NCBI GenBank assembly: GCA_944390805.1
Contig: CALXQW010000029.1
Coordinates: forward strand, 1 to 64,000
Source: an uncultured Opitutales bacterium
Lineage (GTDB): Bacteria; Verrucomicrobiota; Verrucomicrobiia; Opitutales; Intestinicryptomonadaceae
Direction: 5' to 3'
DNA length: 64,000 nt
Under the pieces are notes generated by a model. It saw only the letters and a program-made list of their open reading frames with translations. It was not told the DNA's origin and searched no databases. The position numbers and the translations under genes are program-made. Positions 1 through 64,000 of the stretch are shown in pieces (positions within the stretch are counted from its first letter, which is position 1; the number at the start of each line of letters is the position of its first letter).

Positions 1-77
1 CTCGAACACGCTCGTTAAGCTCTCAGCCGCCGATGGTAGTGCGCCCCCGCTGGTGCGCGAGAGTAGGTCGTTGCCAG
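1..77 (+). rRNA. rrf: 5S ribosomal RNA, 3' part
   Basis: The window opens inside a 5S rRNA. The visible segment has the usual 3' half: the stretch ending in cgatggtagtgcgccc, a short stem closed by ctggtgcg, then gagagtaggtcgttgcc, which matches the conserved end of bacterial 5S molecules (GAGAGUAGGUCGC-type). The 5' part lies outside the window. It is followed by a strong terminator, so it is probably the last gene of an rRNA operon running in from the left. The exact 3' end is uncertain by a few bases. Confidence 0.9.
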
Positions 78-83
78 TACTAT

Positions 84-124
84 GAGGCGCAAGTTCCTTC
101 CAGGAACTTGCGCCTCTCTTTTTG
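84..124 (+). terminator. Rho-independent terminator of the rRNA operon
   Basis: A perfect 14-bp stem, gaggcgcaagttcc paired with ggaacttgcgcctc, closes a 5-nt loop and is followed by tctttttttg. It starts 6 nt after the presumed end of the 5S rRNA. Confidence 0.92.
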
Positions 125-162
125 TATCTATATCCATACTAAAGCAAATATCTATACCGATT

Positions 163-184
163 AAAAAAGGGAAAACTATTTCCC
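163..184 (-). terminator. Terminator of the CsgG-like transcription unit
   Basis: Read on the minus strand, gggaaa-tagt-tttccc forms a 6-bp stem followed directly by six T. It lies downstream of the minus-strand genes at 569-2140 and 322-513 and faces the rRNA operon. It suggests that the minus-strand transcript continues to about position 163. Confidence 0.6.
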
Positions 185-287
185 CGCAATAATAATAAAT
201 TATCTTCCACCACCCATAATATTCATATCAACTTTGCGAATACGGATATAACAGAATCTATATGAGTAGTGGATAAGACAATCATTT

Positions 288-308
288 AGCATCTTCATTA
301 AAGATGCT
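288..308. other. Hairpin in the spacer
   Basis: An 8-bp perfect inverted repeat, agcatctt / aagatgct, with loop catta. It has no T run on the minus strand and a mixed T-rich tail on the plus strand. It may be an RNA 3'-end structure of the minus-strand unit, but its role is unclear. Confidence 0.3.
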
Positions 309-321
309 TATCTTTTCAGAG

Positions 322-513
322 TTATTTTTTGCTATTCTTTTGTCCTATTTCTTTATCTATCGTTGAAAGGAAGCCTCCATCAAAAATTAATTCATTTTCT
401 TGTGAAACAACAACTGTCTTTATAACTCTGTTAATTTCTGCAGGATTAAATGGTGGGGCTACTTCACTGGAAGTATTGGTAAAAGAAATGGATCTCAATA
501 TTAATATATTCAA
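322..513 (-). CDS. Possible small secreted protein, no family recognised
   Basis: An open frame of 63 codons directly downstream of the CsgG-like gene on the same strand and before the minus-strand terminator at 163-184. The first in-frame start codon is TTG; no ATG or GTG precedes it. The frame is open further upstream to a TAA, and that stretch would read as a very hydrophobic segment rich in Ile, Leu and Phe followed by SISFTNTSS, like a signal peptide. The remainder is hydrophilic. It could be a genuine exported small protein with a non-standard start, a decayed gene or chance. Position and hydrophobic start are the only support. Confidence 0.3.
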   Translation of the reverse strand: MNILILRSISFTNTSSEVAPPFNPAEINRVIKTVVVSQENELIFDGGFLSTIDKEIGQKNSKK

Positions 514-568
514 AATTATATATATTATTATAAATGATTTTTTTTATTTTCCTATGATGTATCCTTTG

Positions 569-2140
569 TTAATTGTTCCTATAACCATCTATTCTTAGTT
601 TACTTTCCTCATCTAGAAGGGTGTCTTTCATTGTTAGAACCTTGTCTCCCAAGAGTATGGTTATATTGTTATTCTCGTATGTAAGAATTATGCATACTAT
701 GGATTTACCTTCTTTCGATTGCAGAGATACCTTTTCGCAAGTGTTTACAACTTGTTCTATAAGAGCATCAACCTGTCTTTGGATATCTTCTCCTTCCGCT
801 ATCATCTTACCACCTTTACTTAGCATGTTACGGCCGTTTCTGCGTGTTGACTCCATTGATACGTGCCGCGCCAGAGTAGTTCCGGCAGCTGCTATGTAGT
901 CTTGAGATGCAGCAAGAGACTCACCTTCTTTCACAAGTTTTTGTCCGTCTCTAATAAGATTTTTTGCCTTAACTAACAGTGCTTTTGAATTGGCCAACTG
1001 CTTTCTAATATCTTGGTTTTCAATTCTTGCCTGTTGCTCTCTTCTTGTGCCTATATCTGAAACGGATTCTTCAAAAGTCTCAAAAGAGTCTCCTATCTCG
1101 ATATTAGCAGACTTCTCTAGCAGTTTACATATTGATACCTTTTCTCCCAGATAACCATTTACTTCAGCTATACCTATTTCTTTTGTCTTGTATCCGTATA
1201 TCTCTCCGCTAACAGGGTCTTTTATTGCATCTGATTTCCTTAGAATTCGCAGTCTAGTTCCCCTCTTGAGAATCTTATTTATATACACGTAGCTTGTATC
1301 AACTTGAACTACAGAAGGTGGATATATGGATTCCTCAAACTTCTTTGCAATATCTGTGGCAAGCCGTTTTGCAGACAAATCTATGAGCTCATCGCCAAAC
1401 TCTCCGTTCCTTCTTCTTACACCCTTCTCTATTTCGGATCCTGACTCATCAATCTCGCTAGATATTGAGGCAATAAGCTTTCCTGTTGTTATATCCATTA
1501 TTCTGGTTATGGCTGATAGGCTGAATATCCTTTTTTGAGTGTTGTCGCTATCTTCAAATCTATCGATAAAATCTGTTATGACGGTGTTGATTGCATATAT
1601 CTTCATGCCGTTTGAAAAACGTGCAAATGCTGCTATGTTATCAAGCGGTATCTCTGGATGATTGAATATCTCAAATCTTCCTGTTGCAAAAAATGCATGT
1701 TCAAGCTTGGATGGCATAGCATCTCTTATTCTAAGTATGGAATATCCTTCTGTAGTTTTGCTTGTGTATGAATACCTTATATTATTTGAATGAGATATAT
1801 CTGTATTGCCGGAGTTACTTAGGAAATTTATATTTCTTACGGATACATCGTTACTTGTCGCCTCGCCGGAAAATTGCGCTGAATCTTTGGAGAGGTTTCT
1901 GTTTCCGGAATATGTGCCAACACTGTTTATGTGTTGTCCCGAGTGAAGTTCTTCTGACCTTCCTCTTTTTAATGAAGATATCCTGTTACTCTCAGATCCG
2001 GAAATAGATATAGTTTTCCTTTCCAATGAGTACTTCTCTAGTAGGGATTCATTTATGCCGATGTCTGTTAGGATTACGCTTATTTTTTGCGGAGGTTCGC
2101 AATATCCGTATGCGGTGCAAAATATGGCTATACATACCAT
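569..2140 (-). CDS. Secreted CsgG/FlgT-like protein with C-terminal coiled coil
   Basis: 523 residues. The first 15 residues are hydrophobic, and the frame stays open upstream through basic residues (NLRRICH), so the real start of the signal peptide may be a non-ATG codon before 2140. Residues about 35-130 are rich in Ser and Asn. Residues about 145-260 resemble the CsgG fold: a GRFEIFNH-type strand, a segment like ITDFIDRFED and RIMDITTGKLIASI, as in outer-membrane CsgG/LpoB-like lipoproteins. Residues about 275-350 look like the C-terminal domain of FlgT (DPVSGEIYGYKTKEIGIAEV). Residues 367-470 are predicted helical/coiled coil. No Cys lipobox is evident. The exact role is unknown; an envelope location is likely. 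Its promoter appears to lie on an invertible segment (see 2252-2431), so expression is probably phase-variable. Base composition is AT-richer than in the rest of the window. Confidence 0.65.
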   Translation of the reverse strand: MVCIAIFCTAYGYCEPPQKISVILTDIGINESLLEKYSLERKTISISGSESNRISSLKRGRSEELHSGQHINSVGTYSGNRNLSKDSAQFSGEATSNDVSVRNINFLSNSGNTDISHSNNIRYSYTSKTTEGYSILRIRDAMPSKLEHAFFATGRFEIFNHPEIPLDNIAAFARFSNGMKIYAINTVITDFIDRFEDSDNTQKRIFSLSAITRIMDITTGKLIASISSEIDESGSEIEKGVRRRNGEFGDELIDLSAKRLATDIAKKFEESIYPPSVVQVDTSYVYINKILKRGTRLRILRKSDAIKDPVSGEIYGYKTKEIGIAEVNGYLGEKVSICKLLEKSANIEIGDSFETFEESVSDIGTRREQQARIENQDIRKQLANSKALLVKAKNLIRDGQKLVKEGESLAASQDYIAAAGTTLARHVSMESTRRNGRNMLSKGGKMIAEGEDIQRQVDALIEQVVNTCEKVSLQSKEGKSIVCIILTYENNNITILLGDKVLTMKDTLLDEESKLRIDGYRNN

Positions 2141-2251
2141 ATGACAAATCCTGCGAAGATTATAGAACTTATATGGAATTCGTAGACGATGAATGCTCTG
2201 CCTAAATCTAGGAAGGAGGGAGAAATTTCTATATACAGTTTCTTTGAAATG

Positions 2252-2277
2252 TCCAAATAAACGGACGTTTATTTATG
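2252..2277. repeat. Left inverted-repeat crossover site of the invertible promoter
   Basis: A 26-bp site built like a serine-invertase site. The 9-bp arms AAATAAACG (2255-2263) and CGTTTATTT (2266-2274) flank the central dinucleotide GA (2264-2265). The right site at 2406-2431 has identical arms but TC in the centre, so the two sites are in opposite orientation. As I recall, class I invertible promoters of Bacteroides fragilis have a similar core, ARACGTWCGT. Confidence 0.75.
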
Positions 2278-2326
2278 CATGGATAAGATTTTTTCAAAAA
2301 ATACAAAGGAATTGTATTATAAAAAG

Positions 2327-2355
2327 AATATATTCTCTTAAATAAGCGTTGGAAA
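2327..2355 (-). promoter_or_regulatory. Candidate promoter inside the invertible segment
   Basis: On the minus strand, TTTCCA (2355-2350) and TATATT (2332-2327) are separated by exactly 17 bp: 4/6 and 5/6 matches to the sigma-70 hexamers. Transcription would start near 2320 and read through the left site into the CsgG-like gene, with a leader of about 180 nt. The region is AT-rich, so chance matches are possible. Confidence 0.45.
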
Positions 2356-2405
2356 CAGTCGGATAATAAAACAAGAAAGTAAAGATGTTCTTATGGCAAA
2401 TAATG

Positions 2406-2431
2406 ACAAAATAAACGTCCGTTTATTTATG
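2406..2431. repeat. Right inverted-repeat crossover site of the invertible promoter
   Basis: Arms AAATAAACG (2409-2417) and CGTTTATTT (2420-2428) flank the central dinucleotide TC (2418-2419), the complement of GA in the left site. It lies 33 nt before the invertase start codon. Both sites are followed on their right side by atgc, so outer flank similarity is in direct orientation, while the core is inverted. Confidence 0.75.
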
Positions 2432-2464
2432 CGTAATATAACATGAAAATCAAGAACTTTTATA

Positions 2465-3085
2465 ATGAATGGTAAAAATATAACTATATATGCATATATA
2501 CGCGTGAGTTCTGATAAACAAACTGTGGAGAATCAGCGCTTTGAAATAGAACGTTTCTCAAGTAATAAGAATATAGTTGTTGATAGATGGATATCTGAAA
2601 CTGTAAGCGGCGTAAAAAGGGCTTCCGATAGAAAACTCGGGAAGATTCTTCGACGCCTGCGCAGAGGAGATATTGTTATTGTATCTGAATTATCACGTTT
2701 GGGCCGCAGTCTCATGCAAATTATGGAAATACTGAATTTTTGTATGGAAAGAGATGTTCGCGTTATGTCGGTAAAAGAAAATTATGAGTTTGGGGACGAT
2801 ATAAACTCTAAAGTTCTTGCATTCGCATTTGGTTTAAGCGCCGAAATAGAAAGAAAGCTGATATCCCAACGAACTAAAGAAGCCTTGTACATGCGGCGCT
2901 CAAAGGGGATTGTTCTTGGACGTCCAAAAGGGAGTAAAAGCGCATTTTTGAAATTGTCAGCAAGATCAAAAGAGCTGCGCTTATGTTTGGAGTCTGGTAT
3001 TAGCAAGGTTGAAATATCTCGGAGATTTTCCGTTAGCCGATCAACCTTAAACTTATATTTGCGCAATAATCATTGTGCTGCATGA
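2465..3085 (+). CDS. mpi: Mpi-family serine DNA invertase
   Basis: 206 residues, the usual length of small serine recombinases. The catalytic serine motif YIRVSSDKQT is at residues 11-20 (Ser15), followed by VENQRFEIERF, typical of the resolvase/invertase N-terminal domain. ELSRLGRS and the E-helix segment AFAFGLSAEIERKLISQRTK agree closely with Mpi, the multiple-promoter invertase of Bacteroides. LGRPKGS links to a C-terminal helix-turn-helix (GISKVEISRRFSVSRSTLN, about residues 177-195). It would cut at the paired sites at 2252-2277 and 2406-2431 just upstream and invert the segment between them. No convincing ribosome-binding site precedes the ATG. It could also act on sites elsewhere in the genome. 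Confidence 0.92.
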   Translation: MNGKNITIYAYIRVSSDKQTVENQRFEIERFSSNKNIVVDRWISETVSGVKRASDRKLGKILRRLRRGDIVIVSELSRLGRSLMQIMEILNFCMERDVRVMSVKENYEFGDDINSKVLAFAFGLSAEIERKLISQRTKEALYMRRSKGIVLGRPKGSKSAFLKLSARSKELRLCLESGISKVEISRRFSVSRSTLNLYLRNNHCAA

Positions 3086-3201
3086 ACATCATGGCATGTT
3101 TCAATAACACTGTTTGATATGCTTAAAAATGAGAATTATGAATTTATTTCTGATAGGATTTTTGTTGATAGAAATGCGTGCTAAGGCAAAATAAGAACGA
3201 T

Positions 3202-3687
3202 ATGGAAATTGAAAATCCGCCTATTCATATAATCTTGCACAACCCGGAAATTCCGCAAAATACCGGCAGCATAGGGCGTCTGGCGGCCATTCTTAATGCG
3301 AGACTGCATCTTATACATCCGCTCGGATTTATAATAACCGACGCGCGTCTGCGCAGGGCTGGCATGGACTACTGGTACGACTTGGACGTTGTACACCACG
3401 CCTCTTGGGAAGATTTTAAAAAATCTGAAAAAGCCCCAAAGATAGATAGAATATGGCTTCTTACCACAAAGGCCAAAGATGCCTCCATCTTTGATGTTAA
3501 GTTTGAATTTGGCGACGGCTTGCTCTTCGGCTCTGAAGGTTCGGGCGTTCCGCAGTTTTTGCATGATGAACTATCTGCCCGCCGTATCACCATTCCTCAG
3601 CCAAATCCAAAACTGCGCTCACTAAACCTTGCCATGGCGGCGGGAATAGCCGCGTATACTGCGTGTAGAAGTTTCGGCGCGCTGTGA
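3202..3687 (+). CDS. trmL: tRNA (cytidine/uridine-34 2'-O)-methyltransferase TrmL
   Basis: 161 residues. SPOUT-fold SAM-dependent methyltransferase that methylates the 2'-OH of the wobble nucleotide of tRNA-Leu isoacceptors. The start IHIILHNPEIPQNTGSIGR is the family hallmark. The trefoil-knot motifs FGSEGSGVP and RSLNLAMAAGIAAY stand at about residues 113-150. E. coli TrmL has 157 residues. I chose the ATG at 3202; a GTG at 3178 would add eight residues that fit the family less well. It heads a plus-strand run of closely spaced genes. Confidence 0.92.
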   Translation: MEIENPPIHIILHNPEIPQNTGSIGRLAAILNARLHLIHPLGFIITDARLRRAGMDYWYDLDVVHHASWEDFKKSEKAPKIDRIWLLTTKAKDASIFDVKFEFGDGLLFGSEGSGVPQFLHDELSARRITIPQPNPKLRSLNLAMAAGIAAYTACRSFGAL

Positions 3688-3747
3688 GCCGCCGAATTGA
3701 TGTTTTTTGTTGCGTTTTGCAGCTCTAAAAAGGAAAGTTTGTTTTGC

Positions 3748-4941
3748 ATGCTAGAATTGCCTGAAAATACTGTAAAGCCTAGTGCGGCGCCGATAAGGGT
3801 CTTGCTTGTCGACGACCAGCGCATAGTGGGTCAATCGGTAGGCGAGATGCTCTCGGATAGCAAAGACATAGCGTTCTATTTTTGCCAAGATCCAAAAGAG
3901 GCTCTTGAGGCGGCAAAGAAGACTAATCCGACGGTAATATTGCAGGATCTGGTCATGCCGGATGTGGACGGGTTGACCCTCGTAAAATTTTTCAGAGCCT
4001 CTCCACAGACAAAAGATATACCAATTATAGTCCTGTCTTCAAAAGAGGAACCCCATACGAAGTCGCGCGCGTTTGAATTTGGCGCGAACGATTATATGGT
4101 GAAATTCCCCGACAAGCTTGAAGTGCTCGCCCGCATAAGATACCATTCAAGGGCGTACACAAATTTGTGCGAGAGAGATGCCGCCTTAAAGAAACTTCAG
4201 GAGAGCCAGGCTGCCCTAAAGAAAGAGCTCGACGAGGCTGAAAATTATGTCGAGAGCCTGCTGCCCCCTAAGCTCGACGATTCTTTTGTGTGGACGGACT
4301 GGGTGTTTAAGAGCTCTACGGCCTTGGGCGGAGACTGTTTTGGATACCACTATATAGATAAGTCGTCGATTGCGGCTTATCTGTTGGACGTTTGCGGGCA
4401 TGGAGTTGGTGCGGCGTTGTTGTCGGTATCGGCCATGAATGTGCTGCGCTCGCAAACATTGGACAGGGTAGATTTTAAGAATCCGTCTGAGGTTTTGTCG
4501 GCGCTTAACAGCGCGTTTGATATGGACAAGCAGAATGGAATGTATTTTACTCTCTGGTACGGTGTTTACGATATAGGCTCAAGGCTATTGAAGTATGCGT
4601 GTGGAGGGCATCCTCCGGCGGTGCTGATAGACGCTGGTGGAGAAAAATTTTTATCGGCAAAAGGCATGGTAATTGGGGGAATTCCAGGAGCGGAGTTTGA
4701 AACAAAAACAGTCTCCGTGGGAGAAGGCGGAAAACTCTTTGTCTTCTCGGACGGAGTATACGAGCTTGTCAACAAATCCTCGGGGGAGATGATGTCTGTG
4801 GAAGATTTTGCCGCGGAGCTTCAGAAGCCCCCTATGGAAGGACTCAGTAAGGTGCAAAGCATGATGGCCTTTTCCAGAAATGCCCAGGGCTCGGATAAGT
4901 TTGACGACGATTTCTCTTTGCTTGAAATAAAATTCAAATGA
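3748..4941 (+). CDS. Response-regulator PP2C phosphatase (RsbU/SpoIIE type)
   Basis: 397 residues. Receiver domain at about 16-135 with acidic pair D22-D23, phosphoacceptor D67 (LQDLVMPDVDG) and the conserved Lys in YMVKFPDK. A coiled linker follows at about 145-180. The C-terminal SpoIIE-type PP2C domain has ALGGDCFG, LLDVCGHGVGAALLS and KFDDDFSLLEIKF. Such proteins dephosphorylate STAS anti-anti-sigma factors in partner-switching signalling, in response to phosphorylation of the receiver. The ATG at 3748 has aaggaaag about 11 nt upstream; an earlier ATG at 3697 would add 17 residues. The stop overlaps the start of the next gene, an RsbW-type kinase, by 4 nt. No STAS protein or sigma factor is seen in the window. 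Confidence 0.88.
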   Translation: MLELPENTVKPSAAPIRVLLVDDQRIVGQSVGEMLSDSKDIAFYFCQDPKEALEAAKKTNPTVILQDLVMPDVDGLTLVKFFRASPQTKDIPIIVLSSKEEPHTKSRAFEFGANDYMVKFPDKLEVLARIRYHSRAYTNLCERDAALKKLQESQAALKKELDEAENYVESLLPPKLDDSFVWTDWVFKSSTALGGDCFGYHYIDKSSIAAYLLDVCGHGVGAALLSVSAMNVLRSQTLDRVDFKNPSEVLSALNSAFDMDKQNGMYFTLWYGVYDIGSRLLKYACGGHPPAVLIDAGGEKFLSAKGMVIGGIPGAEFETKTVSVGEGGKLFVFSDGVYELVNKSSGEMMSVEDFAAELQKPPMEGLSKVQSMMAFSRNAQGSDKFDDDFSLLEIKFK

Positions 4942-5372
4942 CTTTCCGCAAAAGCTACAGAAGTTCGTTTGAGAGTCTTTCCATTGTTGCGAAAGATCTC
5001 GAGGCTTTTTGCGCGCGTGCGGGGGTTGACGAGTCTGTATCGTATGCCTTTGAGCTTTGCCTGGACGAACTTTTTACGAATATAGTATCTTACGGCTACG
5101 GAGAGGGAAATGATGGTTTTATAGACTTGGAGCTGTCGGTTTCGGGCGGAATGATGAACGCTGTAGTAATGGACGGCGCGAGGGAGTTTGATCCCTTCGG
5201 GCAAGCTCCGGTGCCAGACCTAAACAAGCCTCTTGAGGATAGGGATATAGGAGGCCTTGGAATCTTTTTTATAAAGAAGACTATGGACAAAGTTTCCTAC
5301 AGCCGCGACGGAAACAAAAATGTTGTGCGCCTTTCAAAAAGGCTCGGTACGGCGCTTGAAAGTTGCGTATGA
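4938..5372 (+). CDS. RsbW-type anti-sigma regulatory serine kinase (HATPase)
   Basis: 144 residues. A single GHKL ATPase domain: N box ELCLDELFTNIVSYGY at about 33-50, G1 box with MDGAREFDP, and G2 box RDIGGLGIFFIKKTMD near 107-122. Small HATPase proteins of this kind bind a sigma factor or phosphorylate a STAS antagonist. It is coupled to the phosphatase gene by ATGA overlap, so the two very likely form one signalling pair. The stop also overlaps the ATG of oppD by 2 nt. Confidence 0.88.
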   Translation: MTFRKSYRSSFESLSIVAKDLEAFCARAGVDESVSYAFELCLDELFTNIVSYGYGEGNDGFIDLELSVSGGMMNAVVMDGAREFDPFGQAPVPDLNKPLEDRDIGGLGIFFIKKTMDKVSYSRDGNKNVVRLSKRLGTALESCV

Positions 5373-6229
5373 GTATGCTTAGCGTAGAGAATCTTAAGAT
5401 TTCATTTAAGTCCGGCGGGCGTCTGACCGAGGCGGTCAAGGGGGTGTCGTTTGATGTCGGCAAGGCGGAGAGTGTTGCGATTGTTGGCGAGAGCGGCTCG
5501 GGCAAGAGCGTCACGGCAATGAGTTTGGCACGGCTTCTGCCGCAGGACGGCTCATGCGAGGTTTCTGGCAGGGTGTTGTTCGATTCAAAGAACATATTTC
5601 AGATGGGCTCCAAGGAACTGCGCGCACTTAGAGGAGGAAAGATTGCGTATGTCTTTCAGGAACCGTCAACATCGCTAAACCCAGTGTTTAGTGTAGGCGA
5701 GCAGATTGCCGAAGCTGTCAGACTGCATAGACCCGAGGTAAAAGATGTGCGCGCATGTGTTGTGGAGGCCCTTGAGGAGGTTGGCATAAGGCGCGCGGCG
5801 GAAAGATACTCTGCTTATCCGCACGAGCTTTCCGGCGGAATGCAGCAGCGCGTCATGATTGCTATGGCTCTCTCTTGCAGGCCAAGGTTGCTTGTGGCTG
5901 ACGAACCCACAACGGCTCTCGATGTGACAATACAAAAACAGATTATAGATTTACTTAAGGAGATTCTCAGAAATAGGGGAATGTCTCTAATTCTGATAAC
6001 GCACAATTTTGGTATAATAAAGGGGCTTTGCTCGCGGGTGCTTGTTATGTTCAGGGGGCGCATTGTGGAGTCGGGGGCTACGGAGGAGATTCTCTACAGC
6101 CCAAAACATCCATATACAAAGGCGCTTATAGCGTGCATTCCAAGATTGGGTCGGCCGGGCGAAAGGCTTGTGTCCATAGACTACGAAAAGATAGAGAGGG
6201 AGGCTCGAGAGCTTGGATACGCTTATTAA
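5369..6229 (+). CDS. oppD: Peptide ABC transporter ATP-binding protein (OppD/DppD type)
   Basis: 286 residues. ABC ATPase with Walker A GESGSGKS, Q-loop FQEPSTSLNP, signature LSGGMQQR, Walker B LLVADEPTTALD and H-loop ITHNFG. The C-terminal oligopeptide-transporter motif HPYTKALIACIP is present, which places it in the OppD/OppF subfamily. It energises uptake through OppBC of peptides captured by OppA. The ATG at 5369 overlaps the stop of the RsbW-like gene (ATGA); an ATG at 5375 is an alternative. Compared with typical OppD (about 330 residues) it is short at the C-terminus. Confidence 0.92.
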   Translation: MSMLSVENLKISFKSGGRLTEAVKGVSFDVGKAESVAIVGESGSGKSVTAMSLARLLPQDGSCEVSGRVLFDSKNIFQMGSKELRALRGGKIAYVFQEPSTSLNPVFSVGEQIAEAVRLHRPEVKDVRACVVEALEEVGIRRAAERYSAYPHELSGGMQQRVMIAMALSCRPRLLVADEPTTALDVTIQKQIIDLLKEILRNRGMSLILITHNFGIIKGLCSRVLVMFRGRIVESGATEEILYSPKHPYTKALIACIPRLGRPGERLVSIDYEKIEREARELGYAY

Positions 6230-7010
6230 AGTTGAAAACCTGAGGGTGTCCTATCCTGTGGCGGGTGGGCTGTTCGGTCGCGGCGGCGGAGTTGTAAACG
6301 CGGTCGACGGGGTTTCGTTTGAAATATCCAGAGGCGAGATAGTGGGCCTTGTAGGCGAGAGCGGCTCTGGCAAAACAACCACCGGGCGGGCCATAATACG
6401 CCTTGCCCCTGTAAGCGGAGGAAGCATATTTTATTTCGACGGCAAAAATAAAACAGATTTGGCCACTCTTTCAAAGCGGGAATTCTTCCCGTTTAGGAAG
6501 AAAATTCAGATGATATTTCAAGACCCGTTCAATTCGCTCGACCCGCGCATGACCATATTTAAGATTTTGTGCGAGCCCCTTGATATCTACTTTAAATTGG
6601 ACAAGAAATCAAAGCTCAAGCGGGCGGAGGAGCTAATGGAGCTTGTCGGTCTTGAGCCCTCGCACCTCTTCAGGTTCCCTCACGAGTTCTCCGGCGGGCA
6701 GAGGCAGAGGATAGGTATAGCCCGTGCGCTTGCGGTTCAGCCAGAGTTTATAATATGCGACGAGCCTGTCAGCGCGCTCGATGTATCTGTACAAGCGCAG
6801 ATAATAAATCTTATATCCGATTTGCGCAGCAAGCTTAACTTGACTTGCCTGTTCATAGCCCACGACATAGCCGTAGTTGAGCATATCAGCTCCAGAATGA
6901 TGGTTATGACGGAGGGAAAGATTGTTGAAAGCGGAGTTTCCGCCGAGCTTTGCGCAAATCCGCGCCACCCTTACACCAGGCGCCTGATAGACGCCGTTCC
7001 GAAGTTTTAA
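6213..7010 (+). CDS. oppF: Peptide ABC transporter ATP-binding protein (OppF/DppF type)
   Basis: 265 residues. Walker A GESGSGKT, FQDPFNSLDPRMT at the Q-loop, signature FSGGQRQRIGIARAL, Walker B IICDEPVSALD, H-loop IAHDIAVVEH and the end motif NPRHPYTRRLIDAVP. The start is TTG at 6213 with a good Shine-Dalgarno sequence (gagggagg) about 10 nt upstream, and it overlaps the end of oppD by 17 nt. The second ATPase of the heterodimer. Confidence 0.92.
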   Translation: MDTLIKVENLRVSYPVAGGLFGRGGGVVNAVDGVSFEISRGEIVGLVGESGSGKTTTGRAIIRLAPVSGGSIFYFDGKNKTDLATLSKREFFPFRKKIQMIFQDPFNSLDPRMTIFKILCEPLDIYFKLDKKSKLKRAEELMELVGLEPSHLFRFPHEFSGGQRQRIGIARALAVQPEFIICDEPVSALDVSVQAQIINLISDLRSKLNLTCLFIAHDIAVVEHISSRMMVMTEGKIVESGVSAELCANPRHPYTRRLIDAVPKF

Positions 7011-7013
7011 AAG

Positions 7014-8699
7014 ATGTTTAGGCTTCTTGTAAAAGCGGTTTTATTGTCTGCATTTGTTGCTGTTATTGTGTGCGCATGCGCTCCATCCGATACGGCGGCA
7101 AAGCGAGCCGCACGCGATGGAGTTTTGCTTTTGGGAAACGGGGCGGAGCCGGCAACTTTGGATCCGGCATTGGCTACTGGGCTTACGGAAGTTAGAATAA
7201 TAATGGCGCTGTTTGAGGGGCTTGTGGGGTTCGACGCCTCCACTTTAAAGCCTGTGTCTGCCGCGGCGGAAAACTGGACAGTATCTGCCGACGGAAAAAC
7301 ATACACATTTAAAATATCGCCCTCCGCCGTATGGAGCAATGGAAGGAAAGTTAGTTCAAAGGACTTTCTCTATGCGTGGCGCAGGGCGGTGAATCCGGCC
7401 TTTGGGGCGGAGTATGCATCTATGTTTCTTCCTGTTGAAAATGCCGAAGAAATTCTAAAGGGAAAACTTCCGCCGGATAAGCTTGGGGTTGAGGCTCCTG
7501 CGGACGATGTTTTTGTGGTGCGCCTTAATAGGCCCGTGCCCTATTTTCTGAATCTGTTATGCTGTACGGTGTTTTATCCGGTTCCTGAGAACGTTGTGGA
7601 GAAGTTCGGCGGGGCGCTATCGAGAAATGGCAAATGGACTTTGCCTCAAAATATGGTTTCCAACGGAGGCTTTACTCTGAAAAAATGGGTGGTTGGAGAC
7701 AGTGTTAGGGTGGATAGAAACCCGTCTTACAGGGACGCAAAAAATATACTGCTTGCTGCAATAGAGTTCTTCCCTGTGGATAATATGAATACGGAGGAAC
7801 GCGCCTTCAGGGCGGGGCAGCTACACATGACAAACTCTGTGGCGCATTCGCGCATAGAGGCGGCGCGCAGGGAGGGCGGAAAATACCTCAAGATAAGCCC
7901 ATGGCTTGGGGTGTATTACTATCTTATAAATACTCAGACAACCCCACTTAGCGACGTGCGCGTGCGCAGGGCGCTTTCCATGTCAATAGACAGGCGCTCT
8001 ATAATAGATAATCTGCTCAAAGGAGGGCAGAAGCCGGCCTTCTCATTTGTGCCGGACTCATGCGGGGGCTATAAGGCAAAAGCGCTTGTAAAGGAAGACG
8101 CCGCCGCCGCGCGCAAGTTGCTGCTGGAGGCTGGCTACGCAAACCCCAAAGATCTGGGTAAAATAAGGCTCTCGTACAATACTTCCGAACTTCACAAGCC
8201 CATAGCCGAAGCCGTCCAGCAGATGTGGAGCAGCTCTCTTGGCATAGACGCCGAACTTTACAATCTATCATGGCCCGCCTACTTGGACGACAGGCGAAAC
8301 CGCAATTACATGATAACCCGCGCAAGCTGGATAGGCGATTTCGACGCGCCGGAATCTTTCCTTGAGAACTTTCTTTCCTCAAGCGGACTAAACCACAGTG
8401 GTTTTGCGTCGGAGGAGTTTGACTCGATAATGGAAAGCGCTGGCAGGGCAAAGTCTTTTGACGAGCGAATGGAGCTTCTCTCTCAGGCGGAGGAAGTTCT
8501 CATGCGCGAATGCCCAGTAATTCCCATATATTTTTACACTCGCATATACTTGGCCTCTCCCATGGTAAAGGGCTGGGCGGAAAACATATTGGACTGGCAG
8601 AATTTTAAGGGTGTAAGTTTGGATCCCGACGCCGGGCATGAAGAATCTGCTCAAAAAGATAAAAATTCTGCGCAAGAAACCGCGGAGGTAGATAGATGA
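7014..8699 (+). CDS. oppA: Oligopeptide-binding lipoprotein (OppA/DppA family)
   Basis: 561 residues. Starts with a lipoprotein signal (hydrophobic residues 4-19, then VCAC with a probable lipidated Cys22). The body is family-5 extracellular solute-binding protein: EPATLDPALATGLTEVRI, TYTFKISPSAVWSNGRKV, LSDVRVRRALSMSIDRRSI. It would capture peptides in the periplasm for OppBC. It follows oppF by 3 nt and overlaps oppB by 4 nt (ATGA). The C-terminus past about residue 535 is Ser/Lys/Glu-rich and probably disordered. Confidence 0.93.
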   Translation: MFRLLVKAVLLSAFVAVIVCACAPSDTAAKRAARDGVLLLGNGAEPATLDPALATGLTEVRIIMALFEGLVGFDASTLKPVSAAAENWTVSADGKTYTFKISPSAVWSNGRKVSSKDFLYAWRRAVNPAFGAEYASMFLPVENAEEILKGKLPPDKLGVEAPADDVFVVRLNRPVPYFLNLLCCTVFYPVPENVVEKFGGALSRNGKWTLPQNMVSNGGFTLKKWVVGDSVRVDRNPSYRDAKNILLAAIEFFPVDNMNTEERAFRAGQLHMTNSVAHSRIEAARREGGKYLKISPWLGVYYYLINTQTTPLSDVRVRRALSMSIDRRSIIDNLLKGGQKPAFSFVPDSCGGYKAKALVKEDAAAARKLLLEAGYANPKDLGKIRLSYNTSELHKPIAEAVQQMWSSSLGIDAELYNLSWPAYLDDRRNRNYMITRASWIGDFDAPESFLENFLSSSGLNHSGFASEEFDSIMESAGRAKSFDERMELLSQAEEVLMRECPVIPIYFYTRIYLASPMVKGWAENILDWQNFKGVSLDPDAGHEESAQKDKNSAQETAEVDR

Positions 8700-9622
8700 T
8701 ACGTTATGTTCTGCGCAGGATTATTTGTGCCGTACCCGTCTTTTTCATAATAATAACGGCGGTGTTTTTCATGGTGCGCTTTGTCCCCGGTGGGCCCTTC
8801 GATAGGGAACGCCAGCTATCGCCGGAGACTCTCGCGGCGCTCAACGCCTATTACGGGCTCGACGATAGTCTGCCGGTGCAGTATTTGCGGTTTCTGAAGA
8901 ATTTGTCGCACGGAGATCTGGGGCCGTCTTACAAATACCAAAACAGGAGCGTTTCCGAGCTTGTGCGCGAGAAGGCAAAGGTATCTCTCAAACTGGGGGG
9001 GGCTGCTCTTGCCATAGCGCTTGTGGCGGGCCTTGCTTGCGGAGCGGTGTCGGCTATGGGCAGGGGAAGATTGTCCAGCGCGCTCGATGCGGCCTCTCTT
9101 GCGGGGATATGCCTGCCGGCATTTGTAGTTGGACCGGTGCTTATTTGGATATTCTCGCTTAAGCTTGGATGGTTTAACGCCATGGGGTGGAGGGAGACGT
9201 CTGATATTGTTCTGCCGTCAATTACTCTTGCGTTGTTCTACGCGGCATGGATATCAAAACTCTTCAAGGATTCCGAGGCGAGGGAGCTTGCCAAGGACTA
9301 CTCCCGTACGGCCCGCGCCAAAGGAGAAAGTGCTATGCGCGTTGCCGCAGAGGCGTCGAAGTCGGCGCTTTCGCCGGTAGTATCGTATCTGGCGCCTGCG
9401 GCAGCGGGCATGCTGACGGGCTCATTTGTGGTGGAGAGCATATTCAATATTCCTGGGCTCGGGAAATTTTTCATATCGAGCGCGCTCGACAGCGATTACA
9501 CCATGATAATGGGCTGCGTAATGGTCTATGCGGCCTTCATAATATGTTTTAACATACTTGCGGACATAGCCCTTGCACTGCTTAATCCGCGCGTTGCAAA
9601 AGAGCTGGGGGTGCGCAAATGA
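8696..9622 (+). CDS. oppB: Peptide ABC transporter permease (OppB/DppB type)
   Basis: 308 residues, six membrane segments. The N-terminal RRIICAVPVFFIIITAVFFM and FVPGGPFDRERQLSPE are typical of OppB. The EAA loop is at about 205-225 (YSRTARAKGESAMRVAAEAS), followed by GSFVVESIFNIPGLG. Inner-membrane pore subunit. Overlaps oppA and oppC by 4 nt each, so translation is probably coupled. Confidence 0.93.
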   Translation: MIRYVLRRIICAVPVFFIIITAVFFMVRFVPGGPFDRERQLSPETLAALNAYYGLDDSLPVQYLRFLKNLSHGDLGPSYKYQNRSVSELVREKAKVSLKLGGAALAIALVAGLACGAVSAMGRGRLSSALDAASLAGICLPAFVVGPVLIWIFSLKLGWFNAMGWRETSDIVLPSITLALFYAAWISKLFKDSEARELAKDYSRTARAKGESAMRVAAEASKSALSPVVSYLAPAAAGMLTGSFVVESIFNIPGLGKFFISSALDSDYTMIMGCVMVYAAFIICFNILADIALALLNPRVAKELGVRK

Positions 9623-10470
9623 AAGCGTCTTTAAGAGCGTTCAGGGCTTTGCTTTCGGTTGTGTTTTCCGACCGCCATACAGGGGCGTGTTTTATATTCT
9701 TGGCCATTCTTTGCCTTGCGTGCATGTTTGCGGAGTTCTTTGCGCCGTATCCTTTTGCGGAGCAGAATCTCGCAATAGGGGCAAGCGCGCCGTGCGCAGA
9801 GCATATATTTGGCACGGACATACTCGGCAGGGACGTCTTTACGAGAATACTCTACGGAGGAAGAATATCATTTGCTGTGGGCTTTGCGGCCACGGCAGTG
9901 GCGGTGCTTATAGGGGCATGCTACGGAATGGTATCGGCGCTATCGCCGCGCAGGGTGGATTCCGCAATGATGCGCCTTGTGGATATTGCATATGCGCTGC
10001 CATTTACAATTTTGGTCATACTTCTCATGATAATTTTTGGAAGGTCGTTATGGCTGATATTTGTGGCAATAGGAGCGGTGGAGTGGCTAACTATGGCGCG
10101 CATAGTCAGGGGCATGACGCTCGATATAAAATCGAGGCAGTTCGTGCTTGCGTCGGAGGCCTTGGGGCAGGGCTTTTGGGGCATCATGAGGTTGCACATA
10201 CTGCCTAACCTGATAGGCACAATTCTTGTGTGCGCAACTCTTACGGTGCCTTCGGTGATGCTTCTGGAGTCTTTCCTGAGCTTCCTGGGGCTTGGTGTGC
10301 AGGCGCCTTTGCCGTCTTGGGGAACCCTTGTTAAGGAGGGCGCGGAGTATATGCTCGATGCCCCGTGGATGCTTGTATTTCCGGCATTCTTCTTCTCAGC
10401 AACGCTGTATTGCCTAAACCGCGTGGGGGCAAAGTTGTCGGCGGCAGACTTGCGGAGGTTCTCAAAATGA
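9619..10470 (+). CDS. oppC: Peptide ABC transporter permease (OppC/DppC type)
   Basis: 283 residues. OppC features: FGTDILGRDVFTRILYGGR, membrane segments, EAA loop FVLASEALGQGFWGIMRLHI and SFLSFLGLGVQAPLPSWG. Second pore subunit of the transporter. The stop overlaps the start of the next gene by 4 nt (ATGA). Confidence 0.93.
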   Translation: MKASLRAFRALLSVVFSDRHTGACFIFLAILCLACMFAEFFAPYPFAEQNLAIGASAPCAEHIFGTDILGRDVFTRILYGGRISFAVGFAATAVAVLIGACYGMVSALSPRRVDSAMMRLVDIAYALPFTILVILLMIIFGRSLWLIFVAIGAVEWLTMARIVRGMTLDIKSRQFVLASEALGQGFWGIMRLHILPNLIGTILVCATLTVPSVMLLESFLSFLGLGVQAPLPSWGTLVKEGAEYMLDAPWMLVFPAFFFSATLYCLNRVGAKLSAADLRRFSK

Positions 10471-11705
10471 TTCGCGTTGCTGTTGTGGGAGGAGGGGCTG
10501 CGGGCTTCTTCTTTGCGGCAAATGCGGGTAGGGCGCAGGGGATAGGCGTAGAGATTTTTGAGTCGGCGGCAAAGCCCATGCGAAAAGTTCTCGCAAGCGG
10601 GGCTGGCAGATGCAACTTGGCGAACTCCTTGGAGGATATAGAAGGTATAATCTCAAACTATCCGCGTGGCGGCGGCTTTTTAAGAAAGGTCTTTCGAGCG
10701 TTCTCTCCAAAAGATGCCGTTGCTTGGTTTGAACGCCATGGAGTGAAAGTAAAAACGCTTCCGTCCGGAAAGATTTTTCCAGAGGAGGAAAGTTCCGCCT
10801 TGGTGGCGGAGGCGCTCGAGCGGGAGGCGGTAAAAAACGGGGCAAAGATAAGTGTAAATGTCTGTGTGTCGCGCATTGAAAAAAGTGCAGGGGGCGGTTT
10901 TGAAGTCTTTGGGGGAAACTCAAAAACAGGTGGAGAGAATTTTTTTTGGCGTTTCGACGCAGTTTTGCTCTGTTGCGGCGGCTTTAAAGACGGTGCATTA
11001 AGGCGGTCTCTCGAAGGCTTGGGACATACGGTATCGGAGTTGGCGCCAGCGCTTTATGCGCTTAAAACCTCGCCGCGGTTTCCAAATCTGTCGGGTATTT
11101 CCGTGCGTGGAGCTATGTTAACTTTTAAAAATGAGAATAAGAGAAAGGCTCAGGGAGATTTGCTATTTACCTTTAAAGGTTTGAGCGGACCGGCGGTGTA
11201 CAAGCTTACGTCGTTTTTTGCAAGGGAATTTAAACGGGACGGATTCAAGGCGGATTTCTTTGCAGATTTGATGTATTCGCAAGGTTCCGAGCGTGGAGTT
11301 TCCGAGTTTTTCCGTTCGGGCAGGGCTTCTTTCGGAGCGAGAAAAATTTTGAACCTAAGGCCGGAATGCATTGCGGAAAAGCTCTGGCTGGAGATTCTCT
11401 CTCTTGCGCAGATTCCTTCGGACAGGGTCTTTGCAAAGTTGTCTTCCGCTGAAGAAAGACGCATAGCCGGGTATCTTACCCGTATGCCGTTTAAGTCTGA
11501 AGCCCCCGACGGCGGTGAGGTTGTCACTTGCGGTGGCATAAAGAATAGCGAGGTAGATTTCTCCACAATGCAAAGCAAGATTGTAAAGGGCCTGTTCTTT
11601 GCCGGAGAATGCCTTGATATAGACGGGTTGACGGGCGGATTTAATCTGCAAAATGCATGGTGTACGGCAAGGGTCGCCGCGGCGGCAATATCTCAAAAGC
11701 TTTAA
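10467..11705 (+). CDS. HI0933/BaiN-family FAD-dependent oxidoreductase
   Basis: 412 residues from the ATG at 10467, which overlaps the oppC stop (ATGA) and has ggagg 10 nt upstream. N-terminal Rossmann motif VVGGGAAGFFFAA (about 5-17), then KVLASGAGRCNLAN, the hallmark of this family, and a C-terminal FAGECLDIDGLTGGFNLQ. The family binds FAD and is thought to reduce or dehydrogenate unknown substrates in the cytoplasm; BaiN of gut clostridia was proposed to act on bile acids. No specific substrate can be assigned here. Confidence 0.88.
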   Translation: MIRVAVVGGGAAGFFFAANAGRAQGIGVEIFESAAKPMRKVLASGAGRCNLANSLEDIEGIISNYPRGGGFLRKVFRAFSPKDAVAWFERHGVKVKTLPSGKIFPEEESSALVAEALEREAVKNGAKISVNVCVSRIEKSAGGGFEVFGGNSKTGGENFFWRFDAVLLCCGGFKDGALRRSLEGLGHTVSELAPALYALKTSPRFPNLSGISVRGAMLTFKNENKRKAQGDLLFTFKGLSGPAVYKLTSFFAREFKRDGFKADFFADLMYSQGSERGVSEFFRSGRASFGARKILNLRPECIAEKLWLEILSLAQIPSDRVFAKLSSAEERRIAGYLTRMPFKSEAPDGGEVVTCGGIKNSEVDFSTMQSKIVKGLFFAGECLDIDGLTGGFNLQNAWCTARVAAAAISQKL

Positions 11706-11758
11706 AAATTTGCGGTGGGCAATAATTGTTTGCGCTTTTTGTAAAAAATATTCAACTT

Positions 11759-12292
11759 ATGGGTATGAATTTTCTCAGAAACTTTTTGGCGCTTTCCATT
11801 GCGGCAATGATTGCGCTGGTAGTGTCGGGATGCGGCAGTTATAGGCTTGCTGGAACTCCGCAGCCGTTGCCATTCTCAACAATTTATGTAAAGCCGGTAA
11901 TAAACCGCTCCTACGCGCCGCAGGCCACGCAGACATTGAGTGCGCAGGTTGCAAACATGCTGGCGCAGTCTCCAAACCTTAGGGTTGCCTATCAGTCCGA
12001 CGCGGAGGCAACGCTAGAAGTTGAAATTACAGACTACAAGCACTGGCTGAAGGCAACCCGCGCCGACGATACCGCGCTTGGACTTTCTTACGAAGTCATA
12101 CTGACATGCCGCTGTTCCTTGCTCGACAACAAGACAGGCAAGTTCATATTCCAGGACAAGCCCGTTGTGTACAGAGATGTTGTATATCTGGGAGGAACAG
12201 GAGATCTGATAGGTCCGGAATATCAGAATATGCCTATACTTGCCAGGGGAATGGCAAGAAGAATAGCCGACGAGGTTCTTGGAATATGGTAA
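11759..12292 (+). CDS. lptE: LPS-assembly lipoprotein LptE-like
   Basis: 177 residues. Lipoprotein signal with lipobox VVSGC, then GSYRLAG. Downstream it matches the LptE pattern: PFSTIYVKPVINRSYAP, then ALSAQV-type helix, ATLEVEITDYKHW, and a C-terminal helix MARRIADEVL. LptE plugs the LptD barrel and helps deliver LPS to the outer leaflet. The lptD gene stands apart at 30563-32995. Start codon ATG at 11759 or 11765; neither has a clear ribosome-binding site. Overlaps rpe by 7 nt. Confidence 0.7.
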   Translation: MGMNFLRNFLALSIAAMIALVVSGCGSYRLAGTPQPLPFSTIYVKPVINRSYAPQATQTLSAQVANMLAQSPNLRVAYQSDAEATLEVEITDYKHWLKATRADDTALGLSYEVILTCRCSLLDNKTGKFIFQDKPVVYRDVVYLGGTGDLIGPEYQNMPILARGMARRIADEVLGIW

Positions 12293-12948
12293 AGGGAAAC
12301 TCCATACAGCTTGCGCCGTCCATACTTGGGGCGGACCACTCCAATCTTGCAGAAGGCGTCTTGCGCATAAAGCAGGCAGGCTTATCTTGGGTGCATTTGG
12401 ATATAATGGACGGACATTTTGTTCCAAACTTGTCGTTTGGGGCAGGGGTTGTCAAGGCGTTGCGGGGAAAGTTTCCCGATATGTTTTTCGACACCCATCT
12501 TATGCTGGATAATCCCCATCTTTACATAGACATGTTCAAGAAGGCCGGGTCGGATTTGATAACGGTGCACATAGAGCCCGACTATCCTTTGGACGGCACT
12601 CTTGAGGAAATACATGTGCTTGGGGCGCAGGTAGGTATTTCTCTAAATCCAAAGACTCCTGTTGAGGAGCTTTACGAATTTCTAAATAGGGTTGATCTAG
12701 TGCTTGTTATGAGCGTTCAGCCTGGATTTGGCGGGCAGAGTTTCGATGAATCGGCTCTCGATAAAATCTCGACTCTTGCAAAGTGGCGCGACGAACTTGG
12801 GTTAAATTACCGCATAGAGGTTGACGGTGGCATAACCGCGGAGAATGTCCGCAGATGCCTCGACAGGGGTGCCGATACTATCGTTGCCGGAACAGAGTTC
12901 TACAAGAACGGTGCGGCTCTCATGCGGGCTATGAATTTGGCCGATTGA
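12286..12948 (+). CDS. rpe: Ribulose-phosphate 3-epimerase
   Basis: 220 residues, the family length. TIM barrel of the pentose-phosphate pathway that interconverts ribulose-5-P and xylulose-5-P. Motifs: LAPSILGADHSNL (9-21), HLDIMDGHFVPNLSFG, MSVQPGFGGQSF and EVDGGI, containing the metal ligands and catalytic aspartates. The ATG at 12286 overlaps the end of lptE. It is the last gene of the closely packed run that began at trmL. Confidence 0.95.
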   Translation: MVKGNSIQLAPSILGADHSNLAEGVLRIKQAGLSWVHLDIMDGHFVPNLSFGAGVVKALRGKFPDMFFDTHLMLDNPHLYIDMFKKAGSDLITVHIEPDYPLDGTLEEIHVLGAQVGISLNPKTPVEELYEFLNRVDLVLVMSVQPGFGGQSFDESALDKISTLAKWRDELGLNYRIEVDGGITAENVRRCLDRGADTIVAGTEFYKNGAALMRAMNLAD

Positions 12949-12988
12949 GAAAGACTTCGGCTTTTTAACGAAAACAAAAGGGAAAAAT

Positions 12989-14782
12989 ATGAGGAAAATA
13001 TTGTGTCTATTTATGGCGGCCTTTCTGGTTGCCTGTTCAAGCTCTACAGGGGGAAAGTCCGTAGAGGTTCGCGAGGCCGACGTGGTTGTCTACGGAGGAA
13101 CTTCCGCTGGTGTTGCCGCCGCGGTGCAGGCTGCTCGCGAGGGCAAGAGCGTGCTTATAGTTTGCCCTGATGGGCAGCTTGGAGCCATGACAAGCTCCGG
13201 GTTGGGCTATACCGACGCTGGAAAGACCGATGTAATAGGCGGAGTTGCAAAGGAGTTCTACCACCGCGTATGGCTTGAGTACCAGAAGCCCGGCGCATGG
13301 AAATGGCAGAAGAAGGAAGACTTTTTAAAGCACAAGGGGCAGGGCAACAAGGGCATGGACGATGAAAACCGTCTCTCGTGGGTTTTCGAGCCGTCTAAGG
13401 CCGAGGCCGCCTACGAAAACTGGTTGTCCGAATGTGGTGTTAAAGTCTATCGCAACGAGTGGCTCAACCGCGAAGATGGCGTAAAGAAGCAGGGCTCTAA
13501 GATAACGCAGATAGAGATGTTATCCGGTGCCGTATATAAGGGAAAGGTTTTCATAGATGCAACATTTGAGGGAGACCTTATGGCGGCTGCCGGGTGCGAC
13601 TACGCCGTAGGCCGCGAGAGCGCAAGCCAATATGGCGAAGCCCATGCTGGAGTTCGCACGCAGATGCTCCATCACGACCATTATTTCCGCAAGCCTATAT
13701 CTCCATATGTCAAGGAGGGAGATCCGTCCAGCGGATTGCTTAAATATGTTGTGCCTTATTCTGAAGTAGGCAAGGAGGGCGCGGGCGACAATAAGGTTCA
13801 GGCGTATTGCTTTAGAATGTGCCTTACGCGCGTTCCGGAGAATTCTATTCCGTTTGAGAAACCCGCAAATTACAATCCGGCAGACTACGAGCTGTTCTTG
13901 CGCTACATGTTGTCTGAGGGCCGAAGCAAAGAGTTTATGATAATATCGCCCATGCCAAACGGCAAGAGCGACTGCAACAACAGGGGTGCTTTCAGTACGG
14001 ATTTTATCGGCATGAACTATTCTTATCCTGAGGCCTCGTACGAGGAACGCGCAAAGATAATACAGGCGCATAAAGACTACCAGCAGGGCTTGTACTATTT
14101 TATAAACACAGATCCCCGTGTTCCGCAGGCATTCAAAGATACCATGAAGGGTTTGGGCTTTGCTAAAGACGAATTCCAAAAGACTGGCGGCTGGCCCTTT
14201 AACTTGTACATACGCGAGGCCCGCAGACTTGTTGGAGAATATGTCATGACTGAGAACGATTGCCTCTCAAAGCGCAAAGTTCCAAATCCGATAGCCATGG
14301 GCTCTTACACTATAGATTCCCACAACATACAGCGTTATGAAACAAAAGACGGCTTTGTTCAGAACGAGGGAGATATAGGCGTATATGTTAAATATCCTTA
14401 TGGAATAGCCTATGGAAGCATAGTTCCCAAAAAGGGACAGGCAGATAATTTGCTTGTGGCGGCTGCATGTTCGGCGTCGCATTTGGCGTATGGTTCTATA
14501 AGAATGGAGCCCGTATTTATGGCTCTCGGCCAGGCGGCTGCAACAGCAGCTGCAATAGCTGTTGATTTAGACGTTCCCGTACAGAATGTTCCCTACGCTA
14601 AACTTCGCGAAAAGCTCTTGAAAGACGGGCAAGTTTTGGAGCTTTCCGACGAGCTTAAGGCCAGCATAGACGCCAAGAGCCGCAGCAGGGGAAAGTGGCT
14701 CAAGAATAGGGCAGATCAGGTTGCTAAAACAAAGGCGGCATTTAAGGCCGCCGCTGAAGCTAAGAAAAGTTTGGGTAAGTAG
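12989..14782 (+). CDS. Lipoprotein FAD-dependent oxidoreductase (PF12831 type)
   Basis: 597 residues. Lipoprotein signal MRKILCLFMAAFLVACSSS with lipidation at Cys16. FAD-binding Rossmann motif DVVVYGGTSAGVAAAVQAAR (about 31-50), then GQLGAMTSSGLGYTD, as in FAD_oxidored proteins that are common in Planctomycetes and Verrucomicrobia. SAYGSIRMEP-type C-terminal FAD contact (LAYGSIRMEPVFMALGQAAA) is present. The substrate is unknown; an extracytoplasmic place is predicted. It follows rpe by 40 nt with its own ribosome-binding site (aagggaaa) and ends before a strong terminator. Confidence 0.85.
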   Translation: MRKILCLFMAAFLVACSSSTGGKSVEVREADVVVYGGTSAGVAAAVQAAREGKSVLIVCPDGQLGAMTSSGLGYTDAGKTDVIGGVAKEFYHRVWLEYQKPGAWKWQKKEDFLKHKGQGNKGMDDENRLSWVFEPSKAEAAYENWLSECGVKVYRNEWLNREDGVKKQGSKITQIEMLSGAVYKGKVFIDATFEGDLMAAAGCDYAVGRESASQYGEAHAGVRTQMLHHDHYFRKPISPYVKEGDPSSGLLKYVVPYSEVGKEGAGDNKVQAYCFRMCLTRVPENSIPFEKPANYNPADYELFLRYMLSEGRSKEFMIISPMPNGKSDCNNRGAFSTDFIGMNYSYPEASYEERAKIIQAHKDYQQGLYYFINTDPRVPQAFKDTMKGLGFAKDEFQKTGGWPFNLYIREARRLVGEYVMTENDCLSKRKVPNPIAMGSYTIDSHNIQRYETKDGFVQNEGDIGVYVKYPYGIAYGSIVPKKGQADNLLVAAACSASHLAYGSIRMEPVFMALGQAAATAAAIAVDLDVPVQNVPYAKLREKLLKDGQVLELSDELKASIDAKSRSRGKWLKNRADQVAKTKAAFKAAAEAKKSLGK

Positions 14783-14821
14783 CCTAATTTTGAGAGGGAA
14801 ACCCTTTTCTGCTTTTATAAA

Positions 14822-14848
14822 AAACCCGCAAGAAATTGCGGGTTTTTT
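14822..14848. terminator. Bidirectional terminator between convergent units
   Basis: Stem aaacccgcaa / ttgcgggttt with a GAAA loop, T-rich on both sides. It ends the plus-strand unit at 14782 and, on the minus strand, the Sel1-to-rdgB unit that stops at 15002. Confidence 0.9.
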
Positions 14849-15001
14849 ATCTAATTGTAAAGTTGCTTTGCTATAAAATATGAGTGCCAGAAGGAATGCG
14901 CAATATGTCTATTTATGATATGTGTTGTGTATTCTTGCAGGGGAAAATAAAGCTTTCATGTGCGGATTAGCACCATAAAAAACCTTATATGTGCTTTTAA
15001 A

Positions 15002-15619
15002 TTACAAGATAGATTTTAGATATTCAGCAAGAAGTCTTTGTGCTTTTCCCCTGTGGCTCAACTGATTTTTCTCATCGGGCGGAAGCTGGGCGCTTGTCAT
15101 ATTCTTTTCCGGCACGAAGAATAAAGGATCGTACCCAAATCCATTTTCGCCTTTTGCTCCGTGGTTTATGACACCCTCAAAGGTTCCCGTAAAGGTCTTT
15201 TCTCCGCCGTTTGGCTCGAGAAGTTTTAAGGCGCAGACAAATCTTGCTGTGCGCTCTTTATCGGGAACGCCGGCAAGCTCCTTTAGAAGCTTCTCATTGT
15301 TTGCAGCGTCTGCTCCGGCCCCCGAAACCCCTGCGTAGCGGGCGGAATATATGCCGGGTCTGCCACCGAGGGCGTCCACTACTATTCCGCTGTCGTCGGC
15401 AAGAATGTAGGCATCTTTCGGCGCTATGGCTTTTAAGGCGCACGCCTTGATTTTTGCATTGGCCTCAAAAGTGTCTCCGTTCTCTTCGCATTCGGGCATT
15501 CCGCCAAGAGACTCTGCGCTCTCCACGCAAACGGGCAAGCCCTCGGTCTCAAACATTCTCCTTAGTTCCTGCGCCTTGTGCTGGTTTGATGTTGCAAGAT
15601 AAATTTTTATGCTGCTCAT
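15002..15619 (-). CDS. rdgB: Non-canonical purine NTP pyrophosphatase (RdgB/HAM1)
   Basis: 205 residues. Hydrolyses dITP, ITP and XTP to monophosphates and keeps them out of nucleic acids. Motifs: LATSNQHKAQEL at 8-19, LADDSGIVVDALGGRPGIYS with the metal/proton-abstraction aspartates, and GENGFGYDPLFF, SHRGKA near the end. Length and order match the family. It lies 17 nt downstream of yhaM and is the last gene of the minus-strand chain. Confidence 0.95.
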   Translation of the reverse strand: MSSIKIYLATSNQHKAQELRRMFETEGLPVCVESAESLGGMPECEENGDTFEANAKIKACALKAIAPKDAYILADDSGIVVDALGGRPGIYSARYAGVSGAGADAANNEKLLKELAGVPDKERTARFVCALKLLEPNGGEKTFTGTFEGVINHGAKGENGFGYDPLFFVPEKNMTSAQLPPDEKNQLSHRGKAQRLLAEYLKSIL

Positions 15620-15636
15620 ATATAAATATTACGCTT

Positions 15637-16617
15637 CTACTTAACGTCTTCTCCCTCTGAGGGCGCGTCTCTTTTTGTTGTAAGAATCTTGGTTTTTAGC
15701 GCGGGAATAAAATCTGTAAATTCTGAAGTTGTACCCCTCAATGCTTTCTCTACAGCGCCCATCTTTGCATCGAGATTGTCCGCCAGCGAAACAAGCACTG
15801 CCTCTGGTGTTGCCGCAAGCGCAGCGGCGCCCCACTCAAGTTCCCCCTGGTGGCTCAATATTATATGTTCAAGCCTCTCCGCAGTTTGGGAATCCAAAGA
15901 GTTCTTTATCGCCGCGCGGTGGATAAATCTGTAGCCGAGAACAACGTGTCCTTGCAGTATGCCTATTCTCGTTCTGTCTGGAGCGAGAGTCTGAGAGTAT
16001 TCTAACACCTTTCCTATATCGTGTAGTACGGCTCCGGCGATGGCAAGATTGCGGTCTATAAAAGGATATAGGCGGCAAAGATTGTCTGTAAGCCTTGCAA
16101 CCTTTACGCTGTGCTCAAGAAGCCCGTGAACATAGGCGTGGTGCATTTTCACCGCGGCAGTAGATGTGAAAAAATCGTCTCCGGCTTCGGATAAAGCACT
16201 TAAAACAGTATTCCTAAGCGCTTCCTCTGATATGGTCCCAACTATATCGAAAAGCTCCTTTTTAAGAGATTCGGCATCGCAGGGAGAAACTTCGGCTAAA
16301 TCGCATAGAAGAGGTTTTATCTCATCTTCAGTTAGCTTTACAGCGGCATCGGCGCGCGGAGATAGCTTGCCCTGGTAGAAATTTGGCATGGCATATACGC
16401 GGTATACGTCTCCGGCGCTTGCCTCGAGAAAAACGTCGTATACGGGCGAGTCTGAAAACACCGTCATGCTAAGAGTTCCGGTGTTGTCGGAGAAATCCAG
16501 AGCGAGAAACTCTCCGCCGGTCTTTGTAGGCCTTACCTGAACGTTGCGCAATACGCCGACAAAAGAAAACGAGGCTCTGTCTCCCTGCCTGATATTTTTT
16601 ACCTGATCTATTTTCAT
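15637..16617 (-). CDS. yhaM: YhaM-like 3'-5' exoribonuclease (OB + HD domains)
   Basis: 326 residues. An N-terminal OB-fold (about 10-90, GEFLALDFSDNTGTLSM) precedes an HD phosphohydrolase domain with HHAYVHGLLEHSVKVARL and LHDIGK at about 155-205, the arrangement of Bacillus YhaM. It likely trims RNA, or ssDNA, from the 3' end. Its start overlaps the end of mscS by 4 nt. The last 10 residues are charged and unstructured. Confidence 0.8.
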   Translation of the reverse strand: MKIDQVKNIRQGDRASFSFVGVLRNVQVRPTKTGGEFLALDFSDNTGTLSMTVFSDSPVYDVFLEASAGDVYRVYAMPNFYQGKLSPRADAAVKLTEDEIKPLLCDLAEVSPCDAESLKKELFDIVGTISEEALRNTVLSALSEAGDDFFTSTAAVKMHHAYVHGLLEHSVKVARLTDNLCRLYPFIDRNLAIAGAVLHDIGKVLEYSQTLAPDRTRIGILQGHVVLGYRFIHRAAIKNSLDSQTAERLEHIILSHQGELEWGAAALAATPEAVLVSLADNLDAKMGAVEKALRGTTSEFTDFIPALKTKILTTKRDAPSEGEDVK

Positions 16618-17990
16618 TTAGTGTTTTCCATATATATGGATCTGCTCGGGAATGCAAACGAAGACCCGTTGCGCTCTACTATCTCCATGAATTTTAAATT
16701 TATTTTTTGAACAGCCTTCATGTACGGAACATAGTCCACATCATTTATATAGCAGAGCACACTTATGCGCAGGGAACTGTCGTCAAACGCGGCAAAAGAG
16801 GCGTCTATAGTAGAGGCGGAGCTGACGGAGGAATCTTTTCTAAGCATGTCTTCTATCTCATCTACTATGTTCTTTATTTGTTCTGGGGTGGTAGAGTATG
16901 TCAATCCCAAGTCTACGGCATATTTGCGCGTATTCCACTTCGATATGTTTACTATGTATTCGTTTGCCAAATATGAATTTGGTAGTATCGACAAGGTTCT
17001 ATCGAGATTCCTTATCCTTGTAGAGCGCAGGCCTATATTTTCCACATATCCGTCGAGCTTGCCCTGAACCAGTATTCTGTCTCCAATCCTGAATGGGGAA
17101 TCCATTATAAGAGATATGGACCCGAAGAAATTTGCTATGGTATCCTTTGATGCAAAAGCTAATGCCGCGCCTCCTATTCCAAGAGAGACTACTATGTTTC
17201 CAACATTAAATCCGCATTTATCGAGGAAATATAGAATAAGGCAAACTATCAGCAATAGCCTAAGAAATTTCCTTATCACGGGGAATAGCTCCCTAAATCC
17301 GGATTTTCTCACACCTAACTTCTCAACCTTTGCCGCGAGGGAATCAAAAAGCTTAACCACAACCCATAGAAACCACGCCAAAAACAGCAGCGAAAATACC
17401 GTCTGGAAATAATGCACAAGCCCTATGTCCAAGAATATTCCCAGAAAGCACGTATACAGAGTTGTTATGATAAAGAACGACACAGCAACATTCTTTGTAT
17501 TCTTTATGAAGCCCTCTAAGAATGCCAACTTGCAACGCTTTGCTATGTAAGATGCTATCGGATAGACCCCCTTTATTATTACAAGCGCAAGAACAACATT
17601 TATGATTAGCATCAGCAGGGCGGATACCAAAGATATGTAAGTTATATCTCCAAAGGCCATGTAATGCAAATCTTTGGGATTAAATCCGAACTTTTTCAGA
17701 ATGGCTATGTTTGATTGCAATCCTTTGGTTATTGATTCCTTGATAAATTCGCTGCGCTTTAGGGCGGAATCCATGGAATCGTCGTCCTCGGAGACGGAAT
17801 ACGTCTGCCGAAGTTTTATCATGTGTTCTTTAGCCGCAAGCCGTTCCTGCTTTAACTTTTGCTCTTCTGTCAGCTCTTTTGGAGCCTCCTGTTGAGCTGC
17901 GTTTACCGGAGCCTGGGCAGATTCCTGCCCAAATGACGGATATACCGCTGTCAGGGCCAGGAAAACTATATAAACTAATAATTTCTTCAT
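16614..17990 (-). CDS. mscS: MscS-family mechanosensitive channel
   Basis: 458 residues. Sec signal peptide (about 1-21), a periplasmic Gln/Glu-rich stretch, then about five membrane segments. The pore helix and beta domain are recognisable: GIGGAALAFASKDTIANFFG, DSPFRIGDRILVQG, GLRSTRIRNLDRTLSILPN. It opens under membrane tension to release solutes during hypo-osmotic shock. It is larger than E. coli MscS (286) because of extra N-terminal segments. Overlaps yhaM by 4 nt. Confidence 0.92.
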   Translation of the reverse strand: MKKLLVYIVFLALTAVYPSFGQESAQAPVNAAQQEAPKELTEEQKLKQERLAAKEHMIKLRQTYSVSEDDDSMDSALKRSEFIKESITKGLQSNIAILKKFGFNPKDLHYMAFGDITYISLVSALLMLIINVVLALVIIKGVYPIASYIAKRCKLAFLEGFIKNTKNVAVSFFIITTLYTCFLGIFLDIGLVHYFQTVFSLLFLAWFLWVVVKLFDSLAAKVEKLGVRKSGFRELFPVIRKFLRLLLIVCLILYFLDKCGFNVGNIVVSLGIGGAALAFASKDTIANFFGSISLIMDSPFRIGDRILVQGKLDGYVENIGLRSTRIRNLDRTLSILPNSYLANEYIVNISKWNTRKYAVDLGLTYSTTPEQIKNIVDEIEDMLRKDSSVSSASTIDASFAAFDDSSLRISVLCYINDVDYVPYMKAVQKINLKFMEIVERNGSSFAFPSRSIYMENTK

Positions 17991-18118
17991 TTGCTGTTTC
18001 GTGCAATTTTACCTTGTTTCAAGGTAATGTTGTTGGAGTTTGTCATCAAGAAAATAATATTGTTTCAAATTGCAATGATGTGGCGGCGTTGCCATTCATG
18101 GAATATATGAATAATTGG

Positions 18119-18949
18119 TCAGTTGCATTTTCTTATTTTTAGCAACACTATTTCCGGCGGCACAAGAAACCTCATTGGAACTATGGATGTGCCAAGCCCG
18201 CTTGTTATAAATAGAGTCTTACCGTCTTCTTCTACCAAACCGCGTTCGTATTTGTCTATATAACGCCGCTTGATGAATCCTCTCATAAACTTTGGAGTCC
18301 AGATTTGGCCTCCGTGCGTGTGTCCGGATAGCATTATTGAAAATTTTGAAGGAATATCTCTTATAATGTCCGGAGTATGGCTGAGAAATATTACGCCATC
18401 GGCATTGTCGGCACCTTTCAGAGCGGCAGATATGTTTACGTCCATTGTGTTTGCGTCTGCTATGGCCGATATCATCAGATTCTTTCCCTTTATTGCTATG
18501 GTGTGGGAGGAGTTCCTTAACATTCTTATTCCGCTAATCTTACCGAACAATTTCTCCATTTTGCGCCACCCTACAAGATTGTCGTGGTTGCCAAATGCCC
18601 CGTAGATACCATAGGTTGATCTTATCTTTGATAGCCCCTCTGCGGCTGTGGCTATGTCGAAATCGGGAGAATTTTTTCTCTTTGTAATGTAGTCTCCGGT
18701 AAATAAGACTAAATCGGGCTTCAGTGAGTTTATCTTTTCTACTATCTCATCGAGCTTCTCAGCCCCGTATGTAAGATTATTTAAATGTATGTCTCCTGCC
18801 AATACTATGCGTAAATCGTTAAATTCATCAGCCCATTTTTTTACGCATATGTCATGCTCTTCCACAACAATCATGTCTGGCTCTATGGCAAAACTCCAAA
18901 TAAAGAACGCAAGCAGCGCTAAAGACAGTATTATTGCAAATCTTCTCAA
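18119..18949 (-). CDS. Membrane-anchored metallophosphoesterase (YkuE/LpxG-like)
   Basis: 276 residues. N-terminal uncleaved signal/membrane anchor (about 4-21). Calcineurin-like metal motifs in order: AGDIHLN, FTGDYI, GNHD and LSGHTHGGQIW. Close relatives include Bacillus YkuE and UDP-diacylglucosamine pyrophosphatases, so the substrate may be a lipid or cell-wall precursor, but this cannot be settled from sequence. It overlaps the upstream pncC by 4 nt. Confidence 0.85.
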   Translation of the reverse strand: MRRFAIILSLALLAFFIWSFAIEPDMIVVEEHDICVKKWADEFNDLRIVLAGDIHLNNLTYGAEKLDEIVEKINSLKPDLVLFTGDYITKRKNSPDFDIATAAEGLSKIRSTYGIYGAFGNHDNLVGWRKMEKLFGKISGIRMLRNSSHTIAIKGKNLMISAIADANTMDVNISAALKGADNADGVIFLSHTPDIIRDIPSKFSIMLSGHTHGGQIWTPKFMRGFIKRRYIDKYERGLVEEDGKTLFITSGLGTSIVPMRFLVPPEIVLLKIRKCN

Positions 18950-19482
18950 TGTACTGTTCCCCCATCTAACGATTTCTTAAGATATTCAAAAAGAGTCTTT
19001 ACGGCAGCCCTTGCCGCAGCACGCCTATTCGAGTTCCTGCTTCCGGAAAGAGACAGTCTCTTTGTTAATTCAAAGCCCCCGGCCGAAGCAAGAGCTATGT
19101 ATATTGTTCCGTCGGGAATGTCCGCCCTGTCTGACTTGTCCGCATATCCGGTGCTCGACAGCGCAAAATCTGCCCCGAATTCCTCTATGGCCCTTTTTGC
19201 CATCGCTGTTGCCGTCTGCGCACTTACAACTCCGTATTCAGATATAATTTTCTCGTCAACACCTAGTAGCCCAATCTTTACGGGAATCTGGTAGGCAATG
19301 CACGAACCTTTGAAAACTTCGCTGGCTCCTGAAACCGATACGAAGGAATCGGCAATCAACCCTCCAGTACACGATTCCGCCGCGCATAGAGTTTTTGAGC
19401 TTTTTTTTAGAATCTCTATGCAGTATCCAGCCATGCCGGCAAGGCTGCGGCCTGAACATTTTGCGTTATTTTTCTTTTGCAT
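18946..19482 (-). CDS. pncC: Nicotinamide-nucleotide amidase (CinA C-terminal family)
   Basis: 178 residues. Stand-alone CinA-C domain: CAAESCTGGLIADSFVSVSG at about 34-53 with the catalytic Ser, GVVSAQTATAMAKRA and STGYAD. The enzyme deamidates NMN to nicotinate mononucleotide in NAD recycling. It is a separate gene without the CinA molybdopterin-like N-terminal domain. It overlaps the Sel1 gene upstream by 17 nt and the phosphoesterase downstream by 4 nt. Confidence 0.88.
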   Translation of the reverse strand: MQKKNNAKCSGRSLAGMAGYCIEILKKSSKTLCAAESCTGGLIADSFVSVSGASEVFKGSCIAYQIPVKIGLLGVDEKIISEYGVVSAQTATAMAKRAIEEFGADFALSSTGYADKSDRADIPDGTIYIALASAGGFELTKRLSLSGSRNSNRRAAARAAVKTLFEYLKKSLDGGTVH

Positions 19483-21052
19483 CTTTTGCTTCGATAGATT
19501 CCTTTACGAGCTCGTCGTATTTGTCCAACTCCTTCTTCCAAAATTCGGCTTTACGTCTGTCGGCGGTTATTCCGTCGGAATAAAACTCTATCAGATGCAC
19601 CATGGCGTCCCTGTTGCCTTCGGCATGCTCTTCAAGAGTCTTTACCGCCTGCTTTGGGTCGGAAGGAATCTTTCCTTTGCCGTAGTACAGATATATTGCA
19701 AGATTGTAAACACCGCGATCGTCGCCGGCGTCGGCAGCCATCTTGAAATATTCCGCCGCTTTAACTTCGTCGGCCTCAACACCAATGCCCTTGTCGAAAC
19801 ATTCTCCCAGCGGCGCGTACGCTTTGCTGCACTTCAATTCAGCCGCTTTCTGATAATTCTTGAAGGCCTCTATGGGAAATATTGCGGTTCCAATTCCCTC
19901 TTCATAACAACGAGCAAGCTCAAAGAAGGCTAGGCCGTCTCCTGTTGATGATGCGTATTCTTTGTAATATTCAAAGGCTTTGTCGTAGTTGCGCTCTATG
20001 CCTACACCGTTTTCATAGCATTTACCAAGCCCGTGCAAAGCACCGACAAACCCAGCATCGGCGGCCTTCTTGTACCAGAAAAACGCCCTATATGCCTCTG
20101 TGTCTTTGCTGTTGTTCGTATAGTAGAAATCGGCCGCCTTCTTTTGGCATAAAGCGTCTCCAGCTTGGGCTCCTTCAAGATAATAGGCAAAGGCTGTTTC
20201 TGGGCTTTTTGCTACACCGTCTCCATTCTCAAACTTAGGCGCAAGAAATATCTTTGCTTCAACCTCTCCGCGTGTTGCCGCCTTCATGTAATAGTCAAGT
20301 GCCTTTGCGGCGTCTTTTTTTACAGATTTACCAGACTCGTACGCCTTTGCCATATATAACTGGGCCTTTGAAATGCCAAGCGCCGCAGCGGCTCTCATGA
20401 ATTCAACCGCCTTCGACGAGTCTTTATCTACGCCAATTCCATCTTCATAACAACAGCCAAGAGCATATATGCAACTTGGCACATAGCTTCTTGCTCCTTT
20501 TTCAAAAAGCTCAAAGGCCTTTTTTAAATTCTCCTTGCCACCCTTCTTCTGATACATATCGGCGGCATTTTTATAAGCATGGGCCATGCCCATTCCGGCG
20601 GCTTTGTCGTACCAGAAAAGAGCTTTGTCTGAATCGGGGGGCGTGCCTATGCCATTTTCGTAGCATCTGCCAAGAGAATACATCGCGTTTATATATCCGC
20701 TATCTGCCGCCTTCTTGTAAAGGGAGAAAGCTTTCTGGAAATTCTGGGGAGTTCCTGCGCCGGTCTCGCATGCTTTTGCAAGCTCTTGCATTGCAGCCAC
20801 ATCTCCTCGGGCTGCCCGCGCTGAAATTAACTTTAAGTTCTTGTTTGTTGAAAAAAGTTTTACCCTTTTTTTGCGTTTAGGATTCTTAAATTCTTCAGAT
20901 AGGTCCCTGTCTTTTAGCAGTAAAGGATTTTCCTTTTGTTGTTCTTCAACGGCCTCTTGTTCATTTCCCGATGGCAAATTAGTATTTGCAGGCAGCGCAT
21001 GGCAGATGCATAAAAACGCGGCGCATATCCCTATATACCTTAGATGTTGCAT
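19466..21052 (-). CDS. Secreted Sel1-like repeat protein
   Basis: 528 residues with a Sec signal peptide (about 1-22). From about residue 80 on it consists of roughly eleven Sel1/TPR-type repeats of 36-40 residues, each with the pattern AMYSLGRCYENGIG...DKALFWYDKAA. Such solenoids bind proteins and often act in envelope assembly or signalling; no partner can be named. First gene of the minus-strand chain that runs to rdgB. It shares a 104-nt intergenic region with the divergent beta-helix gene at 21157. Confidence 0.9.
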   Translation of the reverse strand: MQHLRYIGICAAFLCICHALPANTNLPSGNEQEAVEEQQKENPLLLKDRDLSEEFKNPKRKKRVKLFSTNKNLKLISARAARGDVAAMQELAKACETGAGTPQNFQKAFSLYKKAADSGYINAMYSLGRCYENGIGTPPDSDKALFWYDKAAGMGMAHAYKNAADMYQKKGGKENLKKAFELFEKGARSYVPSCIYALGCCYEDGIGVDKDSSKAVEFMRAAAALGISKAQLYMAKAYESGKSVKKDAAKALDYYMKAATRGEVEAKIFLAPKFENGDGVAKSPETAFAYYLEGAQAGDALCQKKAADFYYTNNSKDTEAYRAFFWYKKAADAGFVGALHGLGKCYENGVGIERNYDKAFEYYKEYASSTGDGLAFFELARCYEEGIGTAIFPIEAFKNYQKAAELKCSKAYAPLGECFDKGIGVEADEVKAAEYFKMAADAGDDRGVYNLAIYLYYGKGKIPSDPKQAVKTLEEHAEGNRDAMVHLIEFYSDGITADRRKAEFWKKELDKYDELVKESIEAKDAKEK

Positions 21053-21156
21053 GATTTGAATCTTGTTTTAGGTGTGCAATTCGGGCAACACTATTTTTAT
21101 ATAGTATTTTGTTTTTTGTTTGACCGAGCTTTAATGCAAATTTAGGTAAGTATTTT

Positions 21157-23751
21157 ATGGATTACAAACATATTGCCGCAGTGGGGGGATTTGCGGTGTC
21201 GCTTATAATGGGAACTGTCCTATTTGCGGACTCAAATCCGGATTTTTACGTATCGCCTTTGGGGGACGACTCAAACTCTGGTCTTTCACAAGAGGCTCCG
21301 TTTAAAACATTGGAACGTGCACGCAAGGCCGTATTGGAGAAGAAGAACAAGGGTGAAGACAAAAATATACTTGTCCGGCTCATGGGTGGAGAATACTTCC
21401 TACGCAAGACCTTCTCCTTGGGTGTTGAAGATTCCGCTCCGCAGGGAGGGCGCATAGTCTACGAGGCTCTTGAATCTGCTCCGGCGGTATTTTCGGGCGG
21501 AGTGGAGATAACTGGCTGGCAGAGATGCGCAAATCCTCCAAAGGGTTTTAAAAAAGAGTTTATAAATAATCTGTGGGAAGCCGACGTTTCCGATATTCTT
21601 GCGCTAAGGGAGGAGAATCTTGGTTCAGAATACGTCAAGCTTAGGGGCAACAGAATACTTACCCTATATTCTTCAGACGGAACCCGCCTGCCGCGTGCAA
21701 AGAGCGAAAAGTTCTTTACAGGAATATGCAAATATAAAAACGGCAAATTCGACCGCACAAGATTTTCCGTATCATCGGAAGCCGGATTTAATCTTGATGC
21801 GCTTTTGGAATCCGAGGCCGTCTTGCGTGAACATGCGCCTTGGCATATGTCCATAATGCCTATTACGGCTGTTGAGAAGGCAGCATCGGGCAATCTTATG
21901 GTTTCTACTTCCGTGCGCTCAATTTACGAGACCGCCACACATTCTAGAAACTATAAGAATGCGTATTTTGAAAACTACGCTCCTGCTCTCGACGAAGAGG
22001 GCGAATGGATATTCTCTAACGGTAAGATATATATGATTTCCCAAGACAAGCCTTGCGGTGTGCGGGCACCCGTAATGATAGAGCTTGTAAGAATTTTTGG
22101 GGATCAGAATGCGGACGCCCATGCGCCAGACACCCCCGTATCCGGAATAACAATACGCGGAATTAGGTTTGCCCACACTGAGCGTTTTTCACCAAACGTA
22201 GAAGATTTTACCCGTTCCACCCAGCATGAGTGGGAGTATTACGATTTACCCACCGCGGCGCTCCGGTTGCGTATAACAAAAGACTGTCTTATTGAAGGGT
22301 GCATATTTGAAGATCTTGCCGACGGCGGAGTTCGTATGGATTTAACCATATTAGGGTGTTTTGTCAGAAGTTGTGTATTCCGCAATTTGGGCGGATCTGG
22401 AGTTTTGCTGAGCGGATACGGCATGGGTTGGAAGAAAGCGACAGATTCAAACCGCATAGAGAACTGTCTATTTTCGCGTTGTTCGCAAACTTTCTGGCAC
22501 AGGAGCGCGGTGTATGTATCTATGGCAAAGAACACTCTTGTTAGAAACAATACCATAAGAGACTGCTCGTATAACGGCATAACAATAACTGGGCATAGGG
22601 GGTATTTTTCCAGAAATTCATATGCCGATAGTTATAAAACTGTGAATAAAGATGGTTTTGGGCCTAAGTATTTTAATAAGAAGACAAATACTGTTTCCGT
22701 ACCATATCCGGAGACTCTCAATTTTCTCGGATCCGACAATATCATAGAGGCCAACGATGTATCTCGCACTGGAGAGCTCATGGGAGATACAAACACCATA
22801 TATGTTTCAGGAGACGGCGCCGGAGACATAGTTAGGGGCAACTATCTGCACGACATGCGCGGCTGGCAGACAAACGCAACCATGCGCGCCGACGACAACC
22901 AGCTTGGCATGGTATTTGAAAATAATGTTCTCGAGAACAACGTAGGTTTGGGGCTTATCGTAAAGGGCTCTTGCGACATCAGAAACAACTATTTCCTTGA
23001 GACGCGCAGGGGGCGCTACACCACAGATCTTATGAAGGGTGCAGTTGGATTTTCCATAAGGGGAGGCTCTAAGGAAGAATTCAAAGTTGAAAGAAACGTT
23101 TGTCTGGTATCTGGCGAGGGAACTCCCATGCCAATGCAGATGATGCTTTATAACCCAAAGGCTTGGCCGTTTAACCCAAAGCTTGCCCATTTTGACAAGA
23201 ACATCTTTTGGACCTATGAAGAGGTGAATTTGGACAAGGCTAAGGAATACACATATTCACTTGAGCGTCAATATAAGTGGGACTATATCGCAGACTTCAT
23301 CGATCCAAAGATTCGGGTTAACCGCGGTGTATATTCCGTTTCTGGAGAGGCATCGAGGCTGGGTATAAAACCCATAGATACAACAAAGACGGGCATACAG
23401 GGTGCTATGAGAAAAAAATATGTGCTGCCAAAGCTCGATTCCCCAAAGATAGTTGCTTTAAATTTTGAAAGGCCTTCTTATGAGGCGGAGAATCTCATAT
23501 TTAAGGATGGAATGAAAGTTAAGGTTGTTCCGCCGGCGGGTGCCGAGTGTATAAGGTACACTCTCGACGGTTCTTATCCTACTGAAAAGTCTCCGGAACT
23601 TAAGGCTCCGTATGAGATAGTCCTGAAGGACGAGGGCGCGCTGCATGTTGCGGCCTTTGCAAAGGGCAAGGAAGACCTCTTGGGAGACAGAATCATAACT
23701 GTGCGCAAGTCGGCATTGCCTCCTGAGGGGGTGTCGGAAGTTATCCCATAA
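21157..23751 (+). CDS. Secreted right-handed beta-helix protein with C-terminal chitobiase-like domain
   Basis: 864 residues. Sec signal (about 1-25), then DFYVSPLGDDSNSGLSQEAP and FKTLERARKAV, the usual entry of right-handed parallel beta-helix proteins of the pectate-lyase/glycan-hydrolase type. Many stacked turns follow between about 300 and 650 (for example ENCLFSRCSQTFWH, NNTIRDCSYNGITITG). The last 80 residues resemble the CHB_HEX_C domain (IRYTLDGSYPTEKSPELKAP). It probably acts on a polysaccharide outside the cell, but the family and substrate are not certain. Good terminator 22 nt after the stop. Confidence 0.82.
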   Translation: MDYKHIAAVGGFAVSLIMGTVLFADSNPDFYVSPLGDDSNSGLSQEAPFKTLERARKAVLEKKNKGEDKNILVRLMGGEYFLRKTFSLGVEDSAPQGGRIVYEALESAPAVFSGGVEITGWQRCANPPKGFKKEFINNLWEADVSDILALREENLGSEYVKLRGNRILTLYSSDGTRLPRAKSEKFFTGICKYKNGKFDRTRFSVSSEAGFNLDALLESEAVLREHAPWHMSIMPITAVEKAASGNLMVSTSVRSIYETATHSRNYKNAYFENYAPALDEEGEWIFSNGKIYMISQDKPCGVRAPVMIELVRIFGDQNADAHAPDTPVSGITIRGIRFAHTERFSPNVEDFTRSTQHEWEYYDLPTAALRLRITKDCLIEGCIFEDLADGGVRMDLTILGCFVRSCVFRNLGGSGVLLSGYGMGWKKATDSNRIENCLFSRCSQTFWHRSAVYVSMAKNTLVRNNTIRDCSYNGITITGHRGYFSRNSYADSYKTVNKDGFGPKYFNKKTNTVSVPYPETLNFLGSDNIIEANDVSRTGELMGDTNTIYVSGDGAGDIVRGNYLHDMRGWQTNATMRADDNQLGMVFENNVLENNVGLGLIVKGSCDIRNNYFLETRRGRYTTDLMKGAVGFSIRGGSKEEFKVERNVCLVSGEGTPMPMQMMLYNPKAWPFNPKLAHFDKNIFWTYEEVNLDKAKEYTYSLERQYKWDYIADFIDPKIRVNRGVYSVSGEASRLGIKPIDTTKTGIQGAMRKKYVLPKLDSPKIVALNFERPSYEAENLIFKDGMKVKVVPPAGAECIRYTLDGSYPTEKSPELKAPYEIVLKDEGALHVAAFAKGKEDLLGDRIITVRKSALPPEGVSEVIP

Positions 23752-23773
23752 CGGCAGATTTCTTGCTTCTATT

Positions 23774-23807
23774 GGCGGTTTCCACTCTGGGCAAACCGCC
23801 TTTTTTT
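23774..23807 (+). terminator. Rho-independent terminator after the beta-helix gene
   Basis: Stem ggcggttt / aaaccgcc with an 11-nt loop, followed by seven T. Confidence 0.9.
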
Positions 23808-23959
23808 GCGCATTGTCGCCGCTTAAAAATGGTTTTATTTATGGCGGTAGCTCCTCTTGTATTCGATAAGCTTTTATCAAGGCGCGGCGCAGCCTTTTTT
23901 GCAGACAAATTTTGCTCGAAAAAAATTTTTTATCCCTTAGGGTTTGGTAATATTTAAAA

Positions 23960-24811
23960 ATGCCGGAAGAAAGTAAAAAATACACAATAGCTCTCTGTTA
24001 CGATTTCGACGGTACACTTTCGCCGAACAACATGCAGGAGTACGCCTTTATTCCGCGTCTGCAGAAGTCTCCCAAAGAATTTTGGGAGCGTTCGCAGAAG
24101 CTTGCCAAGGAGCAGGACGCAGACGAGATACTCGCATACATGTATCTGATGTGCAAGGCCGCCGCCGCAAACGATATCAAGATACAGAAGCAGGATTTTG
24201 CCGACTTCGGGAAAAACATAACGTTTTTCGACGGAATACTTCCTTCTAAAGACGCTCCGCTTGGGTGGTTCGACGAGATAAACTCATACGCAGCTCAATT
24301 TGGTGCGGAGGTTAAGCACTATATAATATCGTCCGGCATAAGGGAGATGATAGAAGGCACTGCCATAGCCGACAAGTTCGACAGAATCTATGCGTCGAGC
24401 TTTATGTACGACATTTACGGTGCGGCCAACTGGCCCGCCCAGGCCGTAAACTACACTACAAAGATGCAGTTTCTCTTCCGCATAAACAAGGGCATTTTCG
24501 ATATACAGGATACCATAAACAACTTCATGCCCGAGAAGGAACGGCCCGTTCCATTCAGGCGCATGATTTACTTTGGCGACGGCTCCACGGACATACCCGC
24601 AATGAAGCTTGTGAAAACGCAGAAGGGGTATTCCATTGCCGTGCACGACGGCTCTCTCGAAAAACAGATAGCCGCTGAAAATCTTCTTGTGGAAAACCGC
24701 GTAAACTATGTCTCCAAGGCAGACTATCGTCCGTCGAGTCCCCTGTGCAAGCAGGTAAAGCGCGTTATAAGAAAAATATGCGCCGAGCGTGAAGTTGAAA
24801 TTTTTGAATAG
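23960..24811 (+). CDS. HAD-superfamily phosphatase
   Basis: 283 residues. HAD motif I CYDFDGTLS (nucleophile Asp at about 15), motif II ISSGIREM and motif III GDGSTDIPAMK are all present. The cap region with FIPRLQKSPKEFWERS resembles phosphoserine-phosphatase-like members, but no specific substrate is indicated. Cytoplasmic, with no signal. A stand-alone gene between two terminators; ribosome-binding site not strong. Confidence 0.85.
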   Translation: MPEESKKYTIALCYDFDGTLSPNNMQEYAFIPRLQKSPKEFWERSQKLAKEQDADEILAYMYLMCKAAAANDIKIQKQDFADFGKNITFFDGILPSKDAPLGWFDEINSYAAQFGAEVKHYIISSGIREMIEGTAIADKFDRIYASSFMYDIYGAANWPAQAVNYTTKMQFLFRINKGIFDIQDTINNFMPEKERPVPFRRMIYFGDGSTDIPAMKLVKTQKGYSIAVHDGSLEKQIAAENLLVENRVNYVSKADYRPSSPLCKQVKRVIRKICAEREVEIFE

Positions 24812-25153
24812 CTTCTCTTTCCTTTCTTGAGCTACTCTCCCTTTAAGTGCGCTTAATCAAACGCCTCCCTTAAGCCTTTCAAAAAAGCTTCTTGGCAGGC
24901 GGCCCAAGGTGCCTTGTGCAAAAAATATCGGTACATTATTTAACGGGGAAGCCTTTCAGGCGCTTTCCATATTTCTTAGTATGGAATGCTCATCTTTTGA
25001 CGCGCACTTTTTAGAGTGTCAGCACATGCCCAGCGTACGGGTGTATGCGCCTGGCAATCCTGCAATTATATTGTATACATCTATCTTGTAGGGTATAAAT
25101 TCTTGTTTTTGATAAGCCTTGTTTAGGCAAAATCTTTTCTTGTTTGGAAAGCA
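24812..25153. other. Intergenic region, no gene recognised
   Basis: 342 bp between the HAD gene and the terminator of folE2. It contains short open frames only (for example 24909-25091) that lack ribosome-binding sites and look random. No tRNA, repeat or known RNA motif was seen. Confidence 0.6.
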
Positions 25154-25188
25154 AAAAAAGCGCGCCCCAAAGATGAGTGCGCGTTTTT
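25154..25188. terminator. Bidirectional terminator downstream of folE2
   Basis: A run of A, then gcgcgc, and on the other side gtgcgcg followed by T's, give a stem with T tails on both strands. It stands 65 nt past the folE2 stop on the minus strand. Confidence 0.75.
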
Positions 25189-25252
25189 TAAAATAGAAAT
25201 TTTGGCTGTTGAAACTTTAAGTGCGCCTTGTTGCGCAGAAAAACTTTTTTGC

Positions 25253-26245
25253 TCAGCAGATCATATCTGAAAAGTGCGACATATCCGCCGAGAATCCACC
25301 GGGTTTGCCCTTGCATATCACGCTTACGGCATCGTGCGAGTGTAGGCTCTCAAGATGTATGCAAGCAATTTCAAAATCGTCTATGCGCTTGTCTGCGGCA
25401 AGCTCGGCATAAAGCAGGCGTGCGGCATCTTCCACAAACTTGACATATGCGCCGTTAAGTTCGGCAAAGGCCTGTTCGTCTTCGCGCTTTACCATAACCT
25501 GTGTTTCAGTCTTCAGTGCGGCAAGGCAGTGGGTGTGCAAATCTTCTATGGATATGCTCGCGCCATTCTTTACCTCAACGGAGACCCTCGCTTTGCTGCG
25601 CTGAGAGTGCGGTATGCAGTAGATGTCGCGGTGCAGCCTTGCATGTTCTCCAAGCTCCGCAGAGCATGGGCATGCCGAGGAATACACAAAATCAAAGCGA
25701 ACTATCTTCCTAAACCTGTCAAGATCGTCTATGATGCCCTCGTAGGAACAGTCGTAATACTGCCAGCCCTCAAGCCCGCTGCGCAGGCTCTTTTGCAAAA
25801 TTGGATAACTGAAAGAAATCTTTATGCGCGCACGGGAAGTGTTCAGCTGGCTCTTTAACTTGCGCAATATCTCCTCAAGCAATTCGGGCGTAAAAAGCCT
25901 GTCTTTGTAAAGGTAAAAGGTGCGCATTATGCGGCTCATGTTTATTCCCTTGCAGTCGGCTGCCAAGGAGACCGTCCCAGTAACCGACGCCTGAAGCTCG
26001 CGCACTTCGCAGTCGGCCGTTATAAACTTCAAGGGCAATTTGAAATTGTGCATGCCTACTTGCATAATCGGAACATTTGCCCCGCGGATTTGCGTCTTGT
26101 CGGCATTTTGCATATCGGGCAGGGTCGATTTATACTCCTTGCTCATAGAGAAACTTTCATCGTAAAAGCTCTTTGGGTGATGCACCGGAGTATTCTCCAC
26201 CTGTTCGGGATTTGCAACGGTTTTCTGTTTGTCCGAATTGCTCAT
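25253..26245 (-). CDS. folE2: GTP cyclohydrolase FolE2 (type IB)
   Basis: 330 residues. T-fold enzyme that converts GTP to dihydroneopterin triphosphate, the first step of folate and queuosine synthesis. The family hallmark [16 protein letters not shown] is at about 186-201; GVHNFKLP-type start ([12 protein letters not shown]) and [10 protein letters not shown] are also present. FolE2 does not depend on Zn and often replaces FolE when Zn is short, so zinc regulation is possible, but I saw no operator. It has its own terminator and lies 220 nt downstream of hemN. Confidence 0.93.
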
Positions 26246-26336
26246 TTCAAATAAAGAAAACTATTTTCCCTAAAAGCTCCATTTTTGCAAGTTTTATTTA
26301 GCCTTCTTACTTCCAGGCTTGCCCCAGGCAAAGAAA

Positions 26337-26374
26337 GAAAAGCCATTCTTCCTTGTGCGTAAGAATGGCTTTTC
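26337..26374 (-). terminator. Terminator-like hairpin downstream of hemN
   Basis: A perfect 14-bp stem, gaaaagccattctt / aagaatggcttttc, with a 10-nt loop, 90 nt past the hemN stop. On the minus strand it is followed by tttctttgcc, a weak T tract. Confidence 0.65.
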
Positions 26375-26465
26375 GTGGCCGGTTGATAAAAATTGTACTC
26401 GTGCGTCTTTTAGATAGCCTTTGCAATATTCTCAAAATAAAAAAGATTTATCTTTTTTAGCTATT

Positions 26466-27803
26466 CTAAACAGTCTTTGAATATCTCTTTGTGGGATCTG
26501 AGAGGTAGGCGTCAAAGAGCATTGCGGCGTCGCGCAGAAAGATTCTTCCTGTTTTGGTAATCTCAAATCCGTCCGGATTAAGCAAAACCAGGCCGTCTTT
26601 TTGAAACTCTTTGAGTTTCTCGAGCGCCGAGGCAAATTTGTCCTTGAAATCGCACGGATAATCCGCATAGCGCACCCGTAAAAGACACATTAAATCCATA
26701 ATTATGCTTCTTCTTAAAATGTCTTCTGCGCTAAGTTTTATGCCGCGCGCGGTGGGTATGCGCCCCTCGACGAGGCTCTTTGTGTAAGAAGGCATGTCTT
26801 TGTGGTTCTGGCGGTAGGTGTCGGCCGTCTGAGATATAGAGGTAAGCCCTATTGCAAACAGGGCCAACTCGCCCCTGGTGCTGTATCCCTGGAAATTTCT
26901 GTGCAAAGACCCGTTTTTACGTGCCAGCACAAGCTCGTCGCCAGGCAGGGCAAAGTGGTCGAGCCCAAGATATTCAAAACCGGCGCCTTCGAGCGTCTTC
27001 ATGGCCTGCGTAAACAGACCAACCTTTGTCTGGGCGTCCGGCAGGCCGTATTTCTCAAGGGACTTCTGCGCCGCCTTCATCCACGGTACATGCGCATAAT
27101 TGAATAGCGCAAGCCTGCTCGGCGCCAAGGCGAGAGCATCTTCAAGCGTCTTTGCAAATGAATCTTCATTCTGAAACGGCAGTCCGTACATCAGGTCTAT
27201 GTTTATTTTGCTTATGCCGCTATCCCTGAGATATTCAACGGCTGCAAGATTCATGCTCTGAGGCTGTATTCGTCCAACAGCTTTTTGGGTTTTATCGGAC
27301 GTATCCTGCACGCCAAGCGACGCCCTATTTACACCCGCTCTCGCAAATGCCTCAACTTTTGCCTTGGTCAACGTGCGCGGATCGAGCTCAACGGAAAATT
27401 CAAGGTCTTCGGTCTTATCGAAGAACTCCTCTATAAGAGCATTTAGCCTGTCTATCTGTTCTGGAGTAAGAAAATTTGGAGTTCCGCCTCCAAAGTGTAT
27501 CTGCCCAACTTTTCTTTTGCCAAGGCCGGCGGCTTTCCATAGGCCAAGTTCCAAGCGCAGAGCGTCTATGTATTCATCGGCCTTGCGCGAGTCCGTACAT
27601 ACGCTCGACGAGCATCCGCAGAAGCGGCACAAGCTTGCGCAAAAGGGTATGTGTATGTAGACCGACAAATCTCTATCGTCGTCGAGAGCGGCCTTCTCAA
27701 GCTCCTTTGCGCTTGTGGAGTCTGAAAAATACAGCGCTGTTGGATACGACGTATAGCGCGGCCCGCGCGATTCATACTTCTTTACCAGTTCGGCAATTTC
27801 CAT
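26466..27803 (-). CDS. hemN: Oxygen-independent coproporphyrinogen III oxidase
   Basis: 445 residues. Radical-SAM enzyme that decarboxylates coproporphyrinogen III to protoporphyrinogen IX without O2. N-terminal RGPRYTSYPTALYF and IHIPFCASLCRFCGC (Cys motif CxxxCxxCxC) distinguish true HemN from HemW. HFGGGTPNFL and the C-terminal HemN domain are present. Follows hemE by 4 nt on the same strand, so a murJ-hemE-hemN operon is likely. Points to heme synthesis under low oxygen. Confidence 0.94.
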   Translation of the reverse strand: MEIAELVKKYESRGPRYTSYPTALYFSDSTSAKELEKAALDDDRDLSVYIHIPFCASLCRFCGCSSSVCTDSRKADEYIDALRLELGLWKAAGLGKRKVGQIHFGGGTPNFLTPEQIDRLNALIEEFFDKTEDLEFSVELDPRTLTKAKVEAFARAGVNRASLGVQDTSDKTQKAVGRIQPQSMNLAAVEYLRDSGISKINIDLMYGLPFQNEDSFAKTLEDALALAPSRLALFNYAHVPWMKAAQKSLEKYGLPDAQTKVGLFTQAMKTLEGAGFEYLGLDHFALPGDELVLARKNGSLHRNFQGYSTRGELALFAIGLTSISQTADTYRQNHKDMPSYTKSLVEGRIPTARGIKLSAEDILRRSIIMDLMCLLRVRYADYPCDFKDKFASALEKLKEFQKDGLVLLNPDGFEITKTGRIFLRDAAMLFDAYLSDPTKRYSKTV

Positions 27804-27807
27804 GTTC

Positions 27808-28854
27808 TTATTCTCCGAAATTTTTTACCGCATTTACAAGCGCCTCTACATTTTCCAGCCTTGCCTTTGGGGTTATGCCCCCCCCGAGGTTGAATATATG
27901 CCCTCCGAAGGGTTTCATATCTTTCATTATATCCCGAGCCTTTGAGACTATTTCGGCGGGAGAGCTTTCTTCGAGCAACTTTGGGTCTAGGTTTCCCTGC
28001 AAAGCCGCATTTTTTGCAAAAGACTTTTTTATTTCTGAGAGCCTTACCGACGGGCCTACGGAAAACGCATCAGATTCTATATCTGCCGCCTCCGAAAATC
28101 TTCCCCCGAAATCTCCAAGATACAGTATTGATTTTGTGCCTTTACCTACGCCATTTAGAACTTTTTCAACATATGCGCCAGACAATTTCCAGTATTTACC
28201 TTCAGGTGTGTATGAGGCGTTTGAGTCGAAAATCTGAAAGGCGTCTATGCCGCATTCGCACTGCATCTTTATATATTCGGCAATTGCTTCGGATATTTTA
28301 TCCATGAGGGCGGAAAATTCTTCTGGGAATTTCTCCACAAAATTAGAAAAATTCTTGAAACCATTTTTTGAACCTCCGCCTTCAACCATGTAGGCAGCCA
28401 AGGTCCACGGAGCGGCGGAGAAACCTATTACGGCTCTTTCGGGCAGTTCTGCGCGAAGCATCTTAATGCTATTGGCAACATAGGAGAGCTTATCCCTTAC
28501 AACATCAGCTGGCGGCAGGGTTTGTATATCGCGCGGCGAGGAGATTGCCTTTGGAAGGAAAATTCCGCCGCCGTCGGCAAACTCGTATGGATATCCGAGG
28601 GCTTCAGAAAGAGCGAGTATGTCTGAAAAGACTATTGCGCAGTCGAACCCGAAACGCCTTATGGGTTGCAGCGCAGCCTCGACAGAGGCTTCCGGAGTCT
28701 TTACTATGCCGAGAAATCCGTATTTCTCTTTAAGCGCGCGGTACTCCGGCAGGTACCTGCCAGCCTGCCTCATTACCCAAATGGGCGGCCTGGGCGTCTT
28801 GCCCCCAGACAGCGCAGACAAAAATAGCTCCCTTGAATTTTCGTCTTTCATCAT
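27808..28854 (-). CDS. hemE: Uroporphyrinogen III decarboxylase
   Basis: 348 residues. TIM-barrel enzyme that converts uroporphyrinogen III to coproporphyrinogen III. PPIWVMRQAGRYLPEYRALK at about 23-42 is the N-terminal signature; FSDILALSEALGYPYEF and GFSAAPWTLAAYMVEGG follow. Two ATG codons stand in tandem at the start with aaggag directly upstream, and the gene overlaps the murJ stop (ATGA). Length is normal. Confidence 0.95.
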   Translation of the reverse strand: MMKDENSRELFLSALSGGKTPRPPIWVMRQAGRYLPEYRALKEKYGFLGIVKTPEASVEAALQPIRRFGFDCAIVFSDILALSEALGYPYEFADGGGIFLPKAISSPRDIQTLPPADVVRDKLSYVANSIKMLRAELPERAVIGFSAAPWTLAAYMVEGGGSKNGFKNFSNFVEKFPEEFSALMDKISEAIAEYIKMQCECGIDAFQIFDSNASYTPEGKYWKLSGAYVEKVLNGVGKGTKSILYLGDFGGRFSEAADIESDAFSVGPSVRLSEIKKSFAKNAALQGNLDPKLLEESSPAEIVSKARDIMKDMKPFGGHIFNLGGGITPKARLENVEALVNAVKNFGE

Positions 28855-30386
28855 CTCCTTATAAATAATTTTACGAGGTCGTCCATCTGCTCAAACGCAA
28901 GAATCTTTAGGGCCAGGGCGTATATTCCCGCTCCCGCCGGAATCAGCAGCGCGCAGTTTAAGAAAGCCAGAGCCTTTCCATGTACCAATAGCGCAGTAAT
29001 GTCTTTTGCCACAATTAGCGCGCAGTACATGGCTACTGCTGCAAATACGCACTTTAAAAGTTCTTTCCAAGCGCCGGAAGAACCTTTTCTTCTTCTGAAT
29101 ACCTCCGATAGCACCGTTGCCGGCACGAGCGCCGACAGCACCCCAGCCGCCGCCAACCCGCGCGCTCCGAAAGGCCCCATAAGCCCGAAGGAAAGCGCCA
29201 CATTTAACGCAAATGAAACTACCGACACCTTTACGGGAGTCTTAGTGTCTTTGCACGAGTGAAACCCTTTTGTTGCAAAAGCCGCAAGTGAAAACACAGG
29301 TATTCCCATGGCGCTTATGGACAGTATCGGCGCGCACATGGCAACATCTGCCCCGCCGAAGGCCCCCCATTCGAACAGCACCGCTATGATATCTTCTGAA
29401 AGAGCTATCAGGCCTGCCGCCGCGGGGACTGTAACAGCAGCCATGCTGATAAGCCCGCGCCTGTATTCGGCCATATAAGTTTTTGGGGAGTTGTCCGCCC
29501 CAAGTTTAGAAAGCTTTGGAAAGTATACGGTTATTATCGCAAAGGTGAAAATTCCAAGAGGCAGCTCTACGAGCCTGTCGGCAATGTAAAGCCCAGGCAG
29601 GGCGGTGTCGTTTATGGAATTTGCGAGAAATTTTGAAATCATCAGGTTTATCTGGATAATAGACGCTCCCAAGAGTGCCGGGGTAAAGAGCCTCATAAGT
29701 TCAGACAGTTCCGCAGACGAGGAAAAGTCGGCCTTAAAGCGCCAACCCTTAGATCTTAGGTAAAACAGTGGCAAAAATAGCTGTGCCGCTCCTCCAACAA
29801 GGACGCCTCCGCACAGAAGCAGGGTTGTGTATATGTTTTCTTGCCCCCAGAATAGCCAACCTACAGCAAGAGAAGCTATCATTGCGGCGTTTAAGAGCAT
29901 GGGGCCAACAGATGGAATACCGAAGATTCCAAGAGTGTTTAACGCGCCGCAAAAAACCGCCGCCAGGCATATCAAAATTATGTACGGGAAAAGTATGGCG
30001 CTGAATGCGCCGCTCCAGAATAGGCGGTAGTCTCCCCTGAATATCTCCGCGCCTGCAATAGACAGCAAAATTCCCGCGGCGGCTATCGCCAGAAGAACAG
30101 CTCCCGCCCTAGACAATACCCTGTTTAGTAGGGCAAAGGCTGCGTCTTTTCCGCCGTCTTTGAGTGTGTTTGCAAGAACGGGCATCATTGCGCTGGTTAG
30201 CGCGCCCTCTCCAAGCAGTCTTCTGAACAAGTTCGGCAACGCAAAGGCAAACAGGAACGCGCTTGACAGCGCGCTTGCCCCCAAGACCGCAAAAGTAAGC
30301 TGGTCTCTGACAAGGCCAAGCACCCTGGAGCCCATTGTGGCAGCAGAGACTTTGGCTATGTCTTTTAAGGTTCGTTTTGTCCGCAT
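28851..30386 (-). CDS. murJ: Lipid II flippase MurJ
   Basis: 511 residues from the ATG at 30386 (a TTG at 30395 would add three residues). MviN/MurJ multidrug/oligosaccharidyl-lipid/polysaccharide exporter fold with about 14 membrane segments. Hallmarks: GSRVLGLVRDQL, FALPNLFRRLLGEGALTSA, PLGIFTFAIITVYFPKLS. It moves lipid II across the inner membrane for peptidoglycan synthesis. It heads a unit with hemE and hemN and is divergent from lptD, about 180 nt away. Confidence 0.95.
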   Translation of the reverse strand: MRTKRTLKDIAKVSAATMGSRVLGLVRDQLTFAVLGASALSSAFLFAFALPNLFRRLLGEGALTSAMMPVLANTLKDGGKDAAFALLNRVLSRAGAVLLAIAAAGILLSIAGAEIFRGDYRLFWSGAFSAILFPYIILICLAAVFCGALNTLGIFGIPSVGPMLLNAAMIASLAVGWLFWGQENIYTTLLLCGGVLVGGAAQLFLPLFYLRSKGWRFKADFSSSAELSELMRLFTPALLGASIIQINLMISKFLANSINDTALPGLYIADRLVELPLGIFTFAIITVYFPKLSKLGADNSPKTYMAEYRRGLISMAAVTVPAAAGLIALSEDIIAVLFEWGAFGGADVAMCAPILSISAMGIPVFSLAAFATKGFHSCKDTKTPVKVSVVSFALNVALSFGLMGPFGARGLAAAGVLSALVPATVLSEVFRRRKGSSGAWKELLKCVFAAVAMYCALIVAKDITALLVHGKALAFLNCALLIPAGAGIYALALKILAFEQMDDLVKLFIRR

Positions 30387-30562
30387 GGAGTGCAAAAGTA
30401 TCTTGTGGATAATTTCCTATTTGCCTGAGGAAATCAAGAATAAGAGTTTGCCCATGCCTTCCCTTTGCGGAAATGACAAAATTTTATGCGGAAAGTGCCA
30501 TAAATGAAAGACGGGTGCAAATTAAGCTTGTTTCGGACGGCACGTCCCTTAAAAAAGGATGT

Positions 30563-32995
30563 GTGAAAATTTTAAAGAAATGCATTCTCGGCTTGGGGCT
30601 GTTTGCGTGCTCGTGCGGATTGTCCGTCGGGGCGGGAATGGTCGAGTTCGACAGACCGGATTTTGCGTCTCTGCAGAAGGCGGAGAATCCGAATGCATCT
30701 GCAGGAGAGGAGCCTGTGGATAAAACCGGTTTGCCGTCGGACGCAGAGAAGGTTGAATCGAAAAGCTCGGAGGCGGAGGCTCCTGCGGAGGACAAGGGGC
30801 AGTCGGACGAGCAGGTGCGCTCAGATCTTGAAGACAAACTGCGCAACTCTAAGAAGGCGGCCGATAGACGCTATATAGGCAGGGTGAAATCTGTAAAGCC
30901 GGAGCTGTCTGCCGACAAGATGGATTATACTGATAAAAATGGTGCTCTTGTGGCAAAGGGAAATGCCACTATAGTTGATAAAAATTTTACGATAGAGTCG
31001 GATTCGGTTCATTTCTCTCAGAAAGAAGGCAAGGCCCGCGTATTGGGAGATGTGAAGATATCTCAGCAAAATGCCAGAATGGTTGCATCGAGCGCAGAGG
31101 TAAACATAAATACAGGCGCGGTTTCCTCTGATAAAATTCTGTTTGGTACAAATCCGGTCTATTCTGAAGTTATAGGAATGTCGGGCGACAAGAACAAAAT
31201 ATCTGCTGGGCGCACGCGCGTGTATTTCGGCGAGCCGGACGAATTTTCCATGAATGTGAATTCCTCGGCTATGTCGTACACTTCGGCAGACGACTACATT
31301 CAGTTTGACGATGTCGTAATGAAAGTTGGTCCTGTTCCGTTTTTCTATCTGCCATCATACGGGCAGCACGGGCTCGATAGACCTCCGTTCGATGTGGAAA
31401 TTCAGCCTGGCTACAACAACTCCTACGGTGCGTTCATAAGAAATACTGTGCATTACACTGCGCTTGAGAATTTGGAGCCTGGTGTATTGTTAGACTATTA
31501 TTGGAAACGTTCCGTACTCTTTGGTCCTGCTTTAGATTACGACTATTCCGGAGCATTTGGAGACATAACCGGTTCTTGGCAGGGCGCGTTTATAAACGAC
31601 CACGGCTCTAAGGAACTTAGGGGTCTTGACGATCTGGGGCGGCAGATAGGTTCGGACAGGTTTTTCATACAGGGTCGGCATCAGCAGTTCTTTGGCGAAA
31701 ATCTTGAACTTACTGGCGTTTTAAACTATTGGAGCGATCAATTCATGACGAGGGAATTTCGCCCGAGTCTGTTTTACGACGACCAGATGCCCGACAACTT
31801 TGCCGAGGCTGTCTACTACGGGGAATTTTACTCTATAAGTGCCTTTGCGAGGTTTCAGCCGAACGATTGGCAAATAGTTCAGCAGCGTTTGCCTGAGGTT
31901 CGCTTCGACATGATGGCAAATGATCCGTTAGGGGTAAATCTTTACCAGGAGGGATATGCGGCAGTGGGCTATTACAAGCAGAACTCTCTTTGGGGCTATG
32001 CCGACAACGGCGATATTGTAGATTATGCCGACTATTATAAAACATTGCGGGCCGACGCCTACTACGGTTTAAGGCGCCCAATACAGCTAACTTCCTGGAG
32101 CACTTTTACCCCTGTTATTGGAGGAAGGGTTACCTATTATAAAGACACCATAAAGGGTGATGATAATTACGTCAGATTCTTAGGGCAGATAGGTTTCGAC
32201 GCCCAGATGGATATTTGGGGAACTTTCGACTACGAGAGCAAAACCATGGGCATAGACGGCTTAAGGCACAATCTCCGGCCAATCATGCAGTACAGGTATA
32301 TTCCGAATGCTTCGCAGGGGCGCGACAGGCTTCCGCAGATAGACACCTACACATTCCAGTCTTTCCCGTCTGTATTGGATTTAGGCCAGATGAGAAATAC
32401 GGACTACCTTGCAAATACAAACACGCTCAGGGTTGGCATAGAGAACATATTTGAAACCCGCGATACCGAATACGGCGGATCTCGCAAGATAGGCCGTTTG
32501 GATTTCTACCAGGACATAAATTTCGACAGGCAGCCTTATTTTGTGCCGGATCCGTCTAAGAGCACATATGTTCTTGCAAATCGCGAGAGGAGTTTTTCTG
32601 ACTTTTTCGTGAACGCGGAGATATCTCCGGCCAGGTGGCTGGACGTTGGCGCATGGACAAGAGTTGACGTAAATTATATAGATGTTCCGGAGGTGAACTC
32701 TTACATTACGCTGCACGATGCCGACAACTTGAAGTTGACTCTTTATTCTACCTATCTTGAGGAGATTATCAACCAGTACGGAGCCCAGCTTGAGTACAAA
32801 ATTTCTGAGAAGTACAAGCTGATAGGAGACTGGCATTACGATTATAAGATAGGCAAGATGACGTACCAGTCTTATTCGCTGTGGACGCGTCCGGCAAACT
32901 CGTGGGTGATAGAGTATGTGTTGAGTTTCCGTTCGGGTTCGACGAGAGAGAATGATCTTTCCGTCGGTTTAAGGGTGCAGGTTCTTACCTATTGA
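30563..32995 (+). CDS. lptD: LPS-assembly outer-membrane protein LptD
   Basis: About 810 residues if GTG at 30563 is the start (aaggat is only 3 nt away; the frame is open back to 30473). This start gives a signal peptide VKILKKCILGLGLFACSCGLS. An acidic, Ala/Glu-rich linker follows, then an OstA/LptA-like jelly roll (residues about 115-235: KMDYTDKNGALVAKGNATIV, VHFSQKEGKARVLGDVKIS) and the LptD barrel with PFFYLPSYGQ and LRHNLRPIMQYRYIPNAS. It inserts LPS in the outer leaflet together with LptE (11759-12292). The stop nearly touches scpA. Confidence 0.9.
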   Translation: MKILKKCILGLGLFACSCGLSVGAGMVEFDRPDFASLQKAENPNASAGEEPVDKTGLPSDAEKVESKSSEAEAPAEDKGQSDEQVRSDLEDKLRNSKKAADRRYIGRVKSVKPELSADKMDYTDKNGALVAKGNATIVDKNFTIESDSVHFSQKEGKARVLGDVKISQQNARMVASSAEVNINTGAVSSDKILFGTNPVYSEVIGMSGDKNKISAGRTRVYFGEPDEFSMNVNSSAMSYTSADDYIQFDDVVMKVGPVPFFYLPSYGQHGLDRPPFDVEIQPGYNNSYGAFIRNTVHYTALENLEPGVLLDYYWKRSVLFGPALDYDYSGAFGDITGSWQGAFINDHGSKELRGLDDLGRQIGSDRFFIQGRHQQFFGENLELTGVLNYWSDQFMTREFRPSLFYDDQMPDNFAEAVYYGEFYSISAFARFQPNDWQIVQQRLPEVRFDMMANDPLGVNLYQEGYAAVGYYKQNSLWGYADNGDIVDYADYYKTLRADAYYGLRRPIQLTSWSTFTPVIGGRVTYYKDTIKGDDNYVRFLGQIGFDAQMDIWGTFDYESKTMGIDGLRHNLRPIMQYRYIPNASQGRDRLPQIDTYTFQSFPSVLDLGQMRNTDYLANTNTLRVGIENIFETRDTEYGGSRKIGRLDFYQDINFDRQPYFVPDPSKSTYVLANRERSFSDFFVNAEISPARWLDVGAWTRVDVNYIDVPEVNSYITLHDADNLKLTLYSTYLEEIINQYGAQLEYKISEKYKLIGDWHYDYKIGKMTYQSYSLWTRPANSWVIEYVLSFRSGSTRENDLSVGLRVQVLTY

Positions 32996-33000
32996 TTGCA

Positions 33001-34083
33001 ATGGCGGATATTTCTGAGACAAAGGGGGCATTTGGGGCGGATGTTGCCGATATGAACGTCAAGCTTGGCGTTTTTGAGGGTCCGCTTGATTTGTTGCTGT
33101 TTTTAATCCGCAAGAATGAGATAGACATTTACGACATACCCATAGAGCAGATAACCAGCCAGTATATAGCCGCGCTGAAGACGATGGAGAGTTTGTCTTT
33201 GGAGATCGCGGGAGAATTTTTCGTTATGGCTGCAACTCTTATGTATATAAAAAGCCGCATGCTTCTGCCGGTCGACGAGAGGGTTGAGCAGGCCGCAGGC
33301 GACGATGAGGAAGATATAGATCCGCGCTGGGAGCTTGTGGAGCAGCTGCTTGAATACAAGAAGATAAAGCAGGGAGCTGGGTTGCTTTCCGATTTGATAG
33401 ACAGGCGCCAGAATTATCTGGACAGATATTGCGTCGGCAAGGAGGAGGAGCCAGAGCGTCCGCTTAAGCCTGCCGACAGAATGGAGATTTGGAACACCTT
33501 CAACAATGTTTTAAGAAGGCTTTCAGAAAAGCTCGTGCACGGCAAGATAGAGGCCGACAATGTAACTGTGGCCGACAGGATGGAGTTTTTAATATCTTAT
33601 CCCAAGAGCGAATTTACCTTTTCTGAATTGTTTGAATCTGTACCGTTCAACCCGCGTGCGATAGTTGCAACGTTTCTAGCCATGCTGGAGCTTACAAGAC
33701 TCAGGCGCATGCGTTTGGAGCAGAATGCAACGTTCGACGAGATTTACTGTACAAAGTTTGACGAACCTCTCAAAGAGGAGGCTCCGCTTTACGATGTCAG
33801 CAGCATAGAATGGGAGGGAGATTCCGTCCAGAAGCCGCGCAGAAGAAAATCTGCCGATGGCGCGGAAGTTCCCGGGGGCGATGAAGAGGATTTGCCCATG
33901 GATACTGATGGAGATGAGCCAGATTCCGGCGTTGTGGAAGACGGTTTTGGTTCTTTTGAAGAAACGCAGAAGACTGAATATGGGAATGTCTCGGAGGGGG
34001 AAGGTTCCGATATTTCTTCTTCCGGAAATGAGGTTGGGAATATGGCTCTTGGGGAGGGCGACACTTCCGAAGATAGACAGTAG
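33001..34083 (+). CDS. scpA: Segregation and condensation protein ScpA
   Basis: 360 residues. Kleisin that joins Smc and ScpB in chromosome condensation. VFEGPLDLLLFLIRKNEIDI is the family signature, followed by YIKSRMLLPVDE. The C-terminal winged-helix part is at about 195-245. Beyond about 270 a long acidic Glu/Gly/Ser-rich tail replaces the usual end (ScpA is often 230-280 residues). The start is ATG at 33001; a TTG at 32992 would overlap the lptD stop. ScpB and Smc are not in the window. Confidence 0.9.
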   Translation: MADISETKGAFGADVADMNVKLGVFEGPLDLLLFLIRKNEIDIYDIPIEQITSQYIAALKTMESLSLEIAGEFFVMAATLMYIKSRMLLPVDERVEQAAGDDEEDIDPRWELVEQLLEYKKIKQGAGLLSDLIDRRQNYLDRYCVGKEEEPERPLKPADRMEIWNTFNNVLRRLSEKLVHGKIEADNVTVADRMEFLISYPKSEFTFSELFESVPFNPRAIVATFLAMLELTRLRRMRLEQNATFDEIYCTKFDEPLKEEAPLYDVSSIEWEGDSVQKPRRRKSADGAEVPGGDEEDLPMDTDGDEPDSGVVEDGFGSFEETQKTEYGNVSEGEGSDISSSGNEVGNMALGEGDTSEDRQ

Positions 34084-34347
34084 ATGAGGTATAAATTTGC
34101 TCCGATGAAAGATAATAGAAAAGTAAAAGCGCATTTGTTGGGAGTCGGGTTGGATTCCGATGGGGAAAAACGTATAACGCAGGCTGAAAAGTTCTCCATA
34201 GTCGGCGGTACGGAGGAGACCCATGAGATGATGACGGAGACAGCAATAAAGACTTTCGAGGACCTAAAGCGCCGCGGCACGGAGCTTGAAGAGGCGTCTC
34301 CGGAGCTTCTTAAAGATTTGATAAATAAAAATATGCCAAGAAAGTAA
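34084..34347 (+). CDS. Conserved small protein, function unknown
   Basis: 87 residues from an ATG directly after the scpA stop; the ATG at 34108 (79 residues) may be the real start. It reads KAHLLGVGLDSDGEKRITQ, then GGTEETHEMMTETAIKTFED and a charged C-terminus. I recall similar short proteins near Verrucomicrobial cell-envelope genes, but no function is known. No signal or membrane segment. It lies 14 nt before glmM. Confidence 0.65.
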   Translation: MRYKFAPMKDNRKVKAHLLGVGLDSDGEKRITQAEKFSIVGGTEETHEMMTETAIKTFEDLKRRGTELEEASPELLKDLINKNMPRK

Positions 34348-34361
34348 GAGGGAGCGCATAT

Positions 34362-35690
34362 ATGAAATATTTCGGCACCGACGGCATACGCGGATCTTTT
34401 GGTGATGCGCATATAAATGAAGAGTTTTTTGAGCGTCTTGGAGAGGCGGCGTCAAGGTATGTTGAGGAGAGCCTTGGAGGCGGCAAGATTGTCATAGGCG
34501 GAGATACGCGATTTTCGTCCGACATTTTAAAGTCGGCATTTGAGCGCGGCGCCAGGAGCGTTGAAATAGCCGATATGGGAACGGTTTCCACCCCGCTGCT
34601 GGCATTTGGAACAAGAACTTCAGGCGCGGTTTTGGGGGTGATGATAACGGCGTCTCACAATCCATATACGGACAACGGCATAAAGTTTTTCGATTCCGCC
34701 GCCAGAAAGATAAGCGATGAAGCCCAGGAAACTATAGAAGCTTTTTTGGATAATCCGTCTTTGGAGTTTCGCGCTAAGCCCAATGCAAAAGTTTTCGAGC
34801 AGCTTAGCTCAAGGGAGGAATATATAAACAATATGCTCTCGATTCTGCCAAAAGGCTGCCTAAAGGGAGTAAAGATTGCAATAGACTGCGCAAATGGCGG
34901 AACGACAGGAATATCCGACGAGGTATTGAGAAGGTACGGGGCTGAGGTATTTGCGCAGGGGGTTAGTCCGGACGGCAAAAATATAAACGACGGAGTCGGC
35001 AGCGAGCACAGTTCGTCCATGGCTGCTCTTGCGCGCAGATGTGGGGCGGATGTGGGGTTTGCGCACGACGGCGACGGCGACAGGCTTGTTGTTGCCGATG
35101 AAAACGGCGATATTTTGAAGGGGGAAGAAGTTCTCGCGCTGATAGCGGCGGCATCTTTGGACGATGGAACTCTAAAGGGTGGCGGTATGGTCACCACGGT
35201 GCAGAGCAATCTTGGCCTCGACGAATATTTGAAAAAACTGGGTCTTAAGACCATAAGAAGCGGCGTTGGAGACAGGCTTGTCATGCAGGCCATGCTTGAG
35301 AACGGTTGCAACATGGGAGGGGAGAATTCTGGTCATTATATATTTTCCGACGTATCGCCGTGTGGCGACGGCTTGGCGGCGGCGTTGAAACTTTTAGGAA
35401 TTCTGATAAGGCAAAAGAAGAGCTTATCTGCGCTGAGGGGAGGGGTGCATCTTAATCCGGTTAGGCAGTCTGCGGTGAAGGTTGCCCGCAAGACGCCAAT
35501 AGAAGATGCTCCGTCTTTGTCAAAGGCAATAGCCGAATGCGGAAAAATTCTTGGCTCGCGCGGCAGAATTCTTGTGCGTTATTCTGGCACGGAGCCAAAA
35601 ATAAGGCTGCTTGTGGAAAGCCCAGATGCGGCTTTAAACGATATTTGTTTTTCAAAACTTGAGAACGCCGTTCGAAATGACTTGCAGTAG
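34362..35690 (+). CDS. glmM: Phosphoglucosamine mutase
   Basis: 442 residues. Converts glucosamine-6-P to glucosamine-1-P for UDP-GlcNAc, which feeds peptidoglycan and LPS. FGTDGIRG at 4-11 and the phosphoserine loop TASHNPYTDNGIKFF with active Ser98 are present; DGDGDRLV binds Mg; GENSGHYIF recognises the sugar and RYSGTEPKIR the phosphate. Typical family length. Preceded by the small unknown gene and followed by a TPR gene. Confidence 0.95.
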   Translation: MKYFGTDGIRGSFGDAHINEEFFERLGEAASRYVEESLGGGKIVIGGDTRFSSDILKSAFERGARSVEIADMGTVSTPLLAFGTRTSGAVLGVMITASHNPYTDNGIKFFDSAARKISDEAQETIEAFLDNPSLEFRAKPNAKVFEQLSSREEYINNMLSILPKGCLKGVKIAIDCANGGTTGISDEVLRRYGAEVFAQGVSPDGKNINDGVGSEHSSSMAALARRCGADVGFAHDGDGDRLVVADENGDILKGEEVLALIAAASLDDGTLKGGGMVTTVQSNLGLDEYLKKLGLKTIRSGVGDRLVMQAMLENGCNMGGENSGHYIFSDVSPCGDGLAAALKLLGILIRQKKSLSALRGGVHLNPVRQSAVKVARKTPIEDAPSLSKAIAECGKILGSRGRILVRYSGTEPKIRLLVESPDAALNDICFSKLENAVRNDLQ

Positions 35691-35758
35691 GACGACTTTT
35701 TGTATATTCCAGCTCCAATTTTTCACATCTACAAATATATAAGCTAAGACTTCAGATC

Positions 35759-37192
35759 ATGGCCGAAGATAAATCAAAAAACCAAGAAAAGCCCCTCGAA
35801 GAATCTCTAAACGACCTCGACCCGCGCGTTGTAAAGCAGGTTGAAAACGCGGAGAAATCCATCGACAAGAACCCGTCTTACGCAATTGACGTATGCACGA
35901 ACATACTCTCACACCATCCGTCATGCGCGGCTGTGCGCAGAGTTTTGCATGAGGCTCAGCGCCGCAAATTCGGGAAGGGGAATCCTGTAACGAATATAAT
36001 TGCGAAGATAAACGGAATATTCTTTGCGAAAAAGGCTGACAAGCTTGTTGCGCAGGGGAAGGCGGCGGAGGTTCTCTCCGAGGGAGAGAAGCTTTTGAGC
36101 GTTTGCCCGATAAATACCAAAGTTCTGAAGGCAATGGCGGAGGCGGCAAAGAGCCTTGGATATACCGCTACGGCGCAGGAGCTTTACGCATCCATAGCGC
36201 AGTCGGAGCCGTCGAATGTTAAGGTTCTTGCGGAATTGGCAAAAATTTACATACAGAATAAGCAGGCCGACGACGCGATGAATGTCTGCAAGCTTGCAAT
36301 GCGCACCGCCCCGAATGATAACGACATACAGGCTCTCTTTAAGGAGGCAACTGTTTTGAAGACGATAGACCTTTCGACCAAAGACGGCGGAGAGATTGTC
36401 AAGGATACAAAGAATGTTGCCGAGATGGAGCAGGAAAGCAGGCTCGTCAACGACAAGGAGACTCTCGAGAAAAACGTTGTGCGCCTGAAGGAGGAAATCG
36501 CCAAGGACGTGGAGAATATCAACCTTTACAGGGAACTTGCCACAACGTTGCGCCATCTTGAGCGCTACGGTGAGGCTGTCGAGATGGTAAAGAAGGCTCG
36601 CTCGCTGCCTATGGGAGCCGGGGATACATCTTTGGAGAAGCTCGAGCACGATCTTATTGTATCTTACAAAGAGCAGCAGCTTGCCGCCCTTGAGGATAAG
36701 CTTGCGGCAGATCCTGAGAATGCCGAGCTTAAGGCCTCAGTTGAGGCGTCAAAGGCCGAGATACGCGGCTACAAGCTTGAGAGCGCCCGCGCCATGGTGG
36801 AGAGATATCCGAACGACTACAACTACAAGTTTGTACTTGGCAATCTGCTCTTTGAAGAGGGCAAGATAGACGAGGCCATAGGCCAGTTCCAGCTTTCACA
36901 GCGCAATCCAAAAGTAAGACAGCAGTCGCTCTTGGCGTTGGGCAAGGCGTTCATTGCCGGAAAGAAATACGATATGGCCGTAGACCAGCTCTTGACTGCC
37001 AAGAAGGAATCTTTGCAGATGAACGATGCCCGCAAGGAGATTATATATACTCTTGCCAACGCTTACGAGCAAATGGGCGAAGAGGAAAAGGCAATAGAGC
37101 AATACAAAGACATCTACAAAAGCGATATCGGATACCGCGATGTTTCCGATAAGATCAATGCCTTCTACGAAAAGAAAGCCCAGCAGAAGTAA
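35759..37192 (+). CDS. TPR-repeat protein
   Basis: 477 residues, no signal peptide. Predominantly helical and Ala/Lys/Glu-rich, with tetratricopeptide motifs at about 120-190 (LAELAKIYIQNKQADDAMNV) and 355-470 (FVLGNLLFEEGKIDEAIGQF, TLANAYEQMGEEEKAIEQY). It likely serves as a protein-interaction scaffold; the partner is unknown. Verrucomicrobial genomes often carry such a gene by glmM, as I recall. Followed by a strong terminator. Confidence 0.85.
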   Translation: MAEDKSKNQEKPLEESLNDLDPRVVKQVENAEKSIDKNPSYAIDVCTNILSHHPSCAAVRRVLHEAQRRKFGKGNPVTNIIAKINGIFFAKKADKLVAQGKAAEVLSEGEKLLSVCPINTKVLKAMAEAAKSLGYTATAQELYASIAQSEPSNVKVLAELAKIYIQNKQADDAMNVCKLAMRTAPNDNDIQALFKEATVLKTIDLSTKDGGEIVKDTKNVAEMEQESRLVNDKETLEKNVVRLKEEIAKDVENINLYRELATTLRHLERYGEAVEMVKKARSLPMGAGDTSLEKLEHDLIVSYKEQQLAALEDKLAADPENAELKASVEASKAEIRGYKLESARAMVERYPNDYNYKFVLGNLLFEEGKIDEAIGQFQLSQRNPKVRQQSLLALGKAFIAGKKYDMAVDQLLTAKKESLQMNDARKEIIYTLANAYEQMGEEEKAIEQYKDIYKSDIGYRDVSDKINAFYEKKAQQK

Positions 37193-37264
37193 GCTCAATG
37201 TCTTTGGACTGCTTTTGTTGTCCTAAAGAAGCTAAGCTTAAAAAGAAGGGTTTGTAAGCCCGTG

Positions 37265-37296
37265 AAAACCGCAACAAGTTTGTTGCGGTTTTTTTA
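37265..37296 (+). terminator. Rho-independent terminator after the TPR gene
   Basis: Stem aaaaccgcaaca / tgttgcggtttt with loop agtt, followed by T's. Confidence 0.92.
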
Positions 37297-37317
37297 TTAT
37301 TCCTATGCAAAAACTGT

Positions 37318-37350
37318 TTGAGAAATTAAAATGTGTTTTAATTGTAAAAT
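37318..37350 (+). promoter_or_regulatory. Weak promoter candidate upstream of the HzsA-related gene
   Basis: TTGAGA at 37318 and TAAAAT at 37345, 21 bp apart (longer than the 17-bp optimum), followed by a T run. Same arrangement as at 43050-43082. AT-rich context; may be chance. Confidence 0.25.
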
Positions 37351-37434
37351 TTTTCTTGATAGAGGAATTGAAAGTTCATAATGTAAAAGATGTATAAAGA
37401 TAGAACGGTAAAAATTTCCCAAGGAGATTGTTTT

Positions 37435-40400
37435 ATGGTGGGTATAAAAAGACTTGTTTTGTGTGCGCTGTTTATTGCGGGGTCGTCGGCCTTTGCGGAG
37501 CTTTGCATAACGCAGCAGCAGGCGCAGGAAGCTGCAACCGAGCTCTATAAAAAAGGTGCGAATATGTATGATACGCTTTCCAATTCCGAAAGCAATTTCT
37601 CAAAATGGGAATCAGGTCAGCTTGAGGAACTGGGTAAATCTGTAAAGTTCGGGCAGTGGTATATATCGCAAAGCTTGGGAGGGAATGCATCGCTGACTAG
37701 CTCAAATCCAGATGCTGCGATAGCAGCTCTCGATCCGGTTAACATGCCGTTTAATCCGGACGAGATTTACGATGGCCAGAAAATATGGATGAAAATAAAT
37801 CCTGTTTTTGGAGCTATTAATTTTTACGACGACGCCAATCCTCGCAGGCTCGGAGGCGGAGTGAATTTTATCTATTGCAAGTTGAATGCCGACAAAGATA
37901 TGGCTATGGCATTTTCCATATGTGTATCGGGATCTTTTACGGCAACTCTAAATGGAGATTATCTTGTCAATGCTAACGGAGGATGGTCTTCATGTGCGCC
38001 TACAATAGTAAAACTCAATCTTAAAAAGGGGGAAAATGTCTTTGTAATAAGAATACGCCCTGTGCGGAATGTTCAGACTCCCGTCATATACATAGCTCCG
38101 TATGCGTCTCCGGCCATAGAGATGGCTAAAATGTTCGCCAAAGATTATCCGTTTGAATTTGCTGCGGCAAGCGCAAACGGAAGTTCTGTCAAGAACGACA
38201 TACGTTTTATATCACTGTTTGCTGGGCGCAATTATAAGGGATCTTTCAAATATCTATGGGAATATATGCTCGATAAGGTTTCCTTTTCCGGGGTGAAGAT
38301 GGATAATGAGTATAAGGAGCTTGTAGATAAGAATATTCCGTCAGACAGCAAGAAGTGGCTGAAATTGGCTTGCGACATATTGGGAGCAATAAAGGCGGAC
38401 GAGGCATTGGGGTATGACCCAAAATCTGTTGTAGCGTCGTTGGAGAAGACCGCGCACGACTATCCCGAGTTTGACAAGAATCTAATAGAAGAGGCAAAGA
38501 AGTGGGAGCCGAAGGTAGAGAAGCTAATATCCGCATATGCATCGGGAGATGAGAGTGCGAAGGAAGGTCTTGACGAGTGGAAGAAGTTTGCAAGATCGGC
38601 GCTGTTAAAGAATCCGCTTTTGCAGAAGACTAACAAGTGGGTGTTTGTAAGCCGCGACAGGCGTTCGCCGATGCATGGTTTGCCCCAGAACTGGCAGGGC
38701 AACCACGTGCTGAAAAAGGTGGTCAAGGCTCCATATGAGAAGTTGGTTTGGAACGATGAGCTGCGCATAATGGAAATAAGCGGAGATGCCGTTACGCAGA
38801 AGACTTTATTTAAGCCCGATACAGATTCGTCTAAAGGTGTATTGGATTTGGACGTAGATTGGGATGCGAAGAAGATATTGTTTACATCGTATACGCCTTA
38901 CGAGAACTTCCAGATATTTGAGGTAGATTCCGATGGAAAGAATTTGCGCCAGATAACGCCCGATTTGCAAAAGAGCAAAGTAAAAGAGGAGAACGTAGAC
39001 AATTACGACGGCGTGTATCTGCCAGACGGCAAGATAATATACGTATCTACAGTTCCGTATGTTGGAGTGCCTTGCGTAAGCGGTACGGACTATGTGGGCA
39101 ATTTGTTTTCATTAAATCCCGATGCCGGGTCTCCGGAGGAGGTAGACAAGACTATAAAGCAGTTGACATTTGAGCAGGATGCCGACTGGATGCCCACAGT
39201 TATGCACAACGGGCGCATAATGTACACCCGTTGGGAATATACAGATAACTCGCACTACTTTGCTCGCATACTGATGCACATGAATCCCGATGGCACCGCG
39301 CAGAGTTCTTACTACGGTTCCACGAGCTACTGGCCCAACTCGTTATTTTACGCGAGGCAGGTTCCAGGAGAGCCGAGCAAGTTTGTAGGGATAGTTTCGG
39401 GGCACCACGGAATAAGGCGTTGGGGAGAGTTGCACCTATTTGATGTGTCTAAAGGTACTGTGGAAGGAGAGGGGCAGGTACATAAATTCTTGTCCCGCGG
39501 AAGGGAATTTAAGCCGATCATAAAAGACCAGCTGGTTGATGGAAAGAGCCCGTTGTTCCTGCATCCATATCCACTTTCTGCCGATTTTGTTGTTGCCACT
39601 ATGGAACGTCTTGACGGTTCTACGGGCATATATCTGGTGGACACTTTTGGCAATGCTACGGAGATACTTGCCTCCGATAAGGGGCACATAGCAATGGAGG
39701 CTATGCCGCTTTTGCCACATGAGAAGCCGCAGCAGATAGCCGACCGAACAAATCCAGATTCCCAGACCGGATATGTATTCCTTACAGATGTGTATCAGGG
39801 CAACGGTTTAAAAGACGTTCCAAGGGGGACAGTCAAGGCTCTGCGTGTGTTTGAGTATTACTACGCATATAGAGAAATGGGTTCCCACGATGCCATATCG
39901 CAGGAGGGCAGCTGGGATGTAAAGAGGATACTTGGAACCGTGCCAGTGTACGAGGACGGCAGCGCGATGTTTGAAGTGCCCGCCAATAGGCCGATAGCGG
40001 TGCAGCCGTTGGACGCCGAAGGCAAGGCGCTTGCATTGATGAGATCTTGGTTTGTTGTTATGCCCGGAGAGGTGCAAAGCTGCGTAGGCTGCCACGAGGG
40101 TCAGGGAATGACGCCGACAACAACACCAGCGTTGGCAAGCAGGAAGGCTCCGTCTAAGCTGAAGCCGTTTAGGGGGCCTGTTAGGGGATATTCGTTTATA
40201 AGGGACGTACAGCCAGTATTGGACAAATACTGCGCAGGCTGCCACAGCGGTCAGGCAGGGCGTCCAGATTTCACGAGAGGCAAGATAGGCTTTAGGAACT
40301 TTGAGGAAGCATATTTGAATTTACATCCATATGTAAGGAGGACGGGGCCGGAGAGCAACCAGAACATGCTGATGCCGCTGGAGTTTCACTGCGACACAAG

Positions 40401-42177
40401 CGAGCTAATCCAGTTGCTAAAGAAAGGGCACAAAGGTGTAAAGTTGTCTGATGAAGACATGGCGAGCATAATAACGTGGATAGACTTGAATGTTCCGAGC
40501 CGCGGTACATGGGGAGAGGTCAAGCCGATACCGTTTAATGGGCATAAGCTTAGGATGGAGAGTTTGGCGAAGTATGCGAATAGGCATGACGATCCGGAGA
40601 AGATAGAGTACGATCCAGGCAAGCAGGAGTTTATGAAGCCCGGTGAGGAGCTTAAGCACAAAGGAGAAGCGCCGAAGGTAGAAGGCTGGCCGTTTGATAG
40701 GGCAAAAGCAGATGAGTTAGTAGATAAGGTCGGTTTGCCGAAGGAGTTGGAGATAGACTTGGGCAAGGGTCAGAAGCTGAGGTTGAGGCTGATACCAGCG
40801 GGCAGCTATGTGATGGGCTCTAACAAAGGGTTCTACGACGAGGGGCCAGCGAGGGCGGTAAAGATAGAAAAGCCATTCTACATGGGGCAGTATGAGATAT
40901 CGAATGCGCAGTACAACGTATTTGATGAGAAGCATGATTCCGGGCACTTGGATAGGCAGTGGAAGGACCATGTGAACAAGGGTTATCCGGCGAACGAGCC
41001 AGAGCAGAGTGTGATGAGGGTATCGTACAACCGAGCGGAGGAGTTCTGCAAATGGCTGAGCGAGAAGACCGGGTTAAAGGTTAGCCTGCCGACAGAAGAA
41101 CAGTGGGAGTGGGCAGCGCGCGGAGGCACAGAAGGAGACTTCTACTACGGAGATATGGATTCAGACTTTTCCATCTATGAGAATCTGTCCGATATTCAGA
41201 CCAAGAAGTTTGCGGTGCTTGGAATAGATCCGCAACCTGTTCCCAATCCGATACCGTTCAATGCGTTTACGCCTGCGGATTATCGTTTTGACGACGGGGC
41301 GCTTGTGCATATAAAGAGCGGGAACTATTTGCCGAACCCGTTTGGGCTGTACGACATGCTTGGTAATGTATGCGAATGGACAAGAGGCGGCTACACTGAA
41401 ACTTTGGGCGGTAAGCCGGTAGAAGACAAGGTGGTTGCGCGCGGAGGATCCTGGAGGGACAGGCCGAAGTGGGCAAGAGTAAGCATACGCAAGGATTACC
41501 GTCCGTGGCAAGGGGTGTACAATGTTGGCTTTAGGATAGTTGTGGAAGACGCCGAGGCTGCTGCAAAGATTCTAAAGCAGGCGGCTCCTCTACCGCCAAA
41601 GAAGGCCAACAAGATAGAGATACTTCAGGATACATTGGATACTTCCCAAAATAGGATAAAGCTTGTAAAGCCGAAATCCGCCACTGGTAATCTTGTTCGG
41701 AATGGAGATTTTTCAGAGCCGTCGCCAAAGGGAGGAGTTTTCCCGAGCGATAAGGTGCCGTGGTGGCAGAGTACCATAGAAACTATAGAGATTTGGGGAG
41801 AGGGTGTGATGAATAGCCCGGCAAAGAATAGCGCGGGGAAGAATACGGGGGCGCATCTTGAGATTGCCTCGTCTGGATATCCGCCATTCAAGGTATTTCA
41901 GGATATAATAATCCCCGCAGGTATAGACGGAAAGGAGGCGACATTCTCCTTTGATGCATGGGCAAGAGCTATGACAAAGTCTAGTGTGCAGGTTTCTGTA
42001 AACGACAAAGTTGTGTTGGACGAACCCCTAAAGGGCGATACGAAATCTTGGACAAAAAATACATACAAGATTCCGTCGTTAAAATCCGGAGACAAGGTAA
42101 AGATAACCTTTACCGAGATGGGCAATGGTGTTTCATGGCATGTGGACGACGTTGTATTGACATTTGACAATAAATAA
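37435..42177 (+). CDS. HzsA-related diheme protein fused to SUMF1-like and carbohydrate-binding-like domains
   Basis: 1580 residues from the ATG at 37435, which has aaggag about 9 nt upstream and gives a Sec signal (1-23); an ATG at 37390 lacks this. Order: jelly-roll-like domain (about 100-225), helical region, PD40/WD40-like blades and a domain resembling the hydrazine-synthase alpha subunit (about 400-870). Two c-type heme sites follow: CVGCHEG at 883 and CAGCHSG at 933, with a possible Met ligand in LMPLEF near 979. A SUMF1/FGE-like domain spans about 1100-1372 (MGQYEISNAQYNVF, VSLPTEEQWEWAARGG, GGSWRDRPKWARVS), and a C-terminal jelly roll spans 1415-1580. The SUMF1-like part lacks the catalytic Cys pair of true formylglycine-generating enzymes. 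Function unknown; probably a periplasmic redox protein. Followed by a cupin lipoprotein 24 nt downstream. Confidence 0.8.
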   Translation: MVGIKRLVLCALFIAGSSAFAELCITQQQAQEAATELYKKGANMYDTLSNSESNFSKWESGQLEELGKSVKFGQWYISQSLGGNASLTSSNPDAAIAALDPVNMPFNPDEIYDGQKIWMKINPVFGAINFYDDANPRRLGGGVNFIYCKLNADKDMAMAFSICVSGSFTATLNGDYLVNANGGWSSCAPTIVKLNLKKGENVFVIRIRPVRNVQTPVIYIAPYASPAIEMAKMFAKDYPFEFAAASANGSSVKNDIRFISLFAGRNYKGSFKYLWEYMLDKVSFSGVKMDNEYKELVDKNIPSDSKKWLKLACDILGAIKADEALGYDPKSVVASLEKTAHDYPEFDKNLIEEAKKWEPKVEKLISAYASGDESAKEGLDEWKKFARSALLKNPLLQKTNKWVFVSRDRRSPMHGLPQNWQGNHVLKKVVKAPYEKLVWNDELRIMEISGDAVTQKTLFKPDTDSSKGVLDLDVDWDAKKILFTSYTPYENFQIFEVDSDGKNLRQITPDLQKSKVKEENVDNYDGVYLPDGKIIYVSTVPYVGVPCVSGTDYVGNLFSLNPDAGSPEEVDKTIKQLTFEQDADWMPTVMHNGRIMYTRWEYTDNSHYFARILMHMNPDGTAQSSYYGSTSYWPNSLFYARQVPGEPSKFVGIVSGHHGIRRWGELHLFDVSKGTVEGEGQVHKFLSRGREFKPIIKDQLVDGKSPLFLHPYPLSADFVVATMERLDGSTGIYLVDTFGNATEILASDKGHIAMEAMPLLPHEKPQQIADRTNPDSQTGYVFLTDVYQGNGLKDVPRGTVKALRVFEYYYAYREMGSHDAISQEGSWDVKRILGTVPVYEDGSAMFEVPANRPIAVQPLDAEGKALALMRSWFVVMPGEVQSCVGCHEGQGMTPTTTPALASRKAPSKLKPFRGPVRGYSFIRDVQPVLDKYCAGCHSGQAGRPDFTRGKIGFRNFEEAYLNLHPYVRRTGPESNQNMLMPLEFHCDTSELIQLLKKGHKGVKLSDEDMASIITWIDLNVPSRGTWGEVKPIPFNGHKLRMESLAKYANRHDDPEKIEYDPGKQEFMKPGEELKHKGEAPKVEGWPFDRAKADELVDKVGLPKELEIDLGKGQKLRLRLIPAGSYVMGSNKGFYDEGPARAVKIEKPFYMGQYEISNAQYNVFDEKHDSGHLDRQWKDHVNKGYPANEPEQSVMRVSYNRAEEFCKWLSEKTGLKVSLPTEEQWEWAARGGTEGDFYYGDMDSDFSIYENLSDIQTKKFAVLGIDPQPVPNPIPFNAFTPADYRFDDGALVHIKSGNYLPNPFGLYDMLGNVCEWTRGGYTETLGGKPVEDKVVARGGSWRDRPKWARVSIRKDYRPWQGVYNVGFRIVVEDAEAAAKILKQAAPLPPKKANKIEILQDTLDTSQNRIKLVKPKSATGNLVRNGDFSEPSPKGGVFPSDKVPWWQSTIETIEIWGEGVMNSPAKNSAGKNTGAHLEIASSGYPPFKVFQDIIIPAGIDGKEATFSFDAWARAMTKSSVQVSVNDKVVLDEPLKGDTKSWTKNTYKIPSLKSGDKVKITFTEMGNGVSWHVDDVVLTFDNK

Positions 42178-42201
42178 AAATAACAAAACATAAGAATAAA
42201 G

Positions 42202-42876
42202 ATGAAGATTAGAAACTACTTAAGAGCTATCTTGTTGGGTTGTTGCGCTTTGGGTTTTGTATCCGGATGCGACTGCCCTAAAAATACTCAAAAAAATCCC
42301 CCAAAATTAACAAAAGAAATGTTCTATAAAGACGGAAAATTCGACGAGAAGGCCGCAAGACAGGCCTACTTTGACATGATGGAGCGTCTCGGCATGCCGA
42401 TAAGCAAAAACATGCGGGACAATATGTGGGCTACGGACTTCGGTCTGGGGCAGTTCCCCGAGGTTGGAATGGGCGGCATATTCTGGGCTATGGAAGACAA
42501 GCACGGAGTATTCGGCCATGAGATACTCCTTCTGCCAAATCAGATGCTAATAGAGCACTACCACGTTGCTGCAAATGGATTGCCCGCAAAGCACGAGTGC
42601 TGGCAGGCTCGTTTTGGCACAAGCTATTGCTTTGGCGAAGAGGGTCAGGATGCTTCCGCTTATCCGGATGTAAAAGTTCCCGAGAGCCAAAAGCAGTTTA
42701 TAACTGTTCACAAGGTTTCAAAAGCTGATTCCAAGGAAGGTAATGTAGTGTGGCTAAATCGTCCTACGGCGCGCCACTATCAGATTGCCGGGCCAGAGGG
42801 CGCTATTGTGACGGAGTACGGTGCGTTCCACTGCCAGGACGGCGTAAAGTTCACAAATCCGAATGTAAAATTCTAA
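42202..42876 (+). CDS. Lipoprotein cupin of the sugar-isomerase (D-lyxose isomerase-like) type
   Basis: 224 residues. Lipoprotein signal with lipobox VSGC at about residue 23. The cupin core is visible: LLPNQMLIEHYHVAA, PAKHECW and a late TEYGAFHCQDG, providing His/Glu metal ligands, and KFTNPNVKF at the C-terminus. Such cupins relate to D-lyxose ketol-isomerases, but the reaction here is uncertain. Being a lipoprotein is unusual for an isomerase. 24 nt after the HzsA-related gene and before a terminator; the two are one transcription unit. Confidence 0.65.
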   Translation: MKIRNYLRAILLGCCALGFVSGCDCPKNTQKNPPKLTKEMFYKDGKFDEKAARQAYFDMMERLGMPISKNMRDNMWATDFGLGQFPEVGMGGIFWAMEDKHGVFGHEILLLPNQMLIEHYHVAANGLPAKHECWQARFGTSYCFGEEGQDASAYPDVKVPESQKQFITVHKVSKADSKEGNVVWLNRPTARHYQIAGPEGAIVTEYGAFHCQDGVKFTNPNVKF

Positions 42877-42899
42877 AAAACTGTATATACTCTTCTTAG

Positions 42900-42938
42900 G
42901 CGCGGGCTGTTCTAAAGTAGAGAGCCCGCGCTTTTTTT
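42900..42938 (+). terminator. Rho-independent terminator of the HzsA-cupin unit
   Basis: Stem gcgcgggct / agcccgcgc with a 14-nt loop, followed by seven T. Confidence 0.93.
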
Positions 42939-43049
42939 ATTCAACGGGCGGAAGATATTATTTTTTCAACTTCTTGTGTTTGCACTCTCATTTTGCCACA
43001 AATATCCTCATAGCACATTATAAAAGGGGTAACGCCTTAAAAAATAGAA

Positions 43050-43082
43050 TTGACAAAATTTCAGAGTTTTAAAAAATAAAAT
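43050..43082 (+). promoter_or_regulatory. Weak promoter candidate upstream of the PEP-CTERM gene
   Basis: TTGACA (perfect) at 43050 and TAAAAT at 43077, 21 bp apart, then a T run. Similar spacing to that at 37318-37350. The gene start is 58 nt downstream. Confidence 0.3.
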
Positions 43083-43140
43083 TTTTACAGAATGTGTATG
43101 TTTAATTTTTCTGCATAACAATTTATACCCCCCGAGAAAA

Positions 43141-45885
43141 ATGAAGGTTAATAGTGTATTATCTTTTTTTATAGGTGCCATGATTGTCTCGTCAGCAGCA
43201 TCTGCCGAGACGTATTATTGGGGAAGCTCCGATGCTGGAATTAATACAGGTGGTTTCAATACAGCAACATGGTATGATAATCAGGAGGGTACGGGTACCC
43301 CAATTACGGTAGATTTTTCAGGTGGAGATGATATCATAGACAGGGCAGATGGAGCATACAATGCTCAGTCTCCGATAGGTTTTACCGGAGAATTTAAGCT
43401 TGCTGAATGGAATGATACGGGTTCTGGGTCTGGAATGTGGCATATGTATGCCCAAACAAGTGGAATTTCTATAAATGTTGGAAGCATGACAAAGACTTCT
43501 GCTGGAACTTTACGCATACGCTCGGCAGGTACGTCTACCTCCTTTAATTTTACGGTTCAGGATGCTATTGATATATCTGCGGGAAAACTTCAGATAGGAA
43601 CTCAGAATGAATCTGGTGGAACAACGGGATTCGCATTGCTCTCCATGACGGCTGGTTCTATAAATTCATCTGGAACAGCAAGTTCAACATTTGCTATCTC
43701 TAATAACTTTTCTACAAGCACTATTAACATGAATGGTGGTAGGATATACATTTGTAATGGAACAGAAAGTGAGTCTGATCCTAATTATTTGCAAGTAGAT
43801 ATATCTACTCTAAATTTTGGAGATAGAGAAGGTTCTGCAACTCAGAATCAGTTTTGGTCTCAGTCGTATTATACATCTATAAGAGAGCTAAATATAGGAG
43901 GATCTTCCGCATCCGGCATCTACAACAAAAATTCTTCTGATGGATTTTTTATCATAGAAGAAATTAATATATGCGAAGGGTTTACCGGAAGTTTTACTTT
44001 TGGAAATAGCACAGGTACTACTGCCGATAGCACAAAAAAGTTTATTATAGGCACACTCAATACGGATGCTAATAAAATAGCTCATCCTGGTATAGTGTAT
44101 GCGTATTCTTATATAGAAATAGAAGAGGCAAACCATGTTGGTGCAGGCGGAGCAGCTCCAAGTGTTAATAATTACAACTTCCTAATGCAAGGTGGATCTG
44201 GAAATGTTACCATAAAAAATTTGAATGTCTCAAACGGGGCAACTGTTGGGTATGGCATATCGATTTCTATGCCGCAAAGCAATTACTTGGGGTCTGTGAG
44301 AATAAGGAATGTAAATGTTACAGATGGAAGTTTGCTTTGGTTTAATACAACATCTCTTACTCAAGATGCATCTGGAACGATAAAAGTTACAGGGCCTGGT
44401 TCATCAATAATTGCCATGGTGGGTAATAGCCCATCTGATGCCAATGTCGATCCTGATCCTTCTACATGGCAGGCGAACCTTCAAGGATCCATCGTTATTG
44501 AAAATGGCGGTCTTTTCAGGATCAGAAGAATGAGTGGTGCACCAAACTATCTCATAAATGACGTTCAGATTGTTTCTGGAGAATATGGTTCTAGCTTTAT
44601 GGCGATGCAGGATGCAAATTATCCGTCGGGTACGTTAAAGATAAATTCTATTTCCTTCTTAAATGGTTTGGATAGCCCAACAGAGACGGGGCCGGCTTCT
44701 TTGTTTAATTTTGCTGTAAACAATGCAGCAACTGTAAATATTGGAACTATGACTGTTGGCGATTATGCTGCTGTGGAAATAGGAGCTTTTAACCCTGCTA
44801 CAGTAGGTTCTATTTCTACTGGAGAGTTTTCCTCATTCTATTTAAAGAATAGTAGGTCATCTCAGGACAATACTATGACGGTAACCGGAGACTTTCAGAA
44901 CGCCGGGAAAAAACTGGCTTTAGGTTCTAAAGCAAAACTTCTTGTTCAGGGAGACTTCGTAAATACATGTTATTATGATGGAACTGCCACTCCGCTTGGT
45001 TTGGATCTGTATAACTATGGCTCTATGGTAGTTGAAGGCGCCTTTGTAAATAATGGTCTTGCTAATCTTGGCGCCGGCATGACTTCTGGGCAAAACGCAA
45101 ACTATTCTTTTGGGGGAATCTCGAGCTCTTTAGATCCTGAAAAAACCCAGACCTACCGCATATATGCAAACTCTACTTCCGGAAATGTAAATATCACTCT
45201 AACTGGAGACGATACTTATATCTATACCAACCGTATACATAATTTTGGTGCGGCAACTACAGATTTGTCCGGAATTACAAGCAGAATAAATTTTGTTAAG
45301 AATGGCATGGGTACTCAGTATTTTGCCAGCAATCATATATATTTTCTTGGCACTACAACTGTAAATGCCGGCGCACTTTATATATGCGCTAATGGTACTC
45401 AGAATACGTTAAAGCGCGGCATAGGAGATGTAATATTAAATGCGGGCATCTTTGGAGCCTGCGGGGTTGCTATCAGCGATACTCAAGTAGAGGCTATCGG
45501 AGTTGTTAAGGCCGATAACTTCACTTGGGATAATTCGGGCAATGTTGCTGTAGATTTTGCTGGAGTTAATTGCGACTTTATCGACCTTTCCGGTAACTTT
45601 ACAAAGTCGGAAGATTCCACAGACGGTACATGGGGCTTTATATTCAATGGAAACATGTCTTATAATACTGAATATGCTCTCATTACTTGGGATGGTACTA
45701 CAGACTTCTCCGAGACAGACTTTGATATAACTTCTTCTACCGGCAATATTCTTGACGGTGTATTTAGCATAAAAGACAACACATTGTATTATACAACGGC
45801 TATACCAGAACCTGCCGAGTATGCCGCTATCTTTGGGTTTGCGGCGCTTATATTGGCTTATATGCGTCGTCGCAACAGAAGATAA
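43141..45885 (+). CDS. PEP-CTERM surface protein, autotransporter-like repeats
   Basis: 914 residues. Sec signal (1-22), then YYWGSSDAGINTGGFNTATW, the usual start of beta-rich autotransporter-type passengers in Verrucomicrobia. The body is rich in Gly/Ser/Thr/Asn beta strands with little sequence repetition. The C-terminus IPEPAEYAAIFGFAALILAY followed by MRRRNRR is a PEP-CTERM sorting tag: PEP, hydrophobic helix, basic cluster. It should be processed by an exosortase, which is not in the window. Function unknown; surface matrix is likely. An AT-rich upstream region and good terminator suggest monocistronic expression. Confidence 0.9.
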   Translation: MKVNSVLSFFIGAMIVSSAASAETYYWGSSDAGINTGGFNTATWYDNQEGTGTPITVDFSGGDDIIDRADGAYNAQSPIGFTGEFKLAEWNDTGSGSGMWHMYAQTSGISINVGSMTKTSAGTLRIRSAGTSTSFNFTVQDAIDISAGKLQIGTQNESGGTTGFALLSMTAGSINSSGTASSTFAISNNFSTSTINMNGGRIYICNGTESESDPNYLQVDISTLNFGDREGSATQNQFWSQSYYTSIRELNIGGSSASGIYNKNSSDGFFIIEEINICEGFTGSFTFGNSTGTTADSTKKFIIGTLNTDANKIAHPGIVYAYSYIEIEEANHVGAGGAAPSVNNYNFLMQGGSGNVTIKNLNVSNGATVGYGISISMPQSNYLGSVRIRNVNVTDGSLLWFNTTSLTQDASGTIKVTGPGSSIIAMVGNSPSDANVDPDPSTWQANLQGSIVIENGGLFRIRRMSGAPNYLINDVQIVSGEYGSSFMAMQDANYPSGTLKINSISFLNGLDSPTETGPASLFNFAVNNAATVNIGTMTVGDYAAVEIGAFNPATVGSISTGEFSSFYLKNSRSSQDNTMTVTGDFQNAGKKLALGSKAKLLVQGDFVNTCYYDGTATPLGLDLYNYGSMVVEGAFVNNGLANLGAGMTSGQNANYSFGGISSSLDPEKTQTYRIYANSTSGNVNITLTGDDTYIYTNRIHNFGAATTDLSGITSRINFVKNGMGTQYFASNHIYFLGTTTVNAGALYICANGTQNTLKRGIGDVILNAGIFGACGVAISDTQVEAIGVVKADNFTWDNSGNVAVDFAGVNCDFIDLSGNFTKSEDSTDGTWGFIFNGNMSYNTEYALITWDGTTDFSETDFDITSSTGNILDGVFSIKDNTLYYTTAIPEPAEYAAIFGFAALILAYMRRRNRR

Positions 45886-45908
45886 GAGGGTTGTCTTAAG
45901 TTCTTTAT

Positions 45909-45944
45909 ACGGGAAGGAGCAATATGGCTCTTTCCCGTTTTTTT
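45909..45944 (+). terminator. Rho-independent terminator of the PEP-CTERM gene
   Basis: 12-bp stem acgggaaggagc / gctctttcccgt with one G-U pair, loop aatatg, then seven T. Confidence 0.9.
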
Positions 45945-46240
45945 GTAGCTCTATTGCTTGTAATAACAGTTTAGATGCTTCTTTATTTTTACCTATTTCC
46001 CTTTTTGAAAATACATGATGCACCTATTTTAATAGATATTCTACTTTATATTTATATGAGCATTTATAGCTGGGTTTAGCTTTTCTAATTAAAAGACTGG
46101 GCGCATTAGTTATATTCTAGAAAAAGAGACTTTATCTTTATTTAGGTTTTGTGTGAGAGTAATAAAAGAAGTCGTTAAGATATATCTAAGAGTAAATGTG
46201 TATTTACTTTTTATATTTATATACGCATAGATGCATATAA
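45945..46240. other. AT-rich intergenic region, no gene recognised
   Basis: About 296 bp between the terminators of two converging units. Only random short frames are present; no repeat, tRNA or known RNA seen. Confidence 0.6.
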
Positions 46241-46286
46241 AAAAGCCGCACGGCGCTTATATAATAAATTCCCGTGCGGCTTTTAT
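46241..46286 (-). terminator. Terminator of the lysS-to-C_GCAxxG unit
   Basis: A 13-bp stem, aaaagccgcacgg / ccgtgcggctttt, with an 18-nt loop and T-rich ends on both strands, 20 nt downstream of the gene that ends at 46307. Confidence 0.88.
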
Positions 46287-46306
46287 GTTTTAAGATATAA
46301 AATATT

Positions 46307-46633
46307 TTAGAAAGACGCGTATTTTCTTACAAGTTCCGCTGCTGTTCTAACACAGACTTCGCAGGGGGTTTTATGTTCTCCTTTTATAATCTTACACCTT
46401 GTGTCTCCCGCAACTGCGGCGAAGTCTTTCTCCATGTCTGCATGGAACTGTGGATCTACAAGCAGCTTTGCCGCAAATAGTGCGCCGCATTCTCCACCGT
46501 CGGCGCGCCCACCGCTCTTTGTCTTAAGAGTTTCCAATGAAGCGTCGCTTGCATCCTTAAATGCCGCGTATACAGTTTGAGCGCATGAATATGGTTTTCT
46601 AAATGTACTTATAGCTCTTTCTATGTGGTCCAT
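46307..46633 (-). CDS. C_GCAxxG_C_C family redox protein
   Basis: 108 residues. Cysteine pattern of this family: YSCAQTV (Cys17), GGECGALFAA, TRCKII and TPCEVCV. It is thought to be a redox-active or metal-binding protein, often near metal-reducing or sulfur genes; the specific function is unknown. No signal peptide. Last gene of a minus-strand unit, 17 nt after rph. Confidence 0.85.
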   Translation of the reverse strand: MDHIERAISTFRKPYSCAQTVYAAFKDASDASLETLKTKSGGRADGGECGALFAAKLLVDPQFHADMEKDFAAVAGDTRCKIIKGEHKTPCEVCVRTAAELVRKYASF

Positions 46634-46650
46634 CTCTTATCTACCGCTTA

Positions 46651-47409
46651 TCATAAATTTTTATCTAATATGGCCTCGGCTATTGCCTTTTCCTGAAGTT
46701 CTGAAATCTCCGCTATGCCTTCTTTGGCAAGAGATATAAACTCAAGAAGTTTATCGCCAGAAAATGTAGCTTCCTCTCCGGAAGACTGAACTTCCACAAA
46801 GGCCCCTTTGCCTGTCATAACTATGTTTGAGTCAACCTCGGCGTCTTTATCTTCACAATATGGCAGATCGAGAACCGTCTGTCCATTGTATATGCCTACA
46901 CTCACCGCCGCTACCGAATCTACAAACGGATCTGCCGGAAGAATACCCTCCTTCAATGCCTTTGCAACTGCTATCTTTGCGGCTACGTATGCTCCAGATA
47001 TAGATGCTGTTCTCGTGCCTCCGTCTGCCTGCAAAACGTCGCAATCAAGCCATATTGTAAAGCCGGGTATCTTCTCCAAATCGGCCACTGCGCGCAACGA
47101 CCTGCCTATCAGGCGCTGTATCTCAATGCTTCTGCCGTCTTGCTTACCAGCCGACGGCCTGGGCTTGCGCGTCAGGGTGGAGTAGGGCAGCATGGAATAT
47201 TCTGCCGTCATCCAGCCTCTTGGCGGAGTCTCGGCATTTAACCAAGACGGAACTTTTGCCTCTATGCACGCAGCGCAAATTACTTGCGTATTCCCAAAGG
47301 AAACAAGCACAGAACCCGATGCATTTGGCGCTATGCCAGTTTTAAATGTTATCTTGCGAAGCTCGTCTGCCGCGCGTCCGTCGGCTCTTGGGGTAATATT
47401 TTCTTCCAT
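46651..47409 (-). CDS. rph: Ribonuclease PH
   Basis: 252 residues. Phosphorolytic 3'-5' exoribonuclease that trims the 3' ends of tRNA precursors. RADGRAADELR at the N-terminus, SVLVSFGNTQVICAA, RGWMTAEYSMLPYST, IEIQRLIGRSLRAV and DCDVLQADGGTRTASI are clear family motifs. Length is normal. 48 nt downstream of lolD, same strand. Confidence 0.95.
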   Translation of the reverse strand: MEENITPRADGRAADELRKITFKTGIAPNASGSVLVSFGNTQVICAACIEAKVPSWLNAETPPRGWMTAEYSMLPYSTLTRKPRPSAGKQDGRSIEIQRLIGRSLRAVADLEKIPGFTIWLDCDVLQADGGTRTASISGAYVAAKIAVAKALKEGILPADPFVDSVAAVSVGIYNGQTVLDLPYCEDKDAEVDSNIVMTGKGAFVEVQSSGEEATFSGDKLLEFISLAKEGIAEISELQEKAIAEAILDKNL

Positions 47410-47457
47410 GAATTTCTCTTCCTTAATCTTTAAATTATATGCCAGCCTCCGTATATG

Positions 47458-48315
47458 TCATGAGGGAAGTATTATTCCTTTAGACATTTTTAAGGCTTTG
47501 TCGGTGCGTTTTGCAAAATCCGGATTGTGTGTTATAAGAAGCAGGCTTGCGCCTTCGCTGGAACAGAGGCGCAAAAACATGTCCATTATCTCTTCTCCGG
47601 TAGTCTCATCAAGATTCCCGGTGGGCTCGTCGGCAAGGAGCAGGCTGGGCGAGTTTATCAGCGCTCTTGCTATTGCAACCCTTTGCTTTTCTCCGCCCGA
47701 AAGCTTTGATGGTAAATACTTAAGCCTGTCTTTCAGGCCAACTTTCTCCAGCAGATCTCTTGCGGCTTTGCGCGTTTTAAAAGGCTTATAAAGCCCCGCT
47801 ATGCGTGCAGACAGCATCACATTTTCAAGGGCGTCGAGCTCTGGAACAAGACAGTAGGATTGAAATACAAAACCCATAAATCTCGCCCTGCGCGCCGCTT
47901 GCGCACCCGAGAAGAGTTTATCTATGCGCTCTCCATCCCAAAATATACTGCCGCCATCTATGCGTTCAAGGGCGGAGACGGCATTCATAAAAGTGGTCTT
48001 CCCTGCGCCGCTTTCTCCCATCAAAGATACGCTTTGTGCACGGTGTATCTTTATGCTTGCACCCCTCAAAACCTCCAACTTTCCGCCGTCGGGCGACGGG
48101 AAAGACTTTGTTATGTCTATCGCCTCAAGCACAGGAGTTCCTTTAGATAAATCTTCTCCGGCGCCGATTTCTTTGTCCGCATTGACAGCATTTTCTATTT
48201 GGACTTTAGCGCCAGCACCGTACATATCTTCCCGTGGTATTCCTCCTCCATTTTGATATCCGCATGCGGAATCCTGTTCTTTTGGAGCGCTGTTGTCATC
48301 TGCCGGGTTATTCAT
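47458..48315 (-). CDS. lolD: Lipoprotein-releasing ABC ATPase (LolD type)
   Basis: 285 residues. ABC ATPase with Walker A MGESGAGKTT, signature LSGGEKQRVAIARAL, Walker B LLLADEPTGNLD and H-loop ITHNPD. Matches LolD/MacB-type transporters. The first 60 residues are an extra, Asp/Ser-rich extension that is not seen in E. coli LolD (233). Its start overlaps the permease upstream by 8 nt, so the two form one transporter that releases lipoproteins from the inner membrane toward the outer membrane. Confidence 0.88.
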   Translation of the reverse strand: MNNPADDNSAPKEQDSACGYQNGGGIPREDMYGAGAKVQIENAVNADKEIGAGEDLSKGTPVLEAIDITKSFPSPDGGKLEVLRGASIKIHRAQSVSLMGESGAGKTTFMNAVSALERIDGGSIFWDGERIDKLFSGAQAARRARFMGFVFQSYCLVPELDALENVMLSARIAGLYKPFKTRKAARDLLEKVGLKDRLKYLPSKLSGGEKQRVAIARALINSPSLLLADEPTGNLDETTGEEIMDMFLRLCSSEGASLLLITHNPDFAKRTDKALKMSKGIILPS

Positions 48316-49531
48316 TTCTCATCGCCTCCGACGCTCTCATAGCAGCCGCCCTCAACGCCGGGATAAATCCGGCAAGCGTACATAATCCGGTTGCAAACAC
48401 GCATGCCCGCCATGCGTCGGCAAACTCGTACTTCACTGGTAGGCTGGAAAAATAATAAAATTCTGCAAGCCTCTCCCTGCCTACCATAATCTCTACAAGC
48501 GATTCCCTAAAATGCATTACAAGCACCGTTAGGGCAAGCCCCGCAAGAGAACCCACAACCCCTATCAGCAGGCCTTGCAGGCAGTATATGCATATTATAT
48601 GCCACGGCCTTGCGCCCATAGCGCACATGAGCCCAGTCTCGCGCGTCTTGCGCAGCACAGAAGTGTATAGCGATATGCAAATTGAAAAAGACGCCACTAT
48701 TATTATCAGCAGAATTATTATGGACATCATCGTCTTTTCCATCTTTATCACGCTCAGAAAAGACTCGTTTGCGTCGAGCCATGTGGATACGGATAGCGGA
48801 GAGACCTCTTTTGATATCCTTATTGCAAAATCCTCGTCCATAGACGGGTCTTTTAACCTAAGGCAAATCTCATGAATGGAGTCTCCCAAAGAGTAAAGCT
48901 CCTGCATGCGCCTTAGGGATACAAGCGCAACGTTCGAATCCACCGATGAGAAATCCGTACGCAGTAGCGCAACAACCTTTAGCCTTGCCGCCATGGGAAT
49001 TTCATCCTTGCCGACATTGTCTAACATTGCCGGAGAGTAAACCTCAACCGTATCCCCAACATTTGCTCTCATGGCATAGGCAAGGCGCTGGCCGAGTATC
49101 ACGGAGTCGTCATCAAGCTCGTCGAGCTTGCCCAGGCGTATGAATCCCTTCTCCATGGGCAGCACGCTCTTGTCTCTTATGGTGTCGTAGCTGCGAAGTA
49201 TTGGGAATACCGGCACCCGGTTGAATGTCATCATAACCGGGCCCTTCGCACAGGGCTCCGCCGCAACAACTTCAGGATATGCCGAAAGTTTTTCCAGCAC
49301 GCCCTTCCATTCCGATATGGGACGCCCACCCTGCTTTATTATTACGTCTCCGGTGGTGTCGCGCAGCTTTTGGGAGATTTTTGCATGAAAACCATTCATG
49401 ACACTCTGTGTGCCGAAAAGCCCCAACACCCCAAGAGCCACTCCCAATATGGATACCGCCGCAAAGAAAGACACCCCTCTGCGCGAGGGGAACATCTGCT
49501 TAAATGCAACATATATCCACCACGGGAACAT
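48308..49531 (-). CDS. lolC: Lipoprotein-releasing permease (LolC/LolE type)
   Basis: 407 residues. FtsX-like permease with one N-terminal and three C-terminal membrane segments around a periplasmic domain. MFPWWIYVAFKQMF and RRGVSFFAAVSILGVALGV are characteristic of LolC/E. Only one such permease gene is present, so the transporter may use a homodimer (as in LolF systems) or a second gene elsewhere. Downstream of lysS by 18 nt. Confidence 0.9.
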   Translation of the reverse strand: MFPWWIYVAFKQMFPSRRGVSFFAAVSILGVALGVLGLFGTQSVMNGFHAKISQKLRDTTGDVIIKQGGRPISEWKGVLEKLSAYPEVVAAEPCAKGPVMMTFNRVPVFPILRSYDTIRDKSVLPMEKGFIRLGKLDELDDDSVILGQRLAYAMRANVGDTVEVYSPAMLDNVGKDEIPMAARLKVVALLRTDFSSVDSNVALVSLRRMQELYSLGDSIHEICLRLKDPSMDEDFAIRISKEVSPLSVSTWLDANESFLSVIKMEKTMMSIIILLIIIVASFSICISLYTSVLRKTRETGLMCAMGARPWHIICIYCLQGLLIGVVGSLAGLALTVLVMHFRESLVEIMVGRERLAEFYYFSSLPVKYEFADAWRACVFATGLCTLAGFIPALRAAAMRASEAMRNE

Positions 49532-49549
49532 GATGATGCCTTTTGCCCT

Positions 49550-51115
49550 TTATTTTTCAGCCTGAGGCTTTTCCTGCTGCGTGGCTTCTGGAGAAGCTTT
49601 CGTATCTTTTGCTGCCGGCTTTGAAACAAGCTCTGGCCTGAGCGACGGAAACAGTATTACATCTCTTATATTAGCCGCTCCCGTTAGAAGAATTACAAGC
49701 CTGTCTATGCCTATTCCCATGCCGCCTGCCGGTGGCATTCCGTGCTCGAGCGCAACAAGGAAGTCTTCGTCGAGCTTCTGTATCTCCTCGCCAACTTGCG
49801 ATACGAACATCTTGCGCTGTATGACAGGGTCGTTCTGCTCCGAGTAAGCCGGAGCTATCTCCTGACCATTTATGCACAGCTCAAATACGTCCAAAACCTT
49901 CGGGTTTTCCAAATTCAATTTTGCAAGCGGGCAAAGTTCGCGCGGAACTTGCGTTACAAAAGTGGGTTGTATGAGAGAAGGCTCAACAAGCTTGCCGTAG
50001 ACATCGTCGGTAATTTCGTAGTCCTCGCCGTCTTCCTTGACTTCTATGCCAAGGCTCTTGGCCTTTGCAATTTTCTCCTCCTTCGAACGCGAAAACCACT
50101 CTGGATCTTTCGTGGCTTCTATCACAAGGTTTGAGTAGGTCTCCTCCCGCCATTCTCCGCCAAGCTCTATAACTTGGCCGTCGTAGCGGGTAATAGACGT
50201 TGTGCCGAGAACATTTTTGCACAAATCCTGTATCATTCCGCGTATGAGCTTCATCATGCCGCGGTAGTCGGAATAGGCCTGGTATACCTCAAGCATCGTA
50301 AACTCCGGATTATGCCTACGGTCTATGCCTTCGTTCCTAAATACTTTGCCTATCTCAAATACCCTGTCGAACCCGCCGACAAGCATGCGCTTAAGGTGCA
50401 ACTCTAAGGCTATGCGCAGGTAGAAGTCGCAATCGAGCGCGTTGAAGTGAGTTATGAAAGGCTTTGCGGCTGCTCCGCCGGCAACACCGTGCAAAGAGGG
50501 GGTCTCAACCTCGGTAAAGTCCAGACTCCAGAGATACTCCCTTATTCTCCTTACTATCTTGCTCCTTAAATAGAATCTTTCTTTAGACTGCTGGTTTGTT
50601 ATCAAGTCCAGATACCTCTGGCGGTAAATCTGCTCGCTGTCTGTCAGCCCGTGGAACTTCTCCGGCAGCGGGCGCAGCGCCTTTGCGAGCATCTTGAACT
50701 CCGACGCCCTTACGGTTATCTCGCCCGTCTTTGTAAGAAAGAGTTTCCCCTTTACGCCGATTATATCCCCAACGTCCACAAATTTCTTGAAATCTTCATT
50801 GTAGGACCCCTCGGGAAGATCGTCGCGCGAGAAGTATATCTGTATGATTCCGTCCCTGTCTTGAATCTTTACAAAACTTGCCTTGCCCATCAGCCTGAAT
50901 ACCATAACTCTGCCCGCAACGCTGACTTCAGGGCCTATTTCGTCGGCCGGATTAAACAACTCCTTTGCGGTCTTGCTGGTGTGAGTCTGGTTCCAATTCT
51001 GGCGGAAAGGATCGAATCCCTTGGCAAGCATTGTGTCCAGCTTGGTCTTCCTTACGGCAAAAAGGTCGTGCGTGTTTTCGTATGCCGATTCCGGCGCTTT
51101 ATTTTCCTTGCTCAT
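49550..51115 (-). CDS. lysS: Lysyl-tRNA synthetase (class II)
   Basis: 521 residues. OB anticodon-binding domain at about 60-175 (VSVAGRVMVFRLMGKASFVK), class-II motif 2 FRNEGIDRRHNPEFT and motif 3 GGMGIGIDRLVILLTG. Charges tRNA-Lys in the cytoplasm. A C-terminal tail of about 22 residues rich in Lys, Pro and Glu is not part of the standard enzyme. First gene of the minus-strand unit; divergent from the Tsr3-like gene 72 nt away. Confidence 0.96.
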   Translation of the reverse strand: MSKENKAPESAYENTHDLFAVRKTKLDTMLAKGFDPFRQNWNQTHTSKTAKELFNPADEIGPEVSVAGRVMVFRLMGKASFVKIQDRDGIIQIYFSRDDLPEGSYNEDFKKFVDVGDIIGVKGKLFLTKTGEITVRASEFKMLAKALRPLPEKFHGLTDSEQIYRQRYLDLITNQQSKERFYLRSKIVRRIREYLWSLDFTEVETPSLHGVAGGAAAKPFITHFNALDCDFYLRIALELHLKRMLVGGFDRVFEIGKVFRNEGIDRRHNPEFTMLEVYQAYSDYRGMMKLIRGMIQDLCKNVLGTTSITRYDGQVIELGGEWREETYSNLVIEATKDPEWFSRSKEEKIAKAKSLGIEVKEDGEDYEITDDVYGKLVEPSLIQPTFVTQVPRELCPLAKLNLENPKVLDVFELCINGQEIAPAYSEQNDPVIQRKMFVSQVGEEIQKLDEDFLVALEHGMPPAGGMGIGIDRLVILLTGAANIRDVILFPSLRPELVSKPAAKDTKASPEATQQEKPQAEK

Positions 51116-51187
51116 ACTACTTTAAAAAAAATCTCCGTCATTCTTGCATACGGATACGTTTTATGCAACTAATTTTACCCCCAAAAC

Positions 51188-51637
51188 ATGGATTTTTCCT
51201 TAGACATAATCAGGCATCCGCGCGAAAACCGCAAGAAATGCACCCTGCGCAATCTTGTTGGCAGAAGCGGCATAAGGTTTCATGTTGCCCGCGACGGTTT
51301 CTCTTTCGACGCAAGCGGTAGGCTCCTTCTGTGTTTAGACGGGGAGGAAATCTCCGAAAGACACGCAAACATTCCACTTGTTCTGCTCGATTCAACCTGG
51401 CGCCTGCTGCCAAAACTGCGCGCCAAAGTGTACGGAGACTATATTCCCGTATCTTTGCCAAAGCGCATAAAAACTGCCTATCCGCGAGACTCCAAATTAT
51501 TTGGAGATCCACAAGGTGGCCTTGCAAGCATAGAGGCGCTTTACGCCGCCCTTCGCCTCTCTGGCCTTAGGGACGACTCCCTATTGGACGGATATCTCTT
51601 TGCCGAAGAGTTTCTCAGACAGAATTTCCCGGAATAG
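51188..51637 (+). CDS. Tsr3/DTW-like SPOUT protein (possible aminocarboxypropyltransferase)
   Basis: 149 residues. IIRHPRENRKKCTLRNLVG, LVLLDSTWRLLPKL and GGLASIEALYAALRLSG resemble the SPOUT-fold aminocarboxypropyltransferases: eukaryotic/archaeal Tsr3 (DxSW, EA helix) and bacterial DTW proteins (DTW/ATW). It would transfer the aminocarboxypropyl group of SAM to RNA; the target cannot be named. No zinc cysteines are seen. Divergent from lysS. The identification rests on short motifs only. Confidence 0.5.
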   Translation: MDFSLDIIRHPRENRKKCTLRNLVGRSGIRFHVARDGFSFDASGRLLLCLDGEEISERHANIPLVLLDSTWRLLPKLRAKVYGDYIPVSLPKRIKTAYPRDSKLFGDPQGGLASIEALYAALRLSGLRDDSLLDGYLFAEEFLRQNFPE

Positions 51638-51806
51638 AGTGCATTGTTTCATCTGTGCATTTTTTGCAGTAGTGCTGCCAGTGCCTGTAAGATCTCTATT
51701 TCTATATCTTCTTAAGCAAGCTCTTATACTTATATGAAATATAAGCACTGCTTTTGACGCACCTTTTTAGCGGGTGCAAAAAAGTAATTTTATGAGTTAA
51801 GGCTGC

Positions 51807-52148
51807 CTATGATATTTCTTTTAATACACGCTCGAAAAGCGGGGTTCTTTTGCCATCGAATCTAAAATTTGCAATGTCTTTTGCGTTTGCGCTTAAAGAG
51901 GAAAAGTCCGCCCGGCCAAATCCGCCTGAACCATTTATTGCAACTTCGCAGCCGTTTATGCGCACATCATTAATTTTTCCAAATCTGCCGCACTGCGCCA
52001 TAGAGCAAAGCTTTTTTATGTATAGAAAATTCTCCTCTTTTGCGGCTTTTTTCGCATGCGGTAGAAACAATACTTTTGCCGGAACTGCTGCGCAAATTAA
52101 AAGTGCCGCGCCTAAAAATGCGCGCCTGGAATATTTAGGCGTATTCAT
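51807..52148 (-). CDS. Small Tat-exported protein, function unknown
   Basis: 113 residues from the ATG at 52148 (an upstream start at 52175 would add nine). N-terminal Tat signal: KYSRRAFLG with Arg8-Arg9, followed by a hydrophobic stretch. The mature part, about 80 residues, has no recognised family; it contains GKINDVRINGCEV and FGRADFSSLS. Tat export suggests it folds or binds a cofactor before export. Divergent from the EEP lipoprotein gene. Confidence 0.7.
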   Translation of the reverse strand: MNTPKYSRRAFLGAALLICAAVPAKVLFLPHAKKAAKEENFLYIKKLCSMAQCGRFGKINDVRINGCEVAINGSGGFGRADFSSLSANAKDIANFRFDGKRTPLFERVLKEIS

Positions 52149-52227
52149 ATAAATATTATCGCAATAAGACAGCATAGCTTAAATTTCTGTTGCCATGCGC
52201 GGAAAGTTAAAATAAAACTTTTTTTAT

Positions 52228-53190
52228 ATGAATAGGGTTAAAACGCTTTTTGCACTTTTTGCCGTAGGGGGAATATTATTTTTTGGCGGATGTGAGTCGG
52301 CCAAAAGGCCTGCTGCGGCACGGATAAATTTTGCCACATACAATATGCTGTATGCGCCAGATATAAAAAGCCCGAAGTCTTACGGCGGAGCATGGGGGTT
52401 GCGTAGAGGTCTTATTGCGGATATCGTAAAGAGGAATAATTTTGATATTGTCGCCTCGCAAGAGCTTACAAAAGAGCAAGTGTTGGATTTAGCCTCTCTT
52501 CTTGGGCCTGAATATACCTATGCGGAGGAACGACTAAAGAGCCTTGACGAGTTCGACAAATCTGTGCTTGTCGGCAGAAAGGTTCCCAAGAACGACAAAA
52601 TAGAACTTTCCATGCACAATGCCATATGGTACAAGCCCTCTCGTTTTGAGGTTTTGGGTAAAGGCGCATTTTATCTGTCGGCCACTCCCGATAAATTCTC
52701 GTTTGGGTTTGACAAAACCGACGGGCAGCACAGGCGCTGCGTTTGGGCAAAGTTTCTCGATAAAACATCTGGAGCGGAATTCTTCGTATTCAATGTCCAT
52801 ACTAACAGCATGGATTACCCTCAAGATACTGAGCGCTTGAAGTCCGCCAGGGTTATAATTTCGCAAATAGGCAAGATTGCGGGCAAAGATCCCTTCATAC
52901 TTTGCGGAGATTTTAACGCTTTCGACACGTCCGATAGCATACGCACATATCTTTCAGACGGCAGATTCTCCGACGCCAGAGCAGCTTCTAAAACGCCGCC
53001 TCAAGGGACTCGCAATTCCTACAGCCAATTTGGCAAGTACGATGCCGACCCCGATTACGACAGGATAGACTACATATTTCTTTCCAGCCGTTTTACTCCG
53101 CTCAACTACCGCATAATCAGCGGAAAGCTAAATGGCTCATACCCTTCCGACCATTATCCTGTATGTTCCCTGCTTGAGTTGAAACTGTAA
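52228..53190 (+). CDS. Lipoprotein endonuclease/exonuclease/phosphatase (EEP) enzyme
   Basis: 320 residues. Lipoprotein signal with FGGCES lipobox at about Cys22. The EEP fold is shown by FATYNMLYA, SQELTKEQ (catalytic Glu), HTNSMDYP, CGDFNAFD and SDHYPVCS in that order. Members cleave phosphodiester or phosphomonoester bonds in DNA, lipids or sugars; the substrate here is unclear. Outer-membrane or periplasmic location. Stands just upstream of the GH110-like gene. Confidence 0.88.
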   Translation: MNRVKTLFALFAVGGILFFGGCESAKRPAAARINFATYNMLYAPDIKSPKSYGGAWGLRRGLIADIVKRNNFDIVASQELTKEQVLDLASLLGPEYTYAEERLKSLDEFDKSVLVGRKVPKNDKIELSMHNAIWYKPSRFEVLGKGAFYLSATPDKFSFGFDKTDGQHRRCVWAKFLDKTSGAEFFVFNVHTNSMDYPQDTERLKSARVIISQIGKIAGKDPFILCGDFNAFDTSDSIRTYLSDGRFSDARAASKTPPQGTRNSYSQFGKYDADPDYDRIDYIFLSSRFTPLNYRIISGKLNGSYPSDHYPVCSLLELKL

Positions 53191-53296
53191 TATTTTCTTG
53201 GCCGATAGTTGGGTTTTCCCTGCGAGATTTAGATTTGCTCTACCTATTTCAATTTAAAATATACACAGATAAAAAATAAAATATCCTATACAAGTT

Positions 53297-55075
53297 ATGA
53301 AATATAAGATGATAGCAATTTGCGCTTTTGCGCTTGCGTTCTGCCATATTGAGGCAAAGACGCGCACCATACTTATTGCTCCCGCCCCGGCGGAAGCAGC
53401 AGCTTCCACTTCAAAGGCGGAAGGTTTCGACGCGGAAGTGCTCTATTCCGACGACGACGCCACCCCCGCAGTTATTCGAGCTCTCGACGAGGCTCGTAAG
53501 GCTGGCGGAGACGTAAAGATAATTTTCAAAAAAGGCCGACACAACTTCAAAGGCAATTTTGGACGTGATATATACTGCTTTATCAGCAATAACGACGAAG
53601 GCCTAAAACGCGTTATATTTCCGATAGTAGGGCAGAAGAATATTACGATAGACGGAGGTGGTAGCGAGTTTGTCTTCCACGGGCTTATCAGTCCGTTTTT
53701 AATCCAAAGTTCGGAGAATGTCAGGCTTGAGAATTTCTCCGTTGACACGGCGCGTCCGTTTCACACCGAGGCAGAGATTGTCAAAGTTGAAAAGGACCAC
53801 GCAATAGTGAAATTCTCAGAAAAATTTCCTTATCGCATACTCGACGGCATACTTCAGTTTGTAGATTCCAACAAGTACGACAACCCAAAGAATGCCATAG
53901 TTTACCAGACATGGGGGTATCTTGTTTACGATAAGGAAAAGCGTCAGCCCGCGTACAACACTTTCGACACTTGGGCAAAGGCGGGCTTTATAGCCGAGAA
54001 TCTTTCTGACGGCACTGTCAAGATAATGGGAAAGTTTACGGGAGAGCCTGGGCAGATACTTGTGTTTACTCCGTTTTTGCGAAACCACCCAGGTATAGTT
54101 ATATCGGATTCAAAGAATGTTTCCCTGGACAATGTAGAGGTTAGAAACTGCGGCGGAATGGCCATAATAGGGCAGCGTAGCAGGGATATCTTTGTGAAAA
54201 ACTGCCGTGTAACGCCGTCGGAGGGAGCCGTTGTAAGCGCCACTGCCGATGCCACGCACTTTTCCAACTGCGAGGGAAAAATTGTTCTCGAAAACAACTT
54301 TTTCGAGTGCCAGCTTGACGACTTCACCAACATACACGGCATATACGAGCGCATAGAAAAAGTAATATCGCCCAGAAAGATACTGACAAAGCTCGTCCAC
54401 TACGAGCAGTATGGTTTCGGTACGTTCCGCGCGGGCGACAAGGTTGAAATCATAGGCGGCAAGAGCATGATTTGCAAAAACGAAAACCGCGTAAAGAGCG
54501 TGGAGAGAATAAATAAGGAGTATTCCGTATTGGAGCTTGAAAACGACATTCCTCAGAGCGTAAAGGCTCTCGACGCCGTTGCCGTATTGCGCGATTGGCC
54601 CGAGGTTGTCATACGCGGCAACACTGCCCGCGGAAACCGCGCGCGAGGAATGCTCATAAACAGCCGCGGCAAAACTCTTGTTGAGAACAACCATTTTATG
54701 TCGGCTGGAACGGCCATACTCTTCGAGGGCGACTCCTGTTTTTGGTTTGAGCAGGGCGGCACGCGAGATTGCACCATCAGGGGTAATACCTTTGACAACT
54801 GCCTTTACGCCAACTGGGGCAACGCCGTAATAAGCGTTAGGGCCGGTATAAGGGAGGAAAAGGAGACTTCCAGATACAACAAGAACATTCTCATAGAGAA
54901 CAACACCTTCAAGATGTTCGACGACGCATCTTTGCTTAACATCTACTGTGTTGACTCTCTTACATGGCGCAACAACAAGGTTGAGAAGACCAACGCTTAT
55001 CCGCCAATGAAAAAGCGGGCAGGTTCCAAGAAGTTTGTGGTTGAGAACTGCTCAAACATAAAGATAGAGGAATAG
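53297..55075 (+). CDS. GH110-like alpha-1,3-galactosidase (beta-helix)
   Basis: 592 residues. Sec signal (1-20). A right-handed parallel beta-helix with GH110 signatures: ATHFSNCEGKIVLENNFFEC, CQLDDFTNIHG at about 338-348 and FWFEQGGTRDCTIRGN near 480-495. GH110 enzymes (GlaA/GlaB) remove terminal alpha-1,3-galactose from blood-group B or alpha-Gal glycans. Length is near that of family members. It forms a likely unit with the TIM-barrel gene 10 nt downstream. Suggests use of host or dietary galactans. Confidence 0.8.
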   Translation: MKYKMIAICAFALAFCHIEAKTRTILIAPAPAEAAASTSKAEGFDAEVLYSDDDATPAVIRALDEARKAGGDVKIIFKKGRHNFKGNFGRDIYCFISNNDEGLKRVIFPIVGQKNITIDGGGSEFVFHGLISPFLIQSSENVRLENFSVDTARPFHTEAEIVKVEKDHAIVKFSEKFPYRILDGILQFVDSNKYDNPKNAIVYQTWGYLVYDKEKRQPAYNTFDTWAKAGFIAENLSDGTVKIMGKFTGEPGQILVFTPFLRNHPGIVISDSKNVSLDNVEVRNCGGMAIIGQRSRDIFVKNCRVTPSEGAVVSATADATHFSNCEGKIVLENNFFECQLDDFTNIHGIYERIEKVISPRKILTKLVHYEQYGFGTFRAGDKVEIIGGKSMICKNENRVKSVERINKEYSVLELENDIPQSVKALDAVAVLRDWPEVVIRGNTARGNRARGMLINSRGKTLVENNHFMSAGTAILFEGDSCFWFEQGGTRDCTIRGNTFDNCLYANWGNAVISVRAGIREEKETSRYNKNILIENNTFKMFDDASLLNIYCVDSLTWRNNKVEKTNAYPPMKKRAGSKKFVVENCSNIKIEE

Positions 55076-55085
55076 AATTATCCTT

Positions 55086-55901
55086 ATGGTTGGATTTCCA
55101 TTAAAGGGACTCTTTGCTGCTGTGGCAGGCATATTTCTTCTGTGCTCATGCTGCCGTTGCGAGGAGTTCAGGATAGGCGCAACCTCTTATGCATGGAAAA
55201 ACTCCACTCTCGAGCGTATGGCGGAGGATATGGCTCCGCTTGGCGTGAGGGATTTTTTCATATTTCAAAATGCCAAGCTTTCCGGCAGCGAACCCTTGAG
55301 ATTTTCACCTAAGTTAGACGCCGCATCAAGGGCGGCGTTTAAGAGGTTTTTTAAGAAGTACGGGATAAACGTTGCCGGATACGGACATGTAAGGCTATCA
55401 AAAGAGGCTGATATAAAAGAGCTCTTTGAGTTTGCAAAAGAGTTTTGTATAGGAACTCTCTGCATAGAAGCTCCCAGGGAGAGTTTGCCTTTGTATGAGA
55501 AATACTCGGCGCTTACGGGCGTTAGGGTTGGCTTATACAATCATGGGATAAAAAGTTCTGAGGCGGTTTATCCGCGTCCGGAAGACATGCTCTCTGCGGT
55601 GGAGCCTTTTAAACTTGTGCGTACCTTTCCTGATATAGGGCACTGGGCGCGTTCGGATTTAGACCAAGTTGAATGCCTAAAGAAGCTTGAAGGCAAAATG
55701 TACAATATTCATATTCAAGATGTTGCATTCGATAATTCAGACTGCGTAATATTTGGCACCGGAAAGAGCAATTTAAAAGGCGTATTGGAAGAACTCAAGC
55801 GGCAGAAATTCAAGGGAATTCTCTTTGTTATGTTTACCGCAAAGCCCGATGCCGTAAAGTATATGGCTCCGTGCGTAAGATACTTGCAAAATTATAGATA
55901 A
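55086..55901 (+). CDS. Secreted sugar isomerase/epimerase-like TIM barrel protein
   Basis: 271 residues. Hydrophobic signal (5-25) with CSCCRCEE, perhaps a lipoprotein. The body has AP-endonuclease-2/xylose-isomerase-like TIM features: TSYAWKNSTLERMAEDM, VGLYNHGI, FPDIGHWARS, NIHIQDVAFD. The metal ligands (His, Asp, Glu) are only partly clear. Extracytoplasmic isomerases of this type are common in Verrucomicrobia and Planctomycetes, but their substrates are mostly unknown. Follows the GH110-like gene by 10 nt. Confidence 0.75.
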   Translation: MVGFPLKGLFAAVAGIFLLCSCCRCEEFRIGATSYAWKNSTLERMAEDMAPLGVRDFFIFQNAKLSGSEPLRFSPKLDAASRAAFKRFFKKYGINVAGYGHVRLSKEADIKELFEFAKEFCIGTLCIEAPRESLPLYEKYSALTGVRVGLYNHGIKSSEAVYPRPEDMLSAVEPFKLVRTFPDIGHWARSDLDQVECLKKLEGKMYNIHIQDVAFDNSDCVIFGTGKSNLKGVLEELKRQKFKGILFVMFTAKPDAVKYMAPCVRYLQNYR

Positions 55902-56121
55902 GATAAAACTTTCTCTCTTAATTGCGTATAATAAGAGGGGGAATTCTTGCTATTACTTATGAATGCATGCTTGTATATTTATTTGCCAGAGTCTTTGGGC
56001 GAAAGTTTTATATAAATAGATATGTTGTTTATATGTATAAACTTGAATGTTGCGTTTTGCGTTATGTAATTATTTTTTTGTTGAGGTTTATTTTTCTTTT
56101 TACGATAAAGTTTTTTTACGA

Positions 56122-57039
56122 ATGAACTTCGACTCGTTAAAAATAGACGCCGCAATGCTAAGGGATATTAGCCTTGCCGATGCGGAGAGGATAAAGGGTT
56201 TTGTATCCGGAACTCCGGAGGCCGACTCTTGTGAGAACTCCTTTGCTACAATATACATTTGGGTACAGACCTACGGGCTAAAGCTCTTTTCGGGAGACGG
56301 TTTCGATGTAATTTACAACATGCACGACGGCCGCATACACTTTCCTATTTCCCAGAGAAGGTTTTCTCCGAATGAGCTGTACAGTTTGTATAAGGCGTTT
56401 GAACGAGGCGGGCTTGTGGGCGCCCAGAGCCATATTTACGATATACCTCCCGGCTGGTCGGAGGAGTTCCCCGATTGCGAAAAATATTTTTCACTACGGT
56501 CGGAGGCGGGAGACTTTGAGTATATATACGATGTTGAAAACCTCATAGAGTCTTCCGGGCCTAAGCTGCGCAAGAAACGCAACCACATAAAGCACTTTCT
56601 TACGGAATGTCCGGATTACCGGCTTGAGCCGATAAGTTCGGAAAATATATCCGATGCATTCGATTTCATGCGAGAGCTTTCCCTCGAGGCGGGCATAAAA
56701 GGGGAGGCGGAAGCCATGACCCGCGCCCAGGGCGCCTACGACGAGCTTGGCCTTGACGGTTGCATGCTCTTTTGTCCCAAAGGCAACATAGTTGCGGCGG
56801 CTGTATTCAGCGCGCTTACGCCAAAGATATACGATGTTCATTTTGAGAAGTCTTACCACGATGTTCCAGGTGCGGCGCAGATGATGGTAGTTCAGGAGGC
56901 TGTAAGCATACGCGCGCTTGGCGGAGAATTCATGAATAGGGAGCAGGATATGGGCATAGAGGGGCTTCGGCGCGCGAAGGAGTCTTTGGATCCTATCCGC
57001 ATGTACAAGCCATTTAGGGCGGACGTAAAAATACTTTGA
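56122..57039 (+). CDS. DUF2156-type double-GNAT protein
   Basis: 305 residues from the ATG at 56122. The pattern ATIYIWVQTYGLKLF, then PKLRKKRNHIKHFL and NREQDMGIEGLRRAKESLDP is typical of DUF2156 (phosphatidylglycerol lysyltransferase C-terminal-like) proteins, which have two GNAT domains. Members transfer acyl or aminoacyl groups, but their substrates vary. No membrane segments, so it is not a full lysyltransferase. Followed by a second GNAT gene 11 nt downstream, possibly in the same unit. Confidence 0.85.
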   Translation: MNFDSLKIDAAMLRDISLADAERIKGFVSGTPEADSCENSFATIYIWVQTYGLKLFSGDGFDVIYNMHDGRIHFPISQRRFSPNELYSLYKAFERGGLVGAQSHIYDIPPGWSEEFPDCEKYFSLRSEAGDFEYIYDVENLIESSGPKLRKKRNHIKHFLTECPDYRLEPISSENISDAFDFMRELSLEAGIKGEAEAMTRAQGAYDELGLDGCMLFCPKGNIVAAAVFSALTPKIYDVHFEKSYHDVPGAAQMMVVQEAVSIRALGGEFMNREQDMGIEGLRRAKESLDPIRMYKPFRADVKIL

Positions 57040-57050
57040 GGTAGAGCAAT

Positions 57051-57446
57051 ATGGATATAATTGCCGTTGATGCTGATAATCTTGAGCAGGTGCGTCTTGT
57101 TGCAAAGATGTATGTTGATGCCGGCTGGTCCGACAGGGTTGACGAAGACGGCACGCGGCGCGCCCTCAAGAACACATACTGCGCTTTTGCCGCCTTTGAA
57201 GGCGGCAAGTTTGCGGGATTTTTCAGGGCCTTAAGCGACGGCGTTTCCGACGCGTATCTGTTGGACTTATTTGTCTATGAGCAGTTCCGGCGCAGGGGAA
57301 TAGCGCTTGCTCTATGCCGCAGAATAGTTGAAAAGCTAAAATCAGACGGAATTTCTTGGATAACATGCATATCCACTCCAGAGGGAAAGCCGGTGTATTC
57401 GCGCATTGCCGGGGTTATGGAAGGGCATGTGCCTTTCAGGTTTTGA
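57051..57446 (+). CDS. GNAT-family N-acetyltransferase
   Basis: 131 residues. GNAT motif A with RRRGIALALCRRIVEKLK at about 83-100, preceded by the beta-4 strand AYLLDLFVYEQF. Uses acetyl-CoA; substrate unknown. Starts 11 nt after the DUF2156 gene. Confidence 0.85.
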   Translation: MDIIAVDADNLEQVRLVAKMYVDAGWSDRVDEDGTRRALKNTYCAFAAFEGGKFAGFFRALSDGVSDAYLLDLFVYEQFRRRGIALALCRRIVEKLKSDGISWITCISTPEGKPVYSRIAGVMEGHVPFRF

Positions 57447-57594
57447 TTTTGTGCGCCTTCAGGCATCAAAAAGATAATTTCGGCGGAAGGTTTTTATCTT
57501 TGAGATGTTAATTTTTATCCTGTTGTCTATTCTGACGCACTATGGATTCTTTTGTGTTTTAAAAATCCTGCGTGTTTTAGTAGAATAGGCTTTC

Positions 57595-58479
57595 TTATAG
57601 GCAAAATTCCGTCATGCAATCTTGCCCGAGAGCAGATTTTACATAGTCGCAAAGTGCTTTTAGGGCAGTTTTATCTTCCGCAATATCGTTTACAACCGCA
57701 AAACATGCCGAGCCCGATCCGCTCATCATGGCTGGAATTGAGAAGTTTCTCTTTAAGCCATCTAACGCGGACTTCAACTGCGGATACTCCTCAAAGGCTG
57801 CCAACTGCATGTTATTTACAAGGGGAAGATTCTCTAACGATGGGTTCTTCAGCCAGCTTGAAAGTATATTTTCGGCCTCTGCTTTCGGAATATAATATGT
57901 GCCGTTTTCCCTCATGCGCTTGTATGCAGCGCCCGTATTTATTGAAAACGAAGGCTTAAATATCATAAGTTTCATGCTTTCAATTACATCTTGGGCGTGT
58001 TGATCCAGATCCTCAATTTGCTCTCCGCGCCCGCGCATTACAACGCTTTTTTTGCTTAAAAACAGCGGGCAGTCCGACCCCATCTGCGCTGCGAGCTCCA
58101 TCAGAGCAGGCATATCGAGAATATTTCCGCAAAGCTCGTTTACAGCAAGCAAGGCTGTTGCGCCGTCTCCCGAGCCACCTCCAAGACCCGCGCCGGCGGG
58201 AACGCGCTTGAAAAGCTCAAACTTAAAATGAGCGTCTACGCCGCTTTTTTTACGGAATAGCTCGGCGGCTTTCATGACAAGATTTGAGGAGTCTGTTGGA
58301 ATTGCAGATATGTTGCATGAAAGAGAGTCTGTAGATGAGGCAAGCTCAACGGTTAGGTCGTCGCAAAAATTCACGGGGCTGACAAGGCTGACAAGATCGT
58401 GCACTCCGTCTGGGCGCGGATTCGCTATGGCAAGCATAACGGTTACCGTGCAGGTGCACTTCTTTTTTGTTTGATTCAT
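57595..58479 (-). CDS. ispE: 4-diphosphocytidyl-2-C-methyl-D-erythritol kinase (IspE)
   Basis: 294 residues from the ATG at 58479; an upstream start at 58584 would add a poor, basic extension. GHMP kinase with VPAGAGLGGGSGDGATALLA at about 93-112, GSDCPLF with Asp136, and MSGSGSACFAV near the end. It phosphorylates CDP-ME in the MEP isoprenoid pathway. The N-terminal AKINL motif is replaced by CTVTV, so the usual catalytic Lys (Lys10 in E. coli) is Thr11 here; the following PRPDGVHDL is conserved. Divergent from pyrF, in the same neighbourhood as ispD and ispF. Confidence 0.88.
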   Translation of the reverse strand: MNQTKKKCTCTVTVMLAIANPRPDGVHDLVSLVSPVNFCDDLTVELASSTDSLSCNISAIPTDSSNLVMKAAELFRKKSGVDAHFKFELFKRVPAGAGLGGGSGDGATALLAVNELCGNILDMPALMELAAQMGSDCPLFLSKKSVVMRGRGEQIEDLDQHAQDVIESMKLMIFKPSFSINTGAAYKRMRENGTYYIPKAEAENILSSWLKNPSLENLPLVNNMQLAAFEEYPQLKSALDGLKRNFSIPAMMSGSGSACFAVVNDIAEDKTALKALCDYVKSALGQDCMTEFCL

Positions 58480-58523
58480 ATTAGAAAATTTTTTCAAAAG
58501 CCAAATTAAGGATTCTGTAAAAT

Positions 58524-59231
58524 ATGTCAAAACAAGCTTGCAAACTAATACTCGCGCTCGACCTGCCCGACAACCGCGCGGCATTCGACATTCTCGAGAA
58601 GACCTCCGGAAAGCTCGAATGGGTTAAAATAGGCATGCAGATGTATTATAAATACGGCGCGCAGTTCGTAAACGAAGTGTCAAAAATGGGCTATAAGGTG
58701 TTCTTGGATTTGAAGCTTTACGATATTCCAAACACGGTTGCAAGCGCTGTAAAGAGCCTGTCAGACTTGCCCATAGGAATGCTTACCCTGCACGCCTCAG
58801 GCGGCGGGGAAATGATGCTCAGGGCTGTTGAGGCGGCAAAGGAGACCCGTCCGGATCTTACCCTTTTGGCAGTTACTGTGATAACGTCTTTCGATGCTCC
58901 GTCTTTGGCGGCAACAGGTGTGGCGGCAGATCCGGCAGACCAGGTGGAACTGCTTGCTCGCCTTGCTCTAAATAGCGGAATAAAGGGCTTGGTTTGCTCT
59001 CCGCTGGAGCTTGGAAGATTATCTAAGGTGCTTCCCCAGGATACGGTTTTTGTCACCCCTGGGGTTCGTCCCGCGGGAGCAGATTTAAACGAGCAAAAAC
59101 GCGTTGCCACGCCTGAGGACGCCGCAAAGGCGGGCGCAGGGTTCATAGTTGTGGGGCGCCCCATACTCAAGGCGCAAGATCCCGCTCTTGCCGCGGAGGA
59201 AATAACAAGGCAGCTGGAGGCTGTAAGATGA
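58524..59231 (+). CDS. pyrF: Orotidine 5'-phosphate decarboxylase
   Basis: 235 residues. TIM barrel that makes UMP from OMP. The active-site motif FLDLKLYDIPNT contains Asp62, Lys64 and Asp67; the phosphate loop FVTPGVRPAG and FIVVGRPI follow. Length is standard. Overlaps ispD by 4 nt and is divergent from ispE. Confidence 0.96.
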   Translation: MSKQACKLILALDLPDNRAAFDILEKTSGKLEWVKIGMQMYYKYGAQFVNEVSKMGYKVFLDLKLYDIPNTVASAVKSLSDLPIGMLTLHASGGGEMMLRAVEAAKETRPDLTLLAVTVITSFDAPSLAATGVAADPADQVELLARLALNSGIKGLVCSPLELGRLSKVLPQDTVFVTPGVRPAGADLNEQKRVATPEDAAKAGAGFIVVGRPILKAQDPALAAEEITRQLEAVR

Positions 59232-59950
59232 AGTTTGCCGCCGTCATACTCGCTGCGGGCGGGGGCAAGAGAATGAAGGGCGTTGTCAAAGACAAGACAA
59301 TGTTTATGCTATCGGGCAAGCCTGTCTTATGGCATAGCGCAAAAGCCTTTGCTGATAGCGGAAGGGTTTCGGAGCTTGTTTTTGTTGTAAGGGACTCTCA
59401 GCAGAAAAAATCTATTTCCGAAGCTGTCTTAGGCTTGGCAAAGTCTGCAAAAATAAAGATAGCCTTTGCACGCGGCGGGGCGGAGAGACAAGACAGCGTT
59501 CTAAACGGGCTGCGCAAGGTGGGGAAAGCTTTTGAGGGTGTTTTAATACACGATTCCGCCCGCCCGCTGCTGGGCTCGGAGAATGTTCGCAGGCTCTGCG
59601 ACGCTGTGGAAAAAGACGGAGCCGCTGTGCTTGCAAACAGGGTTTCCGACACAATAAAAAGGCTGCCTAAAAATAGGAAGAGCCTGTCTAAATGCCCTCT
59701 TGAAGATTTGGAAAGGGCAAGGCTTTGGGCAATGCAGACTCCGCAGGCGTTTAAGAGAGATGAAATCTTGGATGCGTACGAGTATGTATCGGAAAATAAA
59801 ATTGCCGTTACGGACGATGTCGGCGCGGCGAGGCATAGAAAGATATCTGTAAGCCTTGTGGAAAATGCAGAACCGAACCCTAAGATTACCGTTCCGGCTG
59901 ACATAGATTACCTTGAATTTTTAATTTCAAAAAGAGGCAAAGCGCAATGA
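59228..59950 (+). CDS. ispD: 2-C-methyl-D-erythritol 4-phosphate cytidylyltransferase
   Basis: 240 residues. CTP-binding AAVILAAGGGKRMKG at about 4-18 and the downstream Lys; IHDSARPLL and WAMQTPQAFKRD are family motifs. Makes CDP-ME from MEP and CTP. Overlaps pyrF and ispF by 4 nt. Confidence 0.95.
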   Translation: MKFAAVILAAGGGKRMKGVVKDKTMFMLSGKPVLWHSAKAFADSGRVSELVFVVRDSQQKKSISEAVLGLAKSAKIKIAFARGGAERQDSVLNGLRKVGKAFEGVLIHDSARPLLGSENVRRLCDAVEKDGAAVLANRVSDTIKRLPKNRKSLSKCPLEDLERARLWAMQTPQAFKRDEILDAYEYVSENKIAVTDDVGAARHRKISVSLVENAEPNPKITVPADIDYLEFLISKRGKAQ

Positions 59951-60432
59951 ACAAAGGTTATAGGATAGGGATAGGATACGATGTCCACAGGCTCGTGGAG
60001 GGCCGCAGATGCGTTATAGGCGGAGTTGAAATTCCGAATGCGTTGGGGCTTTTGGGGCATTCAGATGCAGACGTCTTGAGCCATGCCGTGGCAGATGCAA
60101 TATTGGGTGCGGCAGCTTTGCCGGATATAGGTTATTATTTTCCGCCGTCGGATCCGTCGTGCAAAGATATCGATTCTCAAAAAATAATAGCGCGCGCGGT
60201 AGAGGAGATTGGAAAACTTGGCTTTGAGGTTTTCAATGTAGATTGTACCCTGATTGCGGAAACCCCAAAGCTCTTGCCGCATATAGAGGCAATAAAAAAG
60301 CGCCTTGCTGAAACTCTGAAGGTGTCTCCCCAAGACGTAGGTGTAAAGGCCACCACGAACGAGAAAATGGGCTGGATAGGCTCAAAGGAGGGTGTGGCTG
60401 CCCAGGCGGTATGCCTTATTCGCCCACTCTGA
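59947..60432 (+). CDS. ispF: 2-C-methyl-D-erythritol 2,4-cyclodiphosphate synthase
   Basis: 161 residues. Metal ligands in GIGYDVHRL (Asp12, His14) and LSHAVADAILGA (His46); KATTNEKMGWIGS is the late substrate-binding motif. Closes the MEP cluster with IspD. Overlaps ispD by 4 nt. Confidence 0.96.
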   Translation: MNKGYRIGIGYDVHRLVEGRRCVIGGVEIPNALGLLGHSDADVLSHAVADAILGAAALPDIGYYFPPSDPSCKDIDSQKIIARAVEEIGKLGFEVFNVDCTLIAETPKLLPHIEAIKKRLAETLKVSPQDVGVKATTNEKMGWIGSKEGVAAQAVCLIRPL

Positions 60433-60442
60433 CTGGCGCCCA

Positions 60443-61528
60443 ATGAGGGTAAAACTTGCAAGGCTGGAAAATTTTAGGAATATCGAATTTGCCGAGGCGC
60501 ATTTCGATGCCGACAGCGTTTGGATTTTCGGCCGCAACGCCCAGGGTAAAACCAATTTGTTGGAGGCTCTTGGGCTATTGAACGCTATGCGTTCATTTAG
60601 GGGTGCGAAATCTGCGGCGCTCGTAAGAAAAGGGGCGGCTCAGGCAAGGCTTCTGTTTTGTATAGAGCATGAGACTCTTGGCCAGACGGAGGTCTGCATG
60701 GAAATAGGCATGCGTTCTAAGTCTGTGTCGGCAGGGGGGAGCCAGGTTGCAAGGGTATCGGATTTTGTCGGGCTTTTTCCGGCGCTTGCGTTGTGCTCGG
60801 AAGACATACAGCTCTTGAGGGGCTCTCCGCTTGCAAGAAGAAAATTTGTGGACATGGCAATTTCAACTGTCGACAGGGAATATCTTGACAGCCTAAAAAG
60901 ATATTCCGCGGCTCTCGACAGCCGTAACGGACTTTTGCGCGGAGATTCCCATGATGGAGATTTGTTCGACGCGTTTGAAAGCCAGATGGCGCATTCTGCC
61001 CATATGGTGCGGCAAAAGCGAGCCGAGTATCTCGATGCAATATCAAGATCTGCCTGCGGGAAGTATTCTGTGCTTTCCCGGGCCGATGGAGAGGGTGCAA
61101 TCATAAATTTAAAGCCCGATTGCGATATTTCTTCGCCGGAAGATTTTCTCTGCGCCCTTAGGCAAAGCAGGGCAAAAGACAGGTTGCTTGGTTCTACGCA
61201 AAGCGGCCCCCACAGGGACGATTTCTCTGTTATGATAGACTCTCTCGACGCCCGCAGATATGCTTCAGAAGGGCAGCAGAGGTCTTTGGTTCTTGCGTTG
61301 AAGCTCGCGTTTTTCGATCTGGTAAAAGCCAGGGGAAATGTTTTGCCTGTACTTCTTTGCGACGATATTTTAGGAGAGCTGGACTCTTTCAGGAGGGACG
61401 CATTTTGGGAGTGCGTAGATTCTTCCGCCCAGGTTGTAGCCACTGCGACAGTCCAAGCGCCGTCGTCTGGAGCAAGGGCCGGGTGGACCTGCATAAAAGC
61501 CGAGAAAGGACATTTTGAAAGCCAATAA
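60443..61528 (+). CDS. recF: DNA replication and repair protein RecF
   Basis: 361 residues, the usual RecF length. Walker A GRNAQGKTNLLEAL at 30-43; signature near STQSGPHRDDFSV and ASEGQQRSLVLALKLA; Walker B LPVLLCDDILGELD. SMC-like ATPase that loads RecA at gapped DNA together with RecOR. The ATG at 60443 is 10 nt after ispF. It is not next to dnaA/dnaN as in many bacteria. Confidence 0.93.
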   Translation: MRVKLARLENFRNIEFAEAHFDADSVWIFGRNAQGKTNLLEALGLLNAMRSFRGAKSAALVRKGAAQARLLFCIEHETLGQTEVCMEIGMRSKSVSAGGSQVARVSDFVGLFPALALCSEDIQLLRGSPLARRKFVDMAISTVDREYLDSLKRYSAALDSRNGLLRGDSHDGDLFDAFESQMAHSAHMVRQKRAEYLDAISRSACGKYSVLSRADGEGAIINLKPDCDISSPEDFLCALRQSRAKDRLLGSTQSGPHRDDFSVMIDSLDARRYASEGQQRSLVLALKLAFFDLVKARGNVLPVLLCDDILGELDSFRRDAFWECVDSSAQVVATATVQAPSSGARAGWTCIKAEKGHFESQ

Positions 61529-62525
61529 TACAACATCAAAATCGGCTTTGGAAGCGGCAAGAATGAATGTGGCAGAGCGCATACTTTCCGTAGCCGAATC
61601 TTCGGGCGGGTTAATATCTTGGAGCGATTTTATCAGGGAGTGCCTGTATTCTTCTCCGTACGGATATTATGTGAAAGATTCAAGGAGAGTTGGCAAGGAG
61701 GGGGCAGATTTCTTTACGTCGCAGAGCCTTAATCCAGGTCTGCTTGCGCGCCTTTTGAATTGCGCCGCAAAGAAGCTTACGGGCTTTGGAGACGGAGAAT
61801 TTGAGATATTTGAAATTGCAGACGAGCCCGGAGAGCGCTTATTTGAAAATTCTTGCATATTCAGGCTTGGAGACGACATCAACATAGAAAGCGATAAGGC
61901 GTTGATATTTGCCAACGAACTTCCCGATGCCGCGCCGTTTGACAGGTTTGTAAACAGACTCGGTTCTTGGAAGAAACGTACGATAAATCCGAGAAGTTTA
62001 ACCGAGGTTGAAGTGGATTTATCTGCCAAAGAGTCTGGGGAGCTTGGCAAGTTTTTTCCTGCGGAATCTTTCTGTGATGGATTTTGTCTGGATTATTCCT
62101 TTGAGTCTGTAGAGCTGTTTAGGCGAATAATGCGTATGCCCTGGAAGGGCACAATAATATTTGCGGACTATTTCCGCACAGCTGCGGAGCTTAAGGATTT
62201 TCCTCACGGCACGGCGAGGGGATATTTTAAGCACACGCAATTTTCCGACCTGCTGGAAAAGTACGCTAATCTTGGAGGCGGAAATTTCGACATTACATAC
62301 AGTCCTCCTGCGGAGCCTTTTGTTCAGGCAGCTCTTGGCGCTGGCGCCGATTGCGCCGCCTGCGTCTCGCAGGGGAAATTTTTTGTGGAGAATTGCTTTG
62401 AGATTATAGATGATATCATAAGAAATGAGCATGCCATGTCTTTCCAAAAGCGTTCTCTTGCGGAACTAATAAGCCCCACTGCGATGGGTGCGGCGTTTAA
62501 AGTTCTATACGCCGTAAAGAAATAG
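61515..62525 (+). CDS. MidA/NDUFAF7-like SAM methyltransferase
   Basis: 336 residues if TTG at 61515 is used (aaagga 4 nt upstream, overlapping the recF end); ATG at 61563 is the alternative. SDFIRECLYSSPYGYYVKDS and FFTSQSLNP are features of the DUF185/MidA family, which methylates an Arg of a respiratory-chain partner in mitochondria. The SAM-binding loop, usually E-x-G-x-G-x-G, is here EIADEPGERLF and so looks altered; activity is uncertain. It lies downstream of recF. Confidence 0.65.
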   Translation: MKANNTTSKSALEAARMNVAERILSVAESSGGLISWSDFIRECLYSSPYGYYVKDSRRVGKEGADFFTSQSLNPGLLARLLNCAAKKLTGFGDGEFEIFEIADEPGERLFENSCIFRLGDDINIESDKALIFANELPDAAPFDRFVNRLGSWKKRTINPRSLTEVEVDLSAKESGELGKFFPAESFCDGFCLDYSFESVELFRRIMRMPWKGTIIFADYFRTAAELKDFPHGTARGYFKHTQFSDLLEKYANLGGGNFDITYSPPAEPFVQAALGAGADCAACVSQGKFFVENCFEIIDDIIRNEHAMSFQKRSLAELISPTAMGAAFKVLYAVKK

Positions 62526-62770
62526 TCTTTTTTGCCTTATTATTCTTTATGGGTAGCATTGCTATCTGTGGGAGATAAAAAATTACTATAAGAATTCAGA
62601 TTTTGAAACTATTCTGTTTTTTGCGCATTTATAAAAAATAATATGGGCGCGTATAAAATTTTTCAGATCGGGCAATTTTAAGTTTTTTGATTGTTTATGT
62701 TTAGTTTTATTCTTGCTATAAAGGGCGTGCTTGCATAGAGTTTTTCAAGACTTTTGGGGGATGGAAACGT

Positions 62771-64000
62771 ATGAGAGCCTTTTTTAGACTTTGCGCGCTA
62801 ACGGCGATTGTATCGCCGTGCTTGTTGTTCTCCAAAGGGAAGACTTTTGACATAGAAAGCGCGTACGAGTACGCAAGAGACCGCAGTGAACAGATAAAAA
62901 TAGCAAAATTGCGGCTCGATATAATGATAAATAACGTAAAGCTTGTTGAGTTTAAATATTATCCAGATATAGCAATAAGCGCGGCTCCGCTGAGTTGGAG
63001 GAATCTTGAGCAGGAGAATCGTTCTCCTAAATCTCTCGATACGCTTGAGCCTACTGGGTCTATTGTGCTAAAGGAGCATTTGCCGACAAATTCGGATATA
63101 ACGTTAAAATATTCAAACAGTATAAATACTGTTGGAAAGCGTACGGAAAGCTACTCGGCAAGGTTCGACCACGAGCTTCTTAAGCTCGATGCCATAGACC
63201 AGCAAATGACCTTGGCAATTCAAAAGAGGGAGCTGCAGCGCATAGCGAGAATGTCTGTAGAGAGAAATTTTTTAAATTCCTTCAGGAAGGCGTACTATAA
63301 TTATTTGGAGAAGAAGGAGATTCTTCAGATAGTAAGGAAGAAGTCTCGCGAGGAGGAGTTTCTGCGCGACCAAAGCCGCAGGCAATATCAGGCTGGTATT
63401 ATAGCGGAGTACAACCTGCTCGACTATATGGTGGACTTCAACGATACCGAGAGTGAGCGCATAAACGCCGAAAACGCCTATGTCATAGCTAGGAACGATT
63501 TGTTCTTTACCATGGGAATTTCTCCCGATTCCGAAACGGAATTTTTAAGCGTAGGCATAGACGACGCCGCGTCTATGGTGTGGAATACGGAGGATATGAT
63601 GCGTTCTGCGCTTGAGACAAATCTGGACATAAACACTTTTCAGAACGCCATACTTACAAGCGAACTGAACTTGCGCTATTTGAAAGACGACTATCTTCCC
63701 AGTGTAAAGTTCTACGCTTCATATGAGAACCAGGAGGAGGAGAACAACTACAACACCCTAACCGCCAAAACCCGCAATATAACTATGGGTATTCAGCTTA
63801 CATGGAATTTGTTTCAGGACACGTTTACAACCATGTATGAAATTTCCAATGAGCGCAACACCGGAAGGATAAGCAAGCTGCAGTTGGACGAGAGCGTTCG
63901 GACTGTCCGCAACCAGATTTTAAACGACATAGCCAATCTTGAGAAACTCTACGCAGACTACCTTGTTGCATACGAGCGCGAGAGCTACACCCATAGAGAC
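62771..64000 (+). CDS. TolC-family outer-membrane efflux protein, 3' end cut by window
   Basis: 410 codons are open to the right edge without a stop. The ATG at 62771 is preceded by ggggatggaaacgt. Signal peptide about 1-22, then FDIESAYEYARDRSEQIKIA, the entry of TolC/OEP proteins, and repeated long helices and barrel strands such as LRYLKDDYLPSVKFYASYE and NITMGIQLTWNLFQD. It would form an outer-membrane channel for an RND or ABC exporter that may follow on the right. Confidence 0.88.
   Translation, partial: MRAFFRLCALTAIVSPCLLFSKGKTFDIESAYEYARDRSEQIKIAKLRLDIMINNVKLVEFKYYPDIAISAAPLSWRNLEQENRSPKSLDTLEPTGSIVLKEHLPTNSDITLKYSNSINTVGKRTESYSARFDHELLKLDAIDQQMTLAIQKRELQRIARMSVERNFLNSFRKAYYNYLEKKEILQIVRKKSREEEFLRDQSRRQYQAGIIAEYNLLDYMVDFNDTESERINAENAYVIARNDLFFTMGISPDSETEFLSVGIDDAASMVWNTEDMMRSALETNLDINTFQNAILTSELNLRYLKDDYLPSVKFYASYENQEEENNYNTLTAKTRNITMGIQLTWNLFQDTFTTMYEISNERNTGRISKLQLDESVRTVRNQILNDIANLEKLYADYLVAYERESYTHRD

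Follow-up and report, generated by a model that had tools for sequence, protein, structure and literature searches.

The window analysed here is a 64,000-nucleotide stretch of DNA from an uncultured Opitutales bacterium. Near its start, two palindromes lie beside a gene for a serine recombinase, and the question raised by this locus is what the recombinase switches. The original prediction was a phase switch in a non-Bacteroides lineage, in the form of an invertible promoter with its own Mpi-type invertase. The analysis agrees with an invertible segment beside an Mpi-family invertase in Opitutales, but reads the switched unit as more than a promoter. It is probable that the locus is a self-contained phase switch in which Mpi-family inversion of a 154-bp segment toggles the translation start of a gene for an exported protein, a mechanism that we infer from an anatomy repeated at several loci. 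The features of the locus are as follows.

569–2272, minus strand: cargo ORF for an exported protein with a FlgT/CsgG/PelC-like domain and a coiled-coil tail, open from the site to the stop at 569–571
2248–2278 and 2402–2432, no strand: direct repeats of 31 nt that include the sites, missed in the original prediction
2255–2274, plus strand: left recombination site, AAATAAACG-GA-CGTTTATTT, exact, crossover centre 2264–2265, inverted repeat of the right site (20/20)
2266–2417, no strand: invertible segment between the centres (152 bp; the exchange interval is 154 bp counting one centre), defined by in-silico inversion
2273–2275, minus strand: predicted OFF-state in-frame stop TAA, abutting the left site directly before ATA-AAC, 10 nt before the centre
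2291–2320, plus strand: candidate promoter TTTTCA-18-TATTAT, directed toward the ATG end of the segment, 9 of 12 positions, not above chance
2327–2355, minus strand: promoter-like TTTCCA-17-TATATT of the original prediction, pointing away from the invertase, not above chance
2393–2446, plus strand: segment-borne start codon (ATG 2393–2395) and its ORF, in the present state a dead-end ORF of 17 codons (MANNDKINVRLFMRNIT and a stop)
2409–2428, plus strand: right recombination site, AAATAAACG-TC-CGTTTATTT, exact, crossover centre 2418–2419
2465–3085, plus strand: Mpi-family serine DNA invertase of 206 aa, Resolvase domain and C-terminal HTH_7 (NF009949, PF00239)

The invertase and its paired sites

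Comparison with curated families showed that the window invertase matches NF009949 ('master DNA invertase Mpi family', PRK13413) with 297.2 bits against a cut-off of 272, the alignment placing residues 8–203 of 206 on model positions 2–197 of 203. This full-length match bears out the prediction of an Mpi-family invertase gene beside the sites. The Pfam Resolvase model (PF00239) matched at 1.7e-31, and HTH_7 at 6e-4, which is below that model's cut-off. The catalytic serine and arginine motifs, YAYIRVSSDKQT (RVSS) and SELSRLGRS (SRLGR), are intact and aligned with those of Bacteroides relatives, and the nearest solved structures are a DNA-invertase (4m6f/3uj3) and gamma-delta resolvase. In a tree, the window enzyme and the enzyme of a second unit on contig C13 of the same genome are sisters and stand beside a Bacteroides cluster (support 97/78). 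The window enzyme would, on these sequence grounds, invert the adjacent segment.

The two 20-bp palindromes with identical arms and the centres GA and TC were both found exact at the predicted positions. The right-site centre TC is the reverse complement of the left-site centre GA, and neither is self-complementary. Serine recombinases of the Mpi type swap strands at the 2-bp centre, and the centres must match for religation. Because the two centres are complementary only in antiparallel alignment, exchange would be forced to invert the segment and not to delete it, so the arrangement is suited to inversion as had been proposed. The sites are 154 nt apart from start to start and their arms 134 nt apart; the 152 bp given in the prediction is the interval between the centre dinucleotides (2266–2417). 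The sites do lie upstream of the invertase gene, but the gene begins 36 nt after the right site and not 30 nt. The 64-kb window contains no other match to the site at up to three mismatches (0.04 expected by chance), and two site matches occurred in 0/100 shuffles. The core AAACG-NN-CGT resembles the class I core of Mpi as given in the original prediction (ARACGTWCGT). After inversion the right site would become a 28-bp palindrome, GCATAAATAAACG-TC-CGTTTATTTATGC, and the present state of the window would fit a recombinant of two longer palindromic sites.

Reading frames of the invertible segment

The segment between the centres was inverted in silico and all frames were read in both states. 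In the present state, the ORF that starts at ATG 2393 stops after 17 codons at TGA 2444–2446, before the invertase gene. Inversion places ATG GCA AAT AAT GAC AAA ATA AAC GTC CGT TTA TTT ahead of the cargo frame, which stays open across the site and gives a product of 573 aa, MANNDKINVRLF followed by GHFKETVY(RN)...LRRICHMVCIAIFCTAYGYCEPP... The ATG lies 25 nt from the crossover centre, equal to the distance in the C13 unit, and the ribosome-binding sequence before it is weak. This in-frame ATG, read through the right-hand site, and its joining to the far ORF by inversion were missed in the original prediction. The window locus is presumably OFF as assembled, because an in-frame TAA stands 10 nt before the crossover.

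The switch would then work as follows. The Mpi-family recombinase (2465–3085) would bind the two palindromic sites and cut at their 2-bp centres, GA and TC, and the 154-bp segment would invert. One end of the segment would supply ATG 2393 and the codons for ANND-KIN.RLF, and the other the in-frame TAA at 2273–2275. In the ON state, the ATG would be joined in frame through the site to 569–2272, and the 573-aa protein would carry an N-terminal extension encoded by the segment and the site. In the OFF state, which is the assembled one, the cargo frame would begin with a stop, and translation from the ATG would end after 17 codons, ahead of the invertase gene. Speculatively, a promoter linked to the ATG would drive the invertase while the cargo is OFF, because the ATG end then faces the invertase, and would cease to do so when the cargo is ON. 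That inversion takes place, and which state is ON or OFF, are deductions from these sequences.

Depending on the state, the window cargo frame thus leads to the segment ATG or to a stop, but the cargo ORF also has an internal ATG at 2140, its first, 44 codons in. With AGGA 8 nt before it, this ATG could serve as a segment-independent start of the cargo gene; the 44 open codons upstream of it have a chance probability of about 0.08. The switched unit is best read as a translation start, that is, an ATG and codons that continue through the site, and not merely as a promoter. For the window, this reading draws on the parallel with the C13 unit (locus L005) and with locus L030 of a relative, described below, and ATG 2140 keeps a promoter-only reading alive.

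The predicted promoter TTTCCA-17-TATATT is present, but it lies on the minus strand and at chance level. Promoter-like matches numbered 5 in 421 bp compared with 2.9 +/- 1.9 in shuffles, which is not significant. Candidate hexamers are at chance level in the window and absent from the L005 segment and from L030, so that the hexamer search gave no convincing promoter in the three segments. The segment may nevertheless also carry a promoter.

The cargo protein has a hydrophobic N-terminal stretch and the coiled-coil tail, and its domain is related to short paralogues found in gene clusters of CsgG/PelC/LpoB-like type. A Pfam search with the protein gave no match. An AlphaFold2 model was of moderate confidence (mean pLDDT 60), and Foldseek on this moderate model found FlgT (3w1e, 5e-10) and also HpaA, GNA1162, PelC (5t11) and CsgG (4uv2). 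The predicted fold is therefore like that of periplasmic or outer-membrane assembly proteins. On the other side of the cargo gene, the contig starts inside a 5S rRNA gene (window 1–79, plus strand; Rfam RF00001, 25 bits, below the gathering score, 5'-cut); the window start is the end of an rRNA operon, which is common for MAG contigs.

Related units and rival explanations

One further site pair was found in the genome (G000), on contig C13 (L005), with centres GT/AC, 151 nt from start to start: AAAAAAACG-GT-CGTTTATTT and GAATAAACG-AC-CGTTTTTTT (AAA-TAAACG type). It adjoins the only other Resolvase-family gene of the genome, whose product scores 295.5 bits against NF009949. In-silico inversion joins GAGGTATCCT-ATG AGT TAT GAT TAC AAA ATA AAC GAC CGT TTT TTT to the frame of a lipoprotein, which in the inverted state reads MSYDYKINDRFF-STLKKYIHFILRLLIISQILIVVCSC. 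Both the ATG, which GAGG precedes, and the OFF stop TGA lie before the centre, at 25 nt and 10 nt, respectively, and the locus was assembled OFF. Outside the segment, the first in-frame ATG, GTG or TTG of the L005 lipoprotein gene is at codon 76, well past the lipobox. Unswitched paralogues in this and related genomes have Met where L005 has Leu (CTG), which suggests that the native start has been lost and replaced by that of the segment. The lipoproteins (G000:C13:11838-13685) form a large paralogous family of 560–700 aa with homologues in 15 of 19 family genomes, confined within the search to the Opitutales family of the window, and one copy is under the switch. At the right end of the C13 unit (L005:7729-7744), homology to the genome G001 resumes at CGTTTTTTTCTTGATAAA, preceded by AAAAGGA; this near-match to a recombination half-site, exactly at the junction, may be left from an integration event of the invertase or may have arisen by chance.

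The original prediction had raised the possibility that the invertase controls a regulon. A genome search at 0–3 mismatches did not support this, returning only the two pairs, each with its own enzyme. A 'master' invertase with dispersed sites was ruled out by the same result, with two pairs only and centres GA/TC versus GT/AC. Two other AAACGNNCGTTT matches in the genome are single and lie inside open frames. As the arms are shared, the differing centres should stop recombination between the two units, even if the enzymes bind each other's sites.

Similar site pairs, whose absence from relatives would have counted against the switch, were found, with complementary centres, immediately before the invertase genes at L030, L029 and L027, all three in the family of the window. 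L030 (G005, same family; sites TT/AA; enzyme 289.3 bits against NF009949) precedes a C5 DNA methyltransferase gene, after which come type II restriction enzyme and helicase-domain protein genes. No in-frame ATG, GTG, TTG or CTG occurs in the 40 methyltransferase codons that follow the site; the one conventional start of this frame is carried by the segment. This locus was assembled ON, reading MKTNQNLTPEGVQ-INQRL-...VISLFSGCGG (MKTNQNLTPEGVQ-INQRLSKHNKKNQKNVISLFSGCGG), and inversion brings TGA 10 nt before the centre. Inside the invertible segment (L030:1116-1132), a perfect palindrome, TCGGCAAAATTTGCCGA, lies between one site and the methyltransferase start and is terminator-like or may be an operator. 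L029 (G012; sites GT/AC; 272.6 bits, barely over the cut-off) stands before brxA-brxB-brxC (BREX). Its brxA frame stays open across the site. In one state a segment ATG precedes the centre by 15 nt, and in the other a stop precedes it by 12 nt; since the models of BrxA begin about 30 residues downstream, the native start is ambiguous. L027 (G007; sites TT/AA; 328.5 bits) stands before an HKD-SNF2 defence-type gene that has its own GGAGG-GTG start and no frame through the site. L027 would thus be at most a promoter switch, and translation switching would not be universal among the units.

Taken together, the three unrelated cargo genes of the window, L005 and L030 read through the crossover in one common frame (x-ATA-AAC-NNN-CGT) and have the stop at the same place. 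The start-switch anatomy is full in L005 and L030, limited to frame and stop in L029, and absent in L027. The centres are complementary in all five units, the outer arms in L027, L029 and L030 are decayed matches, and both states occur among the assembled loci (window and L005 OFF, L030 ON). In the three relatives, the Mpi-family units stand before BREX (L029:5212-10811), the methyltransferase/REase/helicase operon (L030:419-3909) and HKD-SNF2 (L027:5747-10520), and are candidate phase-variable anti-phage defences.

The congeneric genome G001 aligns collinearly with the window from position 3151 on, at 82% identity, but is without the invertase, the sites and the cargo; its tgt-aroC gap is about 175 bp, compared with a 2.8-kb C13 unit in this genome. 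Because G001 lacks both units cleanly, both would come and go with their cargo. An order-wide search of 373 genomes with a paired-site pattern too strict to catch the degenerate pairs of L027, L029 and L030 matched 20 genomes, and complementary centres were found only in the two pairs of this genome; the remaining AAACGNNCGT pairs look like chance. No cassette was found at other Mpi-family genes at 22 Verrucomicrobiota loci in a phylum search, some of them with short upstream sequence, nor at the 80 best loci of a contig search, judged by the site pattern within the available flanks. The three Mpi-type copies of G004, and G047, have no paired sites. A single origin of the cassette was not supported: the tree, which long branches make unsure, does not group the five cassette enzymes apart from three f1 enzymes without sites.

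Two other arrangements were seen near Mpi-family genes. In other phyla, many of these genes stand beside long inverted repeats, GGACGATTTTTCTAAACAGAAAAT..., 700–840 bp apart (L028:5399-10670 in G068, the same as L083; L062, L064-L067, L073, L092, L093, L104 and L107). In L028, the repeats link a silent 300-aa cassette with the end of a 1230-aa restriction-modification-like protein, which probably serves to shuffle target-recognition domains. In the 700 nt ahead of the Mpi-like gene of L031, a distant relative, two copies of a palindrome, TCTGTGCAAC-TG-GTTGCACTGT and TTTGTGCAAC-TG-GTTGCACAGT, stand at about 250 and 600 nt; they share identical centres and are perhaps a resolution or operator site.

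Could the window be a plain invertible promoter, in which transcription alone is switched, the cargo starts at ATG 2140 and the segment ATG is incidental? Invertons, those of Mpi type included, usually act by flipping a promoter (PMC4747536, PMC13343947), L027 combines the same site type with its own GGAGG-GTG start, and the AGGA before ATG 2140 is a possible ribosome-binding sequence. We regard this reading as unlikely, given that the L005 and L030 cargo genes are without a conventional start outside the segment, that the ATG distance of 25 nt is common to the window and L005 and the stop distance of 10 nt, in the cargo frame, to the window, L005 and L030, and that the promoter named in the original prediction is at chance level. 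It is somewhat less likely still that the locus is a frozen relic, formerly invertible and now locked. The MAG was assembled in one state, and the decayed outer arms of L027, L029 and L030 would suit such a history, but the window has perfect arms (20/20) and an intact invertase ORF that retains the catalytic RVSS and SRLGR motifs.

The palindromes might also be operators or resolution sites that serve autoregulation, or deletion and excision by a resolvase. Resolvases do act as autorepressors that bind paired palindromes ahead of their genes, and the flanks in the window are direct repeats. Against this, the centres are complementary and not identical in 5/5 units, excision by direct pairing of GA with TC would leave mismatches, the enzyme belongs to the Mpi invertase family and not to the Tn3-type resolvases, and sub-sites II and III are lacking, all of which makes this explanation very improbable. 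A Tn3-type resolvase/res system as such was ruled out by the centres GA and TC and by the presence of two sites only. Inversion that toggles the translation start is thus the reading that we prefer. A wider form of it, held tentatively, is a portable start/stop translation switch, in which an Mpi-family invertase and a segment of 125–155 bp, with the site translated in a fixed frame, may have been joined to unrelated genes (FlgT/CsgG-like, lipoprotein, cytosine methyltransferase of an R-M operon, perhaps brxA) and may be gained and lost together with its cargo as a compact island, with the centres insulating the units from one another.

Known systems and biological meaning

The window enzyme is in the same curated family (NF009949) as Mpi of Bacteroides fragilis and is a tree neighbour of the Bacteroides cluster. 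Mpi inverts 13 scattered regions, of which seven are capsule promoters (PMC4747536), whereas here each invertase has one adjacent site pair, the two units have different centres, and the segment would give the start codon. Within the same phylum, the Akkermansia cps1 inverton is a short segment upstream of a surface locus, with both orientations shown; in the part of its description available, it is a promoter switch with the repeat motif CGGATT..AATCCG, unrelated to AAATAAACG, and an adjacent Mpi-family cassette is not reported (PMC13343947).

The serine invertases Hin and Gin also have a 2-bp centre and a dedicated local site pair. The Hin gene sits inside its own segment, and Hin needs an enhancer and Fis; the window invertase gene, in contrast, lies outside the segment, and its product belongs to NF009949. 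In Mycoplasma Vsa/Vpma, Ureaplasma MBA/UU172 and Campylobacter fetus Sap, inversion likewise decides which gene gets the expression signals. In the Vsa/Vpma, MBA and Sap systems one expression site is exchanged among several gene copies, mostly by tyrosine recombinases, whereas here a stand-alone 154-bp start/stop segment would toggle a single gene by means of a serine recombinase. Intragenic or gene-altering inversions, in the work of Chanin et al. from 2024 and Milman et al. from 2023, reportedly change coding sequence and not only promoters. The literature includes cases of inversion at the Ureaplasma MBA N-terminus and in Vpma (PMC3047005, PMC2268961), and in a defined gut community just over half of all invertons overlap a CDS (PMC11892184). 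The inverton as a general kind is therefore known, and the new element would be the variant that switches a translation start.

If the proposed switch is true, toggling of translation would keep the OFF state leak-free even under read-through transcription. The ON protein would have a site-encoded N-terminal tag that can be searched for in proteomics data (MANNDKINVRLFGHFK, MSYDYKINDRFFSTLK and, for L030, MKTNQNLTPEGVQINQR). Scans for invertons only between genes, or trust in annotated starts, would misannotate the cargo; gene callers do put the start of the L005 lipoprotein at an internal Met after the lipobox. Two site pairs with identical-looking arms in one genome would make a natural test of insulation of serine invertases by the centre dinucleotide. 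Finally, the units before the restriction-modification operon, BREX and HKD-SNF2 would make anti-phage defence phase-variable in gut Opitutales.
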